IMG/VR virus record: IMGVR_UViG_3300036830_000283
Coordinates: 1-32,949 of that record
Length of the DNA: 32,949 bases
From: a virus
Reading direction: 5' to 3' (one strand)
Shown: piece by piece, positions 1-32,949 of the stretch
Numbering within the stretch: position 1 is the first letter of the stretch
Layout of the letters: the number at the start of each line of letters is the position of its first letter
Translations under genes and position numbers: made by a program
The notes under the pieces: generated by a model
Databases searched by the model: none
The model's input: only the letters and a program-made list of their open reading frames with translations
Told to the model about the DNA's origin: nothing

Positions 1-335
1 AGCCGCGGCTTCGCAATACCGATGCTCAGTCCGGTGAAAACGCCGGCCTTGGTCTTAGCGATGGCGAGGGGATCGACGATGTGCGCCCGAATGTAGTGGC
101 CGTCGGCTTTGATCTCGTGTTCGGTGGCCTTGCCGACGGCCTGTTTCGGATCATGTTGGGCACGAAGATTCCCGATCTTGAACCATTCCGGCATGGCCCT
201 AGCGAGCCATTCCGGGTCGCAGCGCTGATTGTCCAGGTCAAGGTCGGACCCTGTGGCTTTGCCGTAAATCAGAAGGGTGCCGTCGTCTTGCTCCTGGCTT
301 TTGTAGATCGGCGCGAAGACCGAGGTCGTGTCCAT
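1..335 (-). CDS. Prohead (capsid maturation) protease, N-terminal part
   Basis: Open from an ATG at 335 to the left window edge without a stop, 111 codons visible, so the C-terminal part lies outside. The protein begins MDTTSVFAPIYKSQ, continues with IYGKATGSDLDLDNQ, then RAMPEWFKIGNLRAQHDP, and ends in VFTGLSIGIAKPR. This order (ligand-like YGKATGPDLD block, PEWF-x-GN-R-QH block, TG-S-IG block) is what I know from actinophage HK97-type prohead proteases, which process the scaffold and capsid during head assembly. An AAAGG ribosome site lies just upstream. It follows the lysis genes in the leftward late operon. The catalytic serine and the rest of the histidine context cannot be judged because the gene is cut. 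Confidence 0.8.
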   Translation of the reverse strand, partial: MDTTSVFAPIYKSQEQDDGTLLIYGKATGSDLDLDNQRCDPEWLARAMPEWFKIGNLRAQHDPKQAVGKATEHEIKADGHYIRAHIVDPLAIAKTKAGVFTGLSIGIAKPR

Positions 336-366
336 GTGGTTGCAACCTTTTCTGTGGGAGCGCACG

Positions 367-403
367 CCAACTAGTCCCCAGTCCGAAAACGGGGACTAGT
401 TGG
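367..403. repeat. 13-bp perfect inverted repeat between holin and protease genes
   Basis: Arms 367-379 and 391-403 (ccaactagtcccc and its exact complement) flank an 11-base loop. It lies in the 138-bp gap between the holin stop and the protease start. No T-run follows on the minus strand, so a simple intrinsic terminator is unlikely; a transcript processing or attenuation hairpin, or a protein site, fits as well. The rest of the gap (404-473) shows nothing else I can name. Confidence 0.6.
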
Positions 404-473
404 GGTTGCTGGTATCTACGCCGTTGCGGCCGAGTCGCGTTCCAGGTAGGCGATGGCGTGTCGTGTGATGCGT

Positions 474-821
474 TCAGTCGGTGGCGGTCCACACCGCTGG
501 CATGGGTGCGGTGACCTGGGTACGAACGAACATCGCTACCAGCGCGATAGCGAACGACATCACGACTGACTGCTGAATCGGCGTCCAGTGCAAACCGAAC
601 GACAACCCCAGGTCGAGCCCGGCCTGTACCAGCCCGAGCACGGCGGGCGCCAACTTCTCGTGAGTGACCCAGATGGCGGTGGCAATACCGGCGATCGCGG
701 CGGCGGCGGCGTTGATGGATCCCTGCTGCACGTCGGTCAACGGAATGAAGAACGCGGACACGAGCTGGACGGCGGTGGCGATGAGCGCCAGGACCAGCGC
801 CGGCTCCCTAGACACATACAC
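474..821 (-). CDS. Holin-like small membrane protein
   Basis: 115 residues. GTG start at 821 chosen because AGGAGG lies 7 bases upstream; the same frame is open further up, but that is shadow of the lysin gene. Hydrophobic segments at about residues 7-27 (PALVLALIATAVQLVSAFF), 36-52 (AAAAAIAGIATAIW), 60-80 and 88-103 suggest three to four membrane passes. In actinophages, small multi-span proteins next to an endolysin are holins that trigger lysis timing by opening the inner membrane. It sits directly downstream of the lysozyme-like gene (35-bp gap), which supports this role. It could alternatively be a general membrane protein; there is no single diagnostic motif. Confidence 0.65.
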   Translation of the reverse strand: MYVSREPALVLALIATAVQLVSAFFIPLTDVQQGSINAAAAAIAGIATAIWVTHEKLAPAVLGLVQAGLDLGLSFGLHWTPIQQSVVMSFAIALVAMFVRTQVTAPMPAVWTATD

Positions 822-856
822 GGAGATTCCTCCTGAAGCGCGGTGGGCGCGATGAG

Positions 857-1621
857 TCATGACGTATTGGGGGGCTGCTGCGCTTTCAGGGTTTCCACGT
901 CGGCACCCAACGCGTTGACGGCTTTCAGCACGGCCTGCAACTGCGCATCGGTTTGGCGTAGGTAGTCCACGATCGTCAGCGAGTAGCCCGACCCGTTGGG
1001 GAAGCTGCGCCAACCGGGCCATTGCCCGAGGGTTGGCGACCCCGACATCTGCTGGTAGAGCGCGACGAGCATTCCGTGTTCTTCTTCGGTCAAGTCGTCC
1101 TCCGACGGAGAGGTGCCGGACAGCCGGGAGGTCCACACGGCGTATCGGGCCATGGCGTCGGCGGCGTATGTTTCAGCGGCCGGACCGGAGCCGTTGTATG
1201 CACGGAACCCGTCCCGCAGGCCGCGGACGTCGATACGACTGGCCAAGCCGATGAACGCCGACAACTGGTTGGCGTAGGCGTCCCAGCAGCCGCCGAGCTG
1301 GTCACCCCGGTCCTGGTATTCCGCCGAGGTGAGCTGGCAGTCGCCGCAGCCCTGCCGGCCGATCTGACCGGCTCGCAGGGCGGCCCGGTAGGCCAGGTAA
1401 TTGGTCCGGGTGACCGGGCCGCCTTTGGTGTAGGTGTTCGCGGTGCCGCCGGGGTCGTGACCCCAGATCATCGGCTGACCAGGAGGTGACCCACCGCCGG
1501 TTTCCTTCATCAGAACCACGCACGCGGCGGCCAGGTCGAGGCGGGCTGACTGGGCGGCGCGGATGGTGACGTCCGGGTTCTTGATTCCTCCGGCCGCCAG
1601 GATCTGCTCAGCGGAGGCCAC
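857..1621 (-). CDS. Endolysin, lysozyme/transglycosylase-fold
   Basis: 254 residues with a GTG start. Landmarks match the lysozyme-like (SLT/GEWL) fold in order: KETGGG at about 39-44, with Glu40 as likely catalytic acid, MIWGHDP, CGDCQLTSAEYQDRG corresponding to the GLMQ block, GGCWDAYANQL, then FRAYNGSGPAAETYA, the equivalent of the AYN-G-A-YA block. It should cleave the glycan strands of peptidoglycan at the end of infection. After about residue 200 the chain becomes a helical C-terminal tail ending KAQQPPNTS, with no recognised wall-binding domain. It sits between a papain-like peptidase and the holin, forming a lysis cassette. There is no signal peptide, so release depends on the holin. 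Confidence 0.75.
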   Translation of the reverse strand: MASAEQILAAGGIKNPDVTIRAAQSARLDLAAACVVLMKETGGGSPPGQPMIWGHDPGGTANTYTKGGPVTRTNYLAYRAALRAGQIGRQGCGDCQLTSAEYQDRGDQLGGCWDAYANQLSAFIGLASRIDVRGLRDGFRAYNGSGPAAETYAADAMARYAVWTSRLSGTSPSEDDLTEEEHGMLVALYQQMSGSPTLGQWPGWRSFPNGSGYSLTIVDYLRQTDAQLQAVLKAVNALGADVETLKAQQPPNTS

Positions 1622-1635
1622 GACGTCGCCCCCGC

Positions 1636-2559
1636 TTAGTGCCCGTGTTGGTGGGTGTAGTTGTGCGCGGTCAGCCAGGCTTGCGCGGCGGCGGCCAGCT
1701 GGTCATCCACGTCCGACGGAACCGGTGTCGGGTCGGGCGTCGGGGTCGGGGTGGGGCTGACCGCCGGGAACGGGGAGTCCGTGGTGCCGGTGAGCTTCTG
1801 GTATTCCGCGTTGGCCGCCGCGCTGTCGTAACCCGACGGGGTCGTCCCGGAACGGGTCAGCCAGTCCGCCGAGATCGGCACCCACGACTCCTCGAAGAAT
1901 TTGCTGTAGAACGACCACGCCACCTTCTGCACGGCACCCCAGGTGATGATGTACAGGTAATTCGCGTCGTAGCCGGCGGCGGGAACGCAATGGCCGCCCT
2001 CGATCGGGGAGCGCGACACAACCGTCCAGGGCTGGCCGGCGTCGAACTGGTCCATCGCCGATTTCGGCACTTCCAGGGCCAGGTAGGCCACCCCGAAATC
2101 GGAGATGACCTGCTTGAGCAATGAGGTGTTGGTGTAGTCGAACTGGGCGAACGCGGCGAGGGTGTAGCCGGCCACGCCGGTCTTGCGCCAGTAGTCCAGA
2201 CCGGACTGCAACGTGGCGCCCACATCGGAGTTCGGGTTACGCGGGTTGTACCCGGAGATCGCCGAGTACATAGCTAGGGCCTCGGTGTCGGTGAACGACG
2301 GGGTCACGTTCTGGCCGTTGAACTCGAACACGTCCGCGCCGTGGAACGCGCCGGCCGCTACACAATCGCCCACGGAATCGTTACCGAGCATCCCCCACGA
2401 GCTGGCGGGGAATTTCGAGTAGTAGTCGACCGCGGCCGGCGGGTTGACCGCCGGGGCCGCCCGGAGGGTGACCCGGGCCTTTGTCTTGTCGTCGGGGAGC
2501 GCCCCGAGGAACTTGCGTTTCTGGCTGGTCCGAACATGTTCGGGGGCTTTTCCGAGCAC
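1636..2559 (-). CDS. Papain-like cysteine peptidase with Pro/Thr linker
   Basis: 307 residues. GTG start at 2559 with AGGAGG 6 bases upstream. The core (about 45-240) has GNDSVGDCVAAG with Cys66 and EGGHCVPAAGYD with His190, followed by YIITWG, the Cys-His-polar arrangement of papain/C39-type folds. A Pro/Thr linker (about 270-283, [13 protein letters not shown]) joins a short helical tail ending in a His-rich HQHGH. Proteins of this type are common in actinobacterial phages and prophages, often near lysis genes, and are probably peptidases or amidases acting on wall peptides. It is placed just upstream of the lysozyme-like gene (14-bp gap), which suggests a two-enzyme lysin. The substrate is not evident from the sequence. 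It has its own strong terminator-like structure upstream. Confidence 0.65.
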   Translation of the reverse strand: MLGKAPEHVRTSQKRKFLGALPDDKTKARVTLRAAPAVNPPAAVDYYSKFPASSWGMLGNDSVGDCVAAGAFHGADVFEFNGQNVTPSFTDTEALAMYSAISGYNPRNPNSDVGATLQSGLDYWRKTGVAGYTLAAFAQFDYTNTSLLKQVISDFGVAYLALEVPKSAMDQFDAGQPWTVVSRSPIEGGHCVPAAGYDANYLYIITWGAVQKVAWSFYSKFFEESWVPISADWLTRSGTTPSGYDSAAANAEYQKLTGTTDSPFPAVSPTPTPTPDPTPVPSDVDDQLAAAAQAWLTAHNYTHQHGH

Positions 2560-2585
2560 CGCGAACCTCCTGCTGTGTGCGTCGA

Positions 2586-2705
2586 AGAAAGAAAAGGTGG
2601 GGGCCGCGTCGAAGTGGGAGGTTGTCCCGGCCGGCTGGTTCGAGGCGCAGCCAGCCGGGACAACCCGGGACCGGCACCGGGGGGCGTTCGACGCGGCACC
2701 CCCCG
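2586..2705 (-). terminator. Nested hairpin with T-rich 3' end
   Basis: Outer arms 2603-2613 and 2687-2697 are exact complements (gccgcgtcgaa / ttcgacgcggc), extended by G/C runs. Inside lies a second hairpin, 2620-2638 with 2651-2665, paired over 15 bp with a 4-base bulge. On the minus strand the outer stem is followed by a pyrimidine tract (2597 down to 2586) rich in T. This fits an intrinsic terminator or attenuator between the coiled-coil gene and the peptidase gene. Confidence 0.6.
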
Positions 2706-2719
2706 GAGCCGGGGATCAG

Positions 2720-3073
2720 TCAGGGCGAGACGGGCGGGACCAGCGCGGCGGCCGAAGACACCGCGGTGCCCAGGTCGGCGACCGTCTGCTGAAGCGCGGT
2801 CACATCCACACCCTGGTTCTGGAGATTGGTGATCTCCTGCTGAATCGCGGCGACCGCCGTGTTCAGCGTCGAGTTCTCGTCCTGAAGTTCGGCGGTCACA
2901 GCGTCAATGTCAGCCTGGGAGGCGGCCATTTTCTCTCCTAGCTTGGTGAGTTCATTTGTCTGCCCTAGGACGTAGTCCCAGAGTTGATGGAGGGCGGTGC
3001 GGAACTGCCCCTGAGTGACTGGTCGCCAGTCACACCAGCCGGATTCCGGCGGCAAAGAAGGACGGTCGTTCAC
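2720..3073 (-). CDS. Coiled-coil structural protein, hypothetical
   Basis: 117 residues from a GTG at 3073 that overlaps the upstream stop as GTGA. The N-terminal third is Trp-rich (SGWCDWRPVTQGQF, HQLWDYVLGQ); from about residue 35 to 105 the sequence is a continuous heptad-like helix (ELTKLGEKMAASQADIDAV, LQDENSTLN, IQQEITNLQNQ). Such proteins in late operons are usually minor tail, baseplate or fibre-associated trimer stalks. I do not recognise a specific family. It is tightly coupled with the zinc protein upstream and isolated from the peptidase downstream by a terminator-like structure. Confidence 0.65.
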   Translation of the reverse strand: MNDRPSLPPESGWCDWRPVTQGQFRTALHQLWDYVLGQTNELTKLGEKMAASQADIDAVTAELQDENSTLNTAVAAIQQEITNLQNQGVDVTALQQTVADLGTAVSSAAALVPPVSP

Positions 3074-3336
3074 GGAGACTCCCGGGGGGCGGGGATCATG
3101 CGGCGGGCACGCGCCTCACGCGCGATCTGCGCGCTGATACAGGGCCACGACGTTCCACGTTGGGAACAGCCGTAACAGACAGTTCGGCCGTCGTCGGCGA
3201 GTGAAGGCAGGTGCTGATTCCACAAGTTGCGGATGCGGTCATCAGACTGGGCTACCCATTTGACCAACAACGCGAAGTCGCGTTTCGCCGCTTCGATCTC
3301 GGCCATGACTTGCCGGGTGGCCGAGTCGGCGGTCAT
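3070..3336 (-). CDS. Small zinc-binding-like protein, hypothetical
   Basis: 88 residues. ATG at 3336 overlaps the sortase stop (ATGA), which decides the start although the frame is open further upstream. N-terminal half is helical (EIEAAKRDFALLVKW); a Cys cluster VCYGCSQRGTSWPC near residues 55-68 resembles a treble-clef or zinc ribbon site. The C-terminus is Arg-rich. Function unknown; similar Cys-cluster mini proteins recur throughout this genome. Confidence 0.6.
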   Translation of the reverse strand: MTADSATRQVMAEIEAAKRDFALLVKWVAQSDDRIRNLWNQHLPSLADDGRTVCYGCSQRGTSWPCISAQIAREARARRMIPAPRESP

Positions 3337-3938
3337 AGCGGCTGCAACGCCACCAACTTGGCGTACACAATCGTCTGGTTGACGTAACTGCGGGTGCCGT
3401 CCGGGAGTTTCTCCAGAGGGCCGGGTCCACACGTCAACGCCCGCAGCTCCGGGCCTTCGGTGTCGCCGTACACCGCTTTTGTGGGGAAATCGACTTTCTT
3501 AATCGTCTGGACCTTGTCCACCCGGAAAACGGCCGAGGTGTGGTCGGACCGTTCCACGATGATGCTCTGTCCCTCTTCCATTTTGGACAGAGCGGTGAAC
3601 GCGCCGAGTTTCCCGTTGGCATTGACGTGCGCTTCGATGACCGCCGGTCCGAGATCGCCGGGAACCGGGCCGCCGGTGTAAACACCGATCGTTTGCGGCG
3701 CCGACAGCGGCGGTGGTTTCAACGAGTGGTCCGCGTCCAATCCGACCGGTTTGATCTGGGTGTCGTCCAGGCCGAGCGCGGCGATCCGCACCCGAGTGAC
3801 CGTCACCGCCGCCGGGGCCACACCCCCCACCGACGGCGGCGGGCTGGCCAGAGGCGTGGTCGGACTCGTCGAGCCGCCCTTACACCCGGCGGTCAGCAAC
3901 AACATCAGCGCGCCGGCCACCACGGCCGCGCGCCTCAT
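3333..3938 (-). CDS. Class F-like sortase with lipoprotein signal
   Basis: 201 residues. A lipobox signal (LLLTAGC, Cys19) predicts a lipid-anchored extracellular enzyme, followed by a Ser/Thr/Pro-rich tether to about residue 45. The sortase core shows IGVYTGGPVPGDLGPAVIEAHVN with His104, LRALTCGPG with Cys170, and GTRSYVNQTIVYAKLV with Arg183. The Cys-to-Arg distance of 13 residues equals that between Cys184 and Arg197 of Staphylococcus SrtA, so the catalytic triad looks complete, although the usual SYRDN arrangement of class F enzymes is altered. Sortases join a cleaved sorting signal to a cell-surface nucleophile. The gene starts inside the stop codon of the secreted protein gene (ATGA), indicating coupled synthesis with a probable substrate or partner. 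Sortases are uncommon in phages. Confidence 0.8.
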   Translation of the reverse strand: MRRAAVVAGALMLLLTAGCKGGSTSPTTPLASPPPSVGGVAPAAVTVTRVRIAALGLDDTQIKPVGLDADHSLKPPPLSAPQTIGVYTGGPVPGDLGPAVIEAHVNANGKLGAFTALSKMEEGQSIIVERSDHTSAVFRVDKVQTIKKVDFPTKAVYGDTEGPELRALTCGPGPLEKLPDGTRSYVNQTIVYAKLVALQPL

Positions 3939-4624
3939 CGGCTGTGGACCGCGTCGAACCCGCCGGTGTTCGCCGAGCCCTTAGGCGTCACACTCACCTG
4001 CGGCGGCGACGTGTACGAAGCCGGCGCCGGTGAGACGGTGATGTTCAGGTTCGTCGGGACCTGGTTGTTGCAGGTGGTGTCCTTGGAGACGGCCGCCTTC
4101 TCGGAGTCCCAGCGGTTCTGCCAGTTGTGGTAGTCCCGCCACGACCCGTCCAGCGACGCCCGATCCGCCGGGGACAACCGGGAGTTGCCGCCGTAGCGGC
4201 CCACCAGGTTGTTCCAGCGGCCCACCGAATCCCGGTAGCCGTTCAAGGTGGTGGTGACGGTCGTGCAGTTGCCGTTGACCTCGGTGTGTGTCTCCGGGGT
4301 GAGGATCACCGGGCCGCGGTCACGATCGTTGTCGCGGTAGTACGGGTCGCGCCCGTACGGGTCACGACCCCCGCGACCGTGCACACAGTCACCGGTGATC
4401 GTGTCGAACAGTTCCCCGATCGGGCAGATCCCCGAGGTCGGGACGGTCGTCACCTGGGTTTCACACAGTCCGGTGAGGTTGTCGAGTATCTGGGCGCCGG
4501 TGCAGACCGTGACGGCCTGGACGGCGGGGGCGATGTGGGGCTGTTGGGTGGCGTTGACGCCGACCCCGAACAGCGCCGCGAGCATCGCCGCGCTCAGCCC
4601 GAGGCTGGCCAGTAGTCGGGACAC
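3935..4624 (-). CDS. Secreted Cys/Arg-Tyr-rich protein, candidate sortase substrate
   Basis: 229 residues from a GTG at 4624 with AGGAGG 7 bases upstream. A signal peptide spans about 1-26 (RLLASLGLSAAMLAALFG). The mature part starts with two small Cys-pair modules (CTGAQILDNLTGLC and CPIGELFDTITGDC), then an Arg/Asp/Tyr-rich stretch (GRGGRDPYGRDPYYRDNDRD), then a Trp/Tyr/Asn-rich helix-like region with a further Cys pair, and ends with SVTPKGSANTGGFDAVHSR. The TPKGSANTGG near the C-terminus resembles the P-x-G-x-x-TG-G endings seen beside actinobacterial class F sortases. No membrane helix follows it, unlike a classic LPXTG tail. The overlap with the sortase start makes a substrate role plausible. 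I do not recognise the family. Confidence 0.65.
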   Translation of the reverse strand: MSRLLASLGLSAAMLAALFGVGVNATQQPHIAPAVQAVTVCTGAQILDNLTGLCETQVTTVPTSGICPIGELFDTITGDCVHGRGGRDPYGRDPYYRDNDRDRGPVILTPETHTEVNGNCTTVTTTLNGYRDSVGRWNNLVGRYGGNSRLSPADRASLDGSWRDYHNWQNRWDSEKAAVSKDTTCNNQVPTNLNITVSPAPASYTSPPQVSVTPKGSANTGGFDAVHSR

Positions 4625-4657
4625 GATGGTTCCTCCTGATGAAGATGCGTCGAGGCA

Positions 4658-4680
4658 CCCCGCGTGGAGGCCACGCGGGG
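4658..4680 (-). terminator. Terminator-like hairpin between collagen-like and secreted-protein genes
   Basis: Arms 4658-4667 and 4671-4680 (ccccgcgtgg / ccacgcgggg) form a 10-bp stem with a 3-base loop, 34 bp upstream of the secreted-protein start. There is no good T-run after it on the minus strand, so partial termination or mRNA processing is more likely than full termination. Confidence 0.5.
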
Positions 4681-4700
4681 GAAGAAAAGAGGGGTCGGGG

Positions 4701-5522
4701 TCAGTGACCGCCGAGCAGCGGCCCGAGTAGGCCGCTGTTGGGGCTGGTGGTGATGACGGTCGGGGTCGTGCCGTCGCCCGATGAGGTGCCGCCGAGCAGG
4801 CCCGAATCGCCGCCGGTTGGGTCGGGCGTCGGGGTCGGGGTCGGGGTGGGGGTCGCGGTGACCGTCTCGGTGGGGTTGGTCGGCGCGGACTGGCCGTCCG
4901 CGCCAGCTGGGCCGGCGGGTCCGGTCGGACCGGCCGGGCCGGCGGGACCAGCCGGACCGGCGGGTCCTTGAGGACCGGCCGGGCCGGTGATCGACTGGCC
5001 GGCGGGACCGGCGGGACCGACGGGACCGATTTGGCCTGGTTGACCGGCTGAGCCGACCTCACCGGGAACCCCGGGCTGCCCCGATGGGCCGGTCTGAATG
5101 ACACTGCGAGGCAGCTGCGCCAGCACCTTGGCCAACACGACCGCCGCGCTGGCGTCGGAGGAGTTGTTCGGGGCCGTCACCGTCGGCTTGCCCTGGGCCG
5201 AGAGCACCTTGTTCAGATCGCCGATCTGCCGTTGCGCACTGGCCAGGTTCGACGCCCGGTTCGACTCCACCGTCGCCTGCGCGGTGATCTGCGCGGCGTT
5301 CGCGGCACCGAGCCGGTAGGCGCCGAACGACACCCCCAGCGACACCAGGAATGCCGCCGCGATCGCGTACAACACCCAGTTCCGGGCGGTGGCGTTGACT
5401 TCTTGCTTCGTCGGCCGGTCCGCGAACGCCTGGGTGATGGTGTCGGTGTAATCAGTGACCGCCCGCCCGGTATCGGCCGCTAAATCCGGATTGGTCCCGG
5501 ACAGCAGGGGCGGTTCACTCAC
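4701..5522 (-). CDS. Membrane-anchored collagen-like protein
   Basis: 273 residues. GTG at 5522 overlaps the upstream TAG by one base. Residues 1-47 are cytoplasmic in type, a membrane helix covers about 48-70 ([20 protein letters not shown]), then a helical stretch (about 75-135), then a collagen-like block at about 142-205 built of G-x-y triplets ([19 protein letters not shown], then [19 protein letters not shown]), a Thr/Pro linker, and a Gly/Leu-rich end ([11 protein letters not shown]). With one helix near the N-terminus the collagen part should face outwards as a trimeric stalk. Free tail fibres with collagen repeats are well known in phages, but a membrane anchor argues for display on the host surface. 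It lies upstream of the secreted protein and sortase. Confidence 0.8.
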
Positions 5523-5908
5523 TAAGGTCCGCCCCAACTCCGATTGATCAGCCTGTCTTGGAGTTGTTTCACTTCGTCGGTCAGGGTCGCCACTCGGACC
5601 CGGAGTTGGGTGATCTCGTGGCGGGCGTCCTCTAATTTCTCTTCCGCCCGTTCCGCCCGTCTCTGCACGTCCGCCACCAGCGCCGACAGCAGCATCCCCT
5701 GCGCGTCGACCGCCGCGATAGTGGTGTTTGCCGCCCCGCTGCTGGTCGTCGCCGGGGCCGGTCTGCTCGGGTCTTTCGACCGGTCCCGCATCTTGCCCGC
5801 CACTATCGGTAGGCATGGCACAAGTACCGACGCGACAAGCGCGCCCCACGCCAGAAACGGGTTGGTTTGGGTGATCGGCAGCGGGGCGTCGGCCAAAAGG
5901 TGCAACAC
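5522..5908 (-). CDS. Single-span membrane protein with coiled coil
   Basis: 128 residues. GTG at 5908 is preceded by AAGGGG at a good distance and lies 4 bp after the upstream stop; the frame extends further upstream, but without a site. A membrane helix covers about 13-35 ([23 protein letters not shown]), and a long coiled coil covers about 70-122 ([34 protein letters not shown]). Topology suggests the coil is cytoplasmic or periplasm-facing beside the membrane. It could be a spanin-like or holin-accessory protein, or a partner of the collagen-like protein, with which it is translationally linked. Confidence 0.6.
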
Positions 5909-5912
5909 ACGG

Positions 5913-6329
5913 CTACCCCTTCTTGGCGCCTGAGGACAAACCCGACGCCGCGCCATAAACGAGCAACAGGTGCAACATGGCGATACCGGCCGACGTCGCC
6001 CAACCGCCCGCGGCGGTTGCGGTGTGATTGATCAGGGTCAGCGCTGACGCGGCGGTCAACATCAGCCACGCCACCCCACCCACGAAGCCGCCGACGACGT
6101 GGCGGCGGGCTATCAACAGCACCCCGGACACCACCAATGCCGCCCCCCACATCGGCATAGGTAGGAAACTGGTCAACAACGCCAAAGTGGGTGAGGTCGC
6201 GGTGCCACCGACCGTGTAGATGCCACCGGACACCGCGTCCAGACCGGCGACGGAGAGAATCCACAACCGGTGATAGCCGGCGGGAGTCAACGCTGAAGCT
6301 TGTTTCGGTGGTTGCTGGGCGTGACTCAT
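5913..6329 (-). CDS. Four-span membrane protein, hypothetical
   Basis: 138 residues, ATG at 6329 overlapping the MuF stop (ATGA). Four hydrophobic segments are visible at about 20-42, 50-70 (MPMWGAALVVSGVLLIA), 75-98 (VVGGFVGGVAWLMLTAASAL) and 108-128 (AGIAMLHLLLVYGAA). The C-terminus is a short basic tail. I do not recognise the family; a second holin or an antiholin is possible, but unproven. It starts the membrane-protein group that leads into the collagen and sortase cassette. Confidence 0.6.
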   Translation of the reverse strand: MSHAQQPPKQASALTPAGYHRLWILSVAGLDAVSGGIYTVGGTATSPTLALLTSFLPMPMWGAALVVSGVLLIARRHVVGGFVGGVAWLMLTAASALTLINHTATAAGGWATSAGIAMLHLLLVYGAASGLSSGAKKG

Positions 6330-7051
6330 GGCTGGTAGATGGGGATCGCTGTGCAACGGCAGTGACCGTGCATGGCTCCGGGTAACGCGGTCACACCGTT
6401 GACCTGGATCGGGTTGTCGGTGGTGAAGTGCTCGCCTTCCAGGGCGGCGCATTCGGGGCCCACATGTGAATCCCCCGCTGTCATCCACCGCCAACCGTGG
6501 CGGCCGTGGTCACGGTCAAGTTCGGCGGCCACCGACCGTCGCCGTCGACCGGCGGCGACGTGGGCGTTGAGCCAACGCCGTTCCCGCGCGACGGCCTGGG
6601 CAGTCGTGGTGGCGCCGTCGGACGACTCATCCAGGCGGCGGGCGGCGGCGAGCAGGTATCGGGCGCGCAGCACCGGTTCGTCGACGCGTACCCGCCGGGA
6701 CAGGTTCCCGGTGGGATCTAGGGGCATTCCGTGACGGGTACGGCCCGCCATGGTCACCGACAACGTCAACCAGCCGGCGGTCACGGCGGCGGTTCGGGAG
6801 ATCCCCAACCGGGTCACCGCGAGCACCAGGTGCTCGGGTAGCTCGGTGGCGCTGATCGCGGCTGGGGAGGCGAAGAACACCGCTAACGCGGCCGTCACCG
6901 CCCGTTCCGCCGGGGCCGGCGGCGGCCGGTCCGGCTCTGTGACCTGTGGCATCGGCCACGGCCACACCGCCGCCCGGGGAAGCGCGGGCGCGGCTTTAGT
7001 GGCGCGGGCCAGCGCGACTAGCGCTCGGACACGCGCCTCCCCCACCGCCAC
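6326..7051 (-). CDS. MuF-like minor head protein
   Basis: 241 residues, GTG at 7051 with AGGGAACT upstream. The C-terminal third carries the Mu gpF-like signature: GWRWMTAGDSHVGPECAAL, followed by GALPGAMHGHCRC in the form TALPGAMHGHCRCTAIP, with the Cys/His residues that close the domain. The N-terminal part is Ala-rich and helical. MuF proteins sit at the portal vertex inside the procapsid and are usually encoded next to the portal; here the portal is separated by small genes, tRNA-Tyr and an opposite-strand cassette (7.08-8.0 kb), which looks like an insertion. The gene is shorter than many MuF proteins. Confidence 0.75.
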   Translation of the reverse strand: MAVGEARVRALVALARATKAAPALPRAAVWPWPMPQVTEPDRPPPAPAERAVTAALAVFFASPAAISATELPEHLVLAVTRLGISRTAAVTAGWLTLSVTMAGRTRHGMPLDPTGNLSRRVRVDEPVLRARYLLAAARRLDESSDGATTTAQAVARERRWLNAHVAAGRRRRSVAAELDRDHGRHGWRWMTAGDSHVGPECAALEGEHFTTDNPIQVNGVTALPGAMHGHCRCTAIPIYQP

Positions 7052-7069
7052 CTCTAGTTCCCTTCGGGG

Positions 7070-7078
7070 TAGACTTTT
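7070..7078 (+). promoter_or_regulatory. Likely -10 box for a leaderless transcript
   Basis: TAGACT at 7070-7075 ends 3 bases before the GTG at 7079, with no ribosome site. Transcription starting 6-7 bases after the box would begin on or next to the start codon, as in leaderless actinobacterial mRNAs. I see no good -35 box. The MuF gene diverges 27 bp away. Confidence 0.4.
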
Positions 7079-7555
7079 GTGGTGCGCGCAACCACACCTA
7101 CCCGGCTGTTGGCTCGGGAACTACTCAAAACCGACGGCGAGTTCTACGGATTCACCGTGATGCGGACCAGCGGCGTCATCTCCGGCACCGCCTACCCGAT
7201 CCTCAACCGCATGGTCGACGCCGGATGGCTCACCGACCGCTGGGAGAACATCAGTCCGAAGGATGTTGGGCGCCCCCGCCGGCACCTCTACCGGCTCAGC
7301 GCCGCCGGGCGGCGCGAGCTGGAACGCATGCTGGCCAAACGGCCCCTCGACAACAGCGAGTTCACCGCCACGTTCCGCTACGAACTGGGCTTCGAGGTCA
7401 GTGTTGCCGGAGATGCCGCCAGCATCGGCGACGCGCAAGTCGCGCTCGGCAAACTCGCCCGCACCCAGCTACCCCGCCTGCCCAAAGGGCTGGAGTGGAG
7501 CTGCGTCCAGACCGATGTTCACCGTCGAGCGGCCGCCATCGAGGGAACGCCATGA
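7079..7555 (+). CDS. PadR-like winged-helix regulator
   Basis: 158 residues. The first 85 show a PadR-type winged helix: ARELLKTDGEFYGFTVMR, ISGTAYPILNRMVDAGWLTDRWE, GRPRRHLYRLSAAGRRELERML. The wing GRPRR-YRLT-GR is typical. The remaining region (about 90-158) does not look like the usual PadR dimer helix. PadR proteins repress a nearby promoter until a ligand or signal is bound. It heads a three-gene rightward cassette inserted into the leftward late operon, coupled to the next gene by ATGA. It could control this cassette or the late genes. Confidence 0.7.
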   Translation: MVRATTPTRLLARELLKTDGEFYGFTVMRTSGVISGTAYPILNRMVDAGWLTDRWENISPKDVGRPRRHLYRLSAAGRRELERMLAKRPLDNSEFTATFRYELGFEVSVAGDAASIGDAQVALGKLARTQLPRLPKGLEWSCVQTDVHRRAAAIEGTP

Positions 7556-7704
7556 CCGAGCTGGATCCCGAAATCCGGGACTGGGTGATCGCCAACCGCC
7601 GCGCCCAAGGACTCCCCGACCACATCGAGGACCCGGTGGTGCTCGCCAGGATCATCGCGCTGCTCACCGAGCCCGCAACGCGACACGAAAACGAGGACCC
7701 ATGA
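7552..7704 (+). CDS. 50-residue helical protein, hypothetical
   Basis: ATG at 7552 sits in the stop of the PadR-like gene (ATGA), and its own stop overlaps the next start (ATGA again). The sequence MTELDPEIRDWVIANRRAQ then LPDHIEDPVVLARIIALL is amphipathic helix. Function unknown. The double coupling strongly supports expression. Confidence 0.65.
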   Translation: MTELDPEIRDWVIANRRAQGLPDHIEDPVVLARIIALLTEPATRHENEDP

Positions 7705-8000
7705 ACGACCGGTTCAACTTTGATCATGCGGTGACCGTCGGACAGCTCATGGCGAAGCTCGCCCAGCTGCCCGAGGACGCGATCGTGGTGATGGCCAGCG
7801 ACGCCGAGGGCAACAGTCACTCGCCGCTGTCGTCGGTGAACGAGTCCATGTATCTGCCGGAGACGACGTGGTCGGGTGACGCCTACCCCACAGCGGAAGA
7901 GCTGGCCGAGAAGATGGCGCAGCCGGGCTCGGGGTGGAGCGAGGAAGACGCCGCGCCCGACGACGCGGTGCGGTGCGTGCTGCTAGGGCCGGTGAACTGA
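7701..8000 (+). CDS. Small acidic phage protein, hypothetical
   Basis: 99 residues, ATG at 7701 coupled to the upstream gene. TVGQLMAKLAQLPEDAIVVM followed by ASDAEGNSHSPLSSV is a pattern I have seen in many small phage proteins of unknown role. It ends with VRCVLLGPVN, a short beta strand pair. Last gene of the PadR-led cassette, 7 bp before the opposing tRNA-Tyr. Confidence 0.7.
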   Translation: MNDRFNFDHAVTVGQLMAKLAQLPEDAIVVMASDAEGNSHSPLSSVNESMYLPETTWSGDAYPTAEELAEKMAQPGSGWSEEDAAPDDAVRCVLLGPVN

Positions 8001-8006
8001 TCGACG

Positions 8007-8088
8007 TGCGGGGCGAGGGATTCGAACCCCCTGAGCCGAAGCACCGGGTTTACAGCCCGGCCTACCTCGCCGTCGGTAGCGGCCCCGC
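8007..8088 (-). tRNA. tRNA-Tyr (GTA)
   Basis: 82 bases fold completely: acceptor gcggggc/gccccgc, D stem ctac/gtag, anticodon arm ccggg-ctGTAaa-cccgg, a 12-base class II variable region as expected for Tyr, and a T arm with loop TTCGAAT and one G-U pair. Discriminator A, no encoded CCA. Position 8 is C rather than U, a slight oddity. Confidence 0.88.
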
Positions 8089-8219
8089 CGGTGCGGTGTG
8101 TGCCACTGGTACGGTCGTCGGCGTCGCATTCTCAACGGTATGGCCTACTGACGAGGGCACTTGTTGTACGCGGCATCTGGCGGGGTCCTGCCTGCGAAGC
8201 GGGGCCCCGTCCCGCGTCT

Positions 8220-8492
8220 CTAGACCCGTTCGGGCCAGTGCCAGGTGCCGCCGGTGTAGCCACCGGAGCCGCCCTCGTCCAGCTCCACCGTCTCGTGGAA
8301 GAACATGCCGGTCGGGTTGAGCACCGCCAGGCCGACCGTGGTGGTGGGTTCGGCCTGGTCGTTGTCGGTGACCCACACCTGTGTGACGAGCGCCGCCCGG
8401 CACTGGCTGGTGTAGGTCTGCGACCCGTCGGGCAGGATCGGTGTCCCGTGGGACACGTAGTGCACGATTCTGCCCACGCTCGGTGCCGTCAC
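8220..8492 (-). CDS. Conserved small phage protein, hypothetical
   Basis: 90 residues, GTG at 8492 chosen because GAGGAG lies 6 bases upstream. The sequence SVGRIVHYVSHGTPILPDG, QCRAALVTQVWV, VGLAVLNPTGMFFHETV and GGTWHWPERV is the pattern of a widespread small actinophage protein. Beta-rich; the role is not known. It is the last gene before tRNA-Tyr. The 131 bp between 8089 and 8219 contain GC-rich self-complementary tracts, but no gene I can support. Confidence 0.7.
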   Translation of the reverse strand: MTAPSVGRIVHYVSHGTPILPDGSQTYTSQCRAALVTQVWVTDNDQAEPTTTVGLAVLNPTGMFFHETVELDEGGSGGYTGGTWHWPERV

Positions 8493-8517
8493 CAGCAGCT
8501 CCTCAACAACTTCTGCA

Positions 8518-8703
8518 TCAGCGTTTGTTGTCGTGGTCGACGCGCAGCTCGCCGTCGTTGGGCACCTCATGGGTGAGGGCCCGCCACGTCATCGACGGCT
8601 CGTCCTCGTCGGCGTCCTCAGCGCGCCACCCGCCACGACCGTCGCAGACGTACCGTTTTCCGGTGGTGTCCTTCACCGCCGGCCGGTTCGGTTCGGAGTT
8701 CAC
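8518..8703 (-). CDS. 61-residue protein, hypothetical
   Basis: GTG at 8703 with a GGGCAGG stretch upstream. Contains TTGKRYVCDGRGGWRAED, a compact beta motif with a single Cys, then an acidic middle and basic end (HDNKR). The longer upstream frame is a shadow of the portal gene. Not recognised. Confidence 0.55.
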   Translation of the reverse strand: MNSEPNRPAVKDTTGKRYVCDGRGGWRAEDADEDEPSMTWRALTHEVPNDGELRVDHDNKR

Positions 8704-8726
8704 CGGGGCCTGCCCGCGGCGGCGCC

Positions 8727-8882
8727 TCAACCGGCGTCCTCGTCGTCGGTTGAACGGGCGACCGCCAACATCCACAAGCTGGTCACCGCGTAGAAGCCGG
8801 CGAACCACGAACCCACCAGCAACGCCGGCAAACCGAACGCGATCACCCCTAGGGCGAGCAGCTGCCGCTGTCCTTCGCTCAC
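8727..8882 (-). CDS. 51-residue two-span membrane peptide
   Basis: GTG at 8882 overlaps the portal stop (GTGA). Two hydrophobic segments, LLALGVIAFGLPALLVG and FAGFYAVTSLWMLAVA, end with an acidic tail. Not recognised; a membrane accessory of the head-assembly block. Confidence 0.6.
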   Translation of the reverse strand: MSEGQRQLLALGVIAFGLPALLVGSWFAGFYAVTSLWMLAVARSTDDEDAG

Positions 8883-11872
8883 ATCGCCACCCCCAACTCG
8901 AACAGGGCCTGCACAGCCTCGAAGTCCCCGCCGCGACCCAACTCGTTCGCCGCTTGGGCGATCTCGTCGGGGTGCGCGGCGAACTCGAAGTCCCGCCACT
9001 TCCCCGACGCGGCGCGTTTCTGCGCGAACGCCATAAACGCCCGCTGCTCCCGGGCCGCCGTCCCGGCCGACTTCTCAGTGTCGGGAGTGTCGGGCACCTG
9101 CTCATCGCGGTCCGCCGGCACAGCGGCAGCGGGTTTGTTCGCCCGCGGCTGATTTTGCGCGGCGGACGGCAGGTTCCCCGGCATCCCGGTCGGCTGGACG
9201 TCCACGTTCAACCACGCCGGCCCCGTCGGTGTGACAAGCAGCGGCTGATCGGCCTCGGGGAACCCGTAGCGGGGCAGATTCAACCGATCCCGACCCTCGT
9301 TCAGGGTTTGCAGACCGGCACCCACATACCCCTTGAGCAGCGTCGCGTCTTTCTGCTCGTCGGTGTCGTCCAGGCCGATGAACGAGAACGTCACCTCCGG
9401 TGGCATCCCCAAATAGTCGCGGGACACCTGATTGATGAGGTCCACTATCCACTGCGCGGTCGGTTTCGTACCCCGCTCCAACTGGGCGTCCGATTCGCCC
9501 TGCATGTGACCCTGGCCGCCCATACCGCCCATACCGTGGTTCGGGGTGAACCCGATGTTCGTGGGCAACACACCAAACGACGCGCAGATCAACCGGATGA
9601 TGTGCAAATCCAAATCCGAGTTGAACTTGGCGTCGAAGTTCTGCGGATACGACGGTTCGAACCCGGCCGGGAGGAACCTGGCCCGGTGCCGCTGATCGGT
9701 CTGCCCCGACAGGTCATCGTTGAACACAGCTTCGTACTCGCGTAGCTGCTCCGGGGTCATCGTCGCATCCACCCGCACCACCATCTCCGGGGTGACACCG
9801 GCGGAAAACTCCGACCGCAACCAATCCCAGCGTTTCAACCACAAATCGATGTTGGCGAGGGCCTGCTCCACACACGAATTGCCACACCACGCCGTACGCC
9901 CATTACGCCGCACGTACACGACGCCGTTGGGCACGGAGACACAGTGGACACTGCCCTCGTACCGTTCAACAGTGGGCACGGGCACCTTGTGGTAGTCCCC
10001 CGGACGGTCGGACACCCGGTACTGCGTACGCCGAGCCTTAGTCTTGCCGTTCGGCTCAATCCGGTAGATCCAACCCTCTCGGCCAGCTTTCTGGAGCACC
10101 TCCAGCAGGTCGTCGGCGAGGTACGGGCTCGTTGTCAGGTAGCGGCGATACCCGTTCTTCTCGGTGTGACCGTCGCCGATCATCATCCAGTCGAACAGCA
10201 AGTTCAGCAGCCGAGGCGTCCAGCCCTTCGCCTCGCTCGGGATGCGCTTCTCCCACGACCGCCGCACACCGGCGGCGTAGCAGTTGTCCCGCAGCCACTC
10301 AGCCAGAGGCCCGTGATTCACATAGAAGTAACCGCAGTGGTTAGAGGCGGTCGTGTAGCGCCAGTTCAGACCCGTGTCGGCCAACATCGCGCGGATCTGC
10401 TCGTAATCCGTCGCCCTCTCCGATTGCGAGATGCAGATCGTGTTGCGTCCGGCGGCCGTGCAGCCCTCGGCGAGGTACAGCCCCAAAAACGCGACCCACA
10501 CATCTTGTTCGATCTTCAAGGCAGGTGCGGGATGGTGGCGACCTCGGCGACGATCAGCCGGCTCTAGACAGAACTGGCCAGGCTCGGCCCCACCAGACCA
10601 GTGCGACTTGCCGGGAATGAGGTGGGATCTGGCGCGACCCACCGGGCCGTCGACGAACCACCGGGCCTCGCGGATGACTTCCTCGGTCGGGTTGACCTGT
10701 GGGCGCGCCTTAACCACCATGCGGTGATTCGGGGTAACCAACAGGTCGTACACCTGACTACTGAAGCGAACCATGTCGCCCTCGTAGGGCTGATTCACGT
10801 AGGCAGTCGGCTTCTGCCATTCGAACTCGCCGGAAGCTGAACGAGTCGCAATCAGTTCAGTGCCATTGAGGTCCGCGAAAAACTTCCAGCCCTGATCCGT
10901 GAGGATCTCAGTCTGGGAGTCGTAGCAAAATCCGTACGGCGAGTTCGAACGCCGGTTACGCACCTTGTAGATCAACGTGTCCGTGTTCGCCTCATCACCC
11001 GACGCCGGCCGGTACACCGCCGACGTGAACTCGGCGTCCACCTGATCCGGTGGCGACTGCGAATACTCGCCACGAGGGAACCCAGACAAAATTTGCTGGA
11101 ACGCACAGTAAGGCGCCTGAGGGGTGGCCCCGCGATAATCCAGCAGCGGCTTGATCGAGGTGGAATCGATAAGTTCCAGCGAGTGCAGGTCGCCACCCAT
11201 CGCCAGGTGCGGGTACAACGACACCGCATCCAGGACCAGAAAGTCCTCCAACAGTGCACCCAGCCACTCACTGAACGACCAGTTGTTGATGCGGTCCGGC
11301 TTCTCCCACCAGGCCGTCAACCGTTCCAGGTCGTCGGCGTAGCGGTCCTGCAAGTCGGCGGCGACCGCGAAGTTCGCCTTCCCCTCACGTTTCGCCAGGT
11401 GCCGAACCCGGGACGACTCGATCCCGAACGACCACTCCAAACCGGTCAGGTTCGCTTTGCGGGTTTCGATACAGGCCCGCATCACCGACACCTGATCGGC
11501 GGAGTCCCGCAACACCGACCACGGCACCAGCCGATTCCCGGTCGTTTGGAGGTTCCACGAGGTCGGGTAGTCCCAGCGGCGCGGCGCCGGTCGACCCGAG
11601 GACAACAACGGGTCGATCGCGGCCGGGTCGAGGGGGTCACCCGGTCCGAACGTCACGTTGTTGAACGGGTCCCGCGATAGCGACGTCGAACCCGATGCCC
11701 GGGATGCTGGGCGCCGCTGCAACGCCTGGAGATACCCAGCCGACGCCGGAGTGACCCGAGTACCAGCCGGCAGGGCCGGCATCGCTTTCGCCAGCTCCTC
11801 ACGCACCACCGCACGCAACTCATCCGCCGAGGAAGACGACACCGGAATCCTGGAACGGCGACGACGCGACAT
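8879..11872 (-). CDS. Portal protein interrupted by an intein
   Basis: 997 residues before splicing, about 647 after removal of residues 316-665. The extein has the actinophage portal pattern: RRWDYPTSWNLQTTGNRLVPW, MRACIETRKANLTGLEWSF, WSFSEWLGALLEDFLVLDA, then SPYGF joined to SCVEQALANIDLWLKRWDW, NFDAKFNSDLDLHIIRLICASFGVLP and GESDAQLERGTKPTAQWIVDLINQVSRDYLG. It forms the dodecameric ring through which DNA enters and leaves the head. The C-terminal tail (about 880-997) is Pro/Ala-rich, then helical. ATG at 11872 lies 2 bp after the ATPase paralogue stop. Without protein splicing the portal crown region would be disrupted. Confidence 0.9.
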   Translation of the reverse strand: MSRRRRSRIPVSSSSADELRAVVREELAKAMPALPAGTRVTPASAGYLQALQRRPASRASGSTSLSRDPFNNVTFGPGDPLDPAAIDPLLSSGRPAPRRWDYPTSWNLQTTGNRLVPWSVLRDSADQVSVMRACIETRKANLTGLEWSFGIESSRVRHLAKREGKANFAVAADLQDRYADDLERLTAWWEKPDRINNWSFSEWLGALLEDFLVLDAVSLYPHLAMGGDLHSLELIDSTSIKPLLDYRGATPQAPYCAFQQILSGFPRGEYSQSPPDQVDAEFTSAVYRPASGDEANTDTLIYKVRNRRSNSPYGFCYDSQTEILTDQGWKFFADLNGTELIATRSASGEFEWQKPTAYVNQPYEGDMVRFSSQVYDLLVTPNHRMVVKARPQVNPTEEVIREARWFVDGPVGRARSHLIPGKSHWSGGAEPGQFCLEPADRRRGRHHPAPALKIEQDVWVAFLGLYLAEGCTAAGRNTICISQSERATDYEQIRAMLADTGLNWRYTTASNHCGYFYVNHGPLAEWLRDNCYAAGVRRSWEKRIPSEAKGWTPRLLNLLFDWMMIGDGHTEKNGYRRYLTTSPYLADDLLEVLQKAGREGWIYRIEPNGKTKARRTQYRVSDRPGDYHKVPVPTVERYEGSVHCVSVPNGVVYVRRNGRTAWCGNSCVEQALANIDLWLKRWDWLRSEFSAGVTPEMVVRVDATMTPEQLREYEAVFNDDLSGQTDQRHRARFLPAGFEPSYPQNFDAKFNSDLDLHIIRLICASFGVLPTNIGFTPNHGMGGMGGQGHMQGESDAQLERGTKPTAQWIVDLINQVSRDYLGMPPEVTFSFIGLDDTDEQKDATLLKGYVGAGLQTLNEGRDRLNLPRYGFPEADQPLLVTPTGPAWLNVDVQPTGMPGNLPSAAQNQPRANKPAAAVPADRDEQVPDTPDTEKSAGTAAREQRAFMAFAQKRAASGKWRDFEFAAHPDEIAQAANELGRGGDFEAVQALFELGVAM
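9878..10927 (-). other. Class 1 intein with LAGLIDADG endonuclease, in the portal
   Basis: 350 residues. N-terminal splice block CYDSQTEILTDQGWKFF (Cys1), block B LLVTPNHRMVV with the TxxH motif, two LAGLIDADG-type helices (VAFLGLYLAEGC and LLFDWMMIGDGH), and the C-terminal block HCVSVPNGVVYVRRNGR ending AWCGN before Ser+1. The splice joins SPYGF to SCVEQ, restoring a normal portal motif. The penultimate residue is Gly instead of the usual His, a rarer variant that can slow Asn cyclisation. Confidence 0.88.
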
Positions 11873-11874
11873 GC

Positions 11875-12585
11875 TCAGCCCACCGCCCCTACTCCATCGT
11901 CATCGTCGAAAAGAACACCGTCCAGCTCTTGCGCACCGAGCCGGGAACCGCCGTAAAGCTCCCGCAACCTCACCAGTGTTTGTGGACTCAAATTGGGGGC
12001 GTTATCCCACGTCGACCCGGTGCGGAACACCACTGAACCGTCATCGACACGGGCCAGTTTCCGCAGCAACCGGATCGGACGTGGTGTGGTAGCCACGAAC
12101 ACCTGACCCGACTCGCCCACAGCGTCACCGAGAATGCGCCACACCTCATCGACGCGAACCATCGCCGCCAACTCGTCCACCCACGCACCCGCCAACCGCG
12201 CATTGCGCAGCCGATCCGGGCGATCCGCCGAGTAACCGCGGATCACCGACCCATTAGCGAGTTTGATCCGCAGGTCACTGATCTCGAACGAGGTCAACTC
12301 GTCAGGATGGAACACACGCAACAACCCCGAGTGGCCCTCGAAACACACCTGCCGGCACGTCGTCCAGGTAGGGGCCACTACCGCCCACTGTGTGTTCGGC
12401 TGGGAAACAGCCTGCTCGGCGAGCCACTCAGCCGCCGCGCGGGTCTTACCCCAACCTCTACCCGCACACGCGACGAAAGTCCGCCAATCCGTGTCCGGGG
12501 GAAGCTGCTCGGAACGAGCCTGCGCATGCCAAAGTCGACGCACCACGCGCCACACCCACTCACTGATAAGATCGGACGAACACAT
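11875..12585 (-). CDS. ATPase-only terminase large-subunit paralogue
   Basis: 236 residues if the ATG at 12585 is used, the first one outside the tRNA on the other strand. It has WHAQARSEQ, Walker A AGRGWGKT (41-48), VVAPTWTTCRQVCFEG, GYSADRPDRLRNARLAGAWVDE with Walker B (132-138), the coupling motif TTPRP and STWDNAPNLS, all aligned with the full terminase encoded 3-5 kb away (roughly half of positions look identical). It then ends in an acidic tail (FDDDDGVGAVG) where the full-length protein continues into the RNase H-like nuclease. ATPase motifs are intact, so it is not obviously decayed. It may assist packaging or replace the motor part; alternatively it is a duplicated remnant. It precedes the portal gene by 2 bp. 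Confidence 0.75.
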   Translation of the reverse strand: MCSSDLISEWVWRVVRRLWHAQARSEQLPPDTDWRTFVACAGRGWGKTRAAAEWLAEQAVSQPNTQWAVVAPTWTTCRQVCFEGHSGLLRVFHPDELTSFEISDLRIKLANGSVIRGYSADRPDRLRNARLAGAWVDELAAMVRVDEVWRILGDAVGESGQVFVATTPRPIRLLRKLARVDDGSVVFRTGSTWDNAPNLSPQTLVRLRELYGGSRLGAQELDGVLFDDDDGVGAVG

Positions 12586-12660
<75 letters not shown>

Positions 12661-12665
12661 CCCAT

Positions 12666-14597
12666 TCACGGGGTTGCGTAGAACCCTTTTTGGTTAGCCT
12701 CAGCGGCTTGCCGGTCTGAGGTGCCCAGCACCGACGTCCAAAACACCGCCTCGGAGAACGTCATCGGCAACGGGGCCAATGACCCGGAGCGGACGACACC
12801 GCCGATGGCAAAGCGATCTCTCGTCGGCTCACCGGTGCCGCGGGTATAGGCGACCGAGGCCAAGTCGACCGCGCCGTCCAACCATTGCGCCATCGCGGTA
12901 CCGGAGTCGGTCGCGGACATCTGGTGGATGGCGCCGTTGAACGTGGACAAGTTGCCCTGGTAGGTGAGGGTGCTATCCACCGGGGACAGCACCGGACGGG
13001 CCCGGGAATGACCACCGGAGTTGTTGTTGTCCGGCTCGCTCAATCCGTACTGGTAGACGGTGTTGGTGGACACCGACTCGGCCCACCAGCGCAGCTGCAC
13101 GGTCGGGGTGGCGGCGGACAGGACCGCGCACATCGACGCCGCGCCGGCCGCCTGCAAGTTCGCCGCCGACTGGAACACGACGTCGTCAACGCCATCGAAC
13201 GTCACCGCAGGCTTCCCACCGGATGTGAGCACCGCACCGGCGGACACCAACTTGGGTTGCGCGGTGGTAGTCGCCTGAGTCAAATTCCGGGTGTTGCCCG
13301 ACTGGTCGTACCAGGTGTCGATGAAACCGTCACCGGAACCGCAGAAGGTGAGCAGGCTGGCCGTGTCCAGGGCGCCGGAGACGAACCCGATGTCCTGGGT
13401 GGTGGAATCCGATGAGCGACGAACCTTCACCGCGCTACCGGCGTAGGTGGGCACAACGAGCCGCAGCGAGTAGGCCCGGGCGGTGACGATGGTCTGCCCG
13501 AGCCCGTTGTTCACCCCACCCGGAGTGGCGGACGCGATCGCGGACACCGTTCCCGGGCCGCCGGTGGACACCGCGATCACCCGGAAGTCGTAGGAAGTGC
13601 CGGTGGTCAACCCCGACACGGCCACGGTTGGGGCGGTGGTGGTGGCGATCGACACGAACGTCGACCCGGCGGTGGTCTTCTGCTGAACGTTGTACGCCCC
13701 GGCGCCCGCCGTCGCCGTCCAGGTCAGTGTCAATCCGGTGGTGGTGACGTTGCTGGCGGCCAAACCGGTCACCTGCCCCGGCACGGCCGGCGGGGTGGGA
13801 TCGGCGGCTCCGGTCAGGACACGCTGGTAGGCGTCGAACATGCTCCGGCCGAGGATGCGCTGGCCGGGCGCCGAGTAGTGGTTCCCGTCGCCGATGTTGT
13901 TGCCGTACACCCCCGGCGCGACCCGAACCCGAGTGTTCCGTGACGGGGTGCCCAGATGCACGGAGTTGATCGCCGCCCGGGTGCCGGTCGACAGATATTC
14001 CGGCACCATCTGACCGAGCACGAACGGCAAGTCCGGCACACCCAGATCGGCGCGCGCCCCGGCGATCAACGCATCCAGATCGGTCTGATAGGCGGCGCCG
14101 GAGGTTCCGTTGTCCCCGTCGGTTTCGCCCTGCACCCACAAGATCGCGGTGTACCGGGCGTTCGCCCCGGCCGCCGCCAGCGCCGCCTGCGCCTGCGCCA
14201 CCGCCTGCGCGTACAGGTTCCCCGCCACACCACGCCGCCAGGCCAGAGTCACGTTCGACGACAGCGGCACCCCGCCGTGCGCCGACGGGACCAACAACAC
14301 CCGACGGTTCACCGGGACCGACTGCAAATACCAGCGGGCGAACACGCTCCCAGGGCCGATCCCGGACGGAGTGTCATGCATTGCGAGGGGTTCCACCGCC
14401 TGGGAGAGCACCCCGGCGTAGGTGCCGGACGCCCCGTACTGCGCGACGCGGGGATCGGACGGGTCGTAGCGCGTCGTGTCATAGGGGACACCCCGCCCAG
14501 ACATGTTGCTCTGACCCCACAACAGGATCAGGTCATACCCGACATCGGTAGTCTTCAACGCCGCCGACGACACAGACGTGACACCCAACCGAGGCAC
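12666..14597 (-). CDS. SGNH esterase / FN3 / arabinofuranosidase-like fibre protein
   Basis: 643 residues, GTG at 14597 three bases after the upstream stop. The N-terminal domain (about 20-262) is a sialate O-acetylesterase/CE6-like SGNH hydrolase: LILLWGQSNMSGRG with Ser30, LWVQGETDG at about 154-161, and GDGNHYSAPGQR with Asp237 and His240. A fibronectin type III domain follows (about 271-357), then an ArabFuran-type lectin-like domain (about 370-643: YSLRLVVPTYAGSAVKVRRS, FIDTWYDQSGNTRNL, KPAVTFDGVDD). This layout fits a tail fibre or depolymerase that deacetylates cell-envelope polysaccharide, possibly arabinogalactan or capsule. It is unusual to find it between terminase and portal genes. 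Confidence 0.8.
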   Translation of the reverse strand: MPRLGVTSVSSAALKTTDVGYDLILLWGQSNMSGRGVPYDTTRYDPSDPRVAQYGASGTYAGVLSQAVEPLAMHDTPSGIGPGSVFARWYLQSVPVNRRVLLVPSAHGGVPLSSNVTLAWRRGVAGNLYAQAVAQAQAALAAAGANARYTAILWVQGETDGDNGTSGAAYQTDLDALIAGARADLGVPDLPFVLGQMVPEYLSTGTRAAINSVHLGTPSRNTRVRVAPGVYGNNIGDGNHYSAPGQRILGRSMFDAYQRVLTGAADPTPPAVPGQVTGLAASNVTTTGLTLTWTATAGAGAYNVQQKTTAGSTFVSIATTTAPTVAVSGLTTGTSYDFRVIAVSTGGPGTVSAIASATPGGVNNGLGQTIVTARAYSLRLVVPTYAGSAVKVRRSSDSTTQDIGFVSGALDTASLLTFCGSGDGFIDTWYDQSGNTRNLTQATTTAQPKLVSAGAVLTSGGKPAVTFDGVDDVVFQSAANLQAAGAASMCAVLSAATPTVQLRWWAESVSTNTVYQYGLSEPDNNNSGGHSRARPVLSPVDSTLTYQGNLSTFNGAIHQMSATDSGTAMAQWLDGAVDLASVAYTRGTGEPTRDRFAIGGVVRSGSLAPLPMTFSEAVFWTSVLGTSDRQAAEANQKGFYATP

Positions 14598-14600
14598 GAC

Positions 14601-14870
14601 TCACACCCCCGACTGGAGGTAATGCACAATTTGGCTCCCCGACGCGACAACGCCATACAGCGTCTCGTCATCGTCCAAATCGGCCCCGAACGTCGCCCCC
14701 GACGGCAACGACAACCCCGTCGACACCGTCACCGACGCATTACCCACCACAACCTCAACCGGGCCCGGGTTGTACACCATCACCGAAAACCCCGGATAAC
14801 GCTCACCGGGGAAACCGGTCAGTGGCGTCGCGGTGGTCCCCACAGTCGGCCTGGACGTGAAAATAGCCAC
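14601..14870 (-). CDS. Small beta-rich decoration- or fibre-like protein
   Basis: 89 residues, GTG start. VMVYNPGPVEVVVGNASVT, GLSLPSGATFGADLDDDETLYGV and IVHYLQSGV form repeated beta strands of a type often seen in head-decoration or head-fibre proteins of actinophages. It probably acts outside the head or on the fibre encoded next. No catalytic motif. Confidence 0.6.
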   Translation of the reverse strand: MAIFTSRPTVGTTATPLTGFPGERYPGFSVMVYNPGPVEVVVGNASVTVSTGLSLPSGATFGADLDDDETLYGVVASGSQIVHYLQSGV

Positions 14871-14885
14871 CGCCGTCGAATCCCT

Positions 14886-15110
14886 TCAGCTAAAAGGTCG
14901 GTTCGCGTGCGCGTTCGCCAACTCCATCGCATCACCCCAGGACCGGCGAGCCCACGTCGCCCTACACCCATCGCATGCCACAATCCACGACCGCTTGTAA
15001 TCGGTGCCCCAACGGGACACCCGCGGCCGATGGGTAGCCGGCGCCGGGATGAACCGTTGACCGATCCCCTTGCCGTACTGCCAACCCAGGTCGAACCCGC
15101 CGCCGATCAC
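14886..15110 (-). CDS. Small CxxC protein, hypothetical
   Basis: 74 residues from a GTG at 15110 that overlaps the terminase stop (GTGA). Contains WIVACDGCRATWARRSWGDAM, a pattern of widespread small actinophage proteins with one Cys pair. Role unknown; translation is coupled to the terminase. Confidence 0.65.
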   Translation of the reverse strand: MIGGGFDLGWQYGKGIGQRFIPAPATHRPRVSRWGTDYKRSWIVACDGCRATWARRSWGDAMELANAHANRPFS

Positions 15111-17434
15111 GCCGCGGCGGCCAGGGAGTGGCCGCAGATGCGGCAGTGAGTTGCTCGGCGGCTATTCGGCAAGTCGCAACTCGGGCACATCTTCGAGATC
15201 GACGACAGAAACACCATCGCCGACCCACCCATTTGGAGTTCGGTCGCCGCCCACACACAGTTGTGCACCAACACTCCGGCCGCAACAAACTCGTGCTGGT
15301 CGGCGACCATCAAGTCGTAGACGTCACGCCGCACGGGCTCGACGTAGCACCCACGCACACTTACCGCCGCACGACTCGGGATTCGGTCGGTACTTGGACT
15401 GCCAAAACTGGGTACCGCACACCGGGCACGGAACCCGTCGCTGATAGCGGCGGGACTGATCGTTGACGCGGTTGATGCACGTCCGGGAACAGTACCGAGA
15501 CCGCCCGGCGACACTGACCGGGCTGCGATATTCCTTCCGGCAGCACTCACAGACGCGGGTGACGTACTCCCGACCTTCCCAGGTGCGTTTACCGTGTGCG
15601 CGATGCCAGGCGCGTCCTTCCGGACTGGCATGCCATGCGACTGACAGAGGACGGATCCGTCCGGCGTGGGCACGCAGCGCATCGCGCTGCTCATCGGTGT
15701 ACTCGTCGGCGTGCCGGAGTTGATGCGCGGACGGCGAGAGTAGGACAAGGTTCGCGGGTTCGTTGTTGAACGGGTCGTGATCGACGTGATGGATGTGCCA
15801 GCCAGCGGGTATTTCCCGTCCCGGGTGCGCGTGCTGTTTCCCACCAGGGTTGCGTTTGTACACGACACCGTGGAATTCGACAGATACGGGGTGTTCGACC
15901 ACCCGTCCAAGATATCGCCACACACCAAAGCATCCAACCTGGCCCAACCATTCCCAGTCCAGATCCGGTGATCAGGTGTACCGGTCAGCGCACGACCATC
16001 AGACAACTCAACGGTCATCACCTCGGCGTCGCGCCGAGTCCGTCCAGAACGCACCACCGGTTTCCAACCAACCCGCGTCCACACGAACTCGCCCACAGCC
16101 ACCGATTCGATCGGGACCTCACCCCGCGCGGTCAGGACCGGCGTTTCTCCAACGAAACAGGCATCCAAGTTGTCCGGCGACTCCGTCGAATCCTGAGTAA
16201 ACGAACACATCTGATCCTCAAGGTTCGCCATCACCCCCACAAGATGCGCACGGCCCTGCTCCCACAACGCGGCGATCGGCTCCGCGCGGATCGTCTTACC
16301 CCGCGTCGCCCGCACCGACTTATACGCAACATTCGCATCGACCGTGCGCAGCACATGTTCGATGTAGTCACCACCGTTGTTGACCTCACCGACAATCCGG
16401 TCGGCATGCCACCGGTGATAGGCGGTCACCGCACGGGTCATACACGCGTGCGGGGAACCCTTCATCGTCGCGTCCTCCAGGACATACAGATGCCCCTCAC
16501 GATCACGACCCACCACCACAATCCCGGTGGAGTCGGCCTTCTCCCCCGACGTCACCGCCGGATCCACACCCACCACGATCCGCACCATCTCCGGCGCCTG
16601 ATCCAGGCGGTCAACACGAGAATCATCCAACTGATCCCGAGACCACAGCGCACCCTCGATGTCAGTGAGAAGTTCCCCCTCCAACTCCTGACGCCCAAGG
16701 CGGGTGTTCTCGTACCGGATCCGCAGATTCTCCAAAGCAGTCCGCGACAGATTCTTCGCGTTATCCCACGTCGAACCACGGATCACCCGGACAGAACCAT
16801 CGTCACGAGCGAGAAGCTCCCGCAAAATCTTGATCGGCCGCGGCGTCGTCGTCACCACCACCTGCGGGTTGTCACCGATACGCAGCGCCGGCATGAGGCT
16901 CTCACCCCACAAATCGTCGGCATGCACCATCGACGCAATCTCATCCAACCAAGCCCCGGACAAGTTCGCGCCACGAAGCCGATCCGGACGGTCAGCGCTG
17001 TAGCCGTAAATCTTCGAACCGTTCGACAACCGCACCGTCAAGTCCGACGCGTTCGACGACTCCAACTCGCCCGGCAACAAAGCCCTCAACACCCCAGAAG
17101 GGCCCTCCAAGCACACCTTCCGACAATCCCGCCACGTCGGAGCAATAACAGCCCACTCCGTACCCGGATTCGTCGCAGCCTGCTCCGCCAACCAATTCGA
17201 CCCCGTCGCCGACTTCCCCCACCCACGACCAGCCAAATACAGATGCACCTGGAAGCCGGCATCAACCGGAACCCGCTGCTCCTCCCGCGCCGACTCATGC
17301 CACGGACGCGGACGAGGCGGAGCCACTTTCGCAATCCTGCGCTGCAACTCAATCTGCTGAAGACGCAACCGCCGCAGCATCTCCAACTTCTCCAGAGACG
17401 CCCCCACCTCGTCCACACGATCCTTATCGCGCAC
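15107..17434 (-). CDS. Terminase large subunit (TerL) interrupted by an intein
   Basis: 775 residues, about 475 after removal of residues 426-725. Walker A AGRGWGKS (68-75), Walker B GAWLDE (160-165), coupling motif TTTPRP (195-200), nuclease Asp in VGVDPAV (291), GEVNNGGDYIEHVL, and the closing nuclease motif PDNLDA joined to CVWAATEL after splicing. It is the motor that pumps DNA into the head and cuts it. The C-terminus carries a small zinc ribbon (CPSCDLPNSRRATHCRICG). GTG start at 17434 with GGGGGTG upstream. The intein sits inside the metal-binding nuclease motif, so unspliced protein would lack nuclease activity. The small subunit-like gene is far away (20.9 kb). Confidence 0.92.
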   Translation of the reverse strand: MRDKDRVDEVGASLEKLEMLRRLRLQQIELQRRIAKVAPPRPRPWHESAREEQRVPVDAGFQVHLYLAGRGWGKSATGSNWLAEQAATNPGTEWAVIAPTWRDCRKVCLEGPSGVLRALLPGELESSNASDLTVRLSNGSKIYGYSADRPDRLRGANLSGAWLDEIASMVHADDLWGESLMPALRIGDNPQVVVTTTPRPIKILRELLARDDGSVRVIRGSTWDNAKNLSRTALENLRIRYENTRLGRQELEGELLTDIEGALWSRDQLDDSRVDRLDQAPEMVRIVVGVDPAVTSGEKADSTGIVVVGRDREGHLYVLEDATMKGSPHACMTRAVTAYHRWHADRIVGEVNNGGDYIEHVLRTVDANVAYKSVRATRGKTIRAEPIAALWEQGRAHLVGVMANLEDQMCSFTQDSTESPDNLDACFVGETPVLTARGEVPIESVAVGEFVWTRVGWKPVVRSGRTRRDAEVMTVELSDGRALTGTPDHRIWTGNGWARLDALVCGDILDGWSNTPYLSNSTVSCTNATLVGNSTRTRDGKYPLAGTSITSITTRSTTNPRTLSYSRRPRINSGTPTSTPMSSAMRCVPTPDGSVLCQSHGMPVRKDAPGIAHTVNAPGKVGSTSPASVSAAGRNIAARSVSPGGLGTVPGRASTASTISPAAISDGFRARCAVPSFGSPSTDRIPSRAAVSVRGCYVEPVRRDVYDLMVADQHEFVAAGVLVHNCVWAATELQMGGSAMVFLSSISKMCPSCDLPNSRRATHCRICGHSLAAAA
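15260..16159 (-). other. Intein in TerL with splice blocks intact
   Basis: 300 residues. Start CFVGETPVLTARGEVPIESV (Cys1), block B GTPDHRIWT with TxxH, GWARLDALVCGDIL, then a Ser/Thr/Pro/Arg-rich stretch of roughly 170 residues without any known domain, then block F DVYDLMVADQHEFVAAGVL and the ending VHN before Cys+1. All splicing residues are present. The middle low-complexity stretch is the wrong-frame reading of the HNH gene nested here. The reading frame stays open throughout. Confidence 0.88.
15324..15902 (-). CDS. HNH homing endonuclease nested out of frame in the TerL intein
   Basis: About 192 residues from a GTG at 15902 (GTG 15923 and TTG 15947 are alternatives; none has a strong ribosome site). 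The HNH core is IPAGWHIHHVDHDPFNNEPANLVLL in two adjoining parts: GWHIHHVDHDPFNN, then EPANLVLLSPSAHQ. Two zinc-finger-like clusters follow, CECC plus YCSRTC, and CPVCG plus ESCGGKC, and the protein stops 11 residues later. The frame is -1 relative to TerL. Its stop falls just before the C-terminal splice block of the intein. The complete HNH and zinc residues argue for a functional nuclease. Confidence 0.8.
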   Translation of the reverse strand: MVEHPVSVEFHGVVYKRNPGGKQHAHPGREIPAGWHIHHVDHDPFNNEPANLVLLSPSAHQLRHADEYTDEQRDALRAHAGRIRPLSVAWHASPEGRAWHRAHGKRTWEGREYVTRVCECCRKEYRSPVSVAGRSRYCSRTCINRVNDQSRRYQRRVPCPVCGTQFWQSKYRPNPESCGGKCAWVLRRARAA

Positions 17435-17456
17435 GAGGCACCCCCGAAAAATTCAG

Positions 17457-17603
17457 TTAAAAACGCCGGCGCACCAACCAGCGCGCAACAGCACAACCAC
17501 ACCGCTCACCCAAACGACGAGCCGACCCACCCAAAAACACATCCACCACAACACACACCAACACATCAGCGACAACCAACGCCGCCCAATCCAAAGGATT
17601 CAT
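17457..17603 (-). CDS. 48-residue membrane peptide, tentative
   Basis: ATG at 17603, two bases beyond the tRNA-Asp 3' end, TAA at 17457. Begins MNPLDWAALVVADVLVCVVVD, a single hydrophobic helix, followed by an Arg/Cys-rich tail ending VRRRF. No ribosome site because the tRNA abuts it, so expression is uncertain. It fills the gap between the tRNA and the terminase. Confidence 0.4.
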   Translation of the reverse strand: MNPLDWAALVVADVLVCVVVDVFLGGSARRLGERCGCAVARWLVRRRF

Positions 17604-17605
17604 TG

Positions 17606-17680
17606 CGGGAACGGCGGGATTCGAACCCGCGATCTCCTGCTCGACAAGCAGGCGCTTTCACCTAACTAAGCTACGAACCC
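17606..17680 (-). tRNA. tRNA-Asp (GTC) with a mismatched acceptor stem
   Basis: 75 bases: D stem GCTT/AAGC, anticodon arm CCTGC-ttGTCga-GCAGG, T arm GCGGG-TTCGAAT-CCCGC, discriminator G as expected for Asp, no CCA. The acceptor stem is GGGTTCG against CGTTCCC, leaving two adjacent U-U mismatches at 4-69 and 5-68. Its first 15 bases also encode the end of the neighbouring gene. Confidence 0.82.
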
Positions 17681-17929
17681 ATTGGGGATGACATGCCGAC
17701 CGATGACCCGAAGACCGTCGCCCTGGTCCAGCCACACCACGTCAACCGGATCGGGCGGATCGTCCTTCGTGTAGACCGGCAAAAACCGGCTCTCCTCTGG
17801 GTCGGGCGCGCCGCGCATCAAGAAATCCCACCTGCGCCTACCCCGAGCCCTACCGGCAGCAACCTCATCATCCGTGAGCGGCTCCACAGGCTCCGGAGGG
17901 ATCGGCTCACCAGGTCCGAACCGACCCAT
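17666..17929 (-). CDS. 87-residue protein overlapping tRNA-Asp, hypothetical
   Basis: ATG at 17929 overlaps the upstream stop (TGATG). Sequence: Pro/Glu-rich start (PGEPIPPEPVEPLTDDE), a basic helix GRARGRRRWDFLMRG, then PVYTKDDPPDPVDVVWLDQG and IGRHVIPNGFVA. The last codons and the TAG stop lie inside the first 15 bases of tRNA-Asp. Not recognised; the coupling to the zinc protein supports it as real. Confidence 0.6.
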   Translation of the reverse strand: MGRFGPGEPIPPEPVEPLTDDEVAAGRARGRRRWDFLMRGAPDPEESRFLPVYTKDDPPDPVDVVWLDQGDGLRVIGRHVIPNGFVA

Positions 17930-18111
17930 CACCACGCACCCGGAATCGACAACCAACCCACATCCAACGGTGGATCCACCAAACACCCATGCCCCGCCGG
18001 ATCCACCAACCACACACTCTTCAAACCGTCATCAGCGCACTCATACGAAATGTCCACCGGCAACGTCAACGACACACCACAACCCGGACACACCACAACC
18101 AAAGAAGCCAT
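17929..18111 (-). CDS. 60-residue zinc-ribbon-like protein
   Basis: ATG at 18111 overlaps the stop of the ClpC-like gene (TGATG). Starts MASLVVVCPGCGVSLTLPVD with a Cys pair, later ECADDG and HGCLVD. Probably a one-zinc fold. Role unknown; as part of the ClpC-domain operon it may be an adaptor or regulator partner. Confidence 0.6.
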   Translation of the reverse strand: MASLVVVCPGCGVSLTLPVDISYECADDGLKSVWLVDPAGHGCLVDPPLDVGWLSIPGAW

Positions 18112-18731
18112 CAGCGGCGATACCTCACCGTCAACACCTCAGTCACCTCACCCGACGAATGCTCCGTCGTCACCCGCGCAAAATCAGACACCGGCAAACC
18201 AGCAGCCACCCGCCGGCCCAAATCACCAATCAACCCGTGCAAATTCGCATTCGGAACCGTCGCCGACACCACCGGCACATCCGACACCACGTGCGGCTTC
18301 CTACCGATCAACTCGAACACCCGCACACGAACATCGCCCGAATCAACATCCAGCTTCGTCAACAACTGACACGCCACACCCCCACCCTCACGAAGCACCC
18401 CCAACAAAAGATGCTCCGTACCGATGTAGCTATGCCCCAACTGAAGAGCCTCACGCAACGCCAACTCCAAAACCTTCTTACCGCGCGGCGTATACGGAAT
18501 ATGACCCGGCGGCGGCTGGGAGCCCCTACCCACAAGCTCAACCAGCAGCTGGCGCACCGCATCGCCGGAAACACCCAGCGCATCCAGAACCTGAGCGGCG
18601 ATCCCCTCCCCCTCGTGAATCAAACCTAGGAGCAGGTGTTCCGTGCCGATGTAGTTGTGATCGAGGCCCCGCGCCTCCTCCTGCGCGAGGACAACCACCC
18701 GGCGAGCACGATCAGTGAAACGCTCAAACAT
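18111..18731 (-). CDS. Stand-alone ClpC N-terminal domain protein
   Basis: 206 residues from the ATG at 18731; the frame is open 17 codons further, but MFERFTDRAR is the canonical ClpC start. Two Clp_N repeats are plain: MFERFTDRARRVVVLAQEEA, NYIGTEHLLLGLIHEGEG (about 1-65), then HIPYTPRGKKVLELALREAL, YIGTEHLLLGVLREGGG (about 75-135). The similarity to actinobacterial ClpC1 is very high. No ATPase module follows; residues about 140-206 are a different domain. ClpC N-domains receive substrates and adaptors, so this protein could compete for or redirect the host ClpC-ClpP protease. The known cellular analogue is mycobacterial ClpC2. It is the first gene leftward of the GATC array; no ribosome site is obvious. 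Confidence 0.88.
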   Translation of the reverse strand: MFERFTDRARRVVVLAQEEARGLDHNYIGTEHLLLGLIHEGEGIAAQVLDALGVSGDAVRQLLVELVGRGSQPPPGHIPYTPRGKKVLELALREALQLGHSYIGTEHLLLGVLREGGGVACQLLTKLDVDSGDVRVRVFELIGRKPHVVSDVPVVSATVPNANLHGLIGDLGRRVAAGLPVSDFARVTTEHSSGEVTEVLTVRYRR

Positions 18732-18738
18732 TAGCGTC

Positions 18739-18758
18739 CAAAAAATTGGGCCAAAAAA
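18739..18758. promoter_or_regulatory. Two A-tracts upstream of the ClpC-like gene
   Basis: On the + strand the sequence ccaaaaaattgggccaaaaa contains two runs of A about 13 bases apart, a pattern that bends DNA. They lie between the ClpC-like start and the GATC array. A clear -35/-10 pair is not seen. Confidence 0.35.
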
Positions 18759-18795
18759 ATGGGGAAATACGGACGAGGACAAACCCTTGCCCTCA

Positions 18796-18917
18796 AGATC
18801 ATAGTGTGATCATTTAGGGGGGGGGTGTTGATCATGCATGATCACCTACCGAGGGTAGGTGATCACTTGTTGATCACTAATGATCACTGTGGATCTTCAG
18901 TTGATCACTGGTGATCA
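18796..18917. promoter_or_regulatory. Helically phased GATC palindrome array
   Basis: Eight exact TGATCA at 18807, 18829, 18839, 18860, 18871, 18881, 18902 and 18912, plus AGATCA at 18796 and GGATCT at 18891. Steps between successive sites are 11, 22, 10, 21, 11, 10, 10, 11 and 10 bp, i.e. multiples of about 10.5. Sites at 18839 and 18860 are the ends of a 27-bp palindrome (arms tgatcacctacc). A run of nine G lies at 18817-18825. Probably binding sites for a cooperative protein at the divergence of the two transcription arms. Confidence 0.85.
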
Positions 18918-19410
18918 TGCGTTGCCCCGTGACCGTTATGAATTCGTGTCCCTATTCACCCGTTTGCCTTACCCGTCTGGCTAGCTCATCGGGTAAGCTT
19001 AGGGGGCAAGCAAGAGAGGGGCCGAGAGGCCCACAACTTCACAGCACGGCCGCCCCGCACACGCGGTGGGCAAGCCCCCCGGCACCCACCAGAAGTGACC
19101 CAAGCGTCTCCGGCCCGCAAGATCCACAGGTTCAGCATGCCAAGCCCGTCACGGGGCGAACGTGCCAGCGTCAACAGGACCGACGGCCCGGGAGCAGTGC
19201 TCAGGGTCATGACGGTGAGGCGAAAGCCTCATAGCAAGCGACGGCGGCGGAGCAATCCGACAAAACACCTAGTTGCGCTCGCGGTGGGTAACTCCACTGC
19301 CAGAAATTGATCAATCGGCATGCGCCGCCAGGGCGCGCACAGCGATGCGGTCGGGTGCAACTCCCGCCATGCCACTCATTCACCGACCACACACACGATG
19401 GGAGACCCCA
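18918..19410. other. Non-coding early leader region
   Basis: About 490 bp without a gene I can support. It holds an 8-bp inverted repeat (cttacccg at 18968 with cgggtaag at 18990), a short gggcc-gaga-ggccc hairpin near 19019, and two hairpins with T-arm-like loops: 19281-19300 (loop gtaact) and 19352-19366 (arms cggg/cccg, loop tgcaact). The latter leads into the ACTCATTCACCGACC stretch and ribosome site of the first early gene. Possibly a long 5' leader or an origin-proximal region. Confidence 0.5.
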
Positions 19411-19632
19411 ATGGCTACCACCCCGCACACGTGCGGCGGGCCGTCGTTCGGCCGTAAGACACCCGGTTGCCCGCGCTGCGACGAACTGCTCGCGGGCGCC
19501 GCACCGGTCACCTGGGCACCCAGCCGGGCGCAGCGTGACGCCGCAGTGAGCGCGGAGAACCGGGCTCACTTCACCTCGGCTAGGCACCGCTCCGGCGGTT
19601 GCGGCCCGGTCTGCACCTACGGCGAGTGGTGA
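19411..19632 (+). CDS. Small zinc-finger-like phage protein
   Basis: 73 residues, ATG at 19411 behind GGGAGA. HTCGGPSFGRKTPGCPRCDE followed by LLAGAAPVTW is a pattern of a widespread small actinophage protein; the end has SGGCGPVCTYGEW. Cys and His spacing suggests one or two zinc sites. It is the first gene of the early rightward arm. Confidence 0.75.
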   Translation: MATTPHTCGGPSFGRKTPGCPRCDELLAGAAPVTWAPSRAQRDAAVSAENRAHFTSARHRSGGCGPVCTYGEW

Positions 19633-19639
19633 GCGCGCC

Positions 19640-19867
19640 GTGACTGTCGCCTATGACCCCCGCACTGAGCAGCCGGCCACCGGACTCGCCGGCCTGGTCG
19701 CCGAATACGACGCGTTGAACAACCGCATCACCGCCGTTGTCAGCGATGACGGCCGGTTCTGCACGCCGGTGCTGTCGGCGGCCGCATTCGCCGAGATTGA
19801 CGCGCTGAAGACCGCGCGGCAGGCCGTCACGCGGCGGCTCGTCGATTGCGCACGCTGGATCGCTTGA
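19640..19867 (+). CDS. 75-residue helical protein, hypothetical
   Basis: GTG at 19640, seven bases after the upstream stop. ATGLAGLVAEYDALNNRITAV and EIDALKTARQAVTRRLVDC are amphipathic helices. Not recognised. Confidence 0.6.
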   Translation: MTVAYDPRTEQPATGLAGLVAEYDALNNRITAVVSDDGRFCTPVLSAAAFAEIDALKTARQAVTRRLVDCARWIA

Positions 19868-19894
19868 CCTAGAACGGCCGCCCCGGATGGCGCA

Positions 19895-19913
19895 CCGCGG
19901 TTCGACTCCGCGG
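19895..19913 (+). promoter_or_regulatory. T-arm-like hairpin in an early leader
   Basis: Arms ccgcgg/ccgcgg around the seven-base loop TTCGACT, followed by cggggcactcaccc and the ribosome site of the next gene. It looks like an isolated tRNA T arm; the other tRNA arms are absent. Confidence 0.45.
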
Positions 19914-19948
19914 CGGGGCACTCACCCACACACAACATGGGAGAACAC

Positions 19949-20170
19949 GTGAGCATGATCGGCGATTACATGAGCATGGCGGAAGCGTGCGGCGAGGTCA
20001 CTCACCACCGCGCTTGGGTACCCGGCGTCGACTTCGATCCGGGCAACCCCGACGAGCTGGACGTGATGCGGCTCGTTTGGGAGAACGAGCGGTACGACCG
20101 CATCGCCGTGCTAGAGCGTGAGAACGAGCGGCTGCGCGCGCTGCTCGGCGATGACGTCGACGACGAGTGA
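19949..20170 (+). CDS. 73-residue leucine-zipper-like protein
   Basis: The GTG at 19949 is preferred over the ATG at 19937, because GGGAGA lies at the right distance from the GTG and overlaps the ATG. The C-terminus NERYDRIAVLERENERLRALL is a short coiled coil suited to dimerisation, followed by an acidic end. It may be a small DNA- or protein-binding regulator; no DNA-binding motif is evident. Confidence 0.6.
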   Translation: MSMIGDYMSMAEACGEVTHHRAWVPGVDFDPGNPDELDVMRLVWENERYDRIAVLERENERLRALLGDDVDDE

Positions 20171-20179
20171 GTGACTGTC

Positions 20180-20212
20180 GAGCGCACCCGACCAATCCGG
20201 TCGGGTGCGCTC
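20180..20212 (+). promoter_or_regulatory. 14-bp perfect hairpin, early leader family A
   Basis: Arms 20180-20193 and 20199-20212 (gagcgcacccgacc and exact complement), 5-base loop. Preceded by CTGTCG and followed by the small inverted repeat CGGGTACTCACCCG at 20216-20229, 18 bp before the ribosome site of the next gene. No T-run, so a leader structure rather than a plain terminator. Confidence 0.6.
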
Positions 20213-20246
20213 TGTCGGGTACTCACCCGCACACACGGAGGGCAAC

Positions 20247-20672
20247 ATGGGATACATCGACTTTCCGACCGAAAGTCACGGCTACACGGCCGCCTACCGG
20301 CTGGACAACGGCGACACATTCGGGGTGATCCGGACGAACCGGACCGACCCGAACCACCCGGGCAAGCCGGAATGGTCGTGGTTCACGATCACCGACGCCG
20401 CTACCGACTGGCGGACCGGGGACGAACTGTTCGGGTGGGATGACGCACCCGGAATGCTCCGGTCGCTCGCATCGTTCCTGGTCGCCGAGGCGGAGTCCTA
20501 CGCGCGGCACATGGGTGCCAGTCAGCCGGAGGACGGCTACATGTTCGGCGAGCTGGTCGCCGCGTGGGCTTACGCGGTGGACGACGAACTGAGCATGATC
20601 AACGCGTGCGCCGACTCCTGGCACACGGGCGGCTCGACCGACATCCAGTGCCCTACCTGTCAGGAAGACTGA
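20247..20672 (+). CDS. 141-residue protein, hypothetical
   Basis: ATG at 20247 behind GGAGGG. FPTESHGYTAAYRLDNGD, KPEWSWFTITDAATDWRTG, LFGWDDAPGMLRSLASFL and a C-terminal DIQCPTCQED. Mixed alpha/beta, probably a compact cytoplasmic protein with a Cys pair at its end. Not recognised. Confidence 0.65.
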   Translation: MGYIDFPTESHGYTAAYRLDNGDTFGVIRTNRTDPNHPGKPEWSWFTITDAATDWRTGDELFGWDDAPGMLRSLASFLVAEAESYARHMGASQPEDGYMFGELVAAWAYAVDDELSMINACADSWHTGGSTDIQCPTCQED

Positions 20673-20686
20673 GTGAACGACTGTCG

Positions 20687-20715
20687 AGGACACCGGCCGG
20701 TCTGGCCGGTGTCCT
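20687..20715 (+). terminator. 12-bp hairpin after the early gene, facing the terminase small subunit
   Basis: Arms aggacaccggcc (20687-20698) and its complement (20704-20715), loop ggtct, preceded by CTGTCG like the leader at 20.18 kb. It lies where rightward genes meet the leftward small terminase gene, so it may end the rightward transcript, though without a T-run. Between 20716 and 20859, GTCTCAC occurs at 20737 and 20807 and its complement at 20754. Confidence 0.45.
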
Positions 20716-20859
20716 GGCTCAGCCGCTCAATCGGGTGTCTCACATCCAAGGTAGTGAGACGGTTTGTGCGACGTGATCAACTGTCGGCATCGCCGCTGGT
20801 CACGGTGTCTCACAAGTGGGTCCGAAACTCTCGGGCCTGATCGGGTGCGATGCGCCGAC

Positions 20860-21426
20860 TTATGAGACGTGCTCGGGTAGCTCCACACCGGCGGCCGTGG
20901 CTTCCGCGGTCATCTGGTCGCGCAGCTCCTGAATCGCGCGGTCGACCGTGGAGTCAGACAGGTGAGTGACCTCTTGGCGGATCGGCGCATCCATACCGAG
21001 TAGCTTCGCGCGGCGCTCCGAGAGCTTGTTCCATACCTCGGCGGCGCGTGCGTTGCCCTTCTGGATCTCAGGCCAGAGCGCGTTACCTGCCTCTTCTAGG
21101 CGGTCCGCTTCTAGGTCACGGAGCGCCGCCACGTCATCACGTGGGTAGGCGCGGAGGAACGCGACGAACCGGTCATGAGCGTGACCCCGGCTGGCGTAGC
21201 CCAGCTTGGCAACGATGGTGTCCCAATCACATTGGGCACGTCGCATCTTGACGCATTCGTAGTCACGTTCCCACCGCTCGATTGCCTCGGGCGTGGTCGC
21301 CTGCATCGTGGGTTTGACGGGGCGTCGCGCGCGCGCACGCGAGTTCGCTGCGGTGGTTCGCGTGTTCTGTCCTTCCCCCGTCTTTCCGTTGGGGGTGTCA
21401 CCACCCGGTTTGGTGCCGTTGTCCAT
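20860..21426 (-). CDS. Terminase small-subunit-like protein
   Basis: 188 residues, ATG at 21426 behind GGAGAGGG. The N-terminal 50 residues are low-complexity and basic; then RWERDYECVKMRRAQCDWDT, IVAKLGYASRGHAHDRFVAF (helix-turn-helix), ALRDLEADRLEEAGNALWPE, IQKGNARAAEVWNKLSERRA and KLLGMDAP. This order of HTH, paired helices and RAKLLGMDAP is that of small terminases, which bind the packaging site and form a ring. It is divorced from the large subunit and faces the rightward genes. A rival reading is another HTH DNA-binding phage protein. Confidence 0.7.
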   Translation of the reverse strand: MDNGTKPGGDTPNGKTGEGQNTRTTAANSRARARRPVKPTMQATTPEAIERWERDYECVKMRRAQCDWDTIVAKLGYASRGHAHDRFVAFLRAYPRDDVAALRDLEADRLEEAGNALWPEIQKGNARAAEVWNKLSERRAKLLGMDAPIRQEVTHLSDSTVDRAIQELRDQMTAEATAAGVELPEHVS

Positions 21427-21447
21427 GGTGCCCTCTCCGGGAGTTGT

Positions 21448-21476
21448 TGATCTCGGGCGGCCGACAATCCTGTCAA
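21448..21476 (-). promoter_or_regulatory. Promoter of the small-terminase-like gene
   Basis: On the minus strand TTGACA (21476-21471), 17 bases, then AGATCA (21453-21448). It would give a leader of about 15-20 bases before the ATG at 21426. The -35 box is perfect, the -10 box weak. Confidence 0.5.
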
Positions 21477-21481
21477 GCCGC

Positions 21482-21510
21482 TTGTTACCTGAATCGTCCA
21501 CGAGTAAAGT
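21482..21510 (+). promoter_or_regulatory. Early promoter with an operator over the -10 box
   Basis: TTGTTA (21482-21487), 17-base spacer, TAAAGT (21505-21510). The -10 box is embedded in the inverted repeat gtccac-gagtaaa-gtggac. Back to back with the small-terminase promoter. Confidence 0.7.
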
Positions 21511-21534
21511 GGACAGAGCGGAAGGGGAACGTCA

Positions 21535-21654
21535 GTGAGTAGGTGTCGAGCGTTGGCAGTCTTGGCGGCCGTGATGGTCGCCTCGGTTGCGTTTGCGTTT
21601 GTGGTGACCGGTACTCCGGTCGGTCCGGTGCTGCACGCGTTCGGTATCGCGTGA
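21535..21654 (+). CDS. 39-residue membrane or secreted peptide
   Basis: GTG at 21535 with GGAAGGGG upstream, 25 bp after the -10 box. MSRCRALAVLAAVMVASVAF followed by AFVVTGTPVGP is a single hydrophobic helix with a short exposed tail. The stop overlaps the next start (TGATG). Role unknown. Confidence 0.65.
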   Translation: MSRCRALAVLAAVMVASVAFAFVVTGTPVGPVLHAFGIA

Positions 21655-21881
21655 TGGCGGTCGGGGCTGAGTTCGGGTTGGGCCGGACGGTGCGTATCGC
21701 GCCTGGTCTTTACCACGGTGCGGTGCGGCCGGAGTTCGGCACGGTGACTGGTGAGGGTGCCCGGCCCGGGACTGTGCGGGTGATCTACGGCGGTTGGCAC
21801 ATGACGTACGGCGCCGATGAGTTGACTGACGTGACGGGCCAGGGGTTCGGCGCCCGCGCCGCCGGTTTGGCGGTCGGGTGA
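21654..21881 (+). CDS. 75-residue beta-rich protein, hypothetical
   Basis: ATG at 21654 in a TGATG overlap. LGRTVRIAPGLYHGAVRPEF, GTVTGEGARPGTVRVIYGG and WHMTYGADEL suggest an SH3/KOW-like small barrel. Stop overlaps the next start. Not recognised. Confidence 0.65.
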   Translation: MAVGAEFGLGRTVRIAPGLYHGAVRPEFGTVTGEGARPGTVRVIYGGWHMTYGADELTDVTGQGFGARAAGLAVG

Positions 21882-22099
21882 TGGCTGACTGTCGTGACTT
21901 CCGTTGTACGGACGGTTTGACGATGTGCCGTGGTTGCAACGGGTATGGCGTGTTGCGTCCGACCGGGAAGAAATACCTGATGCGGTCGGGTGGGAAGAAC
22001 ATCACCGATTACGCGATTCCACACACGGTGTGTGGTGGTACTGGGCTGGCGGTGTGTGGGTGTGTCCCGGTGGTTTCGGCGGCCGGGGTGAGTGCGTAG
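21881..22099 (+). CDS. DnaJ-type zinc-finger mini protein
   Basis: 72 residues, ATG at 21881 in a TGATG overlap. CRDFRCTDGLTMCRGCNGYG and later VCGGTGLAVCGC resemble the CxxCxGxG repeats of the DnaJ cysteine-rich domain. No J domain. It may bind unfolded protein or nucleic acid; the role is unknown. Confidence 0.65.
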   Translation: MADCRDFRCTDGLTMCRGCNGYGVLRPTGKKYLMRSGGKNITDYAIPHTVCGGTGLAVCGCVPVVSAAGVSA

Positions 22100-22154
22100 T
22101 GAGTGCTAGTCGGGTGTGCGGGTCGCGGTAGTCACGCGGTCCGTGTCTCCCTGT

Positions 22155-22168
22155 CGGGTGCTCACCCG
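22155..22168 (+). promoter_or_regulatory. Leader family A inverted repeat
   Basis: CGGGTGCTCACCCG, arms of 5 bp. The same 14-base element with only the middle N changed occurs at 20216 and 22758, each 15-35 bp before the ribosome site of a gene. Confidence 0.55.
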
Positions 22169-22198
22169 CTAGTTGTCAAACATGGGAAGGAGTGCGTG

Positions 22199-22453
22199 GT
22201 GGACGAGACAGAGCGGATGGTCGAGCGTATCCGCGGTGGTGTGCCGACTCCGGAGCAGGCGGCCGGTATCGCGTTCGGCTACGTCTGCGCGGTTCAGGAG
22301 TTCAGTCCGGCGTCTGTGCGCGGGATGACTCAGGAGGATCTTGACTGGTTCGTCGCGGAGTATGCGCGTCTGTTCGATCAGGGTGTGCCGGTTCAGGGTG
22401 CGTGGTCGACGTTCGCACGGCGCGGTTCGCTGTTCGGTTCGGCGCGGTGGTGA
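22199..22453 (+). CDS. 84-residue helical protein, hypothetical
   Basis: Two adjacent GTG codons (22196 and 22199) follow GGGAAGGAG; the second has the better spacing. TERMVERIRGGVPTPEQAAG, MTQEDLDWFVAEYARLFDQG. All-helical. Not recognised. Confidence 0.6.
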   Translation: MDETERMVERIRGGVPTPEQAAGIAFGYVCAVQEFSPASVRGMTQEDLDWFVAEYARLFDQGVPVQGAWSTFARRGSLFGSARW

Positions 22454-22456
22454 GTG

Positions 22457-22711
22457 ATGGGCAAGCGTAAAACGATCAGCGTCGCGCTGATCACTGAGCG
22501 GGTGAATCACTTACTCGCCTACCGGGTGGGTTTGGGTGATTCGGTCGCGCGGCTCACCCCCGAGCAGGCTTACCGGAGGGGCGCGGCGTCGGTACTTGAG
22601 TCGGTGCTACACGAGACCGGTAACTATCACGGTTTCGGGTACGTCGATGCCGTGTTCGACGCGGGCGTGTTGGTTTCCGGTGATGAGTCGCGTCGCACGT
22701 ATTACTCATGA
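22457..22711 (+). CDS. 84-residue protein, hypothetical
   Basis: ATG at 22457, three bases after the upstream stop (a GTG at 22454 is in frame). MGKRKTISVALITERVNHLL, LTPEQAYRRGAASVLESVLH. Basic start and helical middle suggest a small nucleic-acid-binding protein. Not recognised. Confidence 0.6.
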   Translation: MGKRKTISVALITERVNHLLAYRVGLGDSVARLTPEQAYRRGAASVLESVLHETGNYHGFGYVDAVFDAGVLVSGDESRRTYYS

Positions 22712-22725
22712 GTGAGTGTCTGTCG

Positions 22726-22771
22726 GACGTATCCGGCTTTGGTCGGGTGCGTCGGCTCGGGTTCTCACCCG
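22726..22771 (+). promoter_or_regulatory. Leader family A hairpin and inverted repeat
   Basis: Arms 22726-22737 and 22742-22753 pair over 12 bp with three G-U pairs, loop tttg, preceded by CTGTCG. The element CGGGTTCTCACCCG follows at 22758-22771. Its arm gtcgggtgcg is shared with the leader at 20.18 kb. Confidence 0.55.
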
Positions 22772-22801
22772 TTCAACCACAACACGGCAAGGGAGGCAGT
22801 G

Positions 22802-23068
22802 ATGGGAGATTCTGGTCAGCTCGTGACTGTTCACGTCGAGAATTCGTACGTGTGCGGTCATGAGTCGGAGAAAACCGCGCAGGTCGTCCCGCCCGGATCT
22901 GACGATGCGGACGTGATGGAGGAGTGGTGGTGGACGGCGGTATATGACGAGACCGGTGACGGTCACGGGTCGTGTAGCCAAACGGAGGGGTCGTACTACC
23001 AGGCCACCGTGACGGCCGCGCCCGGTAATCCGGAGCTGGTCGGTAAGACCTACGAGTGGAGCGACTGA
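22802..23068 (+). CDS. 88-residue acidic protein, hypothetical
   Basis: ATG at 22802 with GGGAGG 5 bases upstream. QLVTVHVENSYVCGHESEKT, VMEEWWWTAVYDETGDGHG, YYQATVTAAP. Beta-rich with CGHE and a later Cys. Not recognised. Confidence 0.65.
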   Translation: MGDSGQLVTVHVENSYVCGHESEKTAQVVPPGSDDADVMEEWWWTAVYDETGDGHGSCSQTEGSYYQATVTAAPGNPELVGKTYEWSD

Positions 23069-23070
23069 TC

Positions 23071-23298
23071 ATGAGTGAGAACAAGACGGTGGCTCAGATC
23101 CTGGATGAGATGAAGCCTGATCTCGACGCCTACAACGAGATTTGTGAGCAGTACGCGCGCGAGTGCAATGACAAGGATCGCGGGTATGACGTGAGCGATC
23201 GAACCATGCAAGAGCGCGATGACCTGGCGGTGGCTCTGGCTGATTGGGCCGTCGCGTTGCACGAGGCGGTACAGCGCGAGCGTGGGCTTTGCGGGTGA
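23071..23298 (+). CDS. 75-residue helical protein, hypothetical
   Basis: ATG at 23071, two bases after the upstream stop. TVAQILDEMKPDLDAYNEI, QERDDLAVALADWAVALHEA. Acidic, fully helical. Not recognised. Confidence 0.6.
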   Translation: MSENKTVAQILDEMKPDLDAYNEICEQYARECNDKDRGYDVSDRTMQERDDLAVALADWAVALHEAVQRERGLCG

Positions 23299-23395
23299 TT
23301 CAGCCCAACTTTTACAGGGACGGTCCGGTCCTCTAGTTCCATCAGTCCGGTTTGTCGCTGGTCAACACACACAACAACGGGAACGGATGACAGGT

Positions 23396-24466
23396 ATGTC
23401 TCAGGAGACGAGTAAGTGGCTGAACACGAATGTGCTTGTCGGTATGACCGACAAGCGCGGCAACGCGTGGCACTACCGTGCGGCTGATCAGGGTGGCGAG
23501 TCGAACCACTACCCGGGTGCGATTCCGGTGGCGGATGTTCAGCGGCGCTTGTTCGATTGGGAGCCGGAGCCGTGCGCGGTGGCAATCGAGAAGTCCGCGA
23601 CGTTCGACACGATGGACCACCTGAACGCGGAGGGTTTGCCGGCCCGTTGGGTTGTGCAGGCGAACCGTCTGGCGGTGGCCCCGTCGGATTCGGATGTGGC
23701 GCTGGGCATGTTCAAGTCGGGGTACAAGGTCCACCCGTACAAGCCGTGGTTGTTGGACAACGTGGCGACGATCCTCGATGACGATCTGTGCATCACGTCG
23801 GCGGGCCTGTTGAAGGACCGCGCGGTGGCGTGGGTGGAGGTGGGGGTGCCGGAGTCGGTGACGACGCCGGAGGGTGTGACGTTCCGTCCGAACCTGCTGA
23901 TGTGCACGTCGATCGACGGTTCACTCGCCACCACGGGGAAGCGGACGATCACGATGACGGTGTGTGACAACACGATGTTCGCGGCGTTGGGTGAGGACGG
24001 GCCGACGATCAAGTTCAAGCACACGTCTCAGTCGTTGGGCAAGATCGGCGCGGTTCGTGAGGCGCTGGGCATCGTGTATTCCACCGCCGACGCGTTCGCT
24101 GTGGAGGTTGCCCGGCTGACGGCGCGGAAGGTGACGCCGGTTCAGTTCAAGTCGGTGGTGGCGCAGCTGGTCCCGGTGACGGATGCGATGACGGACCGGC
24201 AGAAGAACACCGCTGACCGTACGCGGTCGGAGTTGGGCAAGTTGTACAACCTCGACCCGCGGTGTGAGCCGTGGAAGGGCACCGCGTTCGGTGTGGTGCA
24301 GACGTTCAACACGTGGAACCACCACCTGCAGAACGGGCTGGGTGGGAAGACCGACGCTCAGAAGCAGGTCGCCCGGGGTGAGCGGAATTCGCTGCGGGCG
24401 TTGAACGGTGAGACGGAGAAGTCCGACGCGTTGGTGCTGCGGGCTCTGGAGTCGGTTCTGTCTTGA
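23396..24466 (+). CDS. DUF932 phage/plasmid protein
   Basis: 356 residues from the ATG at 23396 (an in-frame ATG at 23387 is possible). MSQETSKWLNTNVLVGMTDK, GNAWHYRAADQGGESNHYPG, VADVQRRLFDWEPEP, YKPWLLDNVATILDD, CDNTMFAALGEDGPTIKFKH and the long helical C-terminus match the DUF932 family found in phages and plasmids. Its biochemical role is not established; it is often near replication or recombination genes. Codon use is similar to neighbours. A strong terminator follows within 6 bp. Confidence 0.85.
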   Translation: MSQETSKWLNTNVLVGMTDKRGNAWHYRAADQGGESNHYPGAIPVADVQRRLFDWEPEPCAVAIEKSATFDTMDHLNAEGLPARWVVQANRLAVAPSDSDVALGMFKSGYKVHPYKPWLLDNVATILDDDLCITSAGLLKDRAVAWVEVGVPESVTTPEGVTFRPNLLMCTSIDGSLATTGKRTITMTVCDNTMFAALGEDGPTIKFKHTSQSLGKIGAVREALGIVYSTADAFAVEVARLTARKVTPVQFKSVVAQLVPVTDAMTDRQKNTADRTRSELGKLYNLDPRCEPWKGTAFGVVQTFNTWNHHLQNGLGGKTDAQKQVARGERNSLRALNGETEKSDALVLRALESVLS

Positions 24467-24471
24467 TTGGC

Positions 24472-24521
24472 GACGCGGGTCGGGGGTTCACACCCTCGGC
24501 CCGCGTCCTTTCTCTTTGTTT
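24472..24521 (+). terminator. Intrinsic terminator after the DUF932 gene
   Basis: A 15-bp stem (24472-24486 with 24493-24507, two G-U pairs), loop ttcaca, followed by CTTTCTCTTTGTTTG. This is the clearest intrinsic terminator in the window. Confidence 0.85.
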
Positions 24522-24572
24522 GTCTGAGTGTTGGCGCCTGGAGAACGTCGGGTTGAGTCCGGTCACCGTCCC

Positions 24573-24617
24573 GTGCTGCTCAGGTTGTCCTGAGCGGTGC
24601 GGCGGCCGACCGGCCGA
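24573..24617 (+). promoter_or_regulatory. Leader family B hairpin
   Basis: Arms 24573-24584 and 24589-24600 (gtgctgctcagg with cctgagcggtgc, three G-U pairs), loop ttgt, followed by gcggccgaccggccg. A close relative lies at 25321-25371. Confidence 0.5.
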
Positions 24618-24646
24618 ACACACACGAACAGGACGGGGTGGGTGCA

Positions 24647-24955
24647 ATGGCGCCGACACAGGAAGACAAGGACGCGGCTGTGATCAGGTTGGCGGCGGAG
24701 TTGGGTGGGTCGGTGAATGCGCGGGCCGCTCTGCGTGTTCTGGAGCGTCTCAACGAGGCGGAGTCGAGCAAGCCCGTTCAGGTCGTCGAGGTGACCGGTT
24801 CGGAGTTGTCCGGGTTGTTGCGGTTGCTGCGGTCGGAGTTGCGTGAGTCCGGCGGTGCGGTGCACACGTTCCGTGTGTCGGTGCAGGGCGGCGGGGTGAT
24901 GTTCAAGTTCAACGAGGGTGGTTGGACGCACGTTTTCGGTACGTCCGGGCGCTGA
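24647..24955 (+). CDS. 102-residue protein, hypothetical
   Basis: ATG at 24647 behind a GGGGTGGG stretch. VIRLAAELGGSVNARAALRV, ELSGLLRLLRSELRESGGAV, then a beta part FRVSVQGGGVMFKFNEGG. Not recognised. Confidence 0.6.
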   Translation: MAPTQEDKDAAVIRLAAELGGSVNARAALRVLERLNEAESSKPVQVVEVTGSELSGLLRLLRSELRESGGAVHTFRVSVQGGGVMFKFNEGGWTHVFGTSGR

Positions 24956-24997
24956 ATCCGACCGGGAGTAAACACACACAGACAGAGAGGGCGAGCG

Positions 24998-25303
24998 ATG
25001 GGTAAGGCGCGGGTGAATACGTCGCCGGTTGCTGGGCGTTATGAGGCTACCGACGAGAAGATCATCGAGGTTAGTCACGAGTTGGGCGGTTTGTTGATCT
25101 CGTTCCGCCCGGTGGATGGGCGGTTGATCGTTGACTGTTACCGGGCCGATCCGACTGTGACTGTTTTGGCGGCCGGCACGGTCGTGGAGGTGACGGACAC
25201 GTGCGGCGAGTGCGGGCAGAAGGTCCCGGACGCGTCGGAGTTGGAGGTGGTGAACGTCCATCACGGGCTGTCGTGTTCGTTGCACCCGAAGAACGTTGTG
25301 TGA
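24998..25303 (+). CDS. 101-residue CxxC protein, hypothetical
   Basis: ATG at 24998 with GAGAGGG upstream. IIEVSHELGGLLISFRPVDG, LIVDCYRADPTVTVL, DTCGECGQKVPDASELEVV, HHGLSCSLHP. Beta-rich with a likely zinc site. Not recognised. Confidence 0.65.
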   Translation: MGKARVNTSPVAGRYEATDEKIIEVSHELGGLLISFRPVDGRLIVDCYRADPTVTVLAAGTVVEVTDTCGECGQKVPDASELEVVNVHHGLSCSLHPKNVV

Positions 25304-25385
25304 TCGTCCGGTCTATCACCGTGCTGCTCAGGCTGTTTGAGCTGAGTGGTTGCGGCGGCTGACCGGCCGGATCTAACAGGCAAGT

Positions 25386-25417
25386 CGCTTGTCGTTGTGA
25401 GACGACAAGCGTAAAGT
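25386..25417 (+). promoter_or_regulatory. Promoter with an inverted repeat in the spacer
   Basis: TTGTCG (25389-25394), 17 bases, TAAAGT (25412-25417). The inverted repeat 25386-25395/25402-25411 (cgcttgtcgt and complement) overlaps the -35 box and abuts the -10 box. A repressor on this repeat would block polymerase. It drives the DUF3631-like gene. The -10 box is the same as at 21505. Confidence 0.75.
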
Positions 25418-25499
25418 GACTAGTAGTAGGGAGAGGTGTCTACCAGCCCCCCATCGGGCCTTCCTCGTCCCACCTCACGACCAGAAGGGATTTGGCCCG

Positions 25500-26657
25500 A
25501 TGTTCAACAACCGTGACCACGGTGAAGACCTACTGAACGAAACGCGTGCGTTCGTTCGCCGGTTTTGGGCGCCTCCGTCCGAGACCGCGTTGGATGCGGT
25601 GACGTTGTGGATCGCTCACACGCACGCCGTCGACGGAGAGAACCGTTTGGTGTGTGAGACAACGCCGCGGCTGTTCCTGTGCTCTACGGGGCCGGCGTCG
25701 GGTAAGTCAACGGCGCTGCAAATGTTGGAGCTGCTGTCAGGCCGCGGTAAGCGGATCGCCGATCCGACCGCCCCGGCGATGCTGGCTTTGATCGATCAGG
25801 AACGGGCGACTGTTCTGATCGATGAGCTGGACACGTTGATGGGTAACGGCGCGGGTGGCCGGTCTACCCGGACGGTGATGCTGGAGGGGTATTCGGAGGG
25901 CGGGTTCGTCGCTCGGGGCTCGTCGGTGTCGCCGGGTGGGACGCGAATGGTGTCGTGTTTCGCGCCGATGGCGTTCGCTGGTATGCGGCAGAACTTCATC
26001 TCTAACCCGAAACTCGATGCGTTGCGGACCCGCACGATCATGTTGCTGTGTAAGCCACGGACATCAGGTCAGCCGGTGGAGTCGTATCGGCGCCGGTTGC
26101 ATCAGGGGCAGGCGCGGGCGTTGAACGCTGCGCTGGTGAAGTGGGGTTCGCGGCATTCGAACACGATGGCTGATTGTTGGCCTGAGCCACCGGAGGGTAT
26201 CGAGGACCGGGCCGCTGAGTTGTGGGAGCCGTTGTTGGCTGTCGGTGAGGTCGTCGGCGGTGTGTGGTTGGAGCGTGCGCGGGCTGCGTGCCGTGTGTTG
26301 GCTCTGGGTGAGCCTGAGCAGGACGACGACGAGCCTGACACTCCTGTGGAGATGTTGTTGGCCGATATGGGCCAGGTGTTCATGGGCGAGGACCGGTTGG
26401 CGTCTCGCACGATTGTGGAGCGGTTGCGGTTGCTCCCGGGGTCGCCGTGGAAGCGGTATCCGAATGTGATCGCGGCGGGTAAGGAGATCGCGGCGATGTT
26501 GGAGCCGCGTGGTGTGGCGCCGCGTCCGGTGTGGTTGGACGGGGTCACGGTCCGCGGTTATGACCGGACCGATTTGGAGGCGGCTGGAATGCCAGTCGTG
26601 GAGGTTCCGGCGGAGAACGCGGAGGCGGAGTTGGTGGCCGAGGGGTTGCCTTACTGA
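25500..26657 (+). CDS. DUF3631-like P-loop ATPase
   Basis: 385 residues from the ATG at 25500. Walker A GPASGKST (64-71), Walker B ATVLIDELD (103-111), then GYSEGGFVARGSSVSPGGTR, FAPMAFAGMRQNFISNP, LRTRTIMLLCKPRT (arginine-finger-like) and a C-terminal LLPGSPWKRYPNVIAAGKEI. This matches the DUF3631 type, found in actinobacterial phages and integrative elements, usually next to primase or replication genes, and probably a helicase-like AAA+ protein. No primase domain is fused or nearby here. The 80-base leader after the promoter has only a distant AGAAGGG, so initiation may be weak or regulated. Confidence 0.8.
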   Translation: MFNNRDHGEDLLNETRAFVRRFWAPPSETALDAVTLWIAHTHAVDGENRLVCETTPRLFLCSTGPASGKSTALQMLELLSGRGKRIADPTAPAMLALIDQERATVLIDELDTLMGNGAGGRSTRTVMLEGYSEGGFVARGSSVSPGGTRMVSCFAPMAFAGMRQNFISNPKLDALRTRTIMLLCKPRTSGQPVESYRRRLHQGQARALNAALVKWGSRHSNTMADCWPEPPEGIEDRAAELWEPLLAVGEVVGGVWLERARAACRVLALGEPEQDDDEPDTPVEMLLADMGQVFMGEDRLASRTIVERLRLLPGSPWKRYPNVIAAGKEIAAMLEPRGVAPRPVWLDGVTVRGYDRTDLEAAGMPVVEVPAENAEAELVAEGLPY

Positions 26658-26662
26658 TCGGC

Positions 26663-26737
26663 CTTACGTCTTACGTCTTACGTATTGGTTCGGAGGTTAC
26701 GACCGGGGTGCACGGGCCGGTGGTCCGTGCACCCCGG
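26663..26737 (+). promoter_or_regulatory. CTTACGT triplet repeat and leader family B hairpin
   Basis: CTTACGT occurs three times in tandem at 26663-26683. A 13-bp perfect hairpin follows (26703-26715 with 26725-26737, ccggggtgcacgg), then ggcggctgtccggccg and four to five T. It may end the ATPase transcript or act as a leader for the next gene. Confidence 0.55.
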
Positions 26738-26803
26738 CGGCTGTCCGGCCGATTTTTCGGAGAGGGGGTTTGTCACCCCGACAACACAACTCAGGGAGCA
26801 GTA

Positions 26804-27403
26804 GTGAACGGGAACAGTCAGACCGCCTACATGTGGGCGGTGCGTGTGGCGTCGTGCCTGGGTGAGGGCTGGGCAGCGGAGCCGAGCGATGAGGGCCAGT
26901 TCATGAGTGGGGTTGCGTGGTTGAACGGTCCGAAACGTCAGCGGCTCACGATCGACCTGGGGCGGGAGGACATGGACCGCGCGGAAATCCGCTGGTTCTT
27001 CCCGAATGATCTGCGTGATCACCAGGGGCGGGCGGCGATCAGCAAGCGCATCACGGTGAGTAAGGCGAAGGCGCCGCGGTCGGTGTCGGGTGACATTGTC
27101 CGGCGGTTGTTGCCTGGTCTGGCCGAGGTGATCGAGACGGCTTCCGCCCGGAAGGTCGAGTACGACCGGGCGGTGAGCGCGGCGGCTGATGTGACGGCGC
27201 GTCTGCACGGGATCGTCGGCGGCCGGGTGGACGTCGACCGGCACACCATCGACTTCGGCAGGTACACGCGCGGATCGATCAACGGTGGGGTGCGGGTGAA
27301 CCGCATCGGCGGGATGGCTGTCCGTGTCGAGGTGGACAGTCTGTCGCCGGATCAGGCGGCGCAGGTGTTGTCGCTGGTGGCGGCGTTCGGGGTGGGGAAC
27401 TGA
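26804..27403 (+). CDS. 199-residue protein, hypothetical
   Basis: GTG at 26804 with AGGGAG upstream. AYMWAVRVASCLGEGWAAEP, RLTIDLGREDMDRAEIRWFF, SGDIVRRLLPGLAEVIETAS and IDFGRYTRGSINGGVRVNR. Two alpha/beta parts around a helical linker. It lies between the ATPase and the recombinase; not recognised. Confidence 0.65.
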   Translation: MNGNSQTAYMWAVRVASCLGEGWAAEPSDEGQFMSGVAWLNGPKRQRLTIDLGREDMDRAEIRWFFPNDLRDHQGRAAISKRITVSKAKAPRSVSGDIVRRLLPGLAEVIETASARKVEYDRAVSAAADVTARLHGIVGGRVDVDRHTIDFGRYTRGSINGGVRVNRIGGMAVRVEVDSLSPDQAAQVLSLVAAFGVGN

Positions 27404-27415
27404 CCGGAGGTTTGA

Positions 27416-27454
27416 CCGGGGCGCACGGGCTGTAGGTGGGTCCGTGTGCGCCGG
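27416..27454 (+). promoter_or_regulatory. Leader family B hairpin, imperfect copy
   Basis: A 13-bp stem with one mismatch and one G-U pair (27416-27428 with 27442-27454), followed by ccggctgtccggctg. It repeats the layout at 26703, 40 bp before the recombinase start. Confidence 0.5.
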
Positions 27455-27493
27455 CCGGCTGTCCGGCTGGGAATGGGATGGGAGGACGGGGCG

Positions 27494-28063
27494 ATGCTGT
27501 TCGGGTATTGCCGGGTGTCGACCCGGCATCAGGTGAATGACCGTCAGGTCGACGCGTTGGTCGCGGCCGGCGTGGAGTTGGACAACATTTTTCAGGACAA
27601 GATCACGGGTACGAAGTTCGTGCGGCGTGGTCTGTCTGAGCTGTTGACGCGTGCCCGCGAGGGCGACGTGATCATGGTTGCGAGTATGGATCGGCTGGGC
27701 CGGTCGTTGTCGGAGGTGATCCGCACGGCGGATGATCTGCATCGGCGCGGGATCGTGCTCAAGACGATCAAGGAGTCCATCGATTACAGCTCGTCGATCG
27801 GGCGGATGTTGGCGGGGATCTTCGCAACGCTGGCGCAGTACGAGCTGGATCTCATCCATGAGCGGGCGGATGATGCGCGGGCCGCAGCGAAGGCGCGGGG
27901 TAAGCAGACTGGGCGGCCGTCGCGGCTGACCGGCGATCAGGAGCGTCAGTTGGTGGCGCTCCGCGCGGCGGACGAGTCGATCTCTGACCTGGTCGTGACG
28001 TTCAAGGTGTCCCGGGCGACGGTGTACCGGGTGTTGGCTAAGCACGGGATGGAGGCGGCGTGA
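27494..28063 (+). CDS. Small serine recombinase (resolvase/invertase type)
   Basis: 189 residues, ATG at 27494 behind GGGAGGACGGGG. Catalytic Ser in GYCRVST (Ser9), FQDKITGTKFVRRGLSELL, VIMVASMDRLGRSLSEVI, IGRMLAGIFATLAQYELDLI, then GRPSRLTGDQERQLVALRA and VSRATVYRVLAKHG as a Hin-like helix-turn-helix. It breaks and rejoins DNA at short sites. The length is that of resolvases and invertases, not of large phage integrases. Its stop overlaps the next start (TGATG). No obvious inverted crossover sites flank a gene here. Confidence 0.9.
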   Translation: MLFGYCRVSTRHQVNDRQVDALVAAGVELDNIFQDKITGTKFVRRGLSELLTRAREGDVIMVASMDRLGRSLSEVIRTADDLHRRGIVLKTIKESIDYSSSIGRMLAGIFATLAQYELDLIHERADDARAAAKARGKQTGRPSRLTGDQERQLVALRAADESISDLVVTFKVSRATVYRVLAKHGMEAA

Positions 28064-28542
28064 TGAGTGAGGCGTGGGAGCGGGCCGAGCTGGCGGTGGG
28101 GGCCGCTCTGACGGTGCGCCAGGTGCGGGAGGTTCGCGCTAGGTTGTCGCCCGTGGCGGATGGGAAGCGGCCAGGCGACGACGACATTGTGATCATGGCG
28201 GTGAAGATGCCGCGGTCGGAGCGTCAGGCGACGCTAGACCTGGCGAAGGCGGCGGGTGGTAACGCGGCGGACGTGACGCGTCAGCTGTTGGCATGGTGGC
28301 GTGGCGAGCCGGGTGTCGAGCTGTTGGAGCCTGGCCAGGCTGTGCCGTCCGCGCCGTCGCATTGCCCGAATGAGCACGAGTACATCGGGGCGAACATCGT
28401 GGCGAGCGCGGCGACGTTGAAGTGCCGGGCGTGTCACACCGCGCGTGTGCGGGTGGCGGACGCGGCGAAGCGGGGCGTGACGTTGGATTTCGAGGCGGTA
28501 GCGAACCGGATCTTCGCGGACATCCGGGCTGGTGTGCTGTGA
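28063..28542 (+). CDS. 159-residue protein with a C-terminal zinc motif
   Basis: ATG at 28063 in a TGATG overlap with the recombinase. The N-terminal half is helical (EVRARLSPVADGKRPGDDD, TLDLAKAAGGNAADVTRQLL); the C-terminal part HCPNEHEYIGANIVASAATL followed by KCRACHTARVRV resembles the C-x-H-N-CxxC finger found in phage HNH and related proteins, but without an HNH core. A recombinase partner or DNA-binding accessory is possible. Confidence 0.65.
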   Translation: MSEAWERAELAVGAALTVRQVREVRARLSPVADGKRPGDDDIVIMAVKMPRSERQATLDLAKAAGGNAADVTRQLLAWWRGEPGVELLEPGQAVPSAPSHCPNEHEYIGANIVASAATLKCRACHTARVRVADAAKRGVTLDFEAVANRIFADIRAGVL

Positions 28543-28808
28543 CCGGGGAGGAGACGGTCGCCCTGCCGCTGATCTTCGGGGACGAGTACTACGAGCGCAC
28601 TCGGAAGGGCCGTAACGACGGCCGGGAGTGCGCGGTGTGTGGGCGTCCGACGGGGGCGAGCACGTTGTTTGTGCTGGCGAGCGCGGACATGTCGGGGGCG
28701 ATTCCGTTCGACACTCCGGGTGAGGACAACGGCGGGGTGTTCCCGGTGGGGGTGGTGTGCGCGAAGGCGTTCCCGCCCGGCTACATCCATGACGAGAGGA
28801 GCGGGTGA
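28539..28808 (+). CDS. Conserved small phage protein with CxxC
   Basis: 89 residues, GTG at 28539 in a GTGA overlap. RNDGRECAVCGRPTGASTLF, SGAIPFDTPGEDNGGVFPVG, VVCAKAFPPGYIHD match a small phage family whose role I do not know. Probably a zinc site of three Cys. Confidence 0.7.
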   Translation: MTGEETVALPLIFGDEYYERTRKGRNDGRECAVCGRPTGASTLFVLASADMSGAIPFDTPGEDNGGVFPVGVVCAKAFPPGYIHDERSG

Positions 28809-28996
28809 TCGTGAAGCGTGGCACGCAGGTGCGAGTGATCAAGGATGATGAGGACATCCGGGGTGGCGAGGTCGTCTCGTCGGACGCTACCCATGCCGTC
28901 GTGAGGTTTTGCGACGACAGTGGGCACAGCTACCAGGAGCGGTTGCCGTTGGATGTCCTGGCGGACAAGTCGAAGTTGCCGGACTGGGCGCCGTGA
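28805..28996 (+). CDS. 63-residue SH3-like protein, hypothetical
   Basis: GTG at 28805 in a GTGA overlap (GTG at 28811 is possible; GGAG lies at 28797). KRGTQVRVIKDDEDIRGGEV and THAVVRFCDDSGHSYQERL suggest a small barrel. Not recognised. Confidence 0.65.
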   Translation: MIVKRGTQVRVIKDDEDIRGGEVVSSDATHAVVRFCDDSGHSYQERLPLDVLADKSKLPDWAP

Positions 28997-29018
28997 GGTA
29001 GCTCGGGTGTAGTGGTTT

Positions 29019-29101
29019 GGCTCTGTGGCGGAATGGCAGACGCGCCGGTCCCAAAAACTGGTCCCTTGACGGGGGTGTGGGTTCGACTCCCACCGGGGCT
29101 A
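29019..29101 (+). tRNA. tRNA-Leu (CAA), class II
   Basis: 83 bases: acceptor ggctctg/cggggct with several G-U pairs, D stem GCG/CGC, anticodon arm CCGGT-ccCAAaa-ACTGG, a long variable arm ccc-ttgacg-ggg, T arm GTGGG-TTCGACT-CCCAC, discriminator A, no CCA. Position 33 is C instead of the nearly universal U. Confidence 0.82.
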
Positions 29102-29102
29102 C

Positions 29103-29345
29103 TTAACCTCCCGGTCCCACGCTCGGCGGGGGCGTGGCGTGGTGGGGTAGTACCGCCATTGGCGGTGGCGGGGTTGTCGCGGTTGTCGCGGTGAGGTTGG
29201 CGACGACTTGGGTGTCGGTGCCGGTTTGGGTGATGGTGACGGTGGCGCACCAGCGGGTGATGTCGGTGTCGCCTAGCCAGATGACTGGGCGGTTGGTGTC
29301 GTCGCTGGTGATGTTGAGTGGTGGTGTGGTGGGCGGGGAAGTCAT
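29103..29345 (-). CDS. 80-residue phage protein, hypothetical
   Basis: ATG at 29345 behind AGGAACC. RPVIWLGDTDITRWCATVTI and TDTQVVANLTATTA resemble the core of a common actinophage protein of unknown role (short beta strands around a DITR motif). Ends one base after tRNA-Leu. Opposite to neighbours and divergent from the gene at 29421. Confidence 0.6.
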   Translation of the reverse strand: MTSPPTTPPLNITSDDTNRPVIWLGDTDITRWCATVTITQTGTDTQVVANLTATTATTPPPPMAVLPHHATPPPSVGPGG

Positions 29346-29384
29346 CGGTTCCTGGACCTACCTCTCCCACATCCGCCAAGTCAC

Positions 29385-29413
29385 TTGTCTATCGTCGCGC
29401 TCACGCGTTAAGC
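29385..29413 (+). promoter_or_regulatory. Promoter of a leaderless gene
   Basis: TTGTCT (29385-29390), 17 bases, TTAAGC (29408-29413). The ATG at 29421 lies 7 bases after the box and lacks a ribosome site, so the mRNA is probably leaderless. Confidence 0.65.
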
Positions 29414-29420
29414 TGCTTGC

Positions 29421-29618
29421 ATGCGGAAGCAGTCAGTGGTCTACCGAGCCGGCCAGGTGGTACGGCTCAACGACGACGCCCCCGGTAACGCCTGGATCGT
29501 GGCCGACCCGTCACGCCTGGGGACCGTGGTCAGCGTCAACGACCTCAACATGCAGGTGAAGTTCGCGCACGGCAGCGCCGTGGTCGGGCTCAAGCACGTC
29601 ACACCGGCCGTCCGATGA
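29421..29618 (+). CDS. 65-residue SH3-like protein, hypothetical
   Basis: ATG at 29421, probably the first transcribed bases. VYRAGQVVRLNDDAPGNAWI, LGTVVSVNDLNMQVKFAHG look like a small beta barrel. Not recognised. Stop overlaps the next start (ATGA). Confidence 0.65.
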   Translation: MRKQSVVYRAGQVVRLNDDAPGNAWIVADPSRLGTVVSVNDLNMQVKFAHGSAVVGLKHVTPAVR

Positions 29619-29878
29619 CGCCGGAGGAGAAAGCCGCCCGCGCCGCGCTGGACGAGGCGGACCGTGCGGTCACGGCGACGTTCGACGCGCCTCACAACGC
29701 TACGGGCTGGGCGGCCCGCGCCGCCGCGTACCGGAACCGGTCACAGGCTTGGGAGCGGTTCTCCTCAGCCCTGCGCCTGGACGACCCGCTGGTCCTGCGG
29801 GCGATCTACCACGCCGGCTACGCGGACCGACAGCAGGCCGAACGGTTGGAGCGGCGGATCAACGAGGCCGCCCGATGA
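29615..29878 (+). CDS. 87-residue helical protein, hypothetical
   Basis: ATG at 29615 in an ATGA overlap. EEKAARAALDEADRAVTATF, RLERRINEAAR. Charged, helical. The stop overlaps the next start again. Not recognised. Confidence 0.65.
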   Translation: MTPEEKAARAALDEADRAVTATFDAPHNATGWAARAAAYRNRSQAWERFSSALRLDDPLVLRAIYHAGYADRQQAERLERRINEAAR

Positions 29879-30102
29879 CGGGCCGCACCCGACTCGAGGA
29901 GGGCGTCGTGACGACCGAGCTGGGTGTACGGGTGGCCGTGGTGCACACCACCAGACGGAACCTGGCGCGTCGTCGGATGCCGCGCGGTGGCTGGTGGCGG
30001 CCGGTGTTCGTGCGTGTCGTCGATGAGAACGGCACCGAGTGGTACGGGACCGGTCGTGAGGGCCGTCCGATCAACCTACGGAAGGTGACCGACGGTGCGT
30101 GA
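29875..30102 (+). CDS. 75-residue basic protein, hypothetical
   Basis: ATG at 29875 in an ATGA overlap; a GTG at 29908 has a better ribosome site (GAGGAGG) and may be the true start, giving 64 residues. RVAVVHTTRRNLARRRMPRG, FVRVVDENGTEWYGTGREGR. Beta-rich and basic. Not recognised. Confidence 0.55.
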   Translation: MTGRTRLEEGVVTTELGVRVAVVHTTRRNLARRRMPRGGWWRPVFVRVVDENGTEWYGTGREGRPINLRKVTDGA

Positions 30103-30154
30103 GTCCAAGCTCGCCATGAGCAAGACCAACTTCGACAACTACGCAGGGAGCTGA
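30095..30154 (+). CDS. 19-residue peptide, tentative
   Basis: GTG at 30095 overlaps the upstream stop and has GGAAGGTGA upstream. The peptide is MRESKLAMSKTNFDNYAGS. Too short to test; it may be a real micropeptide or just a coupling cistron for the next gene. Confidence 0.3.
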   Translation: MRESKLAMSKTNFDNYAGS

Positions 30155-30159
30155 CCGTC

Positions 30160-30480
30160 ATGGGCGGAGTACGACGTAAAGAAGCTTGGGGCGCCCGCTT
30201 GTGGGGGCACAGCATCGGATACACACCCGCCCGGGACATGAGCGGCGCCGGGCGACCGGACGGGCCGCCGCCGCGGGCCCGCTACAACGACGAGCCCCGG
30301 GGCTCGTTTGACCTGAACGCCGAGCTGACCGGGCCCGCTACCCAGGCCGGGCGAAACATCCGCATCCAGATCGAAAGCACCGACGCCGCCCGCACCCTGG
30401 CCGCCGAGCTGCTCGGCTGGGCCGACATGCGCGAGGGGCGGGAAGTCACCGGCGACGAGCCGCGCTGTGACAGCGAGTAA
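30160..30480 (+). CDS. 106-residue protein, hypothetical
   Basis: ATG at 30160 with GGGAG 9 bases upstream. Basic Gly/Arg-rich first half (RRKEAWGARLWGHSIGYTPA), then IRIQIESTDAARTLAAELLG and an acidic end. Not recognised. Confidence 0.55.
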   Translation: MGGVRRKEAWGARLWGHSIGYTPARDMSGAGRPDGPPPRARYNDEPRGSFDLNAELTGPATQAGRNIRIQIESTDAARTLAAELLGWADMREGREVTGDEPRCDSE

Positions 30481-30503
30481 CTGACCGTCGACTTTCACCC
30501 GAT

Positions 30504-30525
30504 CGTGACCTAGCGAACGGTCACG
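30504..30525. promoter_or_regulatory. 7-bp inverted repeat in an early gap
   Basis: cgtgacc and its complement at 30519, loop tagcgaac. It lies 54 bp before the membrane protein gene; possible operator. Confidence 0.4.
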
Positions 30526-30578
30526 TTCCCTACCCGACCAGCGATGATCCCGCTACACCACACCCAGGAGACACTCCC

Positions 30579-31094
30579 ATGACCGTCGACACGCCCCGCG
30601 ATGGCGCACCTACGTTCGGTGCAGGGCACCAACCGAAGCCGTCATCTGCCCGTCGCCGTGGTGGGCAGGGTGGCAACGGCGCGATCTGCACCCTCATCGG
30701 CGGAGTGTCGATGGTGCTTGCGGCGTTCCTGCCGTGGGCGACCAGCACCGACGGCGAGATCGTGCCCGGCACGAACACCGCCGACGGACCGCTGATGTTG
30801 ATCCTCGGCGTGATCCTGGCCGGGGTCGGCATCGGCCGGCTGTCATCCAAAATGGCGCCGTGGGCACAGCATTTGCCGGTTCTGCTGGCCGGTTTCGGGG
30901 CGTGGGCGTCTTGGCATGACGTGGCCATGACCACGAGTAACTTCGCGTCCGGGAGGTACAGCACCGCGTACAGCACCGGGTACGGCATCGCGTACAACAC
31001 CCCATCGGTCGGCATCGGACTGTACGTGGTGGCCGTCGGTGCCTCGGTCGCCGTCCTCGGGTGCATGTCGGTCACCACCGAGGTGGACAAATGA
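30579..31094 (+). CDS. Four-span membrane protein
   Basis: 171 residues, ATG at 30579 with AGGAG 9 bases upstream. Hydrophobic segments at about 35-55 (ICTLIGGVSMVLAAFLP), 70-88 (LMLILGVILAGVGIG), 98-112 (LPVLLAGFGAWASW) and 145-163 (IGLYVVAVGASVAVLG). A Ser/Thr/Tyr-rich loop lies between the last two. Role unknown; coupled to the next membrane gene by ATGA. Confidence 0.7.
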   Translation: MTVDTPRDGAPTFGAGHQPKPSSARRRGGQGGNGAICTLIGGVSMVLAAFLPWATSTDGEIVPGTNTADGPLMLILGVILAGVGIGRLSSKMAPWAQHLPVLLAGFGAWASWHDVAMTTSNFASGRYSTAYSTGYGIAYNTPSVGIGLYVVAVGASVAVLGCMSVTTEVDK

Positions 31095-31432
31095 TCTGCA
31101 ACCGGCGACAACGACAGATGCCCGACCCGCCGCGTGTCCTGCGCTACCCGCGCACCGAACGCGCCGCGGCGGGGCTGCTGACCCTGGCCGGTCTGGGCTT
31201 GTCCGCCACCGCGTTCGTCCCCGGATGGGGCCACGACGGACGGGCCGTGTTCTTCGGGCTCGTGATGTTCTGGGTCGGGGCCATGTGGTTCTGGTACGTC
31301 GACCAGATCGCGGAGATCCCGCCGCGCTGGTGGGAGCCGCCGCCGGCCGAGTGGGACCCGCCGGAGTGGGAACAGTTCCCCCACGGCGGCCCGCGGCCAC
31401 CCAGCCAGGCGCGGTGGTCGGACAGGCGGTGA
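31091..31432 (+). CDS. Two-span membrane protein with a Trp/Pro-rich tail
   Basis: 113 residues, ATG at 31091 in an ATGA overlap. Helices at about 26-44 (AAAGLLTLAGLGLSATAF) and 56-74 (VFFGLVMFWVGAMWFWY), then a Trp/Pro-rich tail (PPRWWEPPPAEWDPPEWEQF). The tail may bind a cytoplasmic partner. Not recognised. Confidence 0.65.
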   Translation: MICNRRQRQMPDPPRVLRYPRTERAAAGLLTLAGLGLSATAFVPGWGHDGRAVFFGLVMFWVGAMWFWYVDQIAEIPPRWWEPPPAEWDPPEWEQFPHGGPRPPSQARWSDRR

Positions 31433-31489
31433 GTTAACGGGACCTGCCGACCCTGGTTGATCCCAGCCATTCAGGCTCAAGCCGCTAGA

Positions 31490-31513
31490 CTTGCCGTACC
31501 CGGGTACGGCAAG
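31490..31513. promoter_or_regulatory. 24-bp perfect palindrome before an HTH gene
   Basis: Half-site cttgccgtaccc, directly joined to its complement, 14 bp before the HTH gene start. A TAGACT at 31486-31491 overlaps it and could be a -10 box. It is a good candidate autoregulatory operator. Confidence 0.7.
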
Positions 31514-31527
31514 TGGAAAGGGTGGCT

Positions 31528-31803
31528 GTGTCGAGCGACGAAGTAACGGCAATCGAACGTCAGATTGCCGCGCTAGAAAAGAAACTGAAGGAGGTCCGCG
31601 CGTCCGCCGCTACTCAAAGCAGCATCCTCGGGCCGATCAGGGAAGCGGCTATCCAGGGGGCTCGCGCTGAGAAGTTCCGTGAACTGAAAGTTCAGTTGGT
31701 GCGTGCGGCGTTGGCGAACCCGCAGGGTTTGACCCCTTCGCAGATCGCGGAAGCGGCCGACATCTCACGGCAAGCGTTGTACCAGCGGCCATACAAGGAC
31801 TAA
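31528..31803 (+). CDS. Small coiled-coil/helix-turn-helix regulator
   Basis: 91 residues; GTG at 31528 with GGAAAGGG 5 bases upstream (GTG 31513 is within the palindrome). N-terminal coiled coil (AIERQIAALEKKLKEV), C-terminal HTH (LTPSQIAEAADISRQALYQ). Dimerisation plus HTH fits a palindrome-binding repressor. It may control itself and other early promoters. Confidence 0.7.
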   Translation: MSSDEVTAIERQIAALEKKLKEVRASAATQSSILGPIREAAIQGARAEKFRELKVQLVRAALANPQGLTPSQIAEAADISRQALYQRPYKD

Positions 31804-31805
31804 CG

Positions 31806-32117
31806 GTGACCTGCCCGACTCCGTGTGACGACGACTGCGACGTCAGCTGCCACGAGCATCACCAGGTACCTATCAAGCGGACCCACGTAGCCGACTCGTG
31901 CCAGACCCCAGACGGCCCTGAGTGGGCCACGTGGGCGCGTCCAGCGCGGACGGAGAGCCAATGCGACCTACCACCAGTGGTTGCGGCCGCCCATCGGATG
32001 CCCGGCCATGCCGAGCAGAAACAGGACCAATCCGACGACGAGCAGGATCGTGCCGACGGTGTAGAGGATCGAGATGCCCAAAAGGTATCCGATGACCAGA
32101 CAGATGATGCCGAGTAG
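31806..32117 (+). CDS. Cys/His-rich small protein, uncertain end
   Basis: GTG at 31806. The start CPTPCDDDCDVSCHEHHQVP is a pattern known from small actinophage proteins. From about residue 55 the frame lies opposite a well-supported minus-strand gene and looks like a shadow (QKQDQSDDEQDRADG). Either the two genes overlap tail to tail, or the real protein is shorter because of an upstream change. Role unknown. Confidence 0.4.
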   Translation: MTCPTPCDDDCDVSCHEHHQVPIKRTHVADSCQTPDGPEWATWARPARTESQCDLPPVVAAAHRMPGHAEQKQDQSDDEQDRADGVEDRDAQKVSDDQTDDAE

Positions 32118-32123
32118 CAGCAC
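31968..32123 (-). CDS. DUF6131-like small membrane protein
   Basis: 51 residues, GTG at 32123 with AAGGAG 5 bases upstream. Two hydrophobic segments (LLGIICLVIGYLLGISIL and VGTILLVVGLVLFLLGM) and the ending GGRNHWW match the small DUF6131-like proteins of actinobacteria and their phages. Role unknown. Confidence 0.75.
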   Translation of the reverse strand: MLLLGIICLVIGYLLGISILYTVGTILLVVGLVLFLLGMAGHPMGGRNHWW

Positions 32124-32132
32124 GTCGGCTCC

Positions 32133-32336
32133 TTAGGTGGGCTTGGTGAAGCGAGCACGCTCGTCGAGCAATAAATCCACGTCGGCGCGGATGCGTGCGG
32201 CGTACTCGGGGAATCGGCCAGCTCGCGGAGTGCTGAGACGGTGGCGGAGCAGGGACAGGCTGCGGTCGATGTCGCCGATGGTGAGGGTTTCGTAGATGCC
32301 GAGTTTGCCTTTGACGGCGACGGATGTTGCGGGCAT
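32133..32336 (-). CDS. 67-residue helical protein, hypothetical
   Basis: ATG at 32336 behind GAGGGGG. LGIYETLTIGDIDRSLSLL, FPEYAARIRADVDLLLDERA. Helical, charged. Not recognised; lies 9 bp before the DUF6131-like gene. Confidence 0.6.
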   Translation of the reverse strand: MPATSVAVKGKLGIYETLTIGDIDRSLSLLRHRLSTPRAGRFPEYAARIRADVDLLLDERARFTKPT

Positions 32337-32360
32337 CCATCCACCCCCTCACCTGTTCAT

Positions 32361-32546
32361 TTAGCGTGGTTCAAACCACTCGCGCGTTTCCTCGGCGATC
32401 AGCTGCGCTGTGATGCGGCGTTCCCGGGCGCGTTGGGTCCGGCGCACGCGATCGTCCCTTGAGCCACGCTCCCGGCAGTTGCGGCAGCGGCAGGTGTCCG
32501 TGTAGGTCGCCCACCGGTTCCGGCTGTTGCGCAGCATGCGGGCCAT
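32361..32546 (-). CDS. 61-residue Arg-rich Cys-cluster protein
   Basis: ATG at 32546 with AGGTGA upstream. WATYTDTCRCRNCRERGS followed by an Arg-rich helix RRTQRARERRITAQLIAEE. It probably binds nucleic acid through a small zinc site. Not recognised. Confidence 0.55.
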   Translation of the reverse strand: MARMLRNSRNRWATYTDTCRCRNCRERGSRDDRVRRTQRARERRITAQLIAEETREWFEPR

Positions 32547-32550
32547 CAGT

Positions 32551-32745
32551 TCACCTGCGGTAGACGGCTTTGATGACGACTTCTCGGCCGTTGAGCCGGC
32601 GGGTGAGGTCCCAGTCGCACATGACGACGTCGCCGTCGCGGATTCCGCGGGCGAGGTCTTCGACGAGTAGGGCCATGGTTTCGCGGCGGTCGGGGCCGGG
32701 GGTGCGAAGTGCTGCCTCGAATGCGTCAGAGTTGTGGCTGATCAC
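32551..32745 (-). CDS. 64-residue acidic protein, hypothetical
   Basis: GTG at 32745 with GGGGAC 5 bases upstream. RRETMALLVEDLARGIRDGD, VVMCDWDLTRRLNGREVVI. Alpha/beta. First gene after the palindromic promoter region. Confidence 0.6.
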   Translation of the reverse strand: MISHNSDAFEAALRTPGPDRRETMALLVEDLARGIRDGDVVMCDWDLTRRLNGREVVIKAVYRR

Positions 32746-32785
32746 TTCGCGTCCCCGTCGTTAGATCAAGCCGACGCTATCAGAA

Positions 32786-32811
32786 TTCCGCGTGCGGAAC
32801 TGGTTTGTCAA
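32786..32811 (-). promoter_or_regulatory. Promoter-like TTGACA with palindrome
   Basis: On the minus strand TTGACA (32811-32806) overlaps the upstream stop. The palindrome ttccgc-gt-gcggaa (32786-32799) follows. No -10 box has ideal spacing; TCTGAT or GATAGC further down are possible. Layout resembles the early promoters with operators in the spacer. Confidence 0.4.
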
Positions 32812-32949
32812 GTCCTGCCTTGAATAATCGCCGCAACTAGTTCGGGCGTGATCCCAACGGCACCAGCTAATGCCAGGTATGTCCATCGTTGGGGGTCTTC
32901 GGCGCGTAGTGCGCGGATGAGGTTGTTTCGTTGTGTCCGGTGCCGTGCG
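32808..32949 (-). CDS. HTH-type protein, C-terminal part
   Basis: Open to the right window edge; 46 codons visible with TGA at 32810-32808. NNLIRALRAEDPQRWTYLAL, AGAVGITPELVAAIIQGRT resembles a small helix-turn-helix module of a sigma-factor-like or repressor-like phage protein. Its N-terminus lies outside. Confidence 0.5.
   Translation of the reverse strand, partial: ARHRTQRNNLIRALRAEDPQRWTYLALAGAVGITPELVAAIIQGRT

Follow-up and report, generated by a model that had tools for sequence, protein, structure and literature searches.

Models of the phage DNA-packaging motor assume a ring of large terminase (TerL) subunits that are all alike, each made up of a motor half and a nuclease half. The number of nucleases that is needed, and the uniformity with which the ATPases fire, are usually probed with artificial mixtures of mutant subunits. 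For D6E TerL, a kcat of 7.8 per min rose to 457.7 per min, about 59-fold, once the nuclease was removed, and the ATPase domain on its own assembles into pentamers (PMC5727402). R139 of the P74-26 enzyme was biochemically confirmed as a trans arginine finger (PMC5727402). T4 motors that are hetero-pentamers of unlike subunits still package DNA (PMC8589836). In Parabacteroides phage phiPDS1, TerL is split over two genes (PMC10773633), and the literature also describes split TerLs, TerL homologs arranged in tandem in Xanthomonas jumbo phages and a two-part TerL in a Staphylococcus prophage. No description of an ATPase-only gene that coexists with a complete TerL was found in the open-access literature searched.

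Such a pair is present in the DNA analysed here (the window), an entire virus record of IMG/VR, 32,949 bases long, from an uncultivated phage, with a G+C content of 65% and end repeats absent. Two TerL-type genes were found in the record, and no third copy. The genes concerned are as follows.

8879..11872, minus strand: portal protein, intein-bearing, the next gene downstream of the ATPase-only gene
11875..12585, minus strand: ATPase-only TerL paralog, 236 aa from the ATG at 12585; the frame is open to a TTG at 12630
12585..12664, plus strand: tRNA-Met (Rfam tRNA, 69.6 bits), abutting the ATPase-only gene at its start
12666..14597, minus strand: SASA esterase/fn3 gene, between the full TerL and the ATPase-only gene
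14601..14870, minus strand: small ORF of the same insert, with a homolog downstream of MuF in L050
15107..17434, minus strand: full TerL, ATPase and RNase H-like nuclease (Terminase_6N, Terminase_6C and intein domains)
about 15260-16159, minus strand: TerL intein of ~300 aa, in the nuclease domain
20860..21306, minus strand: candidate terminase small subunit, assigned by position; relatives have its ortholog upstream of TerL

The order on the minus strand is thus full TerL, small ORF, SASA esterase/fn3 gene, ATPase-only gene and portal, with the plus-strand tRNA-Met in front of the ATPase-only gene. Because this tRNA gene abuts a minus-strand gene, transcription toward the portal passes antisense through it at 12585-12664. 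No homolog of the SASA esterase/fn3 gene was found among the fetched relatives. The portal intein shows a LAGLIDADG match, and the TerL intein has splicing domains only. It should be mentioned that a Clp N-terminal-domain protein without ATPase modules recurs in the group (window 18111-18731, L049 2969-4021, L037 19400-19999); in L049 its gene lies inside the TerL-portal interval.

The frame at 11875-12585 shows the codon signal of a coding sequence. Its product matches Pfam Terminase_6N with an E value of 1.1e-13 (residues 56-245 of the TTG-start form; 51.8 bits, above the curated cut-off of 22) and PHROG 2 TerL, and nothing further. No match to the nuclease domain, Terminase_6C, was found in the protein, and the sequence stops at the domain boundary. 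The AlphaFold2 model (pLDDT 82) has its best PDB matches in the large terminases of P74-26, T4, D6E, Sf6 and HK97, with TM scores of 0.63-0.74. By this domain content and the model, the gene encodes a stand-alone TerL ATPase domain, with core and lid complete and the nuclease missing, as the preliminary description had proposed. A complete large terminase was rejected on the missing Terminase_6C, and a split TerL, in which two genes make one enzyme, on the completeness of the other copy in the record. The identity with the ATPase half of the full TerL is only 54% over 222 aa; therefore, an assembly duplicate is unlikely as the source of the second copy.

The catalytic motifs, numbered in the ATG-start form, are located as follows; the Q motif (Q27) is also kept.

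12442..12462, minus strand: Walker A, GRGWGKT, residues 42-48; kept, and invariant across full TerLs of the family
12205..12207, minus strand: R127, aligned to the P74-26 trans arginine finger R139; the residue after it is changed from G to N
12172..12189, minus strand: Walker B and catalytic glutamate, GAWVDE, residues 133-138 (VDE 136-138)
12082..12093, minus strand: coupling motif ATTP, residues 165-168; TTTP in full TerLs
11878..11913, minus strand: C-terminus; there is no homology past the ATPase/nuclease boundary, and the last codons enter the pre-portal stretch

R139 is the residue mutated in PDB 4znj (title R139A), and R127 aligns at this position. The two Walker motifs had been described as intact, and this is the case, the Walker B glutamate included. 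The coupling motif, also described as intact, is present but altered: its first T, in the VTTTP of the resident TerL, is replaced by A. The LRxG loop before this motif does not vary among the 22 full TerLs that were compared. In both ATPase-only copies known in the group (11878-12585; L037:9494-10192), its R is replaced by A and further residues are lost; the loop could be a nuclease-interface feature.

The expected parallel with the full TerL up to the start of the nuclease was observed, since homology ends at the ATPase/nuclease boundary; in TerL, the nuclease domain (ALW) starts where it stops. The acidic tail is real only in part. The C-terminus is FDDDDGVGAVG, but TerL homology extends through DDDDG, opposite TDIEG of TerL, and the codons after it overlap the portal leader; the portal ATG is 2 nt past the stop.

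These features would fit a nuclease-free TerL paralog retained as an accessory packaging ATPase at the portal, the most likely reading, to which we give about even weight. The protein would fold as an active ATPase. Via the trans arginine and the ring interface, it might join TerL subunits, or form rings alone, at the portal. The DNA engagement or translocation of the motor would then be altered while no cutting site is added. An intein-free backup motor, also suggested at first, is contradicted by the structure of the two genes: the intein lies in the nuclease half of TerL and the copy has no nuclease, so that the copy cannot replace TerL. The sequence is compatible with both of the other roles suggested, a subunit of a hetero-oligomeric motor and a regulator of TerL. 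The gene does abut the portal, which had been taken to fit a packaging role. This adjacency is weak evidence, however, because the TerL-portal interval is variable and the ATPase-only gene of a related record, G008, lies 29 kb away. The packaging role itself still fits the retained residues, the G008 copy and the recurrence of such genes in unrelated phages.

IMG/VR searches with the portal and TerL gave some 20 records from this phage group. The relatives have a single full TerL upstream of the portal. The interval between the two ranges from an overlap to 1.8 kb and contains tRNAs, a Clp_N gene or other short genes, so that the insert of the window occupies a variable spot. The ATPase-only copy was found in 2 of the 21 group records, the window and G008; the records are contigs and may be incomplete. 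In the G008 record (120 kb), the ATPase-only frame is intact, encodes 233 aa and stands 29 kb from its own terL. It ends four residues past QLEG, at the same QLxG point as the window copy, and T replaces the arginine-finger R. A tRNA-Met is located ~700 bp before this gene. Whole-record searches of G013, G014, G019, G026 and G033 (98-122 kb contigs) found no second ATPase-type frame, and the TerL-portal gaps of the relatives contained no remnants of an ATPase copy. A scan of bacterial genomes with a five-row alignment found no prophage relatives.

In a tree of 53 rows, which included full TerLs and ATPase-only proteins, both ATPase-only proteins (window and G008) nest in the TerL clade of the group, apart from the TerLs of their own phages. 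When the window copy and the resident TerL were forced together, the tree was 20 log units worse (AU p 0.0099; 0.0476 without the G008 copy). This phylogeny, which had been proposed as a check, led to rejection of a recent tandem duplication of the resident terL. Therefore, the window copy predates the TerL of this lineage or derives from a related phage. It is closer to TerLs of other phages in the group (59% identity with that of L040) than to the resident one (about 55%). With the G008 copy, which may or may not share its origin, it groups as sister at 96/88 or 93/87, but this is a meeting of two long branches, and dropping one moves the other.

The main alternative, which we regard as possible, if on balance doubtful, is that the gene is a relic. 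A deletion reaching into the portal leader would have removed the nuclease half of a portal-side terL once a second, complete terL was established upstream, and the ATPase half would now be slowly decaying, surviving by chance or by translational coupling with the portal. The position is as expected for this history: the copy sits where the full TerL meets the portal in L020, L052, L055 and L111, and the portal leader supplies its last codons. The sporadic presence, with absence from the long records, also agrees with decay. The G008 copy, however, is a second intact one away from the portal, for which translational coupling cannot account.

The rate of evolution bears on both readings. The ATPase-only branch is ~4 times longer than the TerL branches, and six residues that are invariant in the 22 full TerLs have been lost, including R155 of the LRxG loop and the G following the arginine finger. 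On the other hand, 29 of 35 such invariants (83%) are kept, whereas neutral drift to equal identity kept 54% on average and 77% at most (2000 simulations); the figure for variable sites is also 54%. The residues of the ATP site are all kept; the chance that six random losses would all spare the 11 catalytic positions is 0.08. The frame contains no stop codon, against 3.9 expected, and only 1.6% of simulations were stop-free. The indels in the gene are in-frame only. A codon branch model gave omega of 0.06 on the ATPase-only branch against 0.03 in the background and rejected omega=1 (LRT 21.6), with synonymous distances saturated, branch lengths at the bound, and all selection figures spanning the entire branch, pre-truncation time included. 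Selection on the gene, as estimated from these codon data, is thus relaxed relative to TerL, yet present when averaged over the branch. Relaxed selection or frameshifts in relatives had been named as signs of a decaying duplicate; the first was seen in this limited form, and no frameshifted copies were found in the relatives, most of which do not have the gene. A constrained history as a full TerL, followed since truncation by a neutral phase that changed ~17% of the residues, would yield the same figures and explain the six lost invariants, with a stop-free chance of 13-21%. For this reason, function of the gene is favoured only, and partial recent decay after truncation is possible.

It is very unlikely that the protein is an interference factor, that is, a TerL ATPase domain from a related phage which enters the rings of competing phages or of satellites and acts as a dominant-negative poison of their packaging. 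The greater similarity to another TerL of the group and the rejected resident origin are in line with this idea, as is the location within a variable interval of accessory genes; moreover, inactive subunits slow T4 motors and reportedly stop lambda motors (PMC8589836). Such a factor would have to spare the resident TerL, though, and poisoning does not need the catalytic residues that are kept here. Avs3 binds TerL, and its complex (PDB 8dgc) is among the structure matches. We found no evidence for an anti-Avs decoy, and nothing specific to this idea in the open-access literature.

TerL inteins occur in the group at three sites, namely the GK of Walker A, a position ahead of the aspartate of Walker B, and LDA/C in the nuclease domain (survey of the TerLs of L021, L122, L104, L111, L020 and the window). 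Least probable of all is that aberrant intein homing or gene conversion at terL left an intein-bearing full terL and a truncated resident copy, which would explain origin only and not function: the two records with an ATPase-only gene are the only two of 21 with an LDA/C-site intein (a post hoc chance of 1 in 210), and the Microbacterium phages with such genes also have intein-bearing TerLs, but the sample is tiny, the TerL of Caulobacter phage GB2A has no intein, the truncation is ~160 aa before the intein site, the G008 copy is 29 kb from terL, and the TerL intein of the window showed no homing-endonuclease domain.

If the gene is an accessory packaging ATPase, a natural ATPase-only partner would allow the nuclease number and the uniformity of firing to be tested. 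Such genes arose in at least three phage lineages, ending at one common domain boundary. A wider proposal, rather unlikely in our estimation, is that tailed phages underwent several independent splits in which an ATPase-only subunit works with full TerL in a mixed motor having fewer nuclease than ATPase sites, with the window, G008, Caulobacter and Microbacterium genes as examples. If the gene is instead a relic, it still serves as a warning that second copies can find their way into TerL counts and into taxonomy based on TerL.

In GenBank, ATPase-only TerL paralogs are held under plain terminase names in Caulobacter and Microbacterium phages. These are cultured phages, so that testing does not depend on the uncultivated one. 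In Caulobacter phages GB2A, RLK, KcrB and RW, an ATPase-only gene of 222 aa (GB2A gp096c) accompanies the full TerL, as in the window. The copies share the QLxG end, and the P-loop and the LRG arginine are kept. They differ in that they adjoin the small terminase and not the portal, and in that Walker B is altered (LCEER). Unlike the window copy, the GB2A copy is sister to the TerL of its own phages (96/94), which indicates an independent duplication. The GB2A gene (L013:2445-3113) crosses the inner end of the terminal repeat, and a truncated copy is therefore present at the other genome end.

The Microbacterium genes, Cece gp64, Zooman gp65 and A3Wally gp80, are annotated "Terminase, large subunit (ATPase domain)". 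As in the window, the paralog is upstream of the portal, an intein-bearing full TerL is further upstream, and the end is at the same boundary. In these phages and their relatives, one to three ATPase-type paralogs are found just upstream of the portal, and the whole-domain ones terminate within about 4-13 residues of QLxG. However, they are about 31% identical and form an independent lineage; a small ORF separates the paralog from the portal, and a second, more degenerate paralog stands alongside. In an A3Wally pair, one paralog shows 11 synonymous changes against 1 nonsynonymous change (dN/dS 0.027) and another shows 6 and 0. Judging from such counts, one Microbacterium ATPase-only paralog is under strong purifying selection. 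Three genes annotated "terminase, large subunit (nuclease domain)" (L015:889-1467, L016:12160-12792, L123:4324-4908) have a P-loop-like motif; they seem to be degenerate ATPase paralogs, and the annotation would be wrong.

The P74-26 ATPase domain (PDB 4zni/4znj/4znk) shares the fold, the P-loop, Walker B and the R139 position with the window protein, to which it is about 21% identical, but it is an engineered cut from a full TerL. The split TerL of phiPDS1 (PMC10773633) likewise has the ATPase part as its own gene. There, the two halves make one TerL, whereas the window phage has a complete TerL in addition.

Follow-up and report, generated by a model that had tools for sequence, protein, structure and literature searches.

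We found that the gene for the terminase large subunit (TerL) in this virus carries a class 1 intein, and that between the halves of its splicing (Hint) domain lies a nested, separate gene for an HNH homing-endonuclease-like protein, which is read in the -1 (+2) frame and would be translated by internal initiation. We put the probability of this reading at roughly 0.8. The window, that is, the whole stretch of 32,949 nucleotides that was analysed, contains the locus on its minus strand, with the following features:

15107..17434 (-): TerL (terminase large subunit) ORF, split in frame by the intein; Pfam Terminase_6N 4.6e-16, Terminase_6C 2.1e-14
15260..16159 (-): intein, 300 codons, Cys1 to Asn300; re-translation, Pfam Intein_splicing 1.4e-9 and Hint_2 1.1e-6, empty site in 16 relatives
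15890..16159 (-): Hint N-half, residues 1-90, with Cys1 and the block B TxxH (TPDH); AlphaFold pLDDT 91-98, conserved residues
15380..15889 (-): TerL-frame linker, residues 91-260, rich in Ser, Thr, Pro and Arg; pLDDT mostly 41-51, dN/dS about 1 in relatives
15260..15379 (-): Hint C-half, residues 261-300, carrying blocks F (VYDL...HEF) and G (VLVHN); re-translation, AlphaFold, match to the Mtu RecA structure
15324..15902 (-): nested HNH gene in the +2 (-1) frame, HNH_3 domain and two zinc clusters, 192 aa; Pfam, re-translation, AlphaFold

TerL and the intein form a single ORF of 775 codons in the window, and the host ORF is not broken into N and C genes. Re-translation confirmed the exact boundaries and the splice blocks at both ends given by an earlier sequence-only reading of this DNA, as well as the Ser/Thr/Pro/Arg-rich stretch that it had noted between them. 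The Cys1 codon lies at 16157-16159 and the Asn300 codon at 15260-15262, the next residue is Cys (CFVGETP...VLVHN|CVWA), and the extein junctions read ...ESPDNLDA before the intein and CVWAATEL... after it. All class 1 residues are present, namely Cys1, the TPDH of block B and VYDL...HEF...VLVHN|C of blocks F and G. When aligned with other terminase inteins, as the same reading had proposed, Cys1 was found in 78/78 alignable inteins and blocks B and G were conserved, with C1 and H64 invariant and T61 nearly so; the nested +2 HNH was likewise shared.

AlphaFold predicts a confident Hint fold for residues 1-90 and 261-300 of the TerL-frame intein, with pLDDT about 50 across residues 91-260. The Hint model superposes on the Mtu RecA mini-intein (Z 21.1, rmsd 1.4, 129 residues), and a TerL-intein profile gave gp41-1 as its best match (E 7.5e-18). 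In the model, the two Hint halves come together as an intact class 1 mini-intein core, and the linker is predicted to be disordered. The intein with this core, which would splice in cis, sits at the motif of the TerL nuclease domain.

The DNA of the TerL-frame linker (15380..15889) is also that of most of the HNH gene, and the first ~18 codons of the Hint C-half are shared with the 3' end of that gene. Each HNH-frame codon starts on the third base of a TerL codon, a frame reachable by -1 or +2. This frame stays open from about 15971 up to its stop codon, 15324-15326, which ends a single base short of block F, with GTG 15900-15902 as the most likely start and GTG 15923 and TTG 15947 as alternatives. 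Pfam HNH_3 matches the window protein with E about 1.6e-8 to 1.8e-8 and was found in 36/36 family members examined. The protein contains two CxxC...CxxxC clusters (invariant C118, C121, C138, C142, C159, C162, C178 and C182), and in the family alignment the HH, N, N and H residues are invariant together with the zinc cysteines. These observations agree with the HNH domain, two zinc clusters and own stop that the sequence-only reading had placed in the -1 frame.

The HNH-frame protein is predicted with a mean pLDDT of 86. A Foldseek search of the PDB with this model gave no significant match, so the HNH assignment rests on sequence, namely Pfam HNH_3 and the nearest solved sequence, the homing endonuclease I-HmuI (1u3e, E 0.0024). 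The conserved LHRxIW helix that immediately precedes the HNH motif in nearly all relatives is absent in the window copy and in three other loci (L002-L004), and the nuclease activity of the window HNH itself is therefore uncertain. The HNH frame of L003/L004, which also lack the helix, is still under purifying selection (dN/dS 0.18). A search of the window's own virus record returned only the locus itself.

Taken alone, the open host frame of the window copy is weak evidence (P about 0.08), and the weight of the argument therefore comes from relatives. We ran tblastn and then a profile of the HNHs found; the profile yielded 80 IMG/VR loci and 33 genome contigs, and 112 family members were scored. 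The tblastn search detected the same layout in the TerL genes of three phages, the isolated phages TJE1 (Tetrasphaera) and Highwayman (Acinetobacter) and the Rhodobacteraceae phage MD07, with the HNH in +2 each time. The genome contigs gave no match to the single window HNH, whereas the alignment-based search did find loci in them. In total, 86/112 family members were nested in an open host frame, always in +2 and never in frame; since nesting was recognised by the open host frame, zero stops is partly a matter of definition, and the fair figures are these 86 against 11 expected (see below) and those of the Hint-based search. Most of the 80 IMG/VR loci and at least 15 of the bacterial and archaeal genome contigs were nested, all in +2.

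The converse, HNH-blind search, which used only the splicing (Hint) half as query, returned 79 inteins, of which 63 carried a nested +2 HNH (in some cases only HNH remnants) and 0 an in-frame one. The rest were 12 mini-inteins of roughly 117-134 aa, three inteins from one virus with a broken host frame and one cut by the contig end. The two sets share some contigs and their counts are not additive. The sequence-only reading had named relatives with the HNH in frame as a finding that would refute it; none occurred among the 112 HNH-selected and 79 Hint-selected loci. The nested form is the commonest among the TerL-type inteins sampled here. A complete archaeal plasmid from Halobacterium also carries a nested +2 HNH in its TerL, and nested inteins occur in portal genes (L205, L206) and in one further gene (L112). 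Judging from these distinct viral, bacterial and archaeal sequences, more than 80 in number, the layout recurs and is real, not a sequencing error.

Some of these loci have features of their own. In L224 and L225 the intein occupies a different TerL motif (GAW|C...HN|CDE) and likewise encloses a +2 HNH; the nested HNH ORFs there (L224 1570-2433, L225 1609-2433) contain expanded arrays of Cys-rich zinc clusters. In L208 (992-4447), one protein has both Pfam LAGLIDADG hits and a separate intein carrying a nested HNH.

The choice of frame and the selection acting on it are both visible across the family. With synonymous codons shuffled within each HNH gene, about 2-5 stops per gene are expected in +2 vs about 17-18 in +1, and it is this scarcity of stops in +2 that accounts for the use of that frame. 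By chance about 11/112 host frames would be open, vs the 86 observed; among low-GC members 39/51 are open vs 2 expected, and in non-nested HNH relatives the number of +2 stops is as expected (4.8 vs 4.7). Therefore, selection keeps the TerL frame free of stops only in loci with a nested HNH. Over pairs of relatives, dN/dS, obtained by counting and approximate where frames overlap, was 0.07-0.45 in the HNH frame, about 1 (0.6-1.8) for the same DNA in the TerL frame and 0.05-0.27 in the Hint parts. Based on this contrast between frames, the TerL-frame linker is probably unconstrained filler and the HNH probably a maintained protein, in line with the neutral filler of a small intein that the sequence-only reading had suggested, along with a comparison of selection in both frames. 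Read in the TerL frame, the DNA would give a linker of about 170 residues that is probably disordered and needs only to lack stops; read from its own start, it would give a separate HNH protein of 190-220 aa.

How this protein is made bears on two rival explanations. Of the 83 non-redundant nested loci, 72 start with ATG, 6 with GTG and 3 with TTG, and 2 had no start; the starts lie a median of 4 codons downstream of a stop in the HNH frame; in 68/81 loci such a stop falls within 10 codons upstream. A Shine-Dalgarno match of at least 4 nt precedes 57% of nested starts vs 21% of other out-of-frame ATGs (p 1.6e-11). The starts near HNH-frame stops and the Shine-Dalgarno enrichment favour separate translation, and internal initiation would be the best explanation for the HNH. 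The window start is weak in context (GTG, poor Shine-Dalgarno) and aligns within one codon of an ATG in the relative L071. Programmed -1 frameshifting, in which a fusion of TerL-N, Hint-N and HNH would be the active endonuclease, fits the frame offset, which is the one that -1 slippage reaches, and the want of a strong Shine-Dalgarno at the window start. Besides the stops and the start-site enrichment just described, it is opposed by the canonical slippery heptamers, which occur in 5/81 loci vs a 4.8% background and nowhere in the window; we rejected it for this absence of slippery-site enrichment and regard it as improbable. Thus, of the two routes that the sequence-only reading had offered, a nuclease made separately is supported and one made by frameshifting is not. 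An artefact, in which two compensating indels shifted an originally in-frame HNH, has in its favour nothing but the oddity of a single metagenomic contig, whereas the always-+2 layout spans 83 non-redundant loci from many projects, isolated phages and a complete archaeal plasmid, with zero in-frame relatives. The relatives refute an assembly error, which we judge extremely improbable; the sequence-only reading had leaned the same way, rightly, from the natural stop of the HNH frame, an argument that is weak by itself.

The other two rivals accept the nested gene and dispute its role, and here its mobility matters. Sixteen TerL genes related to that of the window, 43-77% identical across the part that matched, have a precise empty site, reading ESPDNLDA^LVWSATEL and more generally (L/M/C)VW or CIW directly after ...LDA or MDA; L224 and L225 are among them. 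In 14/16 of these relatives the stretch examined gave no HNH match. Mini-inteins without an HNH, and HNH remnants, occur at the same site, which would suit a decaying passenger whose homing ended long ago, with splicing alone maintained, as would the missing LHRxIW helix of the window copy and L002-L004. Such a history is nonetheless doubtful, given the low HNH-frame dN/dS across pairs, L003/L004 included, and the invariant HH, N, N and H residues and zinc cysteines. Alternatively, the HNH could be a DNA-packaging accessory working with TerL and not a homing endonuclease: freestanding members of the same HNH family lie directly beside intein-less TerL genes, and HNH proteins are known in phage packaging, according to a reference cited in PMC10448857. 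We consider this role unlikely, since the HNH sits inside a mobile intein, the site is empty in close TerL relatives, most of which gave no HNH match in the stretch examined, the same cassette is found in portal inteins, and the nearest solved sequence is a homing endonuclease.

Returning to the nested, separately translated gene, its operation may be outlined as follows. TerL would be translated straight through and the intein would then splice itself out; the internally initiated HNH would cut intein-free TerL genes at the site, and repair would copy the intein with its nested gene into the cut TerL. We infer site-specific cleavage and homing by the HNH from two observations, its sporadic distribution and the empty sites.

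Nested and freestanding HNHs are interspersed across the family tree, with 10 parsimony changes, at least 2 of them forced by well-supported branches; this was a quickly built tree in which many branches are weak, and fractured loci were left out of the count. The window HNH groups with the nested HNHs of L071 and L092 (support 99), whose inteins are inserted at the same site as that of the window. In L057, L064, L070, L073, L083, L088 and L124 (Brochothrix BL3), TerL is divided into two genes bearing a Hint N and a Hint C half, and a member of the same HNH family lies in between; these are apparent fractured genes with split inteins. We find it probable that the window belongs to a large class of phage and archaeal-plasmid inteins with nested, independently translated HNH genes, born when a freestanding TerL-associated HNH invaded a mini-intein and not by domain fusion. 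Such an invasion would use the one permissive frame.

Other features of the window were also recorded. A portal ORF at 8879-11872 (-) of 997 aa (Phage_portal E 7.7e-13, LAGLIDADG_3 E 1.2e-4) appears to hold an ordinary in-frame LAGLIDADG-type intein, so that the window would have both in-frame and out-of-frame designs. Directly upstream of the portal gene, 11875-12630 (-) encodes a second TerL-like ATPase domain (Terminase_6N E 1.1e-13) without the nuclease half, and between the two TerL-like genes lies a SASA-type esterase with a fibronectin III domain (12666-14597, -). A phage protein at 18111-18782 (-) has two Clp_N stretches (E 2e-35) without a Clp ATPase domain, and 27446-28063 (+) encodes a serine resolvase/invertase (Resolvase E 1.8e-35).

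The spread of the layout, the precise empty sites and the existence of freestanding and fractured arrangements go beyond the sequence-only reading. An endonuclease uncoupled from its intein would need no structural compatibility with it and could be lost without harm to splicing, which offers endonuclease genes a simple route into mini-inteins. The DNA of many TerL proteins whose intein seems long and disordered may also encode a nuclease that has escaped annotation. Moreover, the occurrence of a single HNH family in three arrangements, freestanding, fractured and nested, makes the origin of intein-endonuclease pairs directly testable. This two-genes-in-one layout is apparently an under-described kind of mobile element.

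In the searchable literature, the only out-of-frame HNH genes we found were ShiLan-type methylase insertions, which have no intein; a preprint (bioRxiv 10.1101/2025.01.02.630785), cited in PMC11855218 for non-canonical actinobacteriophage inteins, may overlap with our findings. In ShiLan, a zinc-finger HNH lies in the third frame of a methylase gene that is open throughout the insertion, with a GTG start 18 bp in, and independent translation and homing were proposed (PMC11855218); a later genome announcement described the same kind of methylase insertion (PMC12613952). Like the window, ShiLan has a zinc-cluster HNH out of frame in an open host gene. However, its insertion lacks both the Hint fold and the splicing motifs of an intein and presumably stays in the methylase, whereas the full Hint intein around the window HNH should remove it. 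No Mycobacterium phage was among the HNH matches listed.

Inteins are usually described as fusions of a splicing and an endonuclease domain. Canonical inteins with an in-frame LAGLIDADG or HNH share with the window the Hint domain, an endonuclease between the splice blocks and a conserved motif of an essential gene as the insertion site. Their endonuclease is part of the intein polypeptide, whereas in the window the HNH lies outside the intein reading frame and would be a separate protein. The gp41-1 and Mtu RecA mini-inteins have the same Hint fold but no nested gene. Fractured genes, reportedly described by Dassa et al. in 2009 as split inteins whose halves flank a free endonuclease gene, resemble the window in that the intein parts and the endonuclease are separate products. 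There the host gene is split; in the window, by contrast, TerL and its intein are uninterrupted, splicing would occur in cis, and the endonuclease gene overlaps the intein.
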